From a bacterium (GTDB lineage Bacteria; Patescibacteriota; Dojkabacteria; SC72; WJKH01): a stretch of DNA of 55,377 nucleotides. Made by a program: the position numbers and the translations under genes. Positions 1 through 55,377 of this stretch are shown here, piece after piece; the stretch's first letter is position 1, and the number at the start of each line of letters is the position of its first letter. The notes under the pieces were generated by a model. That model worked only from the letters and a program-made list of their open reading frames with translations. It had not been told where the DNA came from and did not search any database. The DNA is taken from NCBI GenBank assembly GCA_029547225.1, contig JAKPPS010000039.1, forward strand, positions 1-55,377, given 5' to 3'.

Positions 1-1
1 T

Positions 2-2638
2 GGTACAACAGGTAAGCTTGGTACACTCGGCTTTGCAGGTTCAACATCGGGATTGGTAACAGTACAACCTGCCGCAGCAGCAGGTACATGGACGCTGACA
101 TTGCCAACGAGTGCCGGTACAAATGGATATGTATTATCAACGAATGGCTCAGGAGTGACTACTTGGTCGGCAGTAACCTCGTTGGTAGCTGCAGACACTT
201 GGGATTATGATGATTTCGTTGATACAATGTCTCTTGATGCGAACTTGATAACTAATCAAACGACCTATACTTCAACCCACAATTATACTGGTACTACAAC
301 AACTGGATTAACATACAATGCAGATAGTGTTACGACAGCAAATGCAGTTGAGATATCAGCAGATGGATTAACTACTGGTAGTGGAGTACGGCTTTCATCT
401 ACTTCAACAGCTGGTGGAGCAAGTGTTACGAGTAGTGTTTTGTATATTGATAGAAGTGGTACAAATGCTTACAATGCACATATCTCTACTGGCATAAATA
501 TTAAGGTTGCTAATACAGGAACATCGTCAATTAATCGTGGAGTTCAATCAACTGCAAATGGTGGAAGTAATAATTATGCTGGCTATTTTGTTGTAAATGG
601 TACAACGGGTTCAAAAACTGGTTTATTTTCATGGGTTTTAAATGATTCGTCTTCAGTATCATATTCAGGATATTTTGCAAATACAACTACCAATACAACA
701 ACTGATGCATTGGCAAAATATGGTATTTTTGTAAGTTCAACTGGTAATTTTCCTGGCTCGAGTGGTCGTGCAACAACCAATTATGGTTTATATGTAGATA
801 CAGTATCTGGAGCAGATGCAAATTATGCCGCTGTTTTTGCAGGTGGAAATGTAGGTATCGGTACTTCAAGTCCTAGCGCTTTACTTAGTTTGTATGGTCC
901 ATTCAATACAATCCCTAATTTGAACATTGAAAGACGTGATCCAGATATAGCAAATGGAGATGGTTTGGGTGTAATAGAATTCGCTGGCAGTGATGCGACA
1001 GTATTAGATCAAATTGGAGCAAAAATTTATGCGGTCGCAGATAATACTTGGGACGGTGGAACGAATGACGCTCCTACTCGGTTGGAATTTTTTGTCCAGA
1101 GTAATGGTACTACAGATACTCTGACAACTCCAGCCCTCACAATTGATAGTACTGGATATGTAGGTATTGGCACACAAGCTCCTGCAGTAGCTTTAGAAGT
1201 TAGTGGTAATGGTAAGTTTAGTGCAATTGGTTCTGGAACCTATGTTGGAGCAGTTAATCGAACTTCAGATGGTACATTTACCACTGCAACTTCAGATATC
1301 CGTTTTAAAAAAGATGTTGAAACAATTACAGGAGCATTAGATAAAGTAAATCAATTAAGAGGAGTTACATTTAATTGGATAGATCCAAATGAACCAAAGC
1401 GGATGACAGGTATGATCGCACAAGAAGTAATAGATGTAATGCCTGAATTAGTCTATCAAAACCCTACGGATGGATATTATGGATTGTTGTACGGAGAAAC
1501 ATCAGGACTATTGATTGAAGCGATAAAAGAATTAGATGACAAGGTAGATAATCTTGGATTTACTGTAACCGAAATAGATGGAGTAAAAAATCTCAATTTC
1601 GATGGCACTCTAGTTGCAACAAATATCAAAGCACAAAATATCGAAGGCATGGAGATAATATCTGAAAATATATCGACACTTGAAGACACTCAGGTCTCAA
1701 CAGAACAGCAAATAACAGAGATCAATGATCAATCACTAGATTTGCAAACACGACTAAGTAGTGCGGAGATAAGCATTGCAAACAATGTTGCACGACTCGA
1801 CCAACATTCTTTAATACTTGATAGGATAACTGCGATAAATACTCAGATGTATCAATACAATATGGATATACAAGTATTGGGAGATATGTTTATTGATGGA
1901 AGTATAAATGTAAGTAGTGAAGCAATCTTTAGTGGTCAAATACTGTTTAATCAAGATACAGTCGGACAAGCAAGGATATTGACAGGTCACACAGAAGTTT
2001 ATGTTCCGTTTACTCAAGAATATAGGTATCAACCAGTTGTTACCTTAAGTATGCTCGGAAATAACAGTGTAAACAAGTTCTATGTCGACGAAGTAACGAC
2101 TGCAGGTTTCAAAATTAAAATTGATGGTGTTCAAGCAGACAATGTTACACTAAACTGGCATGCCTTTGCATCTCCAAATGCTAGATTGGTTGATAGTACA
2201 GGAGTTGTAGCTGGAATACAAACTTATCGCCCACTTAAGGGATTAGATCAGATATTTGTTGACCCTTTGATAGATGATACTTGTGTCGGTTATGTTGAAA
2301 CACAAAGTTTTAGTGAGACACATGATGGTGTAGATCTAGCAAAATATGAAGGTTGTATCATAAGCTCAGTTGGTGTCGGTCGTGTTATCTTTGCTGGTTA
2401 TGAGGATATTTCAGGTAATATTGTTAGGATAGATCATGGAAATGGTATAGTTACTGCTTATGCACATGGTACTGGTGAGTTCTTTGTAGAAGTTGGAGAT
2501 TATGTAGATGCAGGTGATCCAATCATGATGATGGGTACAACTGGTACTTCTACAGGTATTCATACGCACTTTATGTTAATACAAGATGGCACAGCTATTA
2601 ACCCTAAGGGCATAATACCGTATAATGCAATCTATTAG
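2..2638 (+). CDS. Partial (5' end outside window) phage-tail-fibre-like surface protein with Peptidase_S74 intramolecular chaperone-like region and C-terminal M23 (LytM-like) peptidase domain
   Basis: Frame is open from position 2. Gly/Thr/Ser-rich beta repeats (GNVGIGTSSPSALLSL), S74-like 'SDIRFKKDVETITGALDKVNQLRGVTFNWID..RMTGMIAQEV..MPELV', then M23 motifs 'HDGVDLA' and 'GIHTHFML'. Confidence 0.85.
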   Translation, partial: GTTGKLGTLGFAGSTSGLVTVQPAAAAGTWTLTLPTSAGTNGYVLSTNGSGVTTWSAVTSLVAADTWDYDDFVDTMSLDANLITNQTTYTSTHNYTGTTTTGLTYNADSVTTANAVEISADGLTTGSGVRLSSTSTAGGASVTSSVLYIDRSGTNAYNAHISTGINIKVANTGTSSINRGVQSTANGGSNNYAGYFVVNGTTGSKTGLFSWVLNDSSSVSYSGYFANTTTNTTTDALAKYGIFVSSTGNFPGSSGRATTNYGLYVDTVSGADANYAAVFAGGNVGIGTSSPSALLSLYGPFNTIPNLNIERRDPDIANGDGLGVIEFAGSDATVLDQIGAKIYAVADNTWDGGTNDAPTRLEFFVQSNGTTDTLTTPALTIDSTGYVGIGTQAPAVALEVSGNGKFSAIGSGTYVGAVNRTSDGTFTTATSDIRFKKDVETITGALDKVNQLRGVTFNWIDPNEPKRMTGMIAQEVIDVMPELVYQNPTDGYYGLLYGETSGLLIEAIKELDDKVDNLGFTVTEIDGVKNLNFDGTLVATNIKAQNIEGMEIISENISTLEDTQVSTEQQITEINDQSLDLQTRLSSAEISIANNVARLDQHSLILDRITAINTQMYQYNMDIQVLGDMFIDGSINVSSEAIFSGQILFNQDTVGQARILTGHTEVYVPFTQEYRYQPVVTLSMLGNNSVNKFYVDEVTTAGFKIKIDGVQADNVTLNWHAFASPNARLVDSTGVVAGIQTYRPLKGLDQIFVDPLIDDTCVGYVETQSFSETHDGVDLAKYEGCIISSVGVGRVIFAGYEDISGNIVRIDHGNGIVTAYAHGTGEFFVEVGDYVDAGDPIMMMGTTGTSTGIHTHFMLIQDGTAINPKGIIPYNAIY

Positions 2639-2660
2639 TTAAATTTTTAAGTTGTTCGTG

Positions 2661-3575
2661 ATGCACGATTTGATTATTGTTGGTGCTGGACCTGCAGGTT
2701 ATACCGGCGCGATTTATTCAGCAAGATATGGTTTAGATACTTTAATTATTGGAGAAATGGTCGGAGGTCTGGCGAGTGAAGCACATAAAATCTGTAATTT
2801 CCCAGGCTCTTTTGAAACTTCAGGTGTCGAACTAATGTTTAAGTTTAAAGACCATGTAAATAAAGTAGGAGCTAAAGAGATCAATGATAGGGTAGAGGAA
2901 ATCACCAAAATGCAAGATGCAGAAGGTAAAGATATTTTTACAGTAAAAACTAATCGCAGTGGTGAATTTACTGCCAGAGCAATATTATTAGCTAACGGGC
3001 TTAAGCGTAGAAAACTTAACCTTCCAAACGAAAATCAATTATACGGTCGCGGATTAAATTACTGCGCCACTTGTGATGGTCCATTGTATCGTGGTAAATC
3101 TGTTACAGTAATTGGTGGTGGTGATGCTGCTACAACTGCAGCTTTATTTCTCTCGGAAATTGCTACAGAGGTACATATGATCGTCTGGGAGTCCGAACTT
3201 CATGGAGAAATGGCTTGGATCAATGCAATACTTAACAACAAAAAAGTAATTCCACATTATAACAGTGGAGTCAAAGAGTTGCTTGGTACAGATAGATTCC
3301 AAGGACTTATTACTACACGAGATGAAAAAGTTGTAACTGATGGTGTTTTTGTTGAGATAGGATTTATTCCGGATGTATCGTTAGCTACTAGCTTAGGGGT
3401 TGAGATAGATGAGAGAGGATATATTATCGTTAATAAGGATTTTTCAACAAATGTTAAAGGAGTTTTCGCCGCAGGCGATGCTACTAATGGTATGAACGAT
3501 TTTAAACAGGTTCTCACTGCTTGTGCTGGTTCAGCTATCGCTGCTCAATCAATTTTCTTGATGATAAAGCAGTAG
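2661..3575 (+). CDS. trxB: Thioredoxin reductase (FAD/NAD(P)H-dependent)
   Basis: N-terminal GAGPAG dinucleotide fold, redox 'CATCDGPLYRGK', second 'VIGGGDAATTAALFLS', C-terminal 'GVFAAGDATNG'. ATG at 2661 preferred over TTG at 2652. Confidence 0.9.
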   Translation: MHDLIIVGAGPAGYTGAIYSARYGLDTLIIGEMVGGLASEAHKICNFPGSFETSGVELMFKFKDHVNKVGAKEINDRVEEITKMQDAEGKDIFTVKTNRSGEFTARAILLANGLKRRKLNLPNENQLYGRGLNYCATCDGPLYRGKSVTVIGGGDAATTAALFLSEIATEVHMIVWESELHGEMAWINAILNNKKVIPHYNSGVKELLGTDRFQGLITTRDEKVVTDGVFVEIGFIPDVSLATSLGVEIDERGYIIVNKDFSTNVKGVFAAGDATNGMNDFKQVLTACAGSAIAAQSIFLMIKQ

Positions 3576-3703
3576 TATACCCAGACTTAACGAAAAATCT
3601 ATTGTGATAGTATTTAGTAACCAATCACTTGGATAACTAACAGTATCCAAAAGAGCTTGGATTTGCTGATTTTTTATTTCCACGAAAGCGTGTGAAATTT
3701 ATT

Positions 3704-3886
3704 CTACTTTTTCTCTGATTTTGGTGCGAAAAAGAGAATGTATATCAATGGTAAAAGACCTAATGTATTGAGTATCATAAGTGCGATAAACCAGATTTTA
3801 CTGCCAGCTCTTGCGGATTTCCACAGTGCGATGGCTCTTAGGGTAATATCAAGTATTGTTAAAACTATCATCAATATAAAGGCCAA
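3704..3886 (-). CDS. Small two-TM protein, DUF5652-like
   Basis: 60 aa, 'LDITLRAIALWKSARAGSKIWFIALMILNTLGLLPLIYILFF' resembles the DUF5652 pattern. Confidence 0.65.
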   Translation of the reverse strand: MAFILMIVLTILDITLRAIALWKSARAGSKIWFIALMILNTLGLLPLIYILFFAPKSEKK

Positions 3887-4110
3887 TTATCTGCAAAGCT
3901 TGTTGGGAAAGAAGGGGCTATAGTTGCAATCTTTTCTACAAACAATGTATTATCCATTTTTTTATGATTTAATTTAATTTCTCTGATTTACTCAATTTAT
4001 TATAATGTTGAAGTTGTAAGAATACAAGATATGCTAAGTATGATAGCCACCAATTAGCTGTTTAAATGGCTAGTATCTGTCTTGATTCTGATTAGATACT
4101 TGAGTAGATC

Positions 4111-5379
4111 TTAATCATTATCGTTCAAATATCTGTTTGCGAGCATGCCACAGGCACCGTTAATATCATTTCCTCTGGATACGCGTATAAAAACATTAAT
4201 CCCGTTTCTTTTCAATAAATCGGCGAACTCATTTATTTCTATCAATCGGTTGCTTAATATCCTTGGGCGATTATTTTTACTTTTGAAATCTTTGCTATCA
4301 CTAATATTTTCAAGATTTTTTTCTGAAATAGCTGAACTTTTATTCTTGTAATTTGTATATCGTATATCATCAATTCTAATACTTTTTGTAATATCCGGAT
4401 CATTTTTACCTCTGTTGTAATTAATTATATTAACAAAGGCTAACTGTCTAAATGGCTTAATCAAGTCAATAAGCTCGTAAGCGTCATTTACACTGTTATT
4501 GATACCATCTAAAAAAATATACTCAAAGCTGATTCGCTTATTCTGGGTAAAGGCGTAATCATGAAAAATATTGATTAATTGATCAAGCCTATTATATCGA
4601 GCAGAGGGGATAATTCTTTCCCTTATGAGCTGATTTGCACTATGTAAACTAAACGCAATTCTAAATTGCCTTTTTTCTTTTAATAACTCTGGTAATAGAT
4701 CGACAATGCCAACAGTTGATAAAGTGATATTTCTAGCTCCAAGTCCGATGAAAGAATTCGATGTGATAATATCAATAGCTTTAAGGACATTATCCAAATT
4801 GAGTAATGGCTCACCCATACCCATAATAACGATATTGGTAACATCGTTGTTAGTAGGTAACTTATATTCACTATTTTTAATAAGATCTGTTTGATCTGGA
4901 GTAGGGTTCTTTAGTATTCTTTTGAAGTACATAATCTGGTCTATTATTTCTTGTACAGAAAGATTCCGAGTAAAACCAAGTCTACCAGTTGCGCAGAATG
5001 CACAGCCCATCGGACAGCCAATTTGAGTGGAAACACACACCGTGTTGCGATCCTTTTCGCTAATTAGCACTGACTCAAATTGATTGCCATCTAGGGTTTT
5101 AAATATTATCTTTATGGTGTTTTTATCACAACTGAACTTTTTTGGCTCGAGTACGCTAAGTAAGATATTCTTTTTGATCTCTTCTCTGAGAGAGTTTGGA
5201 AGTCCAGTTATTTCGTTGAAATCGTTGACACATTGATTGAAAATTGATTGGTTGAATTGTTCAATTCTGTACTTAGGAAGCGACTTTTGCTGTGCAAAGA
5301 TTTCGAAATCAAGTGTACCTAACATTACTTGTGTTTTCGGGCTATTAATATTTGTGTTTACTGTCAAGTCTTTTTGCAT
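4111..5379 (-). CDS. rlmN: 23S rRNA (adenine2503-C2)-methyltransferase, radical SAM
   Basis: CxxxCxxC in 'GCPMGCAFCATGRLGFTRNLSVQEI', 'NIVIMGMGEPLLN', 'LSTVGI', C-terminal 'GACGMLA'. Confidence 0.93.
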   Translation of the reverse strand: MQKDLTVNTNINSPKTQVMLGTLDFEIFAQQKSLPKYRIEQFNQSIFNQCVNDFNEITGLPNSLREEIKKNILLSVLEPKKFSCDKNTIKIIFKTLDGNQFESVLISEKDRNTVCVSTQIGCPMGCAFCATGRLGFTRNLSVQEIIDQIMYFKRILKNPTPDQTDLIKNSEYKLPTNNDVTNIVIMGMGEPLLNLDNVLKAIDIITSNSFIGLGARNITLSTVGIVDLLPELLKEKRQFRIAFSLHSANQLIRERIIPSARYNRLDQLINIFHDYAFTQNKRISFEYIFLDGINNSVNDAYELIDLIKPFRQLAFVNIINYNRGKNDPDITKSIRIDDIRYTNYKNKSSAISEKNLENISDSKDFKSKNNRPRILSNRLIEINEFADLLKRNGINVFIRVSRGNDINGACGMLANRYLNDND

Positions 5380-5477
5380 ATTTTGCTTAATACTAAATTT
5401 GTTAATATTGTGTAAAAATGGTAGAATTAAGTATATATGATTATTGTATCATTTATCTTCTAAATATTCTTCTTTTT

Positions 5478-5550
5478 GCACCTGTAGCTTAATTGGCAGA
5501 GCAACTCACTCCTAACGAGTAGATTGTCGGTTCGATTCCGGCCAGGTGCG
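5478..5550 (+). tRNA. tRNA-Arg (CCT)
   Basis: Cloverleaf read by eye: acceptor GCACCTG/CAGGTGC, anticodon loop CTCCTAA, T-arm GTCGG-TTCGATT-CCGGC. Confidence 0.9.
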
Positions 5551-5692
5551 TTTTTTGTTTTTCTCCGGTCTCTTAATGAAAATATTATTACGCTTTAGAT
5601 TTTCTCATGCATAGGAAATGTTGGAAAAATGAAAAATCCTTAATTATCGTCTCGCAATATGATATCAATTTTTTTATTTACTGATATTCTTC

Positions 5693-7711
5693 CTAGTTTA
5701 TTTCGTACACCATTATTGAAATATTCTGATCTGTTACCTCGATATGATAACTCTTGTCAGAGCTGAAGTTTGTGATGAAATATTTATTAATAATATTATT
5801 GGTATTTGTTTCTTCTGCATTTGTCGATGTCTCTGAATCTGTATTCTCAAGTCGTGACTCTTCATTTTCTGCAGGATCCTCAGTGTTATTCTCATCTATA
5901 CTTTTATGAATGAGTTGGTTTTTGCTTAGGAGCATATTTTGATTATCTCCTTCGTAATCAATAAAGTTGATGTTGTAATCCTGTTCATATAACACATATT
6001 TGCTGTTTGGTAACCATTTTATATCTGATATTGGTGAATCTTCAGTCGAATTAAGAAGAATTTTCTTACCCAATCTTGTGTAATTATCTGTTTCTTCTTT
6101 ATAAAAAGTGAATGTGTACAGTGCAAACTCGTTTTCAATATCTGCAATCTCATTTGCATCATTTTGATTCATTGAATCTTCGGAACTAATGTCTAGAGGT
6201 ATAACCGATTTATAAAGTATCATCGTATCATCAGGAGAATATGAAATGAATGTACTCGGATCTGTAGTAATAATGCTATATTTTTTATTAATTCCGTCAT
6301 ACCAGTATAATGCATGAGTTGTTTGTATTATTGTCCCACGACCTGTATCATTTGGCTTAAAACCAATTATATCACCACAAAATAGAGTGGAGTAAGGCGA
6401 ATTACTGAAAGATGCCAGTTTATTGTTATCGTTGTTAGATTGTAACAATGTGCTGATCTGTCTTAGATATTCTGGATTGTTGTTAAAATAAATTTCATCG
6501 ATAAATACTTTCTCTTCAGTCCCATTAAGCTTTTTCTGAGAAATTTTGTAATATTCTTTCTCGACCATGACGGGAGATAATGTTGTCTTCTCGGTTTCAT
6601 CAAGTTCTTCTTGTGATGAAGCGGTAGTATTATTCTGTATAGTATTGATGTTTTCAATAGTATTTGCATCTTGTCTGTACTGGTCAATAATGGTTCTTTT
6701 TTCCTTGGTTAGATAATAAAAGTTACCATATGTGTCTGTAGTCCAAATTGAAGGATTCTTAAGTAATACTGTGGTTGCACCTGTATTGAAATTGAAACTT
6801 AATACTTCACTTTTATTCGATAATATAATGTTCTTATTGTCGTCGGCCCAAGTAATTGAATAATTCTCATAGTATGAATCCAGTTGGACTTCAATAAGTT
6901 GAGCTGTGTTATCATTTGTAGTTGCGATGAAGCTTCGCTTATCTGTGATGTAAGTTTTCATTTCATCCGGATTGGTAATATTGGAAATGTCTTGACTGTA
7001 ATTTGTTAAAGTAAAAAGTATGTATTCACCATTTTCTGTTGGAAGTGCTTCTATGCTGTAAAATTGTGTTGTTGGGATATTTAAGATGGTTTTCGGGTTC
7101 TCGGATATGTCCCAGAATGCCCTGTTGAAGCGATATTCTTGAAGTGAAACAATTTCTGTCGAGTTTGTATCATAAGTCATGTCGATAGATGGATTGAGTA
7201 TAGATTGCGGACGAACCTTGCTTATAGTTGAGACATCTTTCTCTTTATCAAAAGTCTTAGATGAAATAAAAAAAAGATGATCTTCGTTTTGTGATAACAG
7301 TGTGTCGATTAATTGTCCTTCGATAGTTGTAAGGAGTTGTCCCTCAATATCATTTTTTATCATGTAACTATGAACAAAAGTCGATTTTGAGGGCATTATT
7401 TCGACCTGTTTTACCCATGGGTGATATCCGTCTTTTAATAGACTTACTGAATATTTGCCTTCCTCAAGAGATCCAACAGTTTTTGTGGTTTTGCCAATTA
7501 TTTTATCCATCAAAGATATGTCAGCTTGAGTTGGATCGCTATCTACACTTAAAACTCCAGTTTGTCTCACAGAAGAATCTTTAAAGCTTAATCTGTATCC
7601 TTTGGAATATAAAACTACAGCGATGGTACCAGTTATTATCAAGATAGGGATGATGATTATGCTAACAATGTCAAAAATCTTATGTAACAACTCTTTATTC
7701 TTCTTGTGCAT
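5693..7711 (-). CDS. Membrane-anchored PEGA-domain protein with beta-propeller-like repeats
   Basis: N-terminal TM, PEGA-like 'LSVDSDPTQADISLMDKIIGKTTKTVGSLEEGKYSVSLLKDGYHPWVKQVEI', repeated 'ITWADDNKNIILS', 'SYSPDDTMILY', 'IKWLPNSKYVLYE'. Confidence 0.75.
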   Translation of the reverse strand: MHKKNKELLHKIFDIVSIIIIPILIITGTIAVVLYSKGYRLSFKDSSVRQTGVLSVDSDPTQADISLMDKIIGKTTKTVGSLEEGKYSVSLLKDGYHPWVKQVEIMPSKSTFVHSYMIKNDIEGQLLTTIEGQLIDTLLSQNEDHLFFISSKTFDKEKDVSTISKVRPQSILNPSIDMTYDTNSTEIVSLQEYRFNRAFWDISENPKTILNIPTTQFYSIEALPTENGEYILFTLTNYSQDISNITNPDEMKTYITDKRSFIATTNDNTAQLIEVQLDSYYENYSITWADDNKNIILSNKSEVLSFNFNTGATTVLLKNPSIWTTDTYGNFYYLTKEKRTIIDQYRQDANTIENINTIQNNTTASSQEELDETEKTTLSPVMVEKEYYKISQKKLNGTEEKVFIDEIYFNNNPEYLRQISTLLQSNNDNNKLASFSNSPYSTLFCGDIIGFKPNDTGRGTIIQTTHALYWYDGINKKYSIITTDPSTFISYSPDDTMILYKSVIPLDISSEDSMNQNDANEIADIENEFALYTFTFYKEETDNYTRLGKKILLNSTEDSPISDIKWLPNSKYVLYEQDYNINFIDYEGDNQNMLLSKNQLIHKSIDENNTEDPAENEESRLENTDSETSTNAEETNTNNIINKYFITNFSSDKSYHIEVTDQNISIMVYEIN

Positions 7712-7945
7712 GTTAATTCGAAAATCAAATTATTCTAGCTATTATATCTTATTGCACAATATATTTCTATTTTTTATTGTTGGTAAGATTATTATCTTGT
7801 AAGGCTCTGAAAAATTTAAAATACAAATCTTTTTTAAATAGTATTTTAGTTATTAAATATTTGATAAAATAAAGACATCGCATTATTTTGATGGTATAAT
7901 CAAACGAATTATAGATAGATTAGATAATTTCTTTATTTACCTTTT

Positions 7946-8959
7946 ATGGCAGATAAAATTGCAGATAATAAAAAATTAAAAAGATTGATGACAGGGGATA
8001 GGCCGACACATAACACTTACTCTATAGCTCACTACATCGGATCTCTTAAGTCAAGGATAATAAATCAAGATAAGTATGATACATTCGTTTTTATTGCAGA
8101 CTATCATGCATTGACAACGCATGCAGATAAAACTTCTTTGATATCCAGTAATACAGTTGGCATGATCAGGACAATGTTAAGTCTTGGTTTGGATCCCAAA
8201 AAAGTAGTCTTGTATCGCCAATCAAGGATTGTTGAAACATTCCGATTACATACGATTTTATCTATGCTTACAGCAATGCCGGAGCTTGAAAGACAGCCTA
8301 TGCTCAAGGAAAAAATAGCTTCCGGTTATAAGCTAACATACGGTTTGATGGGTTATCCAGTATTGATGGCATCAGATATCTTGATTATGGATGCAGACTT
8401 GGTACCTGTGGGTAAAGATAATGAAGCTCATATTGAGATAACAAAAGATTTAGCACGTCGTTTTAATAGTATGTACGGTCATGGAGAAGATGTCTTAGTT
8501 GTGCCCGAAGGAGAGATTGGAGAAATTGTTATTGGTCTCGATGGACAGGGAAAAGCTGGAAAATCTACAGGTGGTATATTTTTCGATGATAGTACAGAAG
8601 AAGTTAAGAAAAAAGTAATGAGTATGTATACCGATCCAACAAGATTAAAAGCAACTGATCCGGGCCACGTAGATGGAAATCCTGTTTTTATTTATCATGA
8701 TTTATTTAATACGAATACTGATGAAGTGAAGGATTTAAAGGATCGTTATGTTAAGGGTACTGTTGGAGATGTAGAAGTAAAGCAGAAATTATTAAGTGCA
8801 ATTGAGCAATTCATGGAACCAATCAGACAAAAAAGATCAGAAATAGACAAGAATATGACAGATGACGATATATTTGATTTATTAAGACAAGGTGAAGAAA
8901 TTGCAAACAACTCGGCAGAAAAAACTATAAATCGAGTTATGAAGGCGATGGATTTCTAG
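7946..8959 (+). CDS. trpS: Tryptophanyl-tRNA synthetase with divergent signature motifs
   Basis: 'MTGDRPTHNTYSIAHYIGSLKSR', 'YPVLMASDILIMDADLVPVGKDNEAHIEITKDLARRFN', 'GLDGQGKAGKS'. Confidence 0.87.
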   Translation: MADKIADNKKLKRLMTGDRPTHNTYSIAHYIGSLKSRIINQDKYDTFVFIADYHALTTHADKTSLISSNTVGMIRTMLSLGLDPKKVVLYRQSRIVETFRLHTILSMLTAMPELERQPMLKEKIASGYKLTYGLMGYPVLMASDILIMDADLVPVGKDNEAHIEITKDLARRFNSMYGHGEDVLVVPEGEIGEIVIGLDGQGKAGKSTGGIFFDDSTEEVKKKVMSMYTDPTRLKATDPGHVDGNPVFIYHDLFNTNTDEVKDLKDRYVKGTVGDVEVKQKLLSAIEQFMEPIRQKRSEIDKNMTDDDIFDLLRQGEEIANNSAEKTINRVMKAMDF

Positions 8960-9041
8960 TTTTATTTTTATTGATTAGTTTGATTCTGGAAGCGAATTGT
9001 CAGAATTCAAATAATAATTTTTAAGTTTAGGTGGTGTAATT

Positions 9042-10058
9042 ATGTTAGGATTTTCGAAGAGAGTCGGTATCGATCTCGGGACAGCAAACTCAATAGTGTT
9101 TTTAGAGGGGCAGGGCGTAGTCTTAATGGAGCCTACAGTAGTTGCCTTAGATGTCTCAAACTACACTGTTATTGCAGTAGGACAGGAAGCAAAAGAGATG
9201 ATCGGTAAGACTCCGGATAATATTGTTGCAAAAAGACCTCTAAGAAACGGTGTAATAGCAGATAGTCGTGTGACAGAAGCCTTATTAAAATATTTCTTAC
9301 GCAAAGCTTTGGGGCGTTCAGCGTTTTTTAAACCTGAGGTTGTGATAAGTGTACCTGCAGGTATTACTTCAGTAGAAAAAAGAGCTGTACTAAAAGCTGG
9401 TATGGGTGCTGGTATTGGTAAAATGCATCTTATCCCAGAACCTCTTGCCGCTGCTATCGGTGCAGGTTTACCGATCCATACTTCATCTGGAAACATGATA
9501 GTAAACATGGGTGGTGGTACTGCAGAAATTGCCGTGATCTCCTTAAATGGGATTGTAGAATTCAGTTCATTGCGAGTTTCTGGCGATGCACTAAATGAAT
9601 CAATTATCGCTTATATGCGAAAAACTCATGGATTACTAATTGGAGAGCAAACCGCTGAACAAATAAAGATAAATATCGGTTCAGCAATTAAAGTTGCCCG
9701 CCCAAAAAGTATGGAGATAAAGGGACGAGATTCGACAGGTGGTATGCCAAGATCAATTACAATAGATTCTAACGAGGTAGCTGAAGCGTTAAAAGTTCCT
9801 TTAACTCAGATAATTCATGCAATCAAGTCGGTTTTAGAAAAAACACCACCAGAACTTTCTGCAGACATTATTGATAGAGGAATGGTCATGAGTGGTGGTA
9901 CTTCGATGTTAAGTGGCCTTGATACGCTATTGACTAAAGCTACTGGCGTTGCAGCCCATGTTGCTGAAGAACCAATATATTGTGTCGCTAAGGGCACTGG
10001 AGCCTCTCTAGAATTGCTTGCTGAAGGCAAACTTACATTAAGTAGTATGCTCGAATAG
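9042..10058 (+). CDS. MreB-like actin-family protein (divergent paralogue)
   Basis: 'GIDLGTANSIVF', 'ALDVSNYTVIAVGQEAKEMIGKTPDNIVAKRPLRNGVI', 'EPLAAAIGAGLPI', 'MSGGTSMLSGLD'; phosphate-2 motif altered to NMGGGTAE. Confidence 0.87.
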   Translation: MLGFSKRVGIDLGTANSIVFLEGQGVVLMEPTVVALDVSNYTVIAVGQEAKEMIGKTPDNIVAKRPLRNGVIADSRVTEALLKYFLRKALGRSAFFKPEVVISVPAGITSVEKRAVLKAGMGAGIGKMHLIPEPLAAAIGAGLPIHTSSGNMIVNMGGGTAEIAVISLNGIVEFSSLRVSGDALNESIIAYMRKTHGLLIGEQTAEQIKINIGSAIKVARPKSMEIKGRDSTGGMPRSITIDSNEVAEALKVPLTQIIHAIKSVLEKTPPELSADIIDRGMVMSGGTSMLSGLDTLLTKATGVAAHVAEEPIYCVAKGTGASLELLAEGKLTLSSMLE

Positions 10059-10100
10059 AAGTGTTCTTTAAATATTCTATCCTTTGTTCAAACAGATTCT

Positions 10101-11594
10101 ATGTCTAAGCAAACAAAAAATACGAAAAATTCAAATTCTATTCTTATAGCTACTTTTTTCCTCTTTTTTGCTACAGCGATTATGGGTAGATTATCGGCAT
10201 TTGTCGATTATTATTTTACTTATTGGAATATTGAGGTTAGCGATAGACTGATTAGTAAACTTATTTGGGCAACATTCTATTTACTATTTGTTGTAATTGT
10301 ATTGATAAATGATATTTTTCGTTATTGGCGAGAAATAAACGATGGTAAAGAGTATACAAATGTGAAAAATTCTTTGAGTATCAATACAAAACAAGAGAAT
10401 ATTCAAGGAAAAGTTACCCTTAATAGAAAAAAAGAATTCACTTTCAGAAATAAAATTAATATCCTGATATTAAAAATATGGGAAAGTAAAGTTGCTTTCT
10501 ACAAAGAAAACAAGATAATTGTTTGGGCAAGCCTTGCTATAGTTGTATCATCGCTGTTTAGCGCACTTTTCGCTTATAATAAATCTGAATCTATTTGGGG
10601 ATTACCATATTATGCATTGCTAGTTTCAATACCGTTGATGATCAAATATGTGTGGGGTAATAAACTACAGTTTAAGCTAGTAATTTTCCAAAATATTATA
10701 CTTATTGTACTTGCACTTGTAGCACTGTATCAAAGTCGAATTTACAATTATTTGGGTGCAGAAGTTCATCCAGTAATTAGTTTTTTTGATACTTATGGTG
10801 GATTTATGCCAATTAGCTTCTTTTTGATATGGGATGATTTGATTTATTTGAGGCCAAGCTCTTTAATGGTTGATCCAAATTTTCTAGCAATCTTCTCTGT
10901 TATAGCGTTATCTTATAATGCTGCATTTCTTCCTCGAGTCAGAGAGATTAAAAAACATTTTTGGCGTATTGTTACAACCGTAATTTTGTGTTCATCCATT
11001 TTTTCGGTTGCGTATATAGTAATTGCCTCAGCTTCGCGAACTGCTGTTTTGATGCTGGTAGTAGCGATTTCCACATATTTAACAATAAAAGTAGTAAGTT
11101 ATATCTCAAGTAGATTATCTCTAGTTAGAAAAAAGCCTGCTAAACTCTATTCAAGTGTGATTTGGGTTTATCTGTATAATATCTATCTTCGGATCAAAGA
11201 TGGATTACTTTTGAAGGACGTTTCTTCTTTACAAAGAATAGAATATGCCAAGATTTCTTTACAAGCTTTTAAAGAATATCCGGTTACTGGGATAGGCATA
11301 GGATCGTATGGAGATTACTATCGTAATGTTTTTGATAGCAGTGCGGGTGTTGCAACCCCTCATAATGCATACATGAGAACATTGGCAGAGATGGGTTTTC
11401 TAGGTGTCGCAGCCTTTCTTTTTTATTTTGTTGCATTTGTAAAAGTAATCTTAGATAACCGAAAATATATTTATTTAGCAACATTATTTGGGATTGTGGC
11501 AGGTTCTATCTTCTATGATTTTATTATGACTCCCTGGATGTGGATTTATTTTGGTATAATATACGCTGATGCTACTAATAAAAAAACCGAATAA
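10101..11594 (+). CDS. O-antigen ligase/polymerase-like (Wzy/WaaL superfamily) membrane protein
   Basis: Multiple TM segments and late signature 'GIGIGSYGDYYRN..ATPHNAYMRTLAEMGFLGVAAFLFYF'. Confidence 0.8.
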   Translation: MSKQTKNTKNSNSILIATFFLFFATAIMGRLSAFVDYYFTYWNIEVSDRLISKLIWATFYLLFVVIVLINDIFRYWREINDGKEYTNVKNSLSINTKQENIQGKVTLNRKKEFTFRNKINILILKIWESKVAFYKENKIIVWASLAIVVSSLFSALFAYNKSESIWGLPYYALLVSIPLMIKYVWGNKLQFKLVIFQNIILIVLALVALYQSRIYNYLGAEVHPVISFFDTYGGFMPISFFLIWDDLIYLRPSSLMVDPNFLAIFSVIALSYNAAFLPRVREIKKHFWRIVTTVILCSSIFSVAYIVIASASRTAVLMLVVAISTYLTIKVVSYISSRLSLVRKKPAKLYSSVIWVYLYNIYLRIKDGLLLKDVSSLQRIEYAKISLQAFKEYPVTGIGIGSYGDYYRNVFDSSAGVATPHNAYMRTLAEMGFLGVAAFLFYFVAFVKVILDNRKYIYLATLFGIVAGSIFYDFIMTPWMWIYFGIIYADATNKKTE

Positions 11595-12738
11595 AAATTC
11601 AAAAATAATGAATCTTGCACAAGTTGATGAGATTTTGTTGCAAATAAGGCTTCCTTTGAGCCTTGTTTTGACACCTATCAATCTTGAAGTTGAGCGAAAA
11701 AAGTTTTTCGATTCAGATAGTTATGAACCACATTTCAAATATCGAGTTGTCAAGAACAAGAATTTACAGATATTTGAAAGTCTGAGTGAACTTGAGGAGA
11801 TTGATGATGTCGATCCTAGGATTTCCGATATGTATCTGAAATTAATAAGGCAGAAATCGGAAACTAACGATTTGATGAATAATGTCGGCAATAACGAAAA
11901 GTTTACGCAGATAGCTATTAAGAAATTTGGTATGCCAAGTGCAAAATTATTTCGAAATGCTTGCCGAGTTTTAAAAGGAAGAACTTCAATTTACAATGTA
12001 AAAAGTGATACGCGAATGCAGGATACCTCAAGCTTGAATTATTCAGAAATATCATCGATTGTTGATGAATTCTTTAGGTATGCAGGCTTAGAAGGCTGGA
12101 AATCGGGTATCTCTGCAAATATCGCTAGCAATGGTGTAAAAGCTGGTGTCAAAACAAAAGTTTTGCTTATGGATAAAGATATTATGAAAAAGCCTTTTGA
12201 CTTAAGAAAAACTATTGTCCATGAGATCGGCACTCATGTTCTTCGTGCAGAGAACGGCTTGAAATCAGGTTATGGAGTTTTTTCAAGAGCTAATCTTAAT
12301 TCGTATTTAGATACTGAGGAAGGGCTTGCACTTTACAATGAGGAACTTTTTGGCGTATTAACCCTTGAGTCTTTGCGTAAACGAGCTTTATTTGTTTACC
12401 TTATAGGGGTAGGGCAGAATTGTACTTTTAGAGAGCTTTACAATATTTCTTTAGGATTCTTGAAGCCAAAAGATGCTTTTAATACGGTATTGAGAGTCAA
12501 GCGAGGGATTGGTGATGGTTCCCAAGCTGGTATCTATCCAAAGGATATTGTGTATTTCAGAGGATTTAGAAGAGTTAGGAAGGCTATAGATCGCTCTCCA
12601 ACTATTTATAAATCTCTCTATGCGGGGAAAATCAGTCTCAAACAAGTAGAGTGGGTAGAGGAAGGTTTGTTGCCAAAAGCTAAGATATTTCCGGATAAAG
12701 AAGAGTATTCAAGATTATTCAAGAAATTGGGGATTTAA
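11569..12738 (+). CDS. DUF1704 (MATCAP/QEGLA-type) metallopeptidase
   Basis: 'KTIVHEIGTHVLRAENGLKSG' and 'DTEEGLALYNEE', matching the HExxH...EGLA pattern of PF08014. Alternative ATG at 11608. Confidence 0.82.
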   Translation: MLLIKKPNKNSKIMNLAQVDEILLQIRLPLSLVLTPINLEVERKKFFDSDSYEPHFKYRVVKNKNLQIFESLSELEEIDDVDPRISDMYLKLIRQKSETNDLMNNVGNNEKFTQIAIKKFGMPSAKLFRNACRVLKGRTSIYNVKSDTRMQDTSSLNYSEISSIVDEFFRYAGLEGWKSGISANIASNGVKAGVKTKVLLMDKDIMKKPFDLRKTIVHEIGTHVLRAENGLKSGYGVFSRANLNSYLDTEEGLALYNEELFGVLTLESLRKRALFVYLIGVGQNCTFRELYNISLGFLKPKDAFNTVLRVKRGIGDGSQAGIYPKDIVYFRGFRRVRKAIDRSPTIYKSLYAGKISLKQVEWVEEGLLPKAKIFPDKEEYSRLFKKLGI

Positions 12739-12827
12739 TCATTCGAAAATCTGTTCGCAAAATTGGATCAGCAGAACCTAAAAATTTCGAAAATGCTTAT
12801 TCACATGCGTGCGGAATTAGTCTACAA

Positions 12828-12887
12828 GTGCAATCTAGTACAACCTAGTGCAATCTAGTGCAATCTAGTGCAACCTTGTGTAATCGA
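12828..12887. repeat. Six tandem 10-bp units, consensus GTGCAATCTA
   Basis: GTGCAATCTA/GTACAACCTA/GTGCAATCTA/GTGCAATCTA/GTGCAACCTT/GTGTAATCGA, read directly. Confidence 0.95.
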
Positions 12888-12904
12888 TTCTTGCACAAAG
12901 AATC
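12886..12904. other. Inverted repeat GATTCTT-GCACA-AAGAATC abutting the 10-bp array
   Basis: Perfect 7-bp arms, 5-nt loop; no T-run, so not called a terminator. Confidence 0.8.
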
Positions 12905-12948
12905 AATCTAATAATAATGGAACTCCAGAAAGTAAAAGATTGCTAGCT

Positions 12949-13947
12949 CTAAATGAATGATAAAATCATCTCTTTTGCAATATTGATTATTTCGTAACCA
13001 TCTTTAGGCTCAATCTTTTTTTCATAAGCTTTAAATCCAGGATTCATGTTTACTTCGAGGACATAAGGCTTATCATCTTTGTAGATAACATCGATAGCCA
13101 TAAAGTCACTTTTGAAAGCTGTACCACATTTCTTAGCTAATTCGATAAGTCTATCCTCTGGGTTTGTAAGAAGCGAATATTCACCTTTATCAACGGTAAT
13201 AAATGATCGAGTTGCTTTACGGATCCAACCTGATATCAATTTATCTCCATTTACGAACAATCTCAGATCTTCACCTATGTCAGTAAACTCTTGCAAAAAG
13301 AAATCCTTCAACTCTTTTTTGTTAAGGTTTTCTTGAGCAAAGTCCTCAACCTTATTTATCATGTAAATATTCTTTTTTACAGTTGCATCAGAAGGTTCTA
13401 AATTTGACTCAGAAGTATTTGTATCAGAAATATTCGTTTTTGGTCTTAAGTCATTCTCACCTGAGACGTGTTTTGCAAGTACAGTTTTATTGTTAAAAAT
13501 TGATTGATAATCATCATAATTTCCATCAGCTCTATAAAATGAGTGTAGATAGGGGATATCATTCTGAGAAAAAATCAAAGCTTGTGTCAATTTTGAATAA
13601 TTGTGCATTATTTTAATAAAATCAGAGTTCTGTATTTTAATCTGTTTCTCTGGATTTTTTTTGTTGAAATTTTCTATATGTTCAACTATTAGTCGTTTTA
13701 TTTCATATTCTTCTCGGCTAAAATGTCCACGCATGATAATGTGAGTATAACTTGTAATATCTTCATTACGCACAAAAATACTGTAATTCCCGTCCTTTTG
13801 GTCAATCGATATTTCGTGGTTGTAAACATAATCGGAGGTGTGACCGAGCTTTGTAATCTCCTCTTGGAGTCTCTCTATGGCATATGGTGTCTTGTTTGAG
13901 TCACCAATCCTGGGTTGCTTATCTATAATGAGGAATTTATAGTTCAT
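12949..13947 (-). CDS. RimK/glutathione-synthetase-like ATP-grasp ligase
   Basis: 'FLQEFTDIGEDLRLFVNGDKLISGWIRKATRSF', 'DFMAIDVIYKDDKPYVLEVNMNPGFKAYE' (ATP-grasp Mg-binding ExNxNPG). Confidence 0.8.
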   Translation of the reverse strand: MNYKFLIIDKQPRIGDSNKTPYAIERLQEEITKLGHTSDYVYNHEISIDQKDGNYSIFVRNEDITSYTHIIMRGHFSREEYEIKRLIVEHIENFNKKNPEKQIKIQNSDFIKIMHNYSKLTQALIFSQNDIPYLHSFYRADGNYDDYQSIFNNKTVLAKHVSGENDLRPKTNISDTNTSESNLEPSDATVKKNIYMINKVEDFAQENLNKKELKDFFLQEFTDIGEDLRLFVNGDKLISGWIRKATRSFITVDKGEYSLLTNPEDRLIELAKKCGTAFKSDFMAIDVIYKDDKPYVLEVNMNPGFKAYEKKIEPKDGYEIINIAKEMILSFI

Positions 13948-14235
13948 ATATTTGGTATTAAAATTATATGATTATTTGGGTAAATTGTACCATACTTCCA
14001 CAGTAAATTCATTCTAAAATGAATATCACGATTATTGACCAAAAGTAGGGTAATAAAGTGTAAAAAAATATGCCTCAAAGTTGAGAATAGAAATAAAGAA
14101 AATTTGTAGGATTTATGCATAAAATCGTAGCGCAAATTATAGGTCGTTGCATATATTTCGTTACTTTGATATTCTTTACTAAGTAGTTCCTCTGCTACTG
14201 CCCTCAGAGGAACGTTAATTTATTATTATAATAGT

Positions 14236-15006
14236 ATGCAAGCACAAAATGACATGAATCCTGTTGAGAGAATAAGACAGGAGACGCAGGTTAATACCTA
14301 CGCAAAAACTAATTCTAAGGGCAAGGGAGATGGCCATGGTGGATTAGTTATAGCTGGTTTCTCAGCAACACTATTAATTGGATTAATAGTAGTGTTACTA
14401 GTTGGGGCAGGTGTTGTAGGTTATCTTTTTTATCAAGAAAAACAAAAACCAGATAACTCAGTAGAACTAGCAGATTATGAAGTACAACAAATGAAAGAGA
14501 AGATTGGCAAACTAATACTCTTACCATCCGATCAAGAGCCAACTGTTGCTACCATCGTTGATATCGAAAAACTAAAAGAAACAAACCCAACTTTTTATAA
14601 GAACGCTTCAAACGGAGATAAAATCTTAGTATATTCTGATAAAGCAATATTATATGATCCAGATAATAACATCATCTTAGATGTAGCTCCGATTGTTACA
14701 GATCCTGCTTCTCAATCAGCATCCTTAAGTGTTGAATTGAGAGATGCTTCTGACGCAAAAGACCTTGATCAGATAAGTGCTGAAATTGCAAATTATGGTT
14801 CACAGTTTGTTGTAGCAACCAAGTCAGAGTCTGCGGATGCAAGCGACAATGGTGTTGAAATATTTATAGTAACTACCGATGAAACAAAAATGCAGATGGC
14901 AAGTGCTTTAGCAACATCAATGGGTGCTCAGATAGTTGAATCGATGCCACAAGGAGAACAAGCACCAGCAGATGGTGTTGATGTAGTCATTGTTTATGGT
15001 GATTAA
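14236..15006 (+). CDS. Single-TM anchored conserved hypothetical protein
   Basis: One strong TM, then 'KIGKLILLPSDQEPTVATIVDIEKLKETNPTFYKNASNGDKILVYSDKAILYDPDNNIILDVAPIV', a layout I associate with CPR proteins. Confidence 0.65.
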   Translation: MQAQNDMNPVERIRQETQVNTYAKTNSKGKGDGHGGLVIAGFSATLLIGLIVVLLVGAGVVGYLFYQEKQKPDNSVELADYEVQQMKEKIGKLILLPSDQEPTVATIVDIEKLKETNPTFYKNASNGDKILVYSDKAILYDPDNNIILDVAPIVTDPASQSASLSVELRDASDAKDLDQISAEIANYGSQFVVATKSESADASDNGVEIFIVTTDETKMQMASALATSMGAQIVESMPQGEQAPADGVDVVIVYGD

Positions 15007-15030
15007 TCAATTATTTCTTTGAGATATTAT

Positions 15031-15057
15031 CTCCCTCTGAAAAGAGGGAGTTTTTTT
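15031..15057 (+). terminator. Rho-independent terminator
   Basis: CTCCCTC-TGAAAA-GAGGGAG-TTTTTTT 25 nt after the CDS ending at 15006. Confidence 0.9.
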
Positions 15058-15102
15058 ATCATTTATTAGACGAAAAAGTATTATTTGCTTCTAATATTTT
15101 TG

Positions 15103-15157
15103 GTATGCCACCAACCTTTGTACAATACACGAGACTTTTATCCATGACTACCCAAGC
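15103..15157 (+). repeat. Bipartite intergenic element family 1, copy A
   Basis: GTATGCCACCAACC-N25-CCATGACTACCCA(A)GC; both halves recur at 31671-31724 on the minus strand. Confidence 0.85.
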
Positions 15158-15276
15158 ATTTTGCTAAGCGCGATCTTGTGTACACCATGATGAAATAAAA
15201 TAAATAGTTTGTTAAAGGTAGTTGAAAGTATTATTAAAGGTGTGCAAGAGTTAATTCTATGCAAAACACGAGGATT

Positions 15277-15318
15277 GTAATGGTGACGGTTACTTGCTCT
15301 GTAAAACGGTTGGTTACA
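15277..15318 (-). repeat. Bipartite intergenic element family 2, copy A
   Basis: Minus strand TGTAACCA-N21-CCGTCACCATTAC; both halves recur at 27281-27322 with identical spacing. Confidence 0.75.
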
Positions 15319-17125
15319 ATTTTATTATCTCTTTGATTAATCTTTGGTCTATAGCTTGAGCAATGCCGTTATATCTCGTGAGATCAAATGAAGTAATTAG
15401 CGTATCAATCCTATCAAATCCTGTGCCATGTAGAGCGACTTGTTCCGGATTATCAAAGCAATGGCAAATAATATCGAGATTCCTATTCCTTTTAAGTGCA
15501 AGTATTGCATTTCGATATTGTAAATTACCATTTATCAAGTGCCCGTTATTGTATATTGTTTCGTTGTGATAGGTTCCGATATTCAGTTTCTCATTATGTA
15601 TTAATTCAGTAAGTTTCGTATCTGTAAGATATTTCTCAAGTTCTTTGAGTGGGTCGGCGGAGATTATAACTATCTTTTTACATTTATTATTTTGTACGAT
15701 TAATCCATCTACAAATTCTTTGATCGCTTCTGGACGATTTTTTCCTTCGGATGGAAAAATATTTAAATACATTTCAGGCATCATGTTTACCTCAAGAATC
15801 GTCCCATTTTCGAGTGTTAATGGGGCAGAGATATCTTTACATAGTATATCTATCCCGACGCAATAAGCATGCATGGATTTAGCTATTGAAACACAAATAT
15901 CTTTGATCTGAGGATGTACAATATCGGTAACATCTTTTGTCATACCACCTTGACTCATACTTGCAGTTTTGCGAACATAAATCCTTTGACCTTTTGTTGG
16001 AATATCAACGTATGATAAGTCTTGCTCTTTGAGGAATATCTCAAGCATCTCATTTTTTTCGATCGGCTTGAGTGTATGAGTTGGATTAAGTTTATCTCTG
16101 TTTGGATCTCTATTAATTTCATCTATGAGTTGTTCAATATTACTTGTGCCATCGCCGATAACATAAGCAGGTATTCTTTTAGTTGCGGCAACATATTTTC
16201 CATTGATTATCAAAATTCGATAATCTTCTCCGCTAACTTGTTCTTGGATAATAATCTTTGTTTGCCAAACGGCTCTTATTTTCTTATGTATTGCTTCATA
16301 AGCCATTTGTATCGCTTTATAAGCCTGTTCTTTTGAAATAATATTTGTCGTTACTCCAGCACCACCGGTAAGTCCGTTTGGTTTTATTACAAAGGGTTTT
16401 TTATAATTGTCGAAAATACGATCAACCTCAAGTTTGCAATCATCAATCTCTTCTCCAAGTAAGTGCCAAGGAGCGTTTGGTAGTCCGAGATTATCAAAAA
16501 ATGTATTTGAAGGTATTTTATCTCTTTGTATTTTTTGTGCGATATGACTATCAAAAGATGAAGATGCGGCACAGTTGATAGAACTTTCACATGCGATTCC
16601 AAGCAAATAATACTTATTTATTGACGAAATCCCTTCGCCAGATCTTTGATTAACGAAAAACTGATTTATTTCGTAACCTTGGTCGATTGTTTCAGTAAGG
16701 ATTGGAATTGTACTCATCGATTCAATCTGTTTCTTAATAATGTCGGAATGGATTTTATTATTGGTTTCTTCAAAACTAAGTTTTGCATCTAGATACTCAT
16801 ATACAACATTAAAAATCTCTGACCAGAGATTGGGTAGGTGAGAGTAAACAATAAATTTGTGGATATCAATAGTTGCTTTTTCTTCGCCATTGTGGGTAAT
16901 TTTATCTTTCAATCCACTAATAGAGACATTTTCACCTTTTCGAAATGTGTGTAGCAGTTTATCGTATTTGCTGTAGTATTCAATCCTGTCGCCAAATAAT
17001 CGGTGGTAATTAATGATTATATTTAATAGCTCAATTATCTTTTCATCAACAATATAGCTCGATTTGAAAGAAATCGAAGTCAACATGCTATCTAAGTTTA
17101 TTCCTTGAATTATTTTTATCTCCAT
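15314..17125 (-). CDS. Cyanophycin-synthetase-like ATP-grasp ligase with truncated/vestigial Mur-ligase-like C-terminus
   Basis: 'PFVIKPNGLTGGAGVTTNI', 'GEDYRILIINGKYVAATKRIPAYVIGDGTSNIEQLIDEINRDPNRDKL', 'ILEVNMMPE'; C-terminus 'GTYHNETIYNNGHLINGN...LHGTGFDRIDTLITS' with no GKT/S P-loop. Confidence 0.82.
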   Translation of the reverse strand: MEIKIIQGINLDSMLTSISFKSSYIVDEKIIELLNIIINYHRLFGDRIEYYSKYDKLLHTFRKGENVSISGLKDKITHNGEEKATIDIHKFIVYSHLPNLWSEIFNVVYEYLDAKLSFEETNNKIHSDIIKKQIESMSTIPILTETIDQGYEINQFFVNQRSGEGISSINKYYLLGIACESSINCAASSSFDSHIAQKIQRDKIPSNTFFDNLGLPNAPWHLLGEEIDDCKLEVDRIFDNYKKPFVIKPNGLTGGAGVTTNIISKEQAYKAIQMAYEAIHKKIRAVWQTKIIIQEQVSGEDYRILIINGKYVAATKRIPAYVIGDGTSNIEQLIDEINRDPNRDKLNPTHTLKPIEKNEMLEIFLKEQDLSYVDIPTKGQRIYVRKTASMSQGGMTKDVTDIVHPQIKDICVSIAKSMHAYCVGIDILCKDISAPLTLENGTILEVNMMPEMYLNIFPSEGKNRPEAIKEFVDGLIVQNNKCKKIVIISADPLKELEKYLTDTKLTELIHNEKLNIGTYHNETIYNNGHLINGNLQYRNAILALKRNRNLDIICHCFDNPEQVALHGTGFDRIDTLITSFDLTRYNGIAQAIDQRLIKEIIKL

Positions 17126-17171
17126 TTTGCTATATTGAGTTAACTTAATACAAATTATTTTTGTGTATTGC

Positions 17172-18416
17172 TTATATACCTCTGAGTTCTAAAGCATCTG
17201 CAACTTTCTTTACTGAGAGAGCATAAGTGCCCATGCGCATATCAGTGCCTAGACTCTTTGTCGATTGATGTGCTTCGTTAAATGCTTTTACCATCAATCC
17301 TTGAAGTTGTTTTTCAACCTCTTCTTTTGACCAGTAATAACCTTGACGATTTTGTACCCATTCAAAATAGGATACTGTTACGCCTCCTGAGTTCGCCAAT
17401 ACATCTGGAACCGATAAGATACCTTTATCTGCCAATATGTAATCAGCTTCTGGTGTTACAGGCCCATTAGCCATCTCAATTATATATTTTGCGTTGATGC
17501 TGTCGGCATTATCTTTTGTTATGACATTTTCTATTGCGGCTGGCACTAATACGCTCACAGGCAATTCTAACAATGACTTATTATCAACCTCTTTTTCTTT
17601 TGCAAATTCAGTAATTATCTTTTTATCCTCGTAAATGTGCTTTATCAATTTGTTGACATCAATACCTTTTCTATCATAGATACCTCCATTGATATCGCTA
17701 ATTGCCACAATCTTGAAACCTTTTTCATAAGCTAACCTTGCGAAGTGAGAGCCAACATTTCCAAAACCTTGTACAGCAATTTCAGTATCTTTAGGTGATA
17801 AACCTTGGAGCTTTGATAATTCGTTGAGGATAAAAACACCACCAAGCCCAGTTGCTTCAGTTCTACCTTGAGAGCCGCCTAATTCGATCGGCTTAGCAGT
17901 GATAGTCGCTGGTTGCCAAGAGCCTTTGATTTTGCTGTATTCGTCAATCATCCAGGCCATAATCTGTGAATTTGTATTCATGTCTGGAGCGGGTACATCA
18001 ATATCGGGTCCGATCAAGTCTGCAACAGCTCTTATATATCCTCGAGATAATCTTTCTATTTCACCAATTGATAATTTTGTTGGGTCGACTGTGATACCAC
18101 CTTTTGCACCACCGTAAGGGATACCAGTTACAGCGCATTTCCAAGTCATCCATACTGATAATGCTTTAACTTCATTTAGGTCAACTTGGGGTGCGTATCT
18201 GAGTCCTCCTTTGTATGGTCCTCTTGCGTTACAGTGTTGTGCTCGATATCCAGTAAATACTTTAGTAGTGCCATCGTCCATCACAACTGGGATGTTTACT
18301 TCTAAAACTCTATCATGTTTTGATAGTCTAGCTACTGTGCTTTCCTTTAATTTTATTATCTTTGCAACTTTCTCAAGCTGTTCGATAGCATTTTGGTATG
18401 CATTATTTTTTTCCAT
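17172..18416 (-). CDS. gdhA: Glutamate dehydrogenase
   Basis: 'GYRAQHCNARGPYKGGLRYAPQVDLNEVKALSVWMTWKCAVTGIPYGGAKGGI', 'DVPAPDMNTN', 'VAVQGFGNVGSHFA'-type Rossmann motif. Confidence 0.95.
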   Translation of the reverse strand: MEKNNAYQNAIEQLEKVAKIIKLKESTVARLSKHDRVLEVNIPVVMDDGTTKVFTGYRAQHCNARGPYKGGLRYAPQVDLNEVKALSVWMTWKCAVTGIPYGGAKGGITVDPTKLSIGEIERLSRGYIRAVADLIGPDIDVPAPDMNTNSQIMAWMIDEYSKIKGSWQPATITAKPIELGGSQGRTEATGLGGVFILNELSKLQGLSPKDTEIAVQGFGNVGSHFARLAYEKGFKIVAISDINGGIYDRKGIDVNKLIKHIYEDKKIITEFAKEKEVDNKSLLELPVSVLVPAAIENVITKDNADSINAKYIIEMANGPVTPEADYILADKGILSVPDVLANSGGVTVSYFEWVQNRQGYYWSKEEVEKQLQGLMVKAFNEAHQSTKSLGTDMRMGTYALSVKKVADALELRGI

Positions 18417-18524
18417 AATATTTAGATAAAAATTTAGATACTATTTATACATTGTAAATACTGCAAAATATTACACCTTGTTATTTATTGTTACAATATT
18501 GAAATAGAAATTAATCGAAAAAGC

Positions 18525-19706
18525 TTATATATCGTGATCTCTTATGTATTCCATGATTGGTATTGCAACTTTTATAATATTACCAGCATCTGGCTTGTAG
18601 TGAAGTCTTAATCCAGGATTGTAATTTATTTCGTTAATGGCACATTCTGTTGGTTTGGTTATATCTGGAGTAATCAGATCAACGCCACCATATTTCAAAC
18701 CGATTGCTTTTACTGCTTTGATAGCAAGATCGATGTAGTACGGGTGTGTGATATCTGCACATTCTTCTGTTGTACCACCGGTAGTGAGATTTGCATTGTA
18801 TCTCAAAAATATTTTTTTGTCTTTATCGATTACGGATTGCAGATTGTATCTGAGAGTTAGTAATTTACTTATTGTTTCAACATCTATGGGTATTGGTAAT
18901 AATAATCTCTCACTTCTTAAAATATTCTTTGCATCTATAAGTTGTTGTATTGTGCTTGTGCCATCTCCAATAACATATGCTGGGACTCGGTGTACTATTG
19001 CAATAACTCGATTATCAAGTACCAATAATCGATAATTCTCACCTTGGATAAACTGCTCAACCAAAACTTCTGTTGGTACTTTTGCGTGATTATTATCAAC
19101 AGCAAACTGATAAGCCTCCTGAACATCTTGCAAAGCAGGTTTCGAGGATAGAATTTCGGGTGAGATTGTAATGTTTTCTGAAGTGATACTCCCCCCTAGT
19201 ATCTTACCGTTACCTTTGATACTCCCGGGGAGTATACTTTGGGACTGTTCTTCAATCTGATTAGTAAGAGTCGAGGACACAGTAAGATCAGCAGGTTTTT
19301 CGAGCACTTTCCTTAAGCCGGGTAGGATAGAAACTCCGTGTCCGCCTAATGCTTGTAATGGCTTGATGACAATATTTTTAAGCATTAGATATTTTTCGAT
19401 TGCCTCTTGCGGATTTGAAACTACGAACTGTTTTGGTACTGGGATATCGAATTTTGATAAAACTTTGTTTGTAAGGCTTTTTCTCTTTGCAATAGTACTA
19501 CTCGGTGTGTTGACTAAGGGGGTTACAGTATTTGCAATGTACCAATGTTTATTATTATATATAAATTTTGCGAGTAATCCTTTCTCAATAATTTCATATT
19601 CGATATTTAATTGATCGGCTGCTTCTACAAAATATGATAGGTGGATATTTCCAGCAATCTTAAGGTAGTTATTTTGTAAAGTGCTTTTTTGTCGTTTTTT
19701 ATCCAT
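18525..19706 (-). CDS. Cyanophycin-synthetase/GshAB-like ATP-grasp ligase (no Mur domain)
   Basis: 'NIVIKPLQALGGHGVSIL', 'VEQFIQGENYRLLVLDNRVIAIVHRVPAYVIGDGTSTIQQLIDAKN', 'GGVDLITPDI', 'INEINYNPGL'. Confidence 0.82.
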   Translation of the reverse strand: MDKKRQKSTLQNNYLKIAGNIHLSYFVEAADQLNIEYEIIEKGLLAKFIYNNKHWYIANTVTPLVNTPSSTIAKRKSLTNKVLSKFDIPVPKQFVVSNPQEAIEKYLMLKNIVIKPLQALGGHGVSILPGLRKVLEKPADLTVSSTLTNQIEEQSQSILPGSIKGNGKILGGSITSENITISPEILSSKPALQDVQEAYQFAVDNNHAKVPTEVLVEQFIQGENYRLLVLDNRVIAIVHRVPAYVIGDGTSTIQQLIDAKNILRSERLLLPIPIDVETISKLLTLRYNLQSVIDKDKKIFLRYNANLTTGGTTEECADITHPYYIDLAIKAVKAIGLKYGGVDLITPDITKPTECAINEINYNPGLRLHYKPDAGNIIKVAIPIMEYIRDHDI

Positions 19707-19814
19707 ATTTGATATTGTATCTCAATTAGTTCGCTTGAGCAATTGCGAAATATAATTATAAATAATTTTAAGTAAAATCACTTGATTTTTATTTAATTTT
19801 GAGCGATTATTAAA

Positions 19815-19986
19815 GAATGAAGCGAGAGAAGTACCAAGCTTGCTTGAGGACTTCCGAGCGAATGAGTTAACACGTAGTCTTAAGGAATGAAGCGAGAGAA
19901 GGCAAGCTTGCTTGAGGATTTCCGAGCGAATGAGTTAACACGATAGTCTTAAGGAATGGAGCGAGAGAAGGCAAGCTTGCTTGAAT
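19815..19986. repeat. Tandem ~70-bp intergenic repeat, about 2.5 copies
   Basis: Units start at 19815 (70 nt), 19885 (69 nt) and 19954 (partial). Core GAATGAAGCGAGAGAAGGCAAGCTTGCTTGAGGA(C/T)TTCCGAGCGAATGAGTTAACACG(A)TAGTCTTAAG. Confidence 0.95.
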
Positions 19987-20036
19987 GTAAAATACATTTG
20001 ATATTAGTAAATATTTAAATTGTACTGCCTTACAAA

Positions 20037-23000
20037 TTGAGTACTACAAAAAACACTTTTTCTTTTATTAACTTGATCAGGTTCATATTGATCTTGGGGC
20101 TTTTTGTTACAGTTTTTTATGCAACTTTTGATAGGCAGATAGCACGCACTTTTGGTACTCATACGATGCCAGAGTATGATGGTAAATTTCCGCTGAATAG
20201 CAATTATGCCTTTAGTCATGTTATTGATATTGGTGCGAATCTGGATAGTGTAACTATTGCTGACCAGTTTCATGATAATGTTGATTGCGTTTATTATACA
20301 GATTTTTATGTATTTGATCTCGCAGGTTCGCTTATTACTTCTTGGTCTGATGATACGCTTGGTCGTATAGGCGGTATGGATATGACTGAAGATGGTAGAG
20401 TGGTGCTTGTGGATGAGAGTAATTTAATTATCGTGACTTATGATAGTGATGGTTCAAACCGTTCAGACAGGGGACTTAATTTACCAAGCCAAGCGTCTAG
20501 TTTTGTGATTGAGGGTTTGACTCTTTCTCAAGGTGGAGATGTGTATGTCGGAGTTGAATATACAGATGACACAGAATACAACAAAATATATAAATACTCT
20601 CGCAACGGCGAATTTGTTACAAGTTGGGGAGAAAGAGGTACGGGTCTTGGTCAATTTTCTGACATAATAGCTTTAAATCTTGATTCAGATGGGTATATTT
20701 ATGTGTTAGATGAAGCAGGTAAAGTCGCAAAATTTACTCCTGATGGAACTTTTGTCTATGAGTTTAATCATGGGATCGTTCCCAATCCTGGTGAATCAAT
20801 CGTTGATATTGCTATTGATAATACTGACACAATAATGGTTTCTTATCAACAGTATGTCTATTTGTATGATCAGACAGGTGGATATATCGATCGAAGAGAT
20901 ATTAGTACTGAGGCGTATTGGGGAGAGGCAGTTAGTTGGTTGAGAATAGATGTTAATAGTGATGGAGAAATATTGATAGGTGACGATGGTAATCAGGGTA
21001 TATATTATTATGATGATTCTTTCGCATTACTTGATAGATTTTTGTCAAAAATATCTTGGGAGGGTGGCATAATACCATCTTATACTGGTGATGGTGATAT
21101 GGTAATTGACGTTAATGGAAACCTTTTCTTTACGAATAATCTAGATAAAACAACGGTTTACAATAGTGAGGGGATATTGATAGATGCTCTCGAAATTTAT
21201 GCTGAAGGTGGTATGGATTTTGATAACCAAGGTAATTTATATTATGTTGATAGTGGTAATTTTATTAGGCAGTACGATAGCAATAGAAATCCTATAAGTA
21301 CTTGGGGCAACCAAGGTTTAGGCAATGATATTGAGTACGCAGAAAAAATCGCAATCAGTCCAGATGGATATATATATCTTACTGATCCTCGGGGTTGTTA
21401 CTACAAAGTTGATAATAGTCATAATGTTATATTCAAGAGGTGTAACAGTGAGATTGATGGTCAACCTAATTTACACACATATATAACAGATTTGGTTTTT
21501 GATAGCCAAGGTAACTATTATATAATTTTTAATGAGAATGATTTAAGTCATGTTAGTGCTTTTACATCAGAGGATGTTTTTATTGAAAGTTGGGGGAGTG
21601 AGGGCACTGCAGATGATCAATTTAATTATGTCTCCTCAATGACTATTGATCATAATGATGATTTATGGGTTGCTGATACAGGAGCAGATTGTATCAAAAG
21701 GTTTACAACGGATGGTGAATATACAGGTAAGATTTGCGATTATGATGGAAACCCATTTGAAACTGTAGCATATATTATGTATCAAGATGGAGTTATATAT
21801 GTTGCAGATGCTTCAACTCGAGAGATAGTTATGTTTTCATTTGATACTTTGCCACCAGAAATTGATATTGTAGCGCCTACGAAAAATAAGACTGCTACGA
21901 TAACAGATACGACAATTGAGATTTATGATAATCGCGGTTTGTTATCCGAAGATATTGTTGTTGATAATGCTTCAACAGCAGATTATACAAATCTTAGTTG
22001 TCAGCAAGTAGATCCTAATAATGTAAGCTGTACAATAAATATTACCTCTAGCGGTAACTTGATTATTAATGCAATCGATATTGAGGGAAATCTTGCCACT
22101 TTAAGTGAAAATGGCTATGTTGTAGATTTGCCACCAGTACCTGTGATACTTACAAGTGTTGATGGTGTAACTGGTTTTGCCGATAATGATACTCTGACAT
22201 TTAGTTTAGAAAATCGTAGTCCTGTCATTGTGGGAGTATCAGATCCTGATACAACAATTTTCTTTTTAGCTGGTACAAATCGTTATCAAGCAACTCCTGA
22301 TGCTGGGGGAAATTTCACCTTGACTTTACAAAATCCACGCTTACCTCAAGGTTCTTCTGTGTCATTGTTATATTGGGCAAGAGATGGTAGTCGATCCTTA
22401 TCTACGGTAAAAACGCTAAATATTACTGTTACGGCACCTGATGTGGACACTGCTGAGACTCAACCGATTTATCAATATCTATATCTTCCAAAAGGAGCTC
22501 AGCGTCCTTCTGGCACAACACCAATTGTTGAACTTCCTACTGTTGTACCATATGAACAGGTCGAACTACCAACGATAGTAACAGAGGAAGAAACCATCCC
22601 AATACCAACAAGACGTCTTCCAAATACACAAGTTGAGAATATCGGTACTAGTTGGATAACATCAGAACAAGCTCAGGAGATAGCGATGTGGAGTGCTGGC
22701 GGAGCAGTTGTAGCATTTACTGTTGCAATGATATTAGGAGAATCGAATCCTGTTGCATATGTATTTAGATTTATTACTTACGCTTTTGGTTGGTTGAAGG
22801 TCAAGAAAAAGCATAATTCGTTTATTGTCGTTTATGATGCTGTTACAAAGGAGCCAATCTCGTTGGCGATAATAAGGTTTATTAAGTCAGGTGGTGGTCT
22901 TGTAGATACTCAGGTTACAAATGAATATGGGGTTGTGGATGTTGCATTGCCAGACGGAGAATACAATCTTGTTGTTGCCGCTCGAGATTACAAATATCCA

Positions 23001-23594
23001 ACTAGTGTTATCACAGTAAGTAATGATGAAGTTTATGAAAACATTTTTCGTGGTGGCAAGCTTAATGCAAAAGAGGGTATACCTCTAAATATTTCGATAC
23101 CTCTTGATCCGATTTTGAGTAGTGATAAAGCTTACAATGTAGCAAAATTCAGAAGTGTATTAGCGAATATGGTTGAAGTATTGCAATATCTACTTTTAGT
23201 TGTTGGTTTTATTTTTGCAGGTATAGCTTATCTAGGATCAAGTACTACACTAAATCTTGTTGTGCTGGCTTTATATTTCTTAATAATCATTATAAATATT
23301 TATATAGCAATAAAAGGTAACAAAAATTATGGTCAGGTAAAAGACACTTATGGAAACTTTATTTCAGGTATGACTTTGTCTTTAGTTGAGAATAAATATG
23401 ACAGAGTAACTGCAGTTAGAGTTACCGATAAAAAAGGTAAGTATAGATTTGTTGTCCCGCAAGCAGAGTATTCAATTAAAAGTAGTGATGAAAAATATCG
23501 CTTACAAGAGAATATTATTATAAGTAAGAGTAAAGAATCAACCAGTTCACTCATAATAAACAAAAATATATTAGTAGAAAGGATAAGCAAATGA
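20037..23594 (+). CDS. Large NHL-repeat beta-propeller surface protein with C-terminal TM segments and carboxypeptidase-regulatory-like domains
   Basis: N-terminal signal/anchor; repeated 'GEFVTSWGERGTGLGQFSDIIALNLDSDGYIYVLD', 'STWGNQGLGND..ISPDGYIYLTD'; C-terminal 'SFIVVYDAVTKEPISLAIIRF..GEYNLVVAARDYKYP'. TTG start. Confidence 0.82.
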   Translation: MSTTKNTFSFINLIRFILILGLFVTVFYATFDRQIARTFGTHTMPEYDGKFPLNSNYAFSHVIDIGANLDSVTIADQFHDNVDCVYYTDFYVFDLAGSLITSWSDDTLGRIGGMDMTEDGRVVLVDESNLIIVTYDSDGSNRSDRGLNLPSQASSFVIEGLTLSQGGDVYVGVEYTDDTEYNKIYKYSRNGEFVTSWGERGTGLGQFSDIIALNLDSDGYIYVLDEAGKVAKFTPDGTFVYEFNHGIVPNPGESIVDIAIDNTDTIMVSYQQYVYLYDQTGGYIDRRDISTEAYWGEAVSWLRIDVNSDGEILIGDDGNQGIYYYDDSFALLDRFLSKISWEGGIIPSYTGDGDMVIDVNGNLFFTNNLDKTTVYNSEGILIDALEIYAEGGMDFDNQGNLYYVDSGNFIRQYDSNRNPISTWGNQGLGNDIEYAEKIAISPDGYIYLTDPRGCYYKVDNSHNVIFKRCNSEIDGQPNLHTYITDLVFDSQGNYYIIFNENDLSHVSAFTSEDVFIESWGSEGTADDQFNYVSSMTIDHNDDLWVADTGADCIKRFTTDGEYTGKICDYDGNPFETVAYIMYQDGVIYVADASTREIVMFSFDTLPPEIDIVAPTKNKTATITDTTIEIYDNRGLLSEDIVVDNASTADYTNLSCQQVDPNNVSCTINITSSGNLIINAIDIEGNLATLSENGYVVDLPPVPVILTSVDGVTGFADNDTLTFSLENRSPVIVGVSDPDTTIFFLAGTNRYQATPDAGGNFTLTLQNPRLPQGSSVSLLYWARDGSRSLSTVKTLNITVTAPDVDTAETQPIYQYLYLPKGAQRPSGTTPIVELPTVVPYEQVELPTIVTEEETIPIPTRRLPNTQVENIGTSWITSEQAQEIAMWSAGGAVVAFTVAMILGESNPVAYVFRFITYAFGWLKVKKKHNSFIVVYDAVTKEPISLAIIRFIKSGGGLVDTQVTNEYGVVDVALPDGEYNLVVAARDYKYPTSVITVSNDEVYENIFRGGKLNAKEGIPLNISIPLDPILSSDKAYNVAKFRSVLANMVEVLQYLLLVVGFIFAGIAYLGSSTTLNLVVLALYFLIIIINIYIAIKGNKNYGQVKDTYGNFISGMTLSLVENKYDRVTAVRVTDKKGKYRFVVPQAEYSIKSSDEKYRLQENIIISKSKESTSSLIINKNILVERISK

Positions 23595-26500
23595 GAATAT
23601 TAAAAACAATTACAAAAAAGAGATATTTGGAAAAATTAGCAAGTATTGTTCTTACATTAATAATCTCTTTCTCATCGCTTATATCAATTTTCCCAGTTCA
23701 GCAATCAAAAGCTTATCAATTAGTCGGCTTAGAAGATATTGGCAATATCATGCCAGGTTCAACGGATGACTTTACTGCCGAGAGTTTCAAAGATGAAGAA
23801 GGGACTATGATTTTTTATGATGTAGATAGTGCTTTCGAAATTCATATTTCTCAGATAAACAAAAGTGGGGAATTGATATGGAGTAATATGTATATCGATC
23901 TCTCAACTTATGGAATAGATCCGTACGCTCCATCTTTACAACATGATTATATAATTACAGATGGAGATGGTGGAGTATTTATTTTTGGATCAAAGGTTGT
24001 TGATTATGGAGATAATTCACATTTTGATAATAATAATAATGTTAGGAATATTTATGTAGTCCATGTGCTTGTGGATGGAAGTATTGATGCAGAATTTCCA
24101 CAAAGATTTATGCCTGCATCATTCGATCAAGAAATTCTTTCAGCTTGGCCAGATTATCAGGGCGGTTTTGGTATTTTTTATAAGTCTAAAGTTTTGAGTG
24201 ATTTTATATTTGAGTATAGACTACAACATGTTTCTGCTGATGGTACATTGCTCTACAATGTTAATGACTATGTAGATGTGCCACAAGTTAGTATGCACTG
24301 TACAAATCAAGATTTAGCTTCTCAGGCTCAGATCCCTTTTGATATGCAATATTATCATTATGGTTTTTCCTTTTATGGATGGAGAGAGTGTTGGGAGTGG
24401 TGTCAAGAAACTATTGATGACGCTCATCCTTTTTGCCAATATACAGCAACAGATAATCGCAGTTGTTCTGTAATCGGAGCTCCCGGAGAAAATATTGATA
24501 ATTGTACTTGGGATACGCTATCTAATAGCTTGGGAAACAAATGGCCAGCATTTTATGGAGTCAAACAAGATTTATTACCAATAACTTCAGGTGACGATAT
24601 AATTATGGAGCCTTATGCTCAAGCCTTGGATAATGTGGGTATATTAGTTGGTGAAAGCTCGATATATCATCCAAGTTATATGTCTGAATATCTACTTGAA
24701 GTTAAAGATGCAAAGTATCTTGCAGATGGAGATTTACAAATTATGTTTGAAAGAAAAAACTATGAATTTGAATCAACAGAAAGTATTGTGGTACAGCAAT
24801 ATGATGCAATAACATTTACTCCCAAATATGATGGTATGGGTATAGAGTATCACGGAGATGCACCTTTGACAGATCTATCAAACCCTTATGGTATTGAATA
24901 TAACGGTAAATTACTCGGTGAAGAAGGTTGGTATATTACTCAGATTAGAGATATGGATTTAGATTCTAATAGAGAGAAATTGATTATTGCAAAGCATAAT
25001 TTTGATGGTACTTTATCTTGGCAAAATACTTACGAATATGAGCTTGATAATGATGTCTATTCTTTTAGTTACGATTTTCGGTATACACCTCTTTCTAATC
25101 TTGTGGTGGACGATCAAAATAATCTAATTTTTGCTTGGGATGTATATAATTGGATGGAATCAGATTATTTTCTGATGTCTTTTTATCAAAAATATGACAA
25201 AAACGATGGTACCGGTATGTGGGGTACTTATCCAAATGAGTTAGTCAGTTACGAATATAGTGTAGGCAATCTACTTTGGGAGACTGCGCTTTATACTGAT
25301 AGTGATAACGGTGCTTTCATAACATTCTTTGTGGATGATGAAGATGCAAATTTTTTGATAGGTCGTATTGATGAGAATGGCATTTTTGATGATTTTAATC
25401 AAAGTATTTTTATCGGGCCATGGACAAGTAATTGGCCAAATGTTTTCAAAGGAAATACTGGAGATGGGTTATTTGCACTTGCCGGTCCAGGTCTACTTGA
25501 TATATATAAAATGAAACTAGCTAACCAAATAAAAGTAAACCAAGGGTATGCAGTATATAGTGATGAAGTAACTAATTTTATTGATACGACCACAGATATT
25601 GGAGTTACAAAAGATGATAATAATTATCAAAATCGTGTTAGAATATTTAATAATGCATTGATGGTATCTTCTCTATTTGCTGATGTCAGCACGGATAGAG
25701 ATTGGACAAATGTTGTAGCTCAAAATAGCTTAGAATTACAAAAGGCTTTTATTACAGGCTTTGATTCAACAGATGGAAATTATCTTTTCCATGATTTATA
25801 TATCCCATATGATTCTCAATTACCACTTGCTGCAAGAGCGATTGTATGTCCTGATGCAACAAGTTTTGCAACGATAAGTCGTACATGTACAGGAGCTTAT
25901 GCTATTAATGTGGATCAGGCAATAAATCCTCTCAGCCTTGTTTCATTTGGAGGTTTATCATATTGGAAAATACCAAATCTGACAGGTACGGGAGTTATGC
26001 TTGAAAGTGCATCTACATTTGAAATTACTCCAAGCGTATCCCAAGTCGAGCCATCAACAGAAATATCTGTAATAGTCAGTGCGCTTGATGCAGATGGCCA
26101 AGTCGATACTAATTATGTTGGTACGATAAATTTAATATCTCAGTCAGGTGCTGTTTTGCCTTCGAGTTATACATTTACGGTTGCAGACGCAGGTGTACAC
26201 ACATTCACAGGTGTAAAATTTAACAATACAGGTACATATACAATTATGGCCACAGATACACTAGATCCAACATTGAGCGGTGTTTCGGCGAATATTATTT
26301 CTGCAGATGCGGACTGGGATAATGGAGAAGAGGATCCAGATATAGTTGTGCCACCACAAGATCAAGAAACAATAATCATTGATCCTTCATGTGCAACAAA
26401 TACACAAAGGGAAGAATGCCAAGCAGAATTAACTATCAGCAATGTTGAAATTATAGATGATAATGATGGAGATACAAATATTGACAGATCAGTATGTTGG

Positions 26501-27211
26501 GATACCAATCTCGAATCTCAAGGATTAATAAATTATGGTACGGAACAAGAAGAATTTTATCAGTTCTCTTCACCAGCAGAAATTAATTATGTTGTTACAA
26601 ACCATTGTATTAATATTGATGAGCTAGAAAACAATAGTAGATATTTTTTCAAAATCTCATCAGTTTCTTATGCCGGTAAAGAAACTGAATACGAAGGCAC
26701 TTTTGATATCGGTAACTATCTTGGAGATCAAATTGACCAGCCCGAAGATTTTATTATTGTCGATGAGGAAGAGGTTATATCTCAGTCAGAAGCTATTATT
26801 GATACAGAGGGATTACTTGATCTTAATCTCGATTTACAATTCAAGACACCACAAGAGGCGACATGTTATTTAAAATATGGATTATCATTAAATAATCTCG
26901 ATAAACAGAGTCAATCAAATACAGTTGGTACTGTCCATAATTACAATATTAATCTTCAAGACCTCTCCTATGAAGATAAAGTTTTTTATGAAGCCTATTG
27001 TCAGAGGATTATCGAGGAAGGTCAAACAGATGCAGGCGGAGAAATGTTATATCTCAAAAGAGGTACTGTTGAGATGGTCCAGATTGATACTGTAGATGAA
27101 CAGAAAACTGTAACAGTTACTGTAATGCTTGGATTATTCTTGATAGGCTTGATATCTGTAGTTCTTTTGATAACGGGATATCTTAAGATTACTAAGAAAA
27201 AAACTATTTAG
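23591..27211 (+). CDS. Large secreted/surface protein, C-terminal TM anchored, translationally coupled to preceding gene
   Basis: N-terminal signal segment, Ig-like 'ISVIVSALDADGQVDTNYVGTINLIS', C-terminal TM 'VTVMLGLFLIGLISVVLLITGYLKITKKK'; ATGA overlap with upstream stop. Confidence 0.8.
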   Translation: MRILKTITKKRYLEKLASIVLTLIISFSSLISIFPVQQSKAYQLVGLEDIGNIMPGSTDDFTAESFKDEEGTMIFYDVDSAFEIHISQINKSGELIWSNMYIDLSTYGIDPYAPSLQHDYIITDGDGGVFIFGSKVVDYGDNSHFDNNNNVRNIYVVHVLVDGSIDAEFPQRFMPASFDQEILSAWPDYQGGFGIFYKSKVLSDFIFEYRLQHVSADGTLLYNVNDYVDVPQVSMHCTNQDLASQAQIPFDMQYYHYGFSFYGWRECWEWCQETIDDAHPFCQYTATDNRSCSVIGAPGENIDNCTWDTLSNSLGNKWPAFYGVKQDLLPITSGDDIIMEPYAQALDNVGILVGESSIYHPSYMSEYLLEVKDAKYLADGDLQIMFERKNYEFESTESIVVQQYDAITFTPKYDGMGIEYHGDAPLTDLSNPYGIEYNGKLLGEEGWYITQIRDMDLDSNREKLIIAKHNFDGTLSWQNTYEYELDNDVYSFSYDFRYTPLSNLVVDDQNNLIFAWDVYNWMESDYFLMSFYQKYDKNDGTGMWGTYPNELVSYEYSVGNLLWETALYTDSDNGAFITFFVDDEDANFLIGRIDENGIFDDFNQSIFIGPWTSNWPNVFKGNTGDGLFALAGPGLLDIYKMKLANQIKVNQGYAVYSDEVTNFIDTTTDIGVTKDDNNYQNRVRIFNNALMVSSLFADVSTDRDWTNVVAQNSLELQKAFITGFDSTDGNYLFHDLYIPYDSQLPLAARAIVCPDATSFATISRTCTGAYAINVDQAINPLSLVSFGGLSYWKIPNLTGTGVMLESASTFEITPSVSQVEPSTEISVIVSALDADGQVDTNYVGTINLISQSGAVLPSSYTFTVADAGVHTFTGVKFNNTGTYTIMATDTLDPTLSGVSANIISADADWDNGEEDPDIVVPPQDQETIIIDPSCATNTQREECQAELTISNVEIIDDNDGDTNIDRSVCWDTNLESQGLINYGTEQEEFYQFSSPAEINYVVTNHCINIDELENNSRYFFKISSVSYAGKETEYEGTFDIGNYLGDQIDQPEDFIIVDEEEVISQSEAIIDTEGLLDLNLDLQFKTPQEATCYLKYGLSLNNLDKQSQSNTVGTVHNYNINLQDLSYEDKVFYEAYCQRIIEEGQTDAGGEMLYLKRGTVEMVQIDTVDEQKTVTVTVMLGLFLIGLISVVLLITGYLKITKKKTI

Positions 27212-27280
27212 CACTCTTAACTAATGATAAAGCAGATTTATCTCTTGATAAGCATTGAAATAAGAAAAATATTAGCATTA

Positions 27281-27322
27281 TGTAACCATGCGTTAATATG
27301 CTGAATTATCCGTCACCATTAC
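27281..27322 (+). repeat. Bipartite intergenic element family 2, copy B
   Basis: TGTAACCA (27281-27288)-N21-CCGTCACCATTAC (27310-27322). Confidence 0.75.
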
Positions 27323-27493
27323 TAACCGAGAGCTAGACAACAAAAAGCCATTGCCATATTTTGAAACTATCTTTAAAAGAGGACATAAAGTAGTTCCGTT
27401 CTCTTGATATTGAAGCGAAATATAGATGATTATTTATAAATCATCATATCTTAAGTAAGTAAAATTTGAAGTGTATTAGGGTAATAGCAATCT

Positions 27494-29017
27494 CTATCTC
27501 ACAAAAGTTTTACTTGGATCAATAAGGAAACCTTTTAATTCTTTACGACCGATGAGTAGGGGAAAGATCATCTCTTTTTGGGTACTTATGATTGTCTCAA
27601 ATTTCATTGTTAGACCGCGCATTTTGATATCTATTTCGATAACAGGTTTTACACGGATTTTACCATCTTCAAAAATTTTTGCGAGACGGACTATTTCACC
27701 TTTATTATTCTCTTTTTCTATAATAACCTTTTCTACTTTATCAATAAATTCTTGAGCATCAGCATAATTTTCAAAGGATCTCGGTATATCCAATTTATTA
27801 AAATTTTTTATTGTTTCAGCAAAACCTATTTGAGCAGCAAGTCCATCATCGATACGAGAAGTTGTTATGCCAGTATCGAGTAAACCCTTGATGGTAGAAG
27901 TTTTTTGTTTAATTTTGATTTTATTTTTTTTCAGTTTGATTTTAGTTGTTGGCTTATGATAAACAATAATTTTCTCTACAAGATTGACTATTTCTTTACC
28001 TGATAACTGTTCAATATCCTCCTCAACTTGACCTCCGAAAAGATCTTTTGCAATCCTGATACCATGTTTATCATTTTTTATGTTTATTTTCTTAACTAGT
28101 TCGAGACGATCTCTTAGTCCACACATATTAGCTATTTGGATCGCTAGACCGGGTCTAGCGTTGAGTTCAAAGACCATAGGGCCATTATCTCGGTCAATCG
28201 CGATGTCGACACCTGCGAAGCCAAGGCCACTAGCTTTTTGGCATTTGATGGAAATATCTAATATTTCGTTCCAATAAGGGATTTTGAAACCTCTTAAAGG
28301 AAGATTAATATCTAAATCAAGCGTTGAATCAACAATGTCATAAATATCGTCGATAAGGGATTTTTTATTTCTATGGATAGCGACAGTTGTCAATCCTGAA
28401 GCTAAATCGATACCGACACCGATGCCTCCAGCGTGGAGATTTGCAGTACCATTAGATTCTTTTGTTGGGATGCGCAATTCTGCCATAATAGGGACACCTT
28501 TAAAAACAATAACTCGAACATCTGGAACTCCTTTATAACAATATTGTTTTAATGTGGCGTCGTTTTTTAAGCGCTCTTCAATTATTGCAATATCTTTCTC
28601 TTCACCCATCGAAAATCTACCGTCTAATATGTTTTCGATATGTAATTGGATGTCTCTTTGAGTCATAATTTGTCCATTTGGCCTAATCCATGCCTGTTGG
28701 TCATTTACAAGTTTTTTTTGTTTTCCGTAAAAAACAATAATTCCATTTCCTCCTGTACCGCGGTTTGGCTTTATGACAAAACTTTTTGGTAAATTTGCCC
28801 AATCAAGATTGTTGATCTGTTTTTTACTTCGGATCACAAAAAATAATTCGGGAGTTTTTATGTTTATCCTCGAAAGTAGGCGCTTAGTTAATAATTTGCT
28901 GTCAACAATTTTTTTAGCCCAACGAGGATTGTATGGTCTTACATATTCTTGATTACGGCGATTTATACCCAATATCTCGCCAGTAATATTTTTATTTTGT
29001 AATATTTCTGCTATCAC
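27494..29017 (-). CDS. Alpha-L-glutamate-ligase-like ATP-grasp protein fused to C-terminal RimB/retropepsin-like aspartyl protease domain
   Basis: 'SFVIKPNRGTGGNGIIVF', 'FAGVDIAIDRDNGPMVFELNARPGLAIQIAN' (ATP-grasp); C-terminal 'IKGLLDTGITTSRIDDGLAAQIGF...FPLLIGRKELKGFLIDPSKTFV' (DTG plus LLIGR..L, PF05618-like). Confidence 0.87.
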   Translation of the reverse strand: MIAEILQNKNITGEILGINRRNQEYVRPYNPRWAKKIVDSKLLTKRLLSRINIKTPELFFVIRSKKQINNLDWANLPKSFVIKPNRGTGGNGIIVFYGKQKKLVNDQQAWIRPNGQIMTQRDIQLHIENILDGRFSMGEEKDIAIIEERLKNDATLKQYCYKGVPDVRVIVFKGVPIMAELRIPTKESNGTANLHAGGIGVGIDLASGLTTVAIHRNKKSLIDDIYDIVDSTLDLDINLPLRGFKIPYWNEILDISIKCQKASGLGFAGVDIAIDRDNGPMVFELNARPGLAIQIANMCGLRDRLELVKKINIKNDKHGIRIAKDLFGGQVEEDIEQLSGKEIVNLVEKIIVYHKPTTKIKLKKNKIKIKQKTSTIKGLLDTGITTSRIDDGLAAQIGFAETIKNFNKLDIPRSFENYADAQEFIDKVEKVIIEKENNKGEIVRLAKIFEDGKIRVKPVIEIDIKMRGLTMKFETIISTQKEMIFPLLIGRKELKGFLIDPSKTFVR

Positions 29018-29666
29018 GCTCGAGTATTTGTTTAAATCTAAATAATTCTGTGAATCTCAAAGAGCTTGATTTACCAATCAAAACATTGATTAAAATTATG
29101 ATAGCTAATATCCACAAATTCCCGAATAGAAAGTTTGATATTGGGGCAAATTTCATAATCGACCAGCCAAGTAAAGCAATTAAAATGGTTTCAGCGATTG
29201 ATCTGATCGTTGTTGCTATATCCTTTTTAATGTAAATTTTCAGGATAAAATCTGATAAGGTCGCTATCAAAGCTACTGAGACGGGTGATAGAGTAGAGAA
29301 GTTTAGTCCAAATTGTAAAAATGGAATAGCGTTAACTAATAATAGTACTCCTGCTAAAACCAATACGAGAATTATGTAATTGGTTGTTAGTCTGGCGATA
29401 TAATGCATCCTAATTTTTTTTAATAAGGCATGCGAAAGTAATGTAGTTGCTATTACTATCAGTGTAAAAAATATTCCAAGTTTAGCGCCAGAAAGAAAAT
29501 ATGCAAGAGCTAAAATAAGTGCTGGGTACACTCCCAGGCCTTTGAGTCCAATAAGATATCTGAATACATTTGTTAAAGTTGCCGTAACCGGAATCAAGAT
29601 AATCAGGGTTAATATCATCTCTTGTGATAATCCATTATTTGTAAGCCACATTGTTATTTCATTCAT
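28992..29666 (-). CDS. 7TM_transglut-like integral membrane protein, overlapping the downstream ATP-grasp gene
   Basis: Hydrophobic; 'LIPVTATLTNVFRYLIGLKGLGVYPALILALAYFLSGAKLGIFFTLIVIATTLLSHALLKKIRMHYIARLTTNYIILV' resembles the 7TM module found with inactive transglutaminases. 26-bp overlap. Confidence 0.72.
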   Translation of the reverse strand: MNEITMWLTNNGLSQEMILTLIILIPVTATLTNVFRYLIGLKGLGVYPALILALAYFLSGAKLGIFFTLIVIATTLLSHALLKKIRMHYIARLTTNYIILVLVLAGVLLLVNAIPFLQFGLNFSTLSPVSVALIATLSDFILKIYIKKDIATTIRSIAETILIALLGWSIMKFAPISNFLFGNLWILAIIILINVLIGKSSSLRFTELFRFKQILERDSRNITK

Positions 29667-29821
29667 GCGGATATTTTACCATATTATGATATATTTTTGT
29701 ATAGTTATATATAAATATCTTATAGCGGTCCATTCCAGAAATATAAGCGGGGGTTATAGTAAAAAGTTAGATTTCAAATTAGAAAAGGGTTATAATTTAC
29801 TTAATTAAGCAAATAAATTTT

Positions 29822-30226
29822 TTGAGAGTTATTATGGATGATCAAATTTTAAATACAATAAGTCGTAAGATAGAAACCGCAGAGGACTGGAAGATTTTTA
29901 TTGAGCAGTATGTAAGCCTAATTGAGAATGAGTTTGCAATTTGGGAGGCAAAGATTTCTGATTCAGCGAATATTCACGACTTAGCTGTTGCAATGCCAGC
30001 ATTGATAACATTGGTAAATACACTCGGATATTTTCGTGGCCAGGATGGAGTTTTCAGTAGTCTAAATATGGGTATTCGCCTTGAAATGAATAATCAGCTG
30101 TATGAATATGAAAATACTTTCAATAAAAGGCTTCAGAAATTGATTGATGTGATAATGCAATCGGAGGAGAAAAATATTTATATTCAGACTCTTCAGAACT
30201 ATTTCATAAATTCGAGAATAGGATAA
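29822..30226 (+). CDS. Hypothetical protein, 134 aa
   Basis: Clean ORF with ATG at 29834 as alternative; no recognised motif. Confidence 0.6.
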   Translation: MRVIMDDQILNTISRKIETAEDWKIFIEQYVSLIENEFAIWEAKISDSANIHDLAVAMPALITLVNTLGYFRGQDGVFSSLNMGIRLEMNNQLYEYENTFNKRLQKLIDVIMQSEEKNIYIQTLQNYFINSRIG

Positions 30227-30461
30227 GGGCTTCTGCAAAGTATTTTAAGTATAATATCTAATTATAAATAGATTATTTGCTTTTTAAGTCTTTTGAATCT
30301 GTTGGATTCCAGGGATAACTGATGTCTTTACAAAATGTGCGATTAGAGTCGCCTCGAATGATAAGATAGATCTATAAAATTTAGTGAAAAGCGTTTTCTT
30401 AATTATTTGTTAATTTTCCTAGAATGTTGCGGTATATAGTAGACTCTGATAGAATTGCCAC

Positions 30462-31547
30462 ATGCAAACCGAAAATACTGTAAGTGCTGGCAAAAAGATC
30501 TCTGAGAAAATTGATAAAATAATATCAAAATCAAATCGTATCCTGGTATTGTCGCATTTTTCTCCAGATCCAGATTCTCTAGGTTCTGCGCTATTTTGTT
30601 TTGGCACAATAAGGGCAAAGTATCCAAATAAAGAGGTTCGTGTTTTTGTCGAAGGGACAATGGCAAAAGAGGCGCGTCGATTAAAGTATTCCGAAGAGAT
30701 AGGAAATGGTAATTTATACACTGAGTTGCAAGATTACAAACCTGATCTAATTATCTCATGCGATGGCCAAAATTGGGATAGGTTTTCAAGGATTGAGGGT
30801 GGTAAAGCACGCGATTTTGTTACTTTGAATTCAATATCTACGATAACCTTTGATCACCATTTTGATGGTTTTACAGATAAATATGATATTTATTATAATA
30901 CGAGCACTACTTCAACATGTGAACTTGTGTATGATGTATTCATAACAGATCTACAATACCCATTTTTTGATCGCTCTGATGAACTTATACTTTTGGGTAT
31001 TATCGGTGACACAAACCGTTTTAGATACAAAAACCCTAATCATCGCAAGACTTTCAAGATAGTATCGGATATTATTGATCGAGGTACAGACATCGAATAT
31101 GTTCAATTATTATCTGATTATGTGACAAGAGACCAACTAAAAGTCATTAGCCATCTGATAGAAAACTATTCATATGGGGAAGATTACAATTATAGCTTTA
31201 TTAGCGAAACTTTTTACAATGAAAATGTTAAAGATCAACTTACTGATGATGAATATTCTTCAGCTTGTCATCACTTTATGGATCATTTCTTGCGTATAGT
31301 TGAGCCAAATAAGTGGGGTTTTATACTTGCACCAAAATTATATCCTGATGGAAAGATAATATATAAAGGCTCTTTTAGATCAATGTCAGATATTATTGAT
31401 ACAACAGTATTTTCGAAGAAATTAAATGGTGGAGGTCACAAGTGTGCATCTGGTTTCGTTGTTGAAGCTTCCAAGCTAAAAATTGCTTTGGCAAAAGTAA
31501 TCTCAGTTATTGAGGAAAACAGAGATATTGCTTATAAAACAGCTTAA
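30462..31547 (+). CDS. DHH-family phosphoesterase (NrnA-like)
   Basis: 'ILVLSHFSPDPDSLGSALF', 'TITFDHHFDG', 'LGIIGDTNRFRYKN', C-terminal 'LNGGGHKCASGF'. Confidence 0.9.
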   Translation: MQTENTVSAGKKISEKIDKIISKSNRILVLSHFSPDPDSLGSALFCFGTIRAKYPNKEVRVFVEGTMAKEARRLKYSEEIGNGNLYTELQDYKPDLIISCDGQNWDRFSRIEGGKARDFVTLNSISTITFDHHFDGFTDKYDIYYNTSTTSTCELVYDVFITDLQYPFFDRSDELILLGIIGDTNRFRYKNPNHRKTFKIVSDIIDRGTDIEYVQLLSDYVTRDQLKVISHLIENYSYGEDYNYSFISETFYNENVKDQLTDDEYSSACHHFMDHFLRIVEPNKWGFILAPKLYPDGKIIYKGSFRSMSDIIDTTVFSKKLNGGGHKCASGFVVEASKLKIALAKVISVIEENRDIAYKTA

Positions 31548-31670
31548 AATACGATCATCATTGCCAAATACTTTTAATGTGAGAAATTGAATATCATTCA
31601 TAATACTTAACAAGAAAATTAGTTTAAGTACTCAGAATTTTAATGTGAGAAGGGTGACAAATCAATCAGA

Positions 31671-31724
31671 GCATGGGTAGTCATGGGTGGAGTTGATTGG
31701 AACGCGATGTGGTTGGTGGCATAC
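31671..31724 (-). repeat. Bipartite intergenic element family 1, copy B
   Basis: Minus strand GTATGCCACCAACC-N24-CCATGACTACCCA(T)GC. Confidence 0.85.
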
Positions 31725-31758
31725 TATAAATCTCACAAAAATGTCTGGTGTGTATTAA

Positions 31759-31786
31759 TAAAAAAAAACTCCCCGGTTAAGGGGAG
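31759..31786 (-). terminator. Rho-independent terminator downstream of rplL
   Basis: Minus strand CTCCCC-TTAACC-GGGGAG followed by a T-run. Confidence 0.92.
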
Positions 31787-31815
31787 CCTTTCTTTACAAT
31801 TGATTTTGAATCAAA

Positions 31816-32217
31816 TTACTTTAATTCAACTTTAGCACCAGCCTCTTCGAATTGCTTCTGAATTTCTGCTGCTGCATCTTTTGAAACACCCTCTTTAATC
31901 TTCTGAGGTGCTGATTCAACAAGATTCTTTGCCTCTACAAGACCCATCTCTGTAATTGCTCTTACGACCTTGATTACATCGATTTTTCTTGCACCTGCAT
32001 CTGTAAGAACTACATCAAATGATGTTTTCTCTTCTTCTGCGGCTGCTGCTGGAGCTGCTGCTGCAACTGCTACTGGAGCTGCTGCACTTACTCCAAATTT
32101 CTCTTCCATAACTTTAACGAGGTCTGCTAACTCTAGTACTGACATTTTTTCTACAATCTCTAGAACTTTTGTTGCATTCTCTGATAATGTTGGAAGTGCT
32201 TTTGTCTCTTCTGCCAT
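31816..32217 (-). CDS. rplL: 50S ribosomal protein L7/L12
   Basis: Ala-rich hinge; '[71 protein letters not shown]'. Confidence 0.97.
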
Positions 32218-32256
32218 TTTTGTAAATATTATAAATTAAATACTATTATTTAAGGC

Positions 32257-32781
32257 TTAATTGCCTTTGCTCGATAACTCACCTAATACTCTTACAAAAC
32301 CTCTAACATTGCCAGTTACAGCATTCATAAATCCTGTAAGTGGAGCATTTAGAGAACCAAGTAATTTTGCTAATAATTCTGGCTTTGATGGGATTTCTGC
32401 CAATCCTGCTGTTGATTTCTCATCAAAATAGGCATTATCTACAACGCTGAATTTATAGCCTAATAGGTCTTCATTTTTTGTCTGAACTTCTTTTAACAAT
32501 TTTGCAACTACAGTTGGATCTTCTTTATAAGCGATAATCGCTGTTTGACCATCAAATTCTGATGCTTTGAGTGGCTGATTTTTATCCTGCAGTGCCAATT
32601 TGAATAATGTGTTTTTTACAACAACATATTTTGCATTTTGCTCTGCCAATTTCTTTTTGAAATCGGTGATTGTTACATTGTCGATCCTATCAGGATTGAT
32701 TGCAATAAAACCTGCACTTTCGGCAAGTATAGCTTTGTAACTATCAAGCAATTGCTCTTTATCTGTCTTTAGTTTTGGCAT
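32257..32781 (-). CDS. rplJ: 50S ribosomal protein L10
   Basis: L10 pattern 'DFKKKLAEQNAKYVVVKNTLFKLAL'; adjacent to rplL. Confidence 0.95.
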   Translation of the reverse strand: MPKLKTDKEQLLDSYKAILAESAGFIAINPDRIDNVTITDFKKKLAEQNAKYVVVKNTLFKLALQDKNQPLKASEFDGQTAIIAYKEDPTVVAKLLKEVQTKNEDLLGYKFSVVDNAYFDEKSTAGLAEIPSKPELLAKLLGSLNAPLTGFMNAVTGNVRGFVRVLGELSSKGN

Positions 32782-32892
32782 TTGCTTTAAACTTTAAGTT
32801 ATGTAAAAAAGACTCAATAGCATGAAATACGCTTACGATACAATTAAGTACCTTCCGTAATAAATTGTCTACTATTTGAATCAACTTAGTCT

Positions 32893-32984
32893 CACAGTGC
32901 TGACAAGCAATTAATAATTGATTTATAAGCTAGATTTCTCTAATTTGTCAGTAAACCAATTAACACTGTTTCTTCGACTGTGGG
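32893..32984 (-). promoter_or_regulatory. Structured rplJ leader (L10-leader-like)
   Basis: Minus strand nested pairing CTGACAA/TTGTCAG and CAGTG/CACTG, alternative CACAGT/ACTGTG pairing, between the promoter and rplJ. Confidence 0.6.
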
Positions 32985-32985
32985 T

Positions 32986-33014
32986 ATTATATACTAAGCT
33001 TGCGATTATTTCAA
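32986..33014 (-). promoter_or_regulatory. Sigma70-type promoter for rplJ-rplL
   Basis: Minus strand TTGAAA-N17-TATAAT. Confidence 0.8.
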
Positions 33015-33080
33015 GTGTCACCGTAAAGACATTTATTGATAGGGGAATGGAGAAATTACAGAATCGAAAGTCCAGGGATT

Positions 33081-33109
33081 AAAAAAAAACAGCCGATTTC
33101 TCGACTGTT
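33081..33109 (-). terminator. Rho-independent terminator between rplA and rplJ
   Basis: Minus strand AACAGTCGA-GAAA-TCGGCTGTT followed by a T-run. Confidence 0.9.
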
Positions 33110-33149
33110 TTCTATCTTCGATAAAAGTTATCTAAACAATTAATCTCAA

Positions 33150-33836
33150 TTATTCAACAATAATCTTATTTGCAAGACCCATTGAAACAGAGATATGAGC
33201 TGTTTTGATAGCTTGATTTGCTGGTTTAGCGACAATTTCTGCAGTTTTTGCAATACAAGCATTTACATTATCAATGATTTTTTGATCTTCCATGTCGGCT
33301 TTTCCTACTACAAAGTGCATAACGCCACTTTCATCACATGCAAATGTCATTTTACCTTTCTTATATTCACTTATCGTACCTGTTAAATCTGTTGCAACTG
33401 TACCGTTCCTTGGGTTTGGCATAAGTCCTTTTGGACCGAGCTCTTTACCGAGGATAGCTATTTTAGGCATGACATCAGGTGTTGCGACAAGGATATCAAA
33501 ATCTATTTTGCCAGCTTTTACATCTTTGATTATTTCATCAAGGCCTACAAGATCTGCTCCTGCTTTCTTTGCTTCATCGAATTTCTCAGGAGTTGTTATA
33601 ACTGCAATCTTTATCGATTTAGCGATAGGATAGGGTAGAGCAATAGATCCTTTGATTGATTTTGCATCTTTCTCTTTTGGGACATTTATTGCAACATGTA
33701 ATTCCATTGTGCCAACAAATTTTGAGTATGAAGATTTTTTAACTTCTTTTACTGCTTGTTCGATTGGCATCGCTGTTGTAGTATGTTTCTTTACTATTTC
33801 TTGATATTTTTTTCCGTGTTTTGCCATTGTTTTCAA
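33150..33836 (-). CDS. rplA: 50S ribosomal protein L1
   Basis: 'GLMPNPRNGTVATDL', 'LAILGKELGPKGLMP'-type motif; ATG for MAKHGKK at 33827. Confidence 0.96.
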   Translation of the reverse strand: MKTMAKHGKKYQEIVKKHTTTAMPIEQAVKEVKKSSYSKFVGTMELHVAINVPKEKDAKSIKGSIALPYPIAKSIKIAVITTPEKFDEAKKAGADLVGLDEIIKDVKAGKIDFDILVATPDVMPKIAILGKELGPKGLMPNPRNGTVATDLTGTISEYKKGKMTFACDESGVMHFVVGKADMEDQKIIDNVNACIAKTAEIVAKPANQAIKTAHISVSMGLANKIIVE

Positions 33837-33849
33837 TTCTAAAATTAGG

Positions 33850-34275
33850 TTATTCTATTACTTCAATACCCATCTGTTTGGCTGTACCTGCAATGATTTT
33901 TGTTGCTTGTGCCATATCAGTAGTATTTAGGTCAACCATTTTGACTTCTGCAATCTTTTTTAGTTGATCCTGAGTTATTTTACCAACTTTCTTTAAGTTT
34001 GGTGTCTCTGAACCCTTAGAGATTTTGAGCTCTCGTCTTATAAGTTCTGATGTTGGGGGTGTTTTTAAGATAAAACTAAAAGTTCTATCTTTGTAGATTG
34101 TGAGTATTACTGGTGTAAGGATTCCACCCATCTCTTTTGTTTTTTCATTGAACTGATTACAAAAATCTTGTCCATTGATACCATAAGGAGATAGTGTAGG
34201 ACCAATTGGAGGTCCCATTCTTGCAGCTCCTGCTGGGATAACCATCTTTATTACTTTTGTTATCTCTTTTGCCAT
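33850..34275 (-). CDS. rplK: 50S ribosomal protein L11
   Basis: 'IPAGAARMGPPIGPTLSPYGINGQDFCNQFNEKTKEMGG', 'KTPPTSELI'. Confidence 0.97.
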   Translation of the reverse strand: MAKEITKVIKMVIPAGAARMGPPIGPTLSPYGINGQDFCNQFNEKTKEMGGILTPVILTIYKDRTFSFILKTPPTSELIRRELKISKGSETPNLKKVGKITQDQLKKIAEVKMVDLNTTDMAQATKIIAGTAKQMGIEVIE

Positions 34276-34310
34276 ATTTTTAATTTCATAATTTAAGTTT
34301 AATTAGTATT

Positions 34311-34988
34311 CTACAGTCTTACTATCTGAGTGAAGTCCAATTCAACAGGTGCTTCTCGTCCCAAGAATGAGATAAGAACCTCTGCTTTACCTTTGGTTGC
34401 ATCAATCTTTTGTACACTGCCGATAAAATCAGCAAATGGACCTTCGGTGATTTTCACAGCATCACCTACATTGAATGAAGCTTGGTAAGCTGGTTGCTCT
34501 ATTTCCATGTACTTCATTATGGCTTTTACTTCGTTTTCAGGTAGAGGCCTCGGATATTTATCCGTTCTGACAAAACCAGTAACGCCATCTGTATTAACTA
34601 TCAATTCCCATGTTTTCTCATTAAGGACCATGTTGATAAGTAAGTATCCTGGGAAAATTCTGTCTTCTTTTACAACTTGTTGTCCGTTTTTGATAACAAT
34701 TTTCTTTTGTGTTGGCACTATAATCTCTCCGATGAAATCGTCAAGACCAGTTGCTTCAATTCTTTGTTTCATAGCTTTTGAAGCGCTTACTTCATGTCCA
34801 GTCTGTGTATTTACAACATACCATTTCTTATCTTGGCTATATTTCTTTAGGTTTTCAACATTATTCTCACCTTCAGTAGCTTCTTTAATATTTTTAGCTT
34901 CATCTTTGCGTGATATTTTTTTTGTTTTACCAAGTACCTGATCTGCTGATACTCTAACTTTTCGTGTTTTTCTTTTTGTCACTGCCAT
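34311..34988 (-). CDS. nusG: Transcription termination/antitermination protein NusG with basic N-terminal extension
   Basis: 'KWYVVNTQTGHEVSASKAMKQRIEATGLDDFIGEIIVPTQ', KOW 'VGDAVKITEGPFADFIGSVQKID'. Confidence 0.95.
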   Translation of the reverse strand: MAVTKRKTRKVRVSADQVLGKTKKISRKDEAKNIKEATEGENNVENLKKYSQDKKWYVVNTQTGHEVSASKAMKQRIEATGLDDFIGEIIVPTQKKIVIKNGQQVVKEDRIFPGYLLINMVLNEKTWELIVNTDGVTGFVRTDKYPRPLPENEVKAIMKYMEIEQPAYQASFNVGDAVKITEGPFADFIGSVQKIDATKGKAEVLISFLGREAPVELDFTQIVRL

Positions 34989-35022
34989 TTCTTTTGTATA
35001 AAAAAATTAATTGTAAAAAATC

Positions 35023-35337
35023 CTAGAATTGTGTCACTATCAATCTAAACACTGTATCTAAAAGTGTAATAAATAATGTCAGAAGAACACAAATAGTAAA
35101 TGTATAAACTGTTAATGATACTAACTGTTTCACTGAAGGGAAAACTACACCGTCAAGTAATAGAACGCGGGCTAAATCCGTGATAATACCTAATAATAAG
35201 CCACCGCCGACACCGATAATAAGTGCGTAAGTTAATCCAAGTGCCAAATAGCTGATGATACCTGCTACAAGACCAAAGATGATCCATGCGACTAATACTA
35301 CAATAAAATCAATTTTTTCAAGTTTTATTTTTTTCAT
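35023..35337 (-). CDS. secE: Preprotein translocase subunit SecE
   Basis: C-terminal 'GVVFPSVKQLVSLTVYTFTICVLLTLFITLLDTVFRLIV' and secE-nusG synteny; extra N-terminal TM segments. Confidence 0.8.
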   Translation of the reverse strand: MKKIKLEKIDFIVVLVAWIIFGLVAGIISYLALGLTYALIIGVGGGLLLGIITDLARVLLLDGVVFPSVKQLVSLTVYTFTICVLLTLFITLLDTVFRLIVTQF

Positions 35338-35401
35338 AACTTTAATGTTTAAACTAGAACAATTTTATCGAGATAAAAATTATCAATCGATAAAAGAAAA
35401 A

Positions 35402-35473
35402 CAGGCCCACCACGGCTCGAACGTGGAACTACGGTTTTGGAGACCGCTGTTTTACCATTGAAACTATGGGCCC
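35402..35473 (-). tRNA. tRNA-Trp (CCA)
   Basis: Minus strand GGGCCCA...CGGTCTCCAAAACCG (loop CTCCAAA)...TTCGAGCC...TGGGCCT, G discriminator. Confidence 0.93.
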
Positions 35474-35569
35474 GCAAACTGTATTTTAAGTAATCTGTTA
35501 CGCTAGTTGTTAAGGTAAAATATAGCGAGTCACAATCCCACTAATTATAAAGAGCTAATGAACCAATAT

Positions 35570-35737
35570 CTATTTAATTTTTCCTTCTTTATGCTCGGTA
35601 TGTTTGTTACATTTTGGACAAAACTTATTAATTGTCATTTTGTCTTTCATGTTACTACTTTTCAACTGAGTGTAATTTCTGTTTTTGCAGTCAACGCACT
35701 CTAAACCGATATAATTTTTCTTGTTTTTCTTTGCCAT
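35570..35737 (-). CDS. rpmG: 50S ribosomal protein L33 (55 aa, below ORF-track cutoff)
   Basis: MAKKNKKNYIGLECVDCKNRNYTQLKSSNMKDKMTINKFCPKCNKHTEHKEGKIK; CxxC...CxxC zinc ribbon; upstream of tRNA-Trp/secE. Confidence 0.93.
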   Translation of the reverse strand: MAKKNKKNYIGLECVDCKNRNYTQLKSSNMKDKMTINKFCPKCNKHTEHKEGKIK

Positions 35738-35885
35738 GTTGAAATAAATAATAGCTAAATTACTTTACGAATAAATACAAGTGATTATATGAGAAATTTC
35801 GCTCGGGGTCAATTGGGTTATTATCTCATATTCTGGATTAATTTACAACAGCTTACATAAACAGAATATTTACTTATTAAAACCC

Positions 35886-37271
35886 TTATTCTGATACGGT
35901 ATTTTTTAAAGTGTTGATAATCCCACGTCCAGCCATTATGCCAGTAGCAGCTGCACCGGTTATCGTGCCTGATAATCCTGAAGCATCACCGGCCACAAAA
36001 AGATTTTTAAGCTGGGTCTCAAGGTTGTTATCTGTTTCGATAATCGAAGATCTAAATTTTACTTCAGGAGCATAAAGCAGGGTAGAGGCTCCGTTAATTC
36101 CGGGCATAACTTTATCAAGGATTTCTAGCCCTTCAAGGATATTTACGATTATTCTGTGTGGAAGTGCCATTGAGATATCACCAGGTGTTACTTCTGTATG
36201 CGAAGGTTTGAAAATTGTTTTATCAATACGACTCCATGTACTCCTCCGACCTTTTTTTAGGTCAATTAGCCTTTGTAAAATTGGTTTATTACCCCCAATA
36301 GTTGATGCTAATCGGGCAATTGATTCTGCATAAGCGACAGTATTTTCCACGGGTTCTGTAAGATTTACCTCACAGAGAAAAGCAAAATTAGATGTTTGTG
36401 AGTCATGAGAGGAGTTGGAATGCCCATTTACACATACAAAACCTGGATATTTTTCTGTTGCCACAACTCCGTTTGGACAAGAGCAAAAAGTCCTAACTAT
36501 ATCGTCAAAGGTTGGAGTCCTAATTTTAAAAACGACTTCGTATAATGCCTCGGAATACTTTTTCATGATTATTGCAGGAAATTCAACTCTGACACCAACT
36601 TCTACAGTATCATAAACATAATTTATTTCATATTTTAAACTTATAGTTTGTAGCCAACGTGTTCCAATGCGACCGGGTGCCACAAGAACTTTCTTTGCTT
36701 TGATAATTGAGCCATCTTCTCGTATGACTCCAGTGCAAATTTTTTTATTATCTTTATAATTTTCAACTAATAAATCGCTGATTTTACAATTCTCGATTAA
36801 GCTGATACCTAGCGATTTTAACTCATTCTGAAAATCTTGAATAAACGTGTGAAGCCGATCTGTGCCAACATGACGAGCTTTCCGAACTATTAAATCAATA
36901 TCTTTACGGTGAGCTTCGTTTACTAATTTTTGTGCGAGTTTTGGATCTTCGGGGTATGAAATACCATCTATATCAGAATCAAGAAATTTCTTTTCGATAG
37001 AATCTAATATTTTTGTATATTCTTCAGCCGAGATATAACGAAAAGCTTTTTCATGTGATAGCTTAGGAGTAAAGTGCAATTTGCCATCTGAAAAAGTACC
37101 AGCACCACCGAAACCTTGCATTACTTCTTTAGGATTTCTGTTTTCAACTAAATGCCCCATGTCTAGTAGAGCTATTCTACTGTTAGGAGATTTCGATGCT
37201 ATTTCATAAGCTGCAAACATACCTGCAGGACCAGCACCGACAATAACAATATCGAAAGAATTTTTCTTCAT
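35886..37271 (-). CDS. FAD-dependent oxidoreductase (COG2509-like)
   Basis: 'IVIVGAGPAGMFAAYEIA', 'GFGGAGTFSDGKLHF', C-terminal 'LFVAGDASGLSGTITGAAATGIMAG'. Confidence 0.87.
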   Translation of the reverse strand: MKKNSFDIVIVGAGPAGMFAAYEIASKSPNSRIALLDMGHLVENRNPKEVMQGFGGAGTFSDGKLHFTPKLSHEKAFRYISAEEYTKILDSIEKKFLDSDIDGISYPEDPKLAQKLVNEAHRKDIDLIVRKARHVGTDRLHTFIQDFQNELKSLGISLIENCKISDLLVENYKDNKKICTGVIREDGSIIKAKKVLVAPGRIGTRWLQTISLKYEINYVYDTVEVGVRVEFPAIIMKKYSEALYEVVFKIRTPTFDDIVRTFCSCPNGVVATEKYPGFVCVNGHSNSSHDSQTSNFAFLCEVNLTEPVENTVAYAESIARLASTIGGNKPILQRLIDLKKGRRSTWSRIDKTIFKPSHTEVTPGDISMALPHRIIVNILEGLEILDKVMPGINGASTLLYAPEVKFRSSIIETDNNLETQLKNLFVAGDASGLSGTITGAAATGIMAGRGIINTLKNTVSE

Positions 37272-37393
37272 AATTGAGAATTTGAGAGGTTAACAAATAA
37301 TTATACTAGGATAATTCGCTTTGTCAAAAACATTGTTATGACTTTATTACTCTCGGGTCTTTATTTGATGAAAAATTGGAAAAGGGGATACAG

Positions 37394-37467
37394 AGCTGGA
37401 TCCGGGAATCGAACCCGGGACCTCATTCTTACCAAGAATGTGCTCTAGCCTTCTGAGCTAATCCAGC
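37394..37467 (-). tRNA. tRNA-Thr (GGT)
   Basis: Minus strand GCTGGAT...CATTC-TTGGTAA-GAATG...ATCCAGC. Confidence 0.92.
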
Positions 37468-37580
37468 GAACTATATAAGAAAATTTGAAAAAACTCTATG
37501 CTGATATCGCTAATTTTATTATTGTCTTTTTAATAAATCTCAAGAAAAGCTTTTTCAAGTCTTTTTATTGTGCAAAAAAA

Positions 37581-37664
37581 TGCAGGGGACAGGATTTGGA
37601 CCTGTGTAGTCACAAGGACGCCAGATTTACAGTCTGGTGCATTTGACCGCTCTGCCACCCCTGC
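37581..37664 (-). tRNA. tRNA-Tyr (GTA)
   Basis: Minus strand GCAGGGG...CCAGACTGTAAATCTGG...long variable arm...CCCCTGCA; class II. Confidence 0.93.
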
Positions 37665-37671
37665 ATAGTGG

Positions 37672-37745
37672 AGCCGAAGGAGAGATTCGAACTCTCGACC
37701 TGCTGTTTACAAAACAGCTGCTCTAACCAACTGAGCTACTTCGGC
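37672..37745 (-). tRNA. tRNA-Thr (TGT)
   Basis: Minus strand GCCGAAG...GCTGT-TTTGTAA-ACAGC...CTTCGGCT; CCA encoded at 37669-37671. Confidence 0.92.
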
Positions 37746-38046
37746 AAATAATAATTAATTTTAAAGAACATCGACTCTCTTGATAGATGTTTTTTGCCTG
37801 AGATCTATCTGCGTCAGTGATTATACAACATCGACCGAGAAAATGGAAATGCTTGATAATTTGCTACCGTGATTTTATATTGTCGTATTTTTTAAGTCAA
37901 GATTGTACAAGAAATACTGGACATAGATTGTGTTATTTGTTCAATGAAATGTGAAAAGAAGGTCTTAATGATATATGCTCTAAAATATTCGGAATAGGGC
38001 TTGTGGAAATATTGATTTTTAGCTAACTAAAGTGGAAAAAGTGAGT

Positions 38047-38189
38047 GGCTCTGACAGCAAGGAGAAGCCTTGCACGTCCCAATAAAGAGACTGTGACCCC
38101 GCAACTCAATCCCACGGGATTGAGCGATTTTGGGATCTAACACTGTGCGTTACGGACGAAGGTGTTCCTCCTATTCGTCTGCCAGAGCC
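38047..38189. ncRNA. Candidate structured RNA, family unknown, strand unresolved
   Basis: Closing stem GGCTCTGaCAG/CTGcCAGAGCC; internal hairpins GCAAGG-AGAAG-CCTTGC, CTCAATCCC-AC-GGGATTGAG, TCCCAA/TTGGGA, GACGAA/TTCGTC, possible pseudoknot AACAC/GTGTT; intergenic and more GC-rich than its surroundings. Confidence 0.7.
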
Positions 38190-38545
38190 TAATACATTCT
38201 TATATGATTTACGATTTTATACAAGGTGATAAATCTTACTCAAAATAACACAATCTCATATAATATTAAGCATAAAATATGTGATGAATTTCATTTGTTA
38301 TAGAAGCAAAAAGTGTAGCGGCTTATGATGATCACCTGTATTTACATCCCCTGGAAAATTACTATAGCTTGCTTTGCATGCTCAAAGAATCTGTAAAGTT
38401 AGAATAAAGTTTTAAAAAACGACTTATTTCTAATGCCACTTAACTTCGGCCTAATAATTATTATTTTCTCCTAAACCATCTTGATACTGACTTCGAAAGT
38501 AAGAAAACTAATTGATAAAAGTGTAGCTGAGGAAAATCACAATTC

Positions 38546-39181
38546 TTATGAAATACCTAAAATACTTAGTAATCCTGAAAGGACAGTAGTTATGAAAGCT
38601 GAAAAGATAAAACTCAGTGGGGAAAAAGGTAAGAAAATAAGTAACCAGATAAATGGTACGTATCTCTCAGTTTGTTCCCAAAAGGTGCGTATTTTGTCAG
38701 GTAATATTACCCGCATTATTCTGTGTCCATCAAGTGGGGGTAAAGGTATAAGATTGAAAACCATCAAAGAAAGATTTATCAGTACAAAATAGTATATTAA
38801 TGTTTGAACAAGTATTAGATCCCCAGGAATTATGTGGTATAAACCTGCGAAAACTAAAGCTAGAAAAAGGTTAGATATTGGTCCAGCTAAAGCGACTAAA
38901 GCTGTGTCTCTTACAGGTTTTACAAAATTAGCTTCATTTATTGGTACTGGTTTGCTCCAGCCAATACGCGCAACGACCATTGCAATTAATCCTATTGGGT
39001 CAATATGTTTTAGTGGATTAAGAGTTAGTCTGCCAACAGATTTTGCTGTATAATCGCCAAGTTTCGTTGCTACTAATGCGTGGGCGTATTCATGGACAGT
39101 TGAGCTTAGTAGGACAACTACAATTATTATTGCGACATTTATGATTGATATAATAGATATTTCCATTGTTTGATCGAGCAT
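38546..39181 (-). CDS. M50-family (site-2-protease-like) membrane metallopeptidase
   Basis: 'STVHEYAHALVATKLGD' (HExxH), 'NLIPLPPLDGHRI'. Confidence 0.9.
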   Translation of the reverse strand: MLDQTMEISIISIINVAIIIVVVLLSSTVHEYAHALVATKLGDYTAKSVGRLTLNPLKHIDPIGLIAMVVARIGWSKPVPINEANFVKPVRDTALVALAGPISNLFLALVFAGLYHIIPGDLILVQTLIYYFVLINLSLMVFNLIPLPPLDGHRIMRVILPDKIRTFWEQTERYVPFIWLLIFLPFSPLSFIFSAFITTVLSGLLSILGIS

Positions 39182-39323
39182 TTATTATTGTAAAATATGA
39201 TATTTAGTAGTCAGTAATTTTTGATAGATAATAAATTATTGATATCCACTTGCAAATATTATGACTTTTTGATATTATCACACGTAGCTTAATGAAACAA
39301 GCATTCAGTTTATTGCTAAATCT

Positions 39324-39554
39324 ATGTCAAAATATTGCGCATTATGCGAAAAATCAACAATTGCAGGAAAAAGAATACAACATCACCACTCAGTCGGTTG
39401 GCGTTTTAAAGCTCCTCGAAATACTCGAGTTTTTAGACCAAATGTTCGTAAAGTAAACCTTGAAGTAGATGGAAAGATTGTTAAGGCAACAGTTTGTATG
39501 AAATGTTACAAAAAATTGCGAGCTTCAGAAGGTGATTCAAAGGTCTCAGAATAG
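39324..39554 (+). CDS. rpmB: 50S ribosomal protein L28
   Basis: 'MSKYCALCEKSTIAGKRIQHHHSVGWRFKAPRNTRVFRPNVRKV'; CxxC pairs. Confidence 0.92.
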   Translation: MSKYCALCEKSTIAGKRIQHHHSVGWRFKAPRNTRVFRPNVRKVNLEVDGKIVKATVCMKCYKKLRASEGDSKVSE

Positions 39555-39695
39555 GTCCTAATTTCAAATATATCTCTTTCATTCCAATATTTCTTATTAT
39601 TTTCTAGCCTTGAACTTTTTGAGGTAGCTTAGTAAAAAATTCGTCTGAAAGACATTTAACCTTGAATAAACTAATAAATCTGATAGAATACAGCT

Positions 39696-40748
39696 ATGTT
39701 ATTTGACTCATTATTAAATCTAGTTACATACGATATCGGCATTGACCTTGGTACATCCAATACATTAGTTTTCTTACGAGGGAAGGGTATTGTTATATCT
39801 GAGCCATCAGTAGTTGCCATTAACAAAAAAAATAAAACTGTATTAGCAGTTGGTTTAGAAGCAAGACAAATGATAGGTCGTACTCCTGCAAATGTTGTTG
39901 CAAGTAGGCCACTAAGAGATGGAGTTATTTCCGATTTCGATTCTACGCAGGCAATGATTCATTATTTTATCGAAAAGGTGCATAGATATTCTCCAAAAAC
40001 ATTCGTTATTCCGAGACCAAGAGTAATTGTTGGTGTTCCTTCTTCGGTTACTGAAGTTGAAAGGCAGGCTGTCATCGATGCAGCGAAAACCGCAGGCGCA
40101 CGATCAGTATTTATTGTTGAAGAAGCAATGGCTGCAGCAATCGGTGCGGGGCTTCCGGTCGAAGAGGCTTCTGGAAGCATGATAATTGATATAGGTGGTG
40201 GTACGACAGACATTGCAGTTATTTCACTTGGAGATATTGTAGTTGATAAAACGTTGCAGGTTGCAGGTGATGAAATGGACCAGGATATAATAAATTATGC
40301 ACGACAAAAGTATAATCTACTTATTGGTGAGCGCACTGCCGAGGATGTTAAAATCGCAATCGGTTCTGCTTATCCATTAAAAGAAGAAAAATCAGTCATT
40401 ATACAAGGTCGAGATTTAATTAGTGGTTTGCCAAAATCAGTTGAGTTTTCAAGTATTGAGGCTCGTGAGGCAATAATGAATTCGATCATCAAGATTTTAG
40501 ACGCGATTAAGGATGCAATCGAAGAGACACCTCCAGAGTTACTCTCTGACTTAATATCTTCAGGTGTTTATCTTGCAGGGGGCGGAGCTATGATAAAGGG
40601 TATTGATAAACTATTTCAAGAGGAGTTGAAACTTCCTGTAAAAATTAGTGAAGAGCCACTTTCTGCTGTTGCTAAAGGTACAGCATTAATGCTTGATCAC
40701 ATTGAATTATTGCAACGTATCCAGAGATCTTGGGATGAGCTTCAATAA
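39696..40748 (+). CDS. mreB: Rod shape-determining protein MreB (canonical)
   Basis: 'DIGIDLGTSNTLVF', 'MIIDIGGGTTDIAVISLGDIV', 'LAGGGAMIKGID'; upstream of mreC/mreD. Confidence 0.96.
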   Translation: MLFDSLLNLVTYDIGIDLGTSNTLVFLRGKGIVISEPSVVAINKKNKTVLAVGLEARQMIGRTPANVVASRPLRDGVISDFDSTQAMIHYFIEKVHRYSPKTFVIPRPRVIVGVPSSVTEVERQAVIDAAKTAGARSVFIVEEAMAAAIGAGLPVEEASGSMIIDIGGGTTDIAVISLGDIVVDKTLQVAGDEMDQDIINYARQKYNLLIGERTAEDVKIAIGSAYPLKEEKSVIIQGRDLISGLPKSVEFSSIEAREAIMNSIIKILDAIKDAIEETPPELLSDLISSGVYLAGGGAMIKGIDKLFQEELKLPVKISEEPLSAVAKGTALMLDHIELLQRIQRSWDELQ

Positions 40749-40900
40749 TTATTACCCCATAATATGAAATTTGCTTCAGTAATAGTACTATCTTTAGTGT
40801 TTTGTAGTTTTTTCAATAGGTATTTTTTGCTATATAAATCTTGGCTATCTTTTATGGAGATGGTGTGTGTTTTTGATCCGAGATATGATATTATTAGGCG

Positions 40901-41725
40901 ATGATAAAGTTAGAGAATAACAAATTAAAGTGGGTGCTATTATTTGTCGGGATAACGTTGCTAACAATTTCTACCAATTTTTTGCCGGTAGGAGATTTCC
41001 TAAGAAATAGTATAGGTTATTTTGTTGAACCAATTTCATATTGGATGAATAATGGTGCAAATGATGTCAAAAACTTTTTTGGATCTTTTGTCTATTTTAA
41101 TCAGATGCGAGATGAAAACAATAATTTGACAGTCGAGAATGCAAATTTAAAATCGCAATTAGCTACGCTTCAATCTGTCTATGATGAGAATGCTTTTATT
41201 AAAAGTGAGATAGCATACCAACAGTCATTTCAGCAGAGTGAGATAAAAATAGTTGAAGCTCAGAGTATTGGCGGAGGTATTTATTCAGGTGGTGATTATA
41301 TTTTGATAAACAAGGGCCGTTTAGATGGTATTTCAGAGGGTATGGTTGTTAGAAGTGGTGAAATATTTCTTGGGATAACTTTTGAAGTTTCGGATAAATT
41401 GTCAAAGGTTATGTTGCCTGAAAGTAAAAACAGCAAGTTGGAAGTCAGCATATGTAAAACACCAGCCATTGATACGATACAGACAGATTGTGTAAAGGGG
41501 CTGATGGTAGGTTCGATTTCTGGTGTTAAGGTAGAAAATATTGCTACAAATGCACCTGTGTTGCAGGGCGATTATATTTTAGTGGATGATGCAAAAGTCG
41601 GTAAACTACTTTTAAGTGGAACACTAGGTAATATTACAAGTAAGCCTGGTGATTCTTATCAGCAGGCCGAGGTTCAATTGCCTTTGAGTTACAATGATAT
41701 AAGATGGGTGGTAGTAGAATTATGA
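40901..41725 (+). CDS. mreC: Rod shape-determining protein MreC
   Basis: TM plus coiled coil, 'GDYILINKGRLDGISEGMVV'; synteny. Confidence 0.9.
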   Translation: MIKLENNKLKWVLLFVGITLLTISTNFLPVGDFLRNSIGYFVEPISYWMNNGANDVKNFFGSFVYFNQMRDENNNLTVENANLKSQLATLQSVYDENAFIKSEIAYQQSFQQSEIKIVEAQSIGGGIYSGGDYILINKGRLDGISEGMVVRSGEIFLGITFEVSDKLSKVMLPESKNSKLEVSICKTPAIDTIQTDCVKGLMVGSISGVKVENIATNAPVLQGDYILVDDAKVGKLLLSGTLGNITSKPGDSYQQAEVQLPLSYNDIRWVVVEL

Positions 41726-42189
41726 TGACATTATTTGGTTTTATCTTATTACCTTTTGTAGAAAACTTTATTTGGGGATTGGGATTAGGCAGCATCCTGC
41801 TTGTATTAGCTATTTACTGGTACAATAACGAAACACTAACTGTCCCAAGGTTTTTACTTATTCTATTTATGGGTATTGTTATGGATATTTCATTTTTGTT
41901 GCCTTTGGGCACTGTATTAGCTTGTTTCGCGATTTCAATTATCTTTTTCACTGTGTTAAAACTTTTTTTGAGTGATAATGGGGTGGTACAAAGGTATGTG
42001 TTGTTTTCAGTCTCGTTCATTGTATTTCATACTTCACTTTATTTATTTACTCACCAATGGCAGATGGGTTGGGGTATTATTGGTATGGTGATTTTCGATA
42101 TTATTGTCTTAATCGTTATTGAGGCAGTAAGTTCCATATCTGTTCAGAAACAGTTATGGGGTCAGTCACAGAAAAAAATAAAAATTTAA
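41704..42189 (+). CDS. mreD: Rod shape-determining protein MreD-like
   Basis: Small multi-TM protein overlapping mreC; synteny. Confidence 0.7.
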   Translation: MGGSRIMMTLFGFILLPFVENFIWGLGLGSILLVLAIYWYNNETLTVPRFLLILFMGIVMDISFLLPLGTVLACFAISIIFFTVLKLFLSDNGVVQRYVLFSVSFIVFHTSLYLFTHQWQMGWGIIGMVIFDIIVLIVIEAVSSISVQKQLWGQSQKKIKI

Positions 42190-42199
42190 ATTTCCTATT

Positions 42200-44224
42200 A
42201 TGAATTTCAAGTTTTCCAAGAAAATCCAAAATAATCTTGAAAAAGACATCTTTTCGAGTAAGAAGATTGTACAATCAACTAAGTCAGTTAAGGCACATTC
42301 TGATCTTGGAGAGGTAGACGAGCTAAGTACTATACATTTTAACAAGTGGAATTCTGTATATGCTTTTGTACTCTTTGCGGTTGTTTTTGTTTTGATGACA
42401 GTGGCAATTATCGATTTACAGGTTATCAAGGGTCAAGAGTATTCAAATCGTTCTGAGAGTAATCAGTTACAGGTTAGAGTTGAATATCCTACGCGAGGGG
42501 TAATCTATGATCGCAATGGTGTTCAATTGGCAAGTAATATACCTTCATACAATGTATATTTGACAGTTGACAATTATTATAATGACGAAGGTGAAATAGA
42601 CACTGAAAAATTAGGTAAAGTCTCAGCAAAAATTGAAGAAATCCTTGGCGAGAAGTGGTCAGAATATGTTTTAAAGCCAGATGAAACATACTCTTCTGTC
42701 TATGAAAGAATGTTAGATTATATTGATAAATACTATTTTCTAAGTGAGTTACTTGTTGCTTCAGGTATAGATAATGAAAAAGCCATTAAACTTAAAGCAT
42801 ACACAAGTATCGATAACAGTATTACGGTAGATGATGCTACAAAAAGGTACTACTCTAATGCATTAAGTACTTCACATATTCTCGGTTATGTTGCAAAAGT
42901 AAATGCAGATGATCTTGAGACAAGAGATTATGTAGATATGAATGATTTTGTAGGAAAATCGGGTGTTGAATACTATTATGACCGTGAGCTTATTGGCCAG
43001 AAAGGTGAATATGCAGTTGAAATAGATGCCTATGGGAATATCGTTTCCGATCTTCAGATGAATATTAACGAAGTAGTTCCTGGAAAGAACCTTTATCTTA
43101 CAATTGATAATGAAATCCAGAATAACCTCTACAACTCTTTACAAAATGGCGTAAATACTTATGGTGGAAATGGTGGAGCCGGGATAGTGATGGATGTAAA
43201 TACTGGCGAGATATTGGCTATGGCTTCATATCCAAGTTATGACAATAATCTTTTTGTTGATGGTATCTCAAGCAGTGAGTACGAAGCTCTCACAAGTGAT
43301 ACGAGATTACCTCTGTTTGATCGAACAATTTCTGCACAAATACCGCCTGGTTCGATATTTAAAACAATAGTTGGTTCTAGTGCTTTAGATGCGGGTGCAA
43401 TTGATCGGTACACGAAATACAATAGTACATATGATTATTCGTTCTCAAATGGGGCATCATTTTGGGAGTATGGTCGCAGAGCATATGGATGGATTGACAT
43501 AATTGGAGCACTGGAAGTGTCATCGAACATATTTTTTTGTGAAACGGTAAGAAATTGGGATATGGATAGTCTCGTACCTTACCTCGAAAAATTTGGTATA
43601 GGTGAATATACAAATATTGATATTCCAGGTGAGATGCCTGGTCGTTTACCATCAGCACAGAATAAAATAGCCCTGGCTAATTCCTCAAGTCCTTGGTTGG
43701 AGCCGGTTTGGTATCCTGAAGGAGATTCATGTAACTCAGTGATAGGACAGGGTATTACGCTTGTTACACCAATACAGGCTGTGAATTGGGTTTCTGCGAT
43801 TGCCAATGGAGGGAAATTGAATACTCCTCATGTTGCCAATTATTTTGAAGAGATTTCTCCGGTTGATGGCGAGAAGATTACTGAAAAGGTAGATTTCGAG
43901 CCAATAAATCAAAATATTGTATCTGAAAGTGCATTACAAATTGTTCGAGAGGGAATGAGGGAAACGGTTGTTGGCTCAAGTGGTTTTCTATATTTCTTTA
44001 ATGAGCTACCATTTTCTGTCGCCGCAAAGACGGGTACTGCTGAATTTGGTGCTGTAAATGCTGATGGAAAATATGAACATACTCATGCATGGGTTATAGG
44101 GTTCTATCCTTACGAATCTCCGAGGTATGCATTTGCTTTCTATATGGAAGATAGTACCTTAGGTACTGATGCGGCTATGGTGGCTCGTGACTTCTTGAGA
44201 ACAATCCCCGAAAAATATAGGTAG
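42200..44224 (+). CDS. mrdA: Penicillin-binding protein 2
   Basis: 'TRGVIYDRNGVQLASN', SxxK 'PPGSIFKTI', SSN 'EVSSNIFF', KTG 'AAKTGTAEFG'. Confidence 0.93.
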   Translation: MNFKFSKKIQNNLEKDIFSSKKIVQSTKSVKAHSDLGEVDELSTIHFNKWNSVYAFVLFAVVFVLMTVAIIDLQVIKGQEYSNRSESNQLQVRVEYPTRGVIYDRNGVQLASNIPSYNVYLTVDNYYNDEGEIDTEKLGKVSAKIEEILGEKWSEYVLKPDETYSSVYERMLDYIDKYYFLSELLVASGIDNEKAIKLKAYTSIDNSITVDDATKRYYSNALSTSHILGYVAKVNADDLETRDYVDMNDFVGKSGVEYYYDRELIGQKGEYAVEIDAYGNIVSDLQMNINEVVPGKNLYLTIDNEIQNNLYNSLQNGVNTYGGNGGAGIVMDVNTGEILAMASYPSYDNNLFVDGISSSEYEALTSDTRLPLFDRTISAQIPPGSIFKTIVGSSALDAGAIDRYTKYNSTYDYSFSNGASFWEYGRRAYGWIDIIGALEVSSNIFFCETVRNWDMDSLVPYLEKFGIGEYTNIDIPGEMPGRLPSAQNKIALANSSSPWLEPVWYPEGDSCNSVIGQGITLVTPIQAVNWVSAIANGGKLNTPHVANYFEEISPVDGEKITEKVDFEPINQNIVSESALQIVREGMRETVVGSSGFLYFFNELPFSVAAKTGTAEFGAVNADGKYEHTHAWVIGFYPYESPRYAFAFYMEDSTLGTDAAMVARDFLRTIPEKYR

Positions 44225-44253
44225 TTGTTATCACTGTCGATGCTGATGGTTGT

Positions 44254-45666
44254 GTGAATAAACATCATTCATTTTTTCTTAATATCTTTTTAATAGTTGT
44301 AGGTTATGATCTATTTATGAGATTTAGGGAAAGTGGTATCGGGGAAGAATACAAATTGCTCATAGGTTTTCTGATGACAAAACAGGGTATTGGGTCCATA
44401 CGGGCCGTGAATATTCTACTTGGTTTAACGGACGATGAAAGAAAAAAGCTTTTTGGTCAGATAAAAGGAACAGGTGAATATTCGGAATATCTTAGTTTGT
44501 TAAAGAAAAATAGAATCGAAGTAGTAGATAGTGAAGGCGAGCTTTACAAAAAGCGATTTGGAGAATTGAAATATCGACCGGCGGTGTTGTTTTGCAGGGG
44601 GAACATAGGGTTAATGTCGCGTACGACTGTTGCTGTAGTAGGAAGCAGAAACTGCGATCAATATGGTGTAAATGCAACCCGTAGAATAGTTGAGCAAGTT
44701 GCAAAATGTAAAAATATTGCGCTTGTAACTGGCTTGGCGACAGGGATCGATAGTGTGGCTCTGGAAGAAGCAAGAAAATACGCTGTACCGACAATCTCAG
44801 TTATTGCTGGAGGGCATAAAATATTCTCGAAAATAAACAATGATTTGATTATTTCAGAGTACCCTCCGGCAAATAAATTAAGTAAGGGGCATTTCATTAT
44901 TAGAAATCGTTTGATTGCGAGTCTTGCCGATGTAGTTATTGTTGCACAAGCAGGTGAGAAGAGTGGTGCATTATATACCGCAGAATATGCAAAACAGTGT
45001 AATAAACTTCTTTTTGCAGTGCCAGGCCAAATGACGGATTATCGTTTTATTGGGTGCAATAGACTTATTTCAAATGGTGCAAATATTGTAGATTGGGAAG
45101 GGAATTGGTTACATAAAGCTAACTTAGTAGGTGTGTTAGGAGATCAGGAGAATCTTTTGGAAAGGGTGTTGGGAGTATTGATTGATATTCAAATAGATCA
45201 AAAAGAAAGAATTAACCAAGTAGAGAGAGAGAAGTTGATGGTAATTAACTATAATATTTATGATGAAAAAACTCCTGAAGAGTCAATAATTCGTAATAAA
45301 GAAAATGATAATTCGAATAGTCAGAATTTTATTCTAAAATGTCTATTTGACAGTATTATCAAAGATATTGTTTCTTCAAAATGTCAGGAAAACAGTAAAT
45401 GCTCAATGCTTGCTCAGAGGATTATTGAGAAAAATACAAGTAAGAGTGCGATGAGCATTATTCAAAATGAAAATAAAAGAAAACTTTTTCTTGCTGTCGC
45501 TTTGTACTGTCAACAAAATATATTACAAGGGCAGGGATTATCGTTTGAAGAAATATGCTGTGGTATCAATGAATTTAGGCGAGATGAAATCCGCAGATAT
45601 TTGACAAAACTTGAGGTTGGGGGTATTTTGAGACAAAATTTAATCGGTAAATATGTACTTTGTTGA
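44254..45666 (+). CDS. dprA: DNA processing protein DprA (alternative ATG at 44317)
   Basis: 'TVAVVGSRNCDQYGVNATRRIVEQ', 'ALVTGLATGIDSVALEEA', 'IISEYPPANKLSKGHFIIRNRLIASLADVVIVAQAGEKSGALYTAEYA'. Confidence 0.93.
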   Translation: MNKHHSFFLNIFLIVVGYDLFMRFRESGIGEEYKLLIGFLMTKQGIGSIRAVNILLGLTDDERKKLFGQIKGTGEYSEYLSLLKKNRIEVVDSEGELYKKRFGELKYRPAVLFCRGNIGLMSRTTVAVVGSRNCDQYGVNATRRIVEQVAKCKNIALVTGLATGIDSVALEEARKYAVPTISVIAGGHKIFSKINNDLIISEYPPANKLSKGHFIIRNRLIASLADVVIVAQAGEKSGALYTAEYAKQCNKLLFAVPGQMTDYRFIGCNRLISNGANIVDWEGNWLHKANLVGVLGDQENLLERVLGVLIDIQIDQKERINQVEREKLMVINYNIYDEKTPEESIIRNKENDNSNSQNFILKCLFDSIIKDIVSSKCQENSKCSMLAQRIIEKNTSKSAMSIIQNENKRKLFLAVALYCQQNILQGQGLSFEEICCGINEFRRDEIRRYLTKLEVGGILRQNLIGKYVLC

Positions 45667-45735
45667 AAAAATAGAAAAATATAAAATAAACTTGTATACT
45701 AATATTTTAAGTATTTAAAAAATAGAAAAGAAAAG

Positions 45736-47829
45736 ATGAGCAATTTATTAATAGTTGAGTCGCCCGCAAAGGCAAAAACAATAGAAAAATATTTAGGTAA
45801 GGATTATAAAGTACTAGCTACTTTGGGCCATATTATTGACCTTCCTAAAAATAAAATTGCTGTTGATACTGAACATGAATACAAACCAGAATTCATAATA
45901 ATGGATGGCAAGAAGAAGATTATATCTAGTCTTAAAAAGAGTCTCCCCAAAAAAGGTGAGGGGGAAGTACTTCTTGCTATGGACCCTGATCGTGAAGGTG
46001 AAGCAATTGCATGGCATACTATGAATGCCTTAAAGTTAAAGAATCCAAAGCGTGTAGTTTTTCATGAAATAACCAAAGATGCAGTTGTCGAGGCGATCAA
46101 GAAACCAAGACATATAGATGACAATCTTGTCGATGCTCAGATTGCACGAAGGGTGTTGGATCGCTTAGTAGGATACAAATTGTCACAGTTATTGTGGAAA
46201 AAGATGTGGTATGGTCTCTCTGCGGGAAGAGTTCAATCAGTGGCATTAAAGTTGGTGGTTGAAAGAGAAAACGAAATTCTAGCATTTGTACCGAAAGAAT
46301 TTTGGGAAATTAAAGCAGATTGTAAAACAGCAAAAGATTCTGATTTTGTTGCTGAATTAGTAAAGATTAATGATAAGAAGGCACACATCGGTAATGCAAC
46401 TTCTTCCGATGAAGTGCTCAAGGCTTTAGAGGGAAAGGATCTATCTGTTGATACAATTGCAAAGAAAACTGTACAAATGTCAGCGAAACCACCGTTTACG
46501 ACTTCGACTTTGCAACAGTCTTCGAATAATATTCTTGGATATTCTACAAAGAGGACAATGAGTCTTGCACAACAGTTATACCAGGCAGGATATATCACAT
46601 ATATGCGTACAGACTCTGTAAATCTTGCACAGCAGGCTATTGAGCAGATACGAGAGAAAATAAAGGCAGATTATGGTGACAAATATCTTTCAGCTAAAAC
46701 TAATTATTTCAAAAACAAGGCTAGATTAGCTCAGGAAGCGCATGAAGCAATAAGGCCTTCTCATTTTGATGTAAGTACTGAAAAAGTTGCAAAAGAACTT
46801 GGTTCTCAAGCAGCAAAACTTTATGACATAATTTTTAAGAGAGCACTAGCGTGTCAAATGTCACCTCAAGTTGTTGAGAAACTAGAGATTTCTCTTTCTA
46901 CTAAGGGCACAGATAACAAGAAGTATGGTTTTAGTGCTAAAGCAGATAATCTGTTGTTCGATGGATATTCTAAGGTTTGGGGAAAGAAATTTAAGGATTC
47001 AGAAGATTTAAAAAGCCTTGGAGAAATCAATGAAGGAGAGAAAGTAATAGTAAAAAAACTTATCCCAACTCAGAAATTTACAGAACCGAAATCAAGATAT
47101 ACCGAAGCAACTTTGGTCAAGGCTTTAGAAAAATATGGAGTAGGGCGACCTTCAACTTATGCTACTATAATAAGCACGATAATTGATAGAGGTTATGTCA
47201 CAAAAGAACAGAAATATCTTAAGCCAAAGGATGTTGGATTTACAGTTACAAATTTCTTGCAATCAAATTTTAACCGTTTAGTAGATTACACTTATACTGC
47301 AAAAGTTGAAGAAGATCTCGATAATATTGCGGAAGGTAAGGTAAAATATCTACCATTTATAGATAATCAGTATAAGCCTTTGGTGTCAGAGCTCGAAAGT
47401 GCAGATAAAATAAGCAAAGATCAGGTTCTTATATTGGGTGATTCAGAAGAAAAATGCCCTGAATGTCAAAGCCCTATGCAAGTAAAATTAGGTAGATATG
47501 GTAAATTCCTAACCTGCTCTCGTTTTCCAGAATGTAAAGGTATGAAAGGTCTTGCGGGCAGTGAATCACAACCAGAAATTGATCTCGATAAATATGTCGA
47601 AGTTGGTAAGTGTGAAAAATGTGGGTCTGAAATGGTTATGAAAACTGGACGTTTTGGAAGTTTTTGGGCATGTTCAGCTTATCCGAAGTGCAAGAATATT
47701 GTTTCTGCGAAACTAAAAGAAAAATGTCCAAAATGTGGAAAACCGCTAGTTGAGAAGAAGGGTAAATGGGGCAAAACATTTATCGGTTGTAGTGGCTATC
47801 CAAAATGTAAATATATTAAGAAGAAATAG
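45736..47829 (+). CDS. topA: DNA topoisomerase I
   Basis: 'LLIVESPAKAKTIEKYLG', 'YITYMRTDSVNLAQQA', three C-terminal CxxC zinc ribbons. Confidence 0.97.
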   Translation: MSNLLIVESPAKAKTIEKYLGKDYKVLATLGHIIDLPKNKIAVDTEHEYKPEFIIMDGKKKIISSLKKSLPKKGEGEVLLAMDPDREGEAIAWHTMNALKLKNPKRVVFHEITKDAVVEAIKKPRHIDDNLVDAQIARRVLDRLVGYKLSQLLWKKMWYGLSAGRVQSVALKLVVERENEILAFVPKEFWEIKADCKTAKDSDFVAELVKINDKKAHIGNATSSDEVLKALEGKDLSVDTIAKKTVQMSAKPPFTTSTLQQSSNNILGYSTKRTMSLAQQLYQAGYITYMRTDSVNLAQQAIEQIREKIKADYGDKYLSAKTNYFKNKARLAQEAHEAIRPSHFDVSTEKVAKELGSQAAKLYDIIFKRALACQMSPQVVEKLEISLSTKGTDNKKYGFSAKADNLLFDGYSKVWGKKFKDSEDLKSLGEINEGEKVIVKKLIPTQKFTEPKSRYTEATLVKALEKYGVGRPSTYATIISTIIDRGYVTKEQKYLKPKDVGFTVTNFLQSNFNRLVDYTYTAKVEEDLDNIAEGKVKYLPFIDNQYKPLVSELESADKISKDQVLILGDSEEKCPECQSPMQVKLGRYGKFLTCSRFPECKGMKGLAGSESQPEIDLDKYVEVGKCEKCGSEMVMKTGRFGSFWACSAYPKCKNIVSAKLKEKCPKCGKPLVEKKGKWGKTFIGCSGYPKCKYIKKK

Positions 47830-48075
47830 TGTTTATTGAAAAACAATATACCTGTTTTTTGCTGAACTAAAATGTAGAATTTCCCCCATAGTGAGTAATC
47901 GGTATTTTGGCACAATTCAATACTGTGCCATTGTGTTCAATTACATTATTAATATATTCGTCACAATAATAAACCATAATAATAAACTATGAAAATTTAT
48001 TAAAAATAAAAATCCTTAGCAAAGTAAACTACTTTTTGGATAAAAAACATTAAATTATTTTAATTTGTACTTCAC

Positions 48076-48726
48076 ATGATGAGAAAACCAAGAGAAAAAT
48101 ATTTGCACGGAGGTCTCCGGATGTTGACTAATGCAGATTTAGTGGCTTTGATACTTGGTTCAGGTGTAAAGGGTAGGGATGTGTATAAAATTGCTGATGA
48201 GATTAGTGCACTAATTGAACGACAACGGAAAATCAGAAAAGAAAGTGACTCAAATTATCAGAATCTTTTCGAAAAACTGAAAAATATTGTTGGAGTCGGA
48301 GATATCAATGCGACAAAAATTATTTCAGCAATAGAGTTGGGAAGTAGGATTAATTCAAATAATGAAACAACAGTACTCTGTAATACTCAAGATATTTATA
48401 AGATGTGTTACGATATTTATGCTAGAAAACAAGAGATAGTAATAGCTTTTTATCTTGACGCAAGATATCGACTAATAGAAAAGAGACAAATTGGGCAAGG
48501 AAGTGTGGATAGAATCTCTATACAGGTGAGAGATATTCTTGTTGGTGCGTTGGAAAATAATGCAAGTTGGGTTGTCTTGGCACATAATCATCCTTCTGGA
48601 GAGAGTAAGCCGAGTGAAGAGGATTATGTATTCACTAAAAGATTGAAAGAGGTTTCAGATGCTCTGGGAGTCGGTTTTTTGGAGCATATTGTTGTAACAA
48701 GCACAGGTTATTCTTCGATTAAATAG
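48076..48726 (+). CDS. radC: RadC/JAB-domain protein
   Basis: JAMM 'VVLAHNHPSGESKPSEEDYVFTKRL'; N-terminal HhH-like 'VGVGDINATKI'. Confidence 0.93.
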   Translation: MMRKPREKYLHGGLRMLTNADLVALILGSGVKGRDVYKIADEISALIERQRKIRKESDSNYQNLFEKLKNIVGVGDINATKIISAIELGSRINSNNETTVLCNTQDIYKMCYDIYARKQEIVIAFYLDARYRLIEKRQIGQGSVDRISIQVRDILVGALENNASWVVLAHNHPSGESKPSEEDYVFTKRLKEVSDALGVGFLEHIVVTSTGYSSIK

Positions 48727-48882
48727 TGTATTTAATATTGTGTTAATGGGTGTTTAAGAATCGAGCTTTTTTCTAAAATAAAAAAAACATAAAACCCTTT
48801 TCTGATTCCCACTTTATTCATAACAATCGAAATTTAACACGAACTGTTTGCAAATCATTAAGAATAATTTATAATCGTCACT

Positions 48883-49626
48883 ATGGTTGAAATAATAAAA
48901 AAATATAAAAGCAGCAAATATAAGGGTTTGATGGTGGATCTTGATGATACCCTTATTACTTCGAATCAAGTATATGATAAGGCAATGAAATATACTTCAA
49001 GTTTTGTAGCACAGAAATTTGGCTTAGATAAAGAAGCTTTCTACAAATTAGTACAATCAAAACATGAAATTATCGATCATAATTTCCCTACCGTACACAC
49101 TCGACATAGTAGGATACTTGTCTATCGCATGGCTTTAGATGAAATGGCTATCAATTATGATTTGGGTATTTTGCCGGATATTGAAGATATGTATTGGGAG
49201 TATTTTTTAAATCATGTAAAAGTATATCCTGAAGTTAAAGACACACTCAAGAAAATTCGTCAGGCAGGCGTAAGGATTGCAATCGTCTCAGATGGAGATC
49301 TTTCATTGAGGATTCGTAAAGCACGTAAAACGGGATTAACGAAATTAGTTGATCAGATAGTCGCATCGGAAGAGGTGATTTTTGAAAAGCCCTTTAGCGC
49401 AATATTTACATTGACATTGTCTAGATTGAAGCTCGAACCTGCAAACTGTATTATGCTAGGGAATAATTATAAAAGTGATATTAGAGGCGCTCAGCTTGTT
49501 GGGATAAGAGCAGGTATTTTTAATCCAAGTACAAAATCTAATCTGATAGGGCAAGATGGAACGATAGTGCCTGATTTTACAATCTCTAGATTCTCGGACA
49601 TATTGAAGGAATTGCAAATTGTCTAG
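48883..49626 (+). CDS. HAD-superfamily hydrolase
   Basis: 'GLMVDLDDTLITSNQVYD', 'IAIVSDGDLSLRIRKA', 'CIMLGNNYKSDIRGAQLVGIRAG'. Confidence 0.9.
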   Translation: MVEIIKKYKSSKYKGLMVDLDDTLITSNQVYDKAMKYTSSFVAQKFGLDKEAFYKLVQSKHEIIDHNFPTVHTRHSRILVYRMALDEMAINYDLGILPDIEDMYWEYFLNHVKVYPEVKDTLKKIRQAGVRIAIVSDGDLSLRIRKARKTGLTKLVDQIVASEEVIFEKPFSAIFTLTLSRLKLEPANCIMLGNNYKSDIRGAQLVGIRAGIFNPSTKSNLIGQDGTIVPDFTISRFSDILKELQIV

Positions 49627-49784
49627 ATTTTGGTATAATACCTTGTTAACCTTTTGCAGAATCAATCAATTATGTGCGATTATGTGATAGGTTAGTATAT
49701 TATTTATTTCACATGCCTTTAAATGATTCCTTGTTATATAGCGATATATAATAAAGAAGGCAGGTGTTGAAAGGAACAAAAAAT

Positions 49785-50927
49785 ATGGCAGAAAAATCTG
49801 TAAAAGCTAATGTCGCTGTAGCTCCAAAAAAAGCGGCCAAAAAAACTATTTCCAAAATTGTCTCTAAAGAAGAAAAAGTAATGTCATCTGACATGATTCT
49901 TGAAGACGCAAAAAAATATAAAACAGAAGAGAAAGCTGAAAAAACTTCAACTGTAAAAGAGAAGGTTGAGCAGAAATCTTCACATTTTGAAAATAGAAAT
50001 GATAATAGACCACACAGTAACTTTGCTAAGAAAACATCAGAAAATAAGCAAGTTAAAGAAGAGAAAATCCCAGAAAGAGCAGAAATTGCTTTACCTGAGC
50101 TAGAAAAATTCCTTGAAGCGGGCTCTCACTTTGGTCACAAGAAAAGTAGATGGAATCCAAAAATGCAAGAGTACGTATATGCTGAGCGCAATGGCGTTCA
50201 TATTATTGATCTCATTAAAACAATGAAGCTTCTTAAAACAGCTTTGAAAGAGATTCAACATGCATCTGATAGAGGTTCGATATTGATCGTTGGTACAAAG
50301 GGTCAAGCTGCAAGTACAGTTAAAGAGATGGCAGAAGAAGTCGGTGCATTTTATGTAAACAATAGATGGCCAGGTGGTTTATTCACAAACTTTGAAGTAA
50401 TAAAAAAGAGTCTTGATAAATTGATGAAGATGGAAGAGTCTCTTGCAAAAGGTGCTCAAGATTTAGTCAAAAAAGAACAGCTTATGTTAACTCGAGAAGT
50501 ATCCAGATTGAACAATCTTTATAGTGGTATCAAATTCATGGATAAAGTTCCAGCATTGGTTATCGTTATCGATAGTAGAGTAGAGAAGAATGCAATCAAA
50601 GAAGCTAGAGTTGCTGGAGTCCCAGTTGTCGCATTGCTCGATACAAACTGTGATCCAACATTAGTAGATTTCCCGATCCCATCAAATGATGATTCTATAA
50701 GAAGTATCAAATTGTTTGTTGATCTTTTCAAACAAGCAATCGAGGGTGGTCGTAAAGCAACTTCATTAGTTGCACTTAGGAGAGATTATGAAGCTAGATT
50801 AGATATGTGGAAAACTGAATTTGAAGCAGAAGAGGCTAGAATAGCGATGTTGAAACAAGAAGAAATCGAGAGATTGAAAGAAATGAAAAAGGGTTCAACA
50901 GTAGTAAGAGTTGTTTCAAAAAAGTAA
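49785..50927 (+). CDS. rpsB: 30S ribosomal protein S2 with ~100-aa Lys/Glu-rich N-terminal extension
   Basis: 'LEKFLEAGSHFGHKKSRWNPKMQEYVYAERNGVHIIDLIKT', 'YVNNRWPGGLFTNF', 'PVVALLDTNCDPTLVDFPIPSNDDS'; ATG at 49785. Confidence 0.95.
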   Translation: MAEKSVKANVAVAPKKAAKKTISKIVSKEEKVMSSDMILEDAKKYKTEEKAEKTSTVKEKVEQKSSHFENRNDNRPHSNFAKKTSENKQVKEEKIPERAEIALPELEKFLEAGSHFGHKKSRWNPKMQEYVYAERNGVHIIDLIKTMKLLKTALKEIQHASDRGSILIVGTKGQAASTVKEMAEEVGAFYVNNRWPGGLFTNFEVIKKSLDKLMKMEESLAKGAQDLVKKEQLMLTREVSRLNNLYSGIKFMDKVPALVIVIDSRVEKNAIKEARVAGVPVVALLDTNCDPTLVDFPIPSNDDSIRSIKLFVDLFKQAIEGGRKATSLVALRRDYEARLDMWKTEFEAEEARIAMLKQEEIERLKEMKKGSTVVRVVSKK

Positions 50928-51225
50928 TTCTTAAGCAAGTGAGATTGGACGAGAACTGTTTTTGAACTAATGTAACATCGAACTTACCAGATAATGATGT
51001 TTGGAAATACTGTTTTCACTGCAAGCAAATAGAAATATTATTGAAAAATGTGTGAAACAGTAGAAATAAAACCAATAGAAATCGACAATTTCGTGAAACG
51101 GGTGTTGCTAAGCTTGATAATAAGTGTAAAAGCTCAAAGATAAAGTTCAAAAAACTACCAAAAATAAGCAGTTAAACTTTAGTAATTCGATTTATACAAA
51201 TATATAAATTTTTAATAATAATAAA

Positions 51226-51945
51226 ATGGGTACAGTAAGTATGGATGCAATAAAAGAGTTGAGAGCTAAAACCGCAGCAGGCATCTCTTTGTGCAAAGAA
51301 GCACTTGAGGCTTCAGATAATGACATGCAGAAAGCTATTGAATATATCAATAGTCGCAGTGATGTTGTTTCAAGATTGCATAATATGACAGGTGCAAAAA
51401 TCGGTTTGTGTAAAATAGCTTTAAATGATGCAGATAATGATTTTGAAGGTGCTTTGAAGCTTATCAAAGAAAGAGGTTGGGAGGATGAAATTGCCAAATC
51501 AGGTGAAAAAGCAGTTAAAGAGGGTATCATTGAAGCTTATGTACATGGTGCAGACAAAAAGCTCGTTGCCTTGGCCGAAATAACATGCCTTACCGATTTT
51601 GTAGCACGCAATGATAATCTTAGAAATTTTGCACATGAAGTCGCAATGCAAATTGCAGCTATGGGTGCAAAATATATTTCTAGAGAAAGTATTCCAGCAG
51701 ATATACTTGACGCTCAAAAAGATCTCTTCAAAAAAGAAGCTTTGGCAGAAGGTAAACCAGAAAATATTCTTGATAAAATTGTCGAAGGAAAACTTAGTAA
51801 ATTCTATGAAGAGAATTGTCTACTTGATCAAAAATGGATTAAAGATGATACTCGTACAATAAAAGAGTTGCTCGATGAAATAATCAATAAAACTGGTGAA
51901 CCTGTTGAAATTCGCAGAATTTTACTTTGGAAATTGGGAGACTAA
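51226..51945 (+). CDS. tsf: Elongation factor Ts with two tandem UBA-like domains
   Basis: 'IKELRAKTAAGISLCKEALEASDNDMQKAIEYI' then 'VSRLHNMTGAKIGLCKIALNDADNDFEGALKLIKERG', followed by 'EITCLTDFVARND'. Confidence 0.95.
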   Translation: MGTVSMDAIKELRAKTAAGISLCKEALEASDNDMQKAIEYINSRSDVVSRLHNMTGAKIGLCKIALNDADNDFEGALKLIKERGWEDEIAKSGEKAVKEGIIEAYVHGADKKLVALAEITCLTDFVARNDNLRNFAHEVAMQIAAMGAKYISRESIPADILDAQKDLFKKEALAEGKPENILDKIVEGKLSKFYEENCLLDQKWIKDDTRTIKELLDEIINKTGEPVEIRRILLWKLGD

Positions 51946-52020
51946 TATTTTCGAAAGTATTCTCTGAAAAGAAAAATAGGGAAGCCTAGATTATCCTATT
52001 GAATTGTCTTTAAGATTAAG

Positions 52021-52044
52021 CTCATCTGAAAAGGTGAGTTTTTT
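52021..52044 (+). terminator. Rho-independent terminator after tsf
   Basis: CTCATC-TGAAAA-GGTGAG-TTTTTT. Confidence 0.75.
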
Positions 52045-52237
52045 CTAATCCTGTATTAATAAATATTTTAATACTCTGGGACGATAATGTATAAAATTCT
52101 AATTCGATATTCTACAGATTTCCTTATACTAATTGCGTACTTGAAATAGTAATCAGTAATTGAGATAATCTATATGATAGTAAATAAATCTAAAAAAAGT
52201 ATTTTTTACTATTATAAATAAGTTAACAATATTATAT

Positions 52238-52783
52238 ATGGATCTAACAGAATTTGAGATTGAATTGATGGACTGTATTGAGCATTTGAAAGAGGATTTA
52301 TCACAGATAAGGACTGGTAGGGCAACTCCAGAAATATTGTTTGGACTTAGAGTGGATGCTTACGACACAATGAATCCAATTAAAAATGTTGCTTCAATTA
52401 ATGTTTCTGATGCAAAGTCATTATTAGTACAACCTTGGGATAAGTCAATAATCCAGAATGTTTATAAAGCAATATTATCCTCAGACTTAGGTGTGAGCCC
52501 TAGCGTTGAAGGAGATTATATCCGTGTACATCTACCTGATCTTACAGAAGAGAGAAGGAAAGATTTTGTGAAGGTTATGAAGGATCGAGTCGAAAGTGCT
52601 CGAGTTTCTGTCCGAAGTGTACGTCAAAAATACATGAAAGATATCGATGAAGCAGTTAAAGGTGGTCTTCCAGAGGATGATGGTAAGAGGTTACGAGAAG
52701 AGATCGAGAAAAAAGTGAAAACTGCGAATGAAGATATCGAAGCTCTCAGGAAAGAAAAAGAGAATGACCTTATGAGTATTTAA
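52238..52783 (+). CDS. frr: Ribosome recycling factor
   Basis: 'LSQIRTGRATPEILFGLRVDAYDTMNPIKNVASINVSDAKSLLVQPWDKSII'. Confidence 0.96.
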   Translation: MDLTEFEIELMDCIEHLKEDLSQIRTGRATPEILFGLRVDAYDTMNPIKNVASINVSDAKSLLVQPWDKSIIQNVYKAILSSDLGVSPSVEGDYIRVHLPDLTEERRKDFVKVMKDRVESARVSVRSVRQKYMKDIDEAVKGGLPEDDGKRLREEIEKKVKTANEDIEALRKEKENDLMSI

Positions 52784-52800
52784 TAATTGATGATATCTTT

Positions 52801-53979
52801 ATGTTTCAAAGTATTTTAGATTTTGTAATTAATATCGGATTGCTAATATTATTACTTGGCTTTTTGGTTCTAATACATGAGCTTGGTCATTTTATTTCGG
52901 CATTAATAGTAGGCGCTAAAGTCGAAGAGTTTTCTATTGGTTTTGGCCCGAAATTATTTTCAAAGAAAATAGGTGAGACAGAATTTCTTGTAAAAGTATT
53001 ACCGCTTGGTGGTTATGTCAAAATACTCGGAGAAGGAGACGAAGTTAATCCTGACGATGAGCGAAAAAAGAGCTTCAAGACTGATAGAAGTTTGAAAAGC
53101 AAGAAACCTTGGCAAAAGATTTTTGTTATGCTTGCGGGTGTAACGATGAATATTTTTCTTGCAATCATACTTTTCTATATTTTACTCATCAAATCGGGTT
53201 TCGCTTTTTATTTACCGCAGAATCTTGGAGAGATAGATTTGCCTTTTGGAAAAGTCACTCAAGAAAAATACGCTGATCTAAAATATACTCAACTTGTGGA
53301 AGGTGGTAATGCTCAGCTTGCTGGTATGCCAGATCAAGGTCTTATCAAGACAATGAATGGTGATCCAGTCTCGCTTACTTCCGAAATGCGAGATATTATT
53401 GGTCAATATAAAGGTCAAGTTGTATCAATGGTTGTATGTGATTATGAATTAGTTGTCTGTAAGGATTATTCTGTTAGTGTGACTGATGATGCACTTATTG
53501 GAATTCAATATTTCGATAATTATGCTTATAAAGTCCAATATGAATCCATAGAGAAAGTTTTCTCTGGTTTTCTTCATATCCCAAATCAGATTGTGATAAT
53601 AGGTGAGTATCTAGATTATATGTTTACCAATGCTAGAGAAACGGGAAATTACAAGGATGTTGCCGTAGAGGGTGTCTCAAGTCCTATCGCACTCTATTTT
53701 GTTATTGATTCACTCAAGAGTGATGGCATTTGGGCTTTCCTTGATATTATGGCTAATATCAGTTTTTCGCTTGCAATGGTAAATGTTTTGCCAATTCCAG
53801 CTCTCGATGGCGGTAGGGTGATATTTATTATTATTGAGGCGATAAGAAAAAAGGAGTTGGATCCAAGACTAGAGGCTCTTATTATTCAGATTAGTTTTCT
53901 TATCATGATGTTGATTATGGTTTTAGTCGTACTCAAGGATATTATCTTCATCAAAGATATTGGTGATATGTTTAAATAG
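52801..53979 (+). CDS. rseP: RseP-like M50 site-2 protease with PDZ domain
   Basis: 'VLIHELGHFISALIVGAKVEEFSIGFGPKLF', PDZ-like middle, 'NVLPIPALDGGRVIFIIIEAI'. Confidence 0.92.
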   Translation: MFQSILDFVINIGLLILLLGFLVLIHELGHFISALIVGAKVEEFSIGFGPKLFSKKIGETEFLVKVLPLGGYVKILGEGDEVNPDDERKKSFKTDRSLKSKKPWQKIFVMLAGVTMNIFLAIILFYILLIKSGFAFYLPQNLGEIDLPFGKVTQEKYADLKYTQLVEGGNAQLAGMPDQGLIKTMNGDPVSLTSEMRDIIGQYKGQVVSMVVCDYELVVCKDYSVSVTDDALIGIQYFDNYAYKVQYESIEKVFSGFLHIPNQIVIIGEYLDYMFTNARETGNYKDVAVEGVSSPIALYFVIDSLKSDGIWAFLDIMANISFSLAMVNVLPIPALDGGRVIFIIIEAIRKKELDPRLEALIIQISFLIMMLIMVLVVLKDIIFIKDIGDMFK

Positions 53980-54164
53980 TTATAAATGTACACAGATATC
54001 GTTAATCTAGTAAATCCACACCTTTGCAGAGCTATTACTTCTGGCACTTTTGAATGCATACAAAATAGTGATTTTTCATATTCTAGGATATTGCATTTTG
54101 ATTGATTTTGGTCTATCTTCTATTAAGGGTTTGTCAAAAAACCGATAAATTCATTATTTATTAT

Positions 54165-55377
54165 ATGGCTACAGTAAGACTAACGAAGAAAGGTTTAGTA
54201 ATACTTATCATTTTGGGACTTTTGATAGTAGGCGGTGGCTCAGGCTATCTTATTTGGCGTCTAAATCAGGTAGAGAATCTTGGCAACGAGGAGAGTAGTG
54301 CAGGTGGTAATTGTAGTGCAGATGCTGATGATGGTTATTGTAATAAAGGCGCAGGAGAAAGTGCTGCTAATTGCGATGATTGCCCTCCTGTATGTGGTGA
54401 TGGTGCCTGTACTCATGAAGAAAGTTGTGGTACATGTTCAAAAGATTGTGGGGTTTGTGCATATTGTGGTGATGGATTATGTAATGGCGGAGAAATCTGT
54501 ATGGATACAGATGATGAGGATGGTAATATAGATGAGTGTGAAGATTGTGGATCATGTGATGATCGAGAAGGTTATTGTACTGTGTCTGCAACTATCTGTA
54601 ATAATGCAAAATGTTGTAGGGCGAAGTTTAGTGACAATTTCAGCTGTGCTGGTATTGCGATGGATAATCCTGGGGTCCAGTATATGGCTTTTTGCGATGC
54701 ACAAAATAATAGAGCAACTTGCTCATCAGATAGTGCAATTATGACAGCTTGTGAATGTGCTGTTCCAGATCCGAATGTTGATGGGTTGCAGAGTGGCTTG
54801 TGCGGTGGATGTAATAACCCTTGGGCGTATTATAAGCCAATACCTGATGCAGTTTGTAATGAAACATGTTACGAACCAGTAAGTGATCAAAATGGTTTAA
54901 TGTGTTGTGATGCTTGTTTACCTCCTGTTGATAAAGTCGGAGTTTGGAGAAATCCAGATTGTCGAGATGAAACAGATTGTGATTGCGGAGTCGTAGCAAA
55001 TAGTTGCGAAACAGGATATGTTGATACCGGCTGGTCACAAACAACATATTATCCCGGTGATACTGTCAAAATATCAGGATGGGCTGCTGATGTAGATGGA
55101 CTTGGAGCCTTTACTTTAGTGATAGATACAGTAGTTCAAAACAACATACCATTTGTGCTTAAAAATCATACCGAATCTTGTCAGTTGAGACCGGATATTT
55201 GTGATGCCGCGACAAATCCAGTCTATTATCAATACGCTCAAGTTTGGGAATATACTTACAAACTAGGTCCTTTAACAACGCCAGGTGATCATACTGTATC
55301 AGTATCCTGGGTTGATGCCTTAGGTAATGCTGGTGCAAATTGTACTGGTAGTAAAACACTAAAAGTCGGTCAACCAG
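54165..55377 (+). CDS. Partial (3' end outside window) TM-anchored Cys-rich surface protein; absent from supplied ORF track
   Basis: ATG at 54165 opens a stop-free frame to the window end: MATVRLTKKGLVILIILGLLIVGGGSGYLIWRL... 'CGDGACTHEESCGTCSKDCGVCAYCGDGLCNGGEIC' ... Ig-like C-terminal stretch. Confidence 0.9.
   Translation, partial: MATVRLTKKGLVILIILGLLIVGGGSGYLIWRLNQVENLGNEESSAGGNCSADADDGYCNKGAGESAANCDDCPPVCGDGACTHEESCGTCSKDCGVCAYCGDGLCNGGEICMDTDDEDGNIDECEDCGSCDDREGYCTVSATICNNAKCCRAKFSDNFSCAGIAMDNPGVQYMAFCDAQNNRATCSSDSAIMTACECAVPDPNVDGLQSGLCGGCNNPWAYYKPIPDAVCNETCYEPVSDQNGLMCCDACLPPVDKVGVWRNPDCRDETDCDCGVVANSCETGYVDTGWSQTTYYPGDTVKISGWAADVDGLGAFTLVIDTVVQNNIPFVLKNHTESCQLRPDICDAATNPVYYQYAQVWEYTYKLGPLTTPGDHTVSVSWVDALGNAGANCTGSKTLKVGQP

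Follow-up and report, generated by a model that had tools for sequence, protein, structure and literature searches.

The stretch of DNA analysed here, hereafter the window, comprises 55,377 nucleotides of a Dojkabacteria genome (Patescibacteriota; contig JAKPPS010000039.1) and encodes an ATP-grasp ligase fused to a retropepsin, next to an RloB-type 7TM protein. We incline to the view that these genes form a cytosolic module writing and erasing acidic chains, most likely of glutamate, under the 7TM partner, and that the eraser role has been passing from the retropepsin to a MATCAP-type carboxypeptidase. The architecture, synteny and co-occurrence of the module, as well as the conservation and loss of its residues, are established by sequence comparison. 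Operons of the rloABC type and RimBK hybrids have already been published, and a ligase/retropepsin fusion is therefore not new in kind. A fusion in which the ligase comes first, accompanied by a bare 7TM protein across Patescibacteria, was not found in the literature searched, nor were the triple fusion with MATCAP and the paired decay reported below, part of the gene associations being possibly covered by Iyer et al. 2009; the search also returned nothing relevant on PDB entry 8FXH or on ATP-grasp operons of Patescibacteria.

The fusion protein and its 7TM partner

The two genes and the domains of the fusion are located as follows.

28992 to 29666, minus strand: 7TM protein, membrane half of RloB only, 224 aa (PF14402, NF052267)
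27494 to 29017, minus strand: ATP-grasp ligase and retropepsin fusion, 507 aa, GTG start
28091 to 28960, minus strand: ATP-grasp domain of the fusion, residues 20-309 (PF14397)
27494 to 27994, minus strand: retropepsin-like domain of the fusion, approximately residues 342-507 (profile matches to 9G58, 9G59 and 2PMA)
27869 to 27877, minus strand: DTG codons of the fusion, residues 381-383

An earlier note on this DNA had claimed that one chain carries a glutamate-ligase-like ATP-grasp domain and a RimB-like aspartyl protease domain with an LLDTG motif, and both assignments hold. The match to PF14397 (ATPgrasp_ST), at 1.9e-64, spans residues 20-309. The best NCBIfam match of the ligase part is the RloC-like model TIGR02291 (279.8 bits for a cut-off of 314), and the RimK family remains below its own cut-off (46 bits for 143). 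Residues K83, R168, R182, D271 and E284 of the ATP-grasp domain are invariant in the alignment of relatives and N286 is present in 144/145. The AF2 model of the fusion (pLDDT 87, pTM 0.67) gives the ligase part a fold resembling those of RimK and ArgX.

The protease half, in which LLDTG occupies residues 379-383, required a more sensitive comparison. Among the three domain families proposed in the earlier note, PF14397 and PF14402 match, but PF05618 scores below its cut-off (2.7e-4, 21.3 bits for 27); NCBIfam RloA3 (1.3e-4) likewise falls far under the cut-off of the model. A family profile of 24 members, on the other hand, finds the RloA structures 9G58 and 9G59 (PMC12239564) at about 1e-10 and 2PMA at 7e-7, which makes the retropepsin assignment sound. 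The DTG motif and this profile match place the window protein among the A2 retropepsins of the RimB/RloA type. No hydrophobic segment of the fusion reaches the cut-off and no transmembrane segment separates the two domains, so that both are expected to work in the cytosol; in Pseudomonas, by contrast, RloA is secreted and RloC cytosolic (PMC12239564).

A frameshift or an assembly artefact joining two genes is ruled out since the ligase-retropepsin fusion recurs in 164 loci. Its length varies: loci L132 and L191 encode frames of 854 and 921 aa with some 400 residues of unassigned sequence and an intact DTG. At L042:4120-5505 the fusion gene is split into two frames, corresponding either to a broken gene or to a sequencing error.

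The GTG start of the fusion overlaps the end of the 7TM gene by 26 bp (28992-29017), exactly as had been reported, and the reading of the latter as a 7TM_transglut-like gene devoid of its transglutaminase part was also correct. PF14402 matches at 8.3e-15, and the transglutaminase part is considered absent because the match to NF052267 (RloB) covers only positions 309-506 of 508. The AF2 model of this protein has a pLDDT of 89 and its comparison with the PDB gave no match better than E 3. In amidoligase operons, ligase, RimB-like protease and 7TM/inactive transglutaminase protein are said to be encoded usually by neighbouring genes. The 7TM gene lies directly upstream of the fusion and on the same strand in 154 of the 164 ligase-retropepsin loci, with overlap in 71. 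Two 7TM proteins (L037:7222-8730 and L042:2583-4082) display an N-terminal PKD domain replacing the transglutaminase domain.

The wider module and its distribution

The association of a fusion with a stand-alone 7TM protein, on which the earlier note had focused, is real but gives an incomplete picture: it is the norm in the group, and three further ATP-grasp ligases and a MATCAP peptidase encoded in the window belong to the module. These genes and their neighbours are listed below.

18525 to 19706, minus strand: second ATP-grasp ligase, cyanophycin-synthetase-like, 393 aa
17172 to 18416, minus strand: glutamate dehydrogenase, between the second and third ligase genes
15314 to 17125, minus strand: third ATP-grasp ligase, resembling the front half of cyanophycin synthetase, 603 aa
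12949 to 13947, minus strand: fourth ATP-grasp ligase, RimK-like, 332 aa
11569 to 12738, plus strand: MATCAP/TMCP-type (QEGLA) zinc carboxypeptidase, 389 aa, HExxxH ... EEG
9042 to 10058, plus strand: MreB, upstream of the MATCAP gene, a conserved neighbour in Dojkabacteria

The usual order in Dojkabacteria is NusG-L11-L1-L10-L7/L12, 7TM, fusion and three ATP-grasp genes, converging on the MATCAP gene and mreB; the second ligase gene directly follows the fusion in most Dojkabacteria read. All parts of the module are present in the window, but the genes of the glutamate dehydrogenase and of two large plus-strand proteins (20037-27211) are inserted among them. The dehydrogenase was seen inside the ligase operon in the window genome only among the Dojkabacteria read, and could possibly act as glutamate supplier. 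The two plus-strand proteins (1185 and 1206 aa), which interrupt the ligase operon in this genome, include a first member with NHL-like and carboxypeptidase-regulatory-like matches. The window also contains two mreB genes (9042-10058 and 39696-40748), the second heading a mreC/mreD/PBP2-like run.

The protein encoded at 11569-12738 possesses the HExxxH and EEG motifs of the MATCAP/TMCP enzymes (KIAA0895L, KIAA0895; PMC10499314) and matches PF08014 above cut-off (7.4e-31) and the KIAA0895L structure 7z5g at 6e-37; its residues H218, E219, H223, E250, E251 and G252 are invariant in the alignment. What sets the present proteins apart from these relatives is that they are bacterial and that an ATP-grasp ligase is co-encoded with them or shares their chain. 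Cyanophycin synthetase (CphA1) is matched in its ATP-grasp half by the second and third ligases, which, unlike it, lack most of the Mur-ligase-type domain; the side-chain arginine step is therefore not expected.

Two published systems are closest to this module. The rloABC operon of Pseudomonas (PMC12239564) similarly places an ATP-grasp ligase (RloC), an RloA-type retropepsin and an RloB-type 7TM protein side by side, and RloA (9G58, 9G59) provides the nearest solved retropepsins to that of the window fusion. In Pseudomonas, however, these are three separate genes, RloA is exported and RloB retains an (inactive) transglutaminase domain, whereas in the window the ligase and retropepsin are fused, the 7TM protein is devoid of this domain and the Dojkabacteria module adds extra ligases and MATCAP. 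The RimBK hybrid of Desulfotalea psychrophila, described in 2025, also combines a retropepsin and an ATP-grasp ligase in one chain; it cut polyglutamate, and no glutamylation was obtained with the S6 protein tried (PMC11957791). RimB is N-terminal in this hybrid and its ligase is RimK, while the domain order is reversed in the window protein, whose ligase is outside the RimK family; no 7TM partner has been described for RimBK.

The earlier note had suggested checking whether the fusion is present in related CPR genomes, and 85 of the 97 relatives compared match it. When the phylum was sampled evenly, 158 of 381 Patescibacteria genomes matched the fusion at E <= 0.001 and 115 strongly, with E below 1e-50. 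Among these 381 genomes, 72 have both a strong fusion match and MATCAP, 43 the fusion only, 17 MATCAP only and 249 neither. MATCAP thus occurs in 72/115 strong-fusion genomes and in 17/266 others, an odds ratio of 24.5 that is not corrected for phylogeny. The Dojkabacteria genomes G018 and G019, 94-95% complete, are without fusion, 7TM and MATCAP alike. The fetched loci, which were collected by similarity to the fusion and do not form a random sample, yielded 165 distinct ligase proteins, or 164 after dropping one proteobacterial protein without retropepsin. In the Desulfobacterales locus L149, the retropepsin, the 7TM protein (511 aa) and the ligase are three separate genes. Outside Dojkabacteria, elsewhere in the phylum, the module adjoins other genes. 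Within seven genes, PBP1A (checked by Pfam) was found in 33 loci and MreB in 20; each proximity could stem from common ancestry within a small number of lineages.

Retropepsin decay and MATCAP

Forty-two of the 165 proteins carry MATCAP fused behind the retropepsin as a third domain, which was confirmed by Pfam for three of them. All 42 triple fusions have HExxxH, and 9 retain the retropepsin triplet (DTG, DSG or DTS), as compared with 114 of the 123 proteins without fused MATCAP (Fisher p 2e-18, for rows related by descent). On a quick ligase tree the triple fusions fall in about three branches; there are four changes for the MATCAP fusion and nine for the state of the retropepsin, and an independent-pairs test had too few pairs and was underpowered. 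Two triple fusions, L170 and L171 (1027 and 1011 aa), are some 200 residues longer than the others.

The loss extends to the putative substrate-binding residues. RloA and RimB cut polyglutamate (PMC12239564, PMC11957791), which RloA contacts through K46, R92, R114 and R137, the last two being the most important (PMC12239564). The HMMER alignment to 9G58 served to place the equivalents of K46, R114 and R137, by residue counting. Once the Dojkabacteria order and the small NTG clade are set aside, 89 of 90 double fusions keep all of K46 (or Arg), D48, R114 and R137, and the equivalents of these residues are all intact in the 22 genomes of this set (22/22) where the MATCAP search found nothing. 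The polyglutamate-binding residues are degraded in five MATCAP-associated lineages. In contrasts uncorrected for phylogeny, erosion is seen in the triple fusions, in the Dojkabacteria order, where MATCAP is a separate gene, and in the NTG clade, where it is the next gene in 3/4. One exception to this pattern was encountered, L151:4228-5517, whose retropepsin motif is NTK and whose 15-kb contig carries no MATCAP. In ten double-fusion loci that also have MATCAP as a separate gene the retropepsin is intact, which argues that MATCAP permits the loss of the retropepsin without forcing it.

The window protein itself keeps DTG and has L379, K457 and Q480 at the positions of RloA K46, R114 and R137: two of the three basic residues are lost (K46 to Leu, R137 to Gln) and the third is Lys. 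The idea, put forward in the earlier note, of forming and cutting activities in one chain is thus supported as regards the two domains and the DTG motif, but cutting is less sure: these replacements, despite DTG, make polyglutamate cleavage by the window protein doubtful, and MATCAP may do the erasing. Judged from these residues, much of the erasing in this species probably falls to MATCAP.

Proposed function and its alternatives

In the mechanism that we propose, the ATP-grasp domain would use ATP to add acidic residues to a target that could be a protein, a peptide or an envelope precursor, and the fused retropepsin would remove the residues so added. The fusion of the two domains would bring addition and removal into one compartment. 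The further ATP-grasp ligases of the operon may extend or vary the chain, and the MATCAP/TMCP-type carboxypeptidase, nearby or as a third domain, would constitute a second eraser. TMCP1 and TMCP2, animal homologues of MATCAP, shorten glutamate chains on tubulin (PMC10499314). Where MATCAP is present, the retropepsin can lose its substrate-binding and catalytic residues, as it has in several lineages, and a carboxypeptidase of the deglutamylase type would repeatedly have taken over the eraser role from it. The two erasers are unrelated and their families share a known substrate; that one of them decays only beside the other, and that both stand next to a conserved ligase, suggests that glutamate or similar acidic residues are added and removed. 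An envelope role is suggested by the proximity of PBP1A to 33 loci and of MreB to 20 and by the cell-shape and hypo-osmotic defects of Pseudomonas rlo mutants. The example of tubulin led us to consider MreB as a substrate modified at its tail, and this was rejected; the C-termini of the neighbouring MreB proteins are variable and not acidic.

The ten loci that keep both enzymes with an intact retropepsin would also be expected if the retropepsin and MATCAP had distinct substrates or intervened at distinct steps, the decay of the former resulting from a change of pathway and not from a takeover by MATCAP. Their modes of cleavage would fit such a division, TMCPs being carboxypeptidases (PMC10499314) and RimB and RloA endopeptidases. 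We regard this explanation as rather unlikely in view of a degeneration seen only in MATCAP lineages, save for contig L151, and of the fact that both known enzyme families trim polyglutamate. That the retropepsin part serves the ligase chiefly through binding or regulation, with proteolysis secondary, appears less likely still. RimB raises the ATPase activity and polyglutamate synthesis of RimK (PMC11957791), and triple fusions still retain degenerate retropepsin copies; however, a pure scaffold would need neither catalytic nor binding residues, and the 90 double fusions that belong neither to the Dojkabacteria order nor to the NTG clade show almost no variation at D-T/S-G or at the substrate-binding residues.

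The Dojkabacteria module often follows the NusG-L11-L1-L10-L7/L12 cluster and its domains resemble RimK and RimB, which would recall a ribosome-modification system acting on ribosomal protein S6. This is very improbable: the S6 C-termini read, those of eight module-bearing Dojkabacteria genomes (L217, L222-L227 and L230; in 12 further loci the match lay on the opposite strand), are KKKEMDI-like without an acidic tail, the ligase has its best match in TIGR02291 and not in RimK, and the module stands beside other genes elsewhere in the phylum.

We therefore retain the writer and eraser module, with its eraser role passing to MATCAP, as the best explanation. A broader proposal, possible though doubtful at present, is that Patescibacteria possess a bacterial counterpart of the tubulin code, in which one polypeptide would write and erase acidic chains serving the cell envelope under the 7TM partner, and in which an aspartic retropepsin would on several occasions have given up the eraser role to a zinc deglutamylase of the MATCAP/TMCP type, later joined to the writer by fusion.

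The module would unite, in a single chain, the enzyme that writes a probable modification and one or two that erase it, in a phylum with few known regulatory modifications. It offers a natural experiment in enzyme replacement between unrelated eraser families, the decay of one being confined to lineages that have the other. The MATCAP/TMCP enzymes, familiar from microtubules, are here tied to a bacterial ligase, making the origin and substrate of the family testable. Finally, these observations are relevant to the search for the substrate of the rlo operon, whose loss in Pseudomonas has effects on cell shape and on survival under hypo-osmotic conditions.
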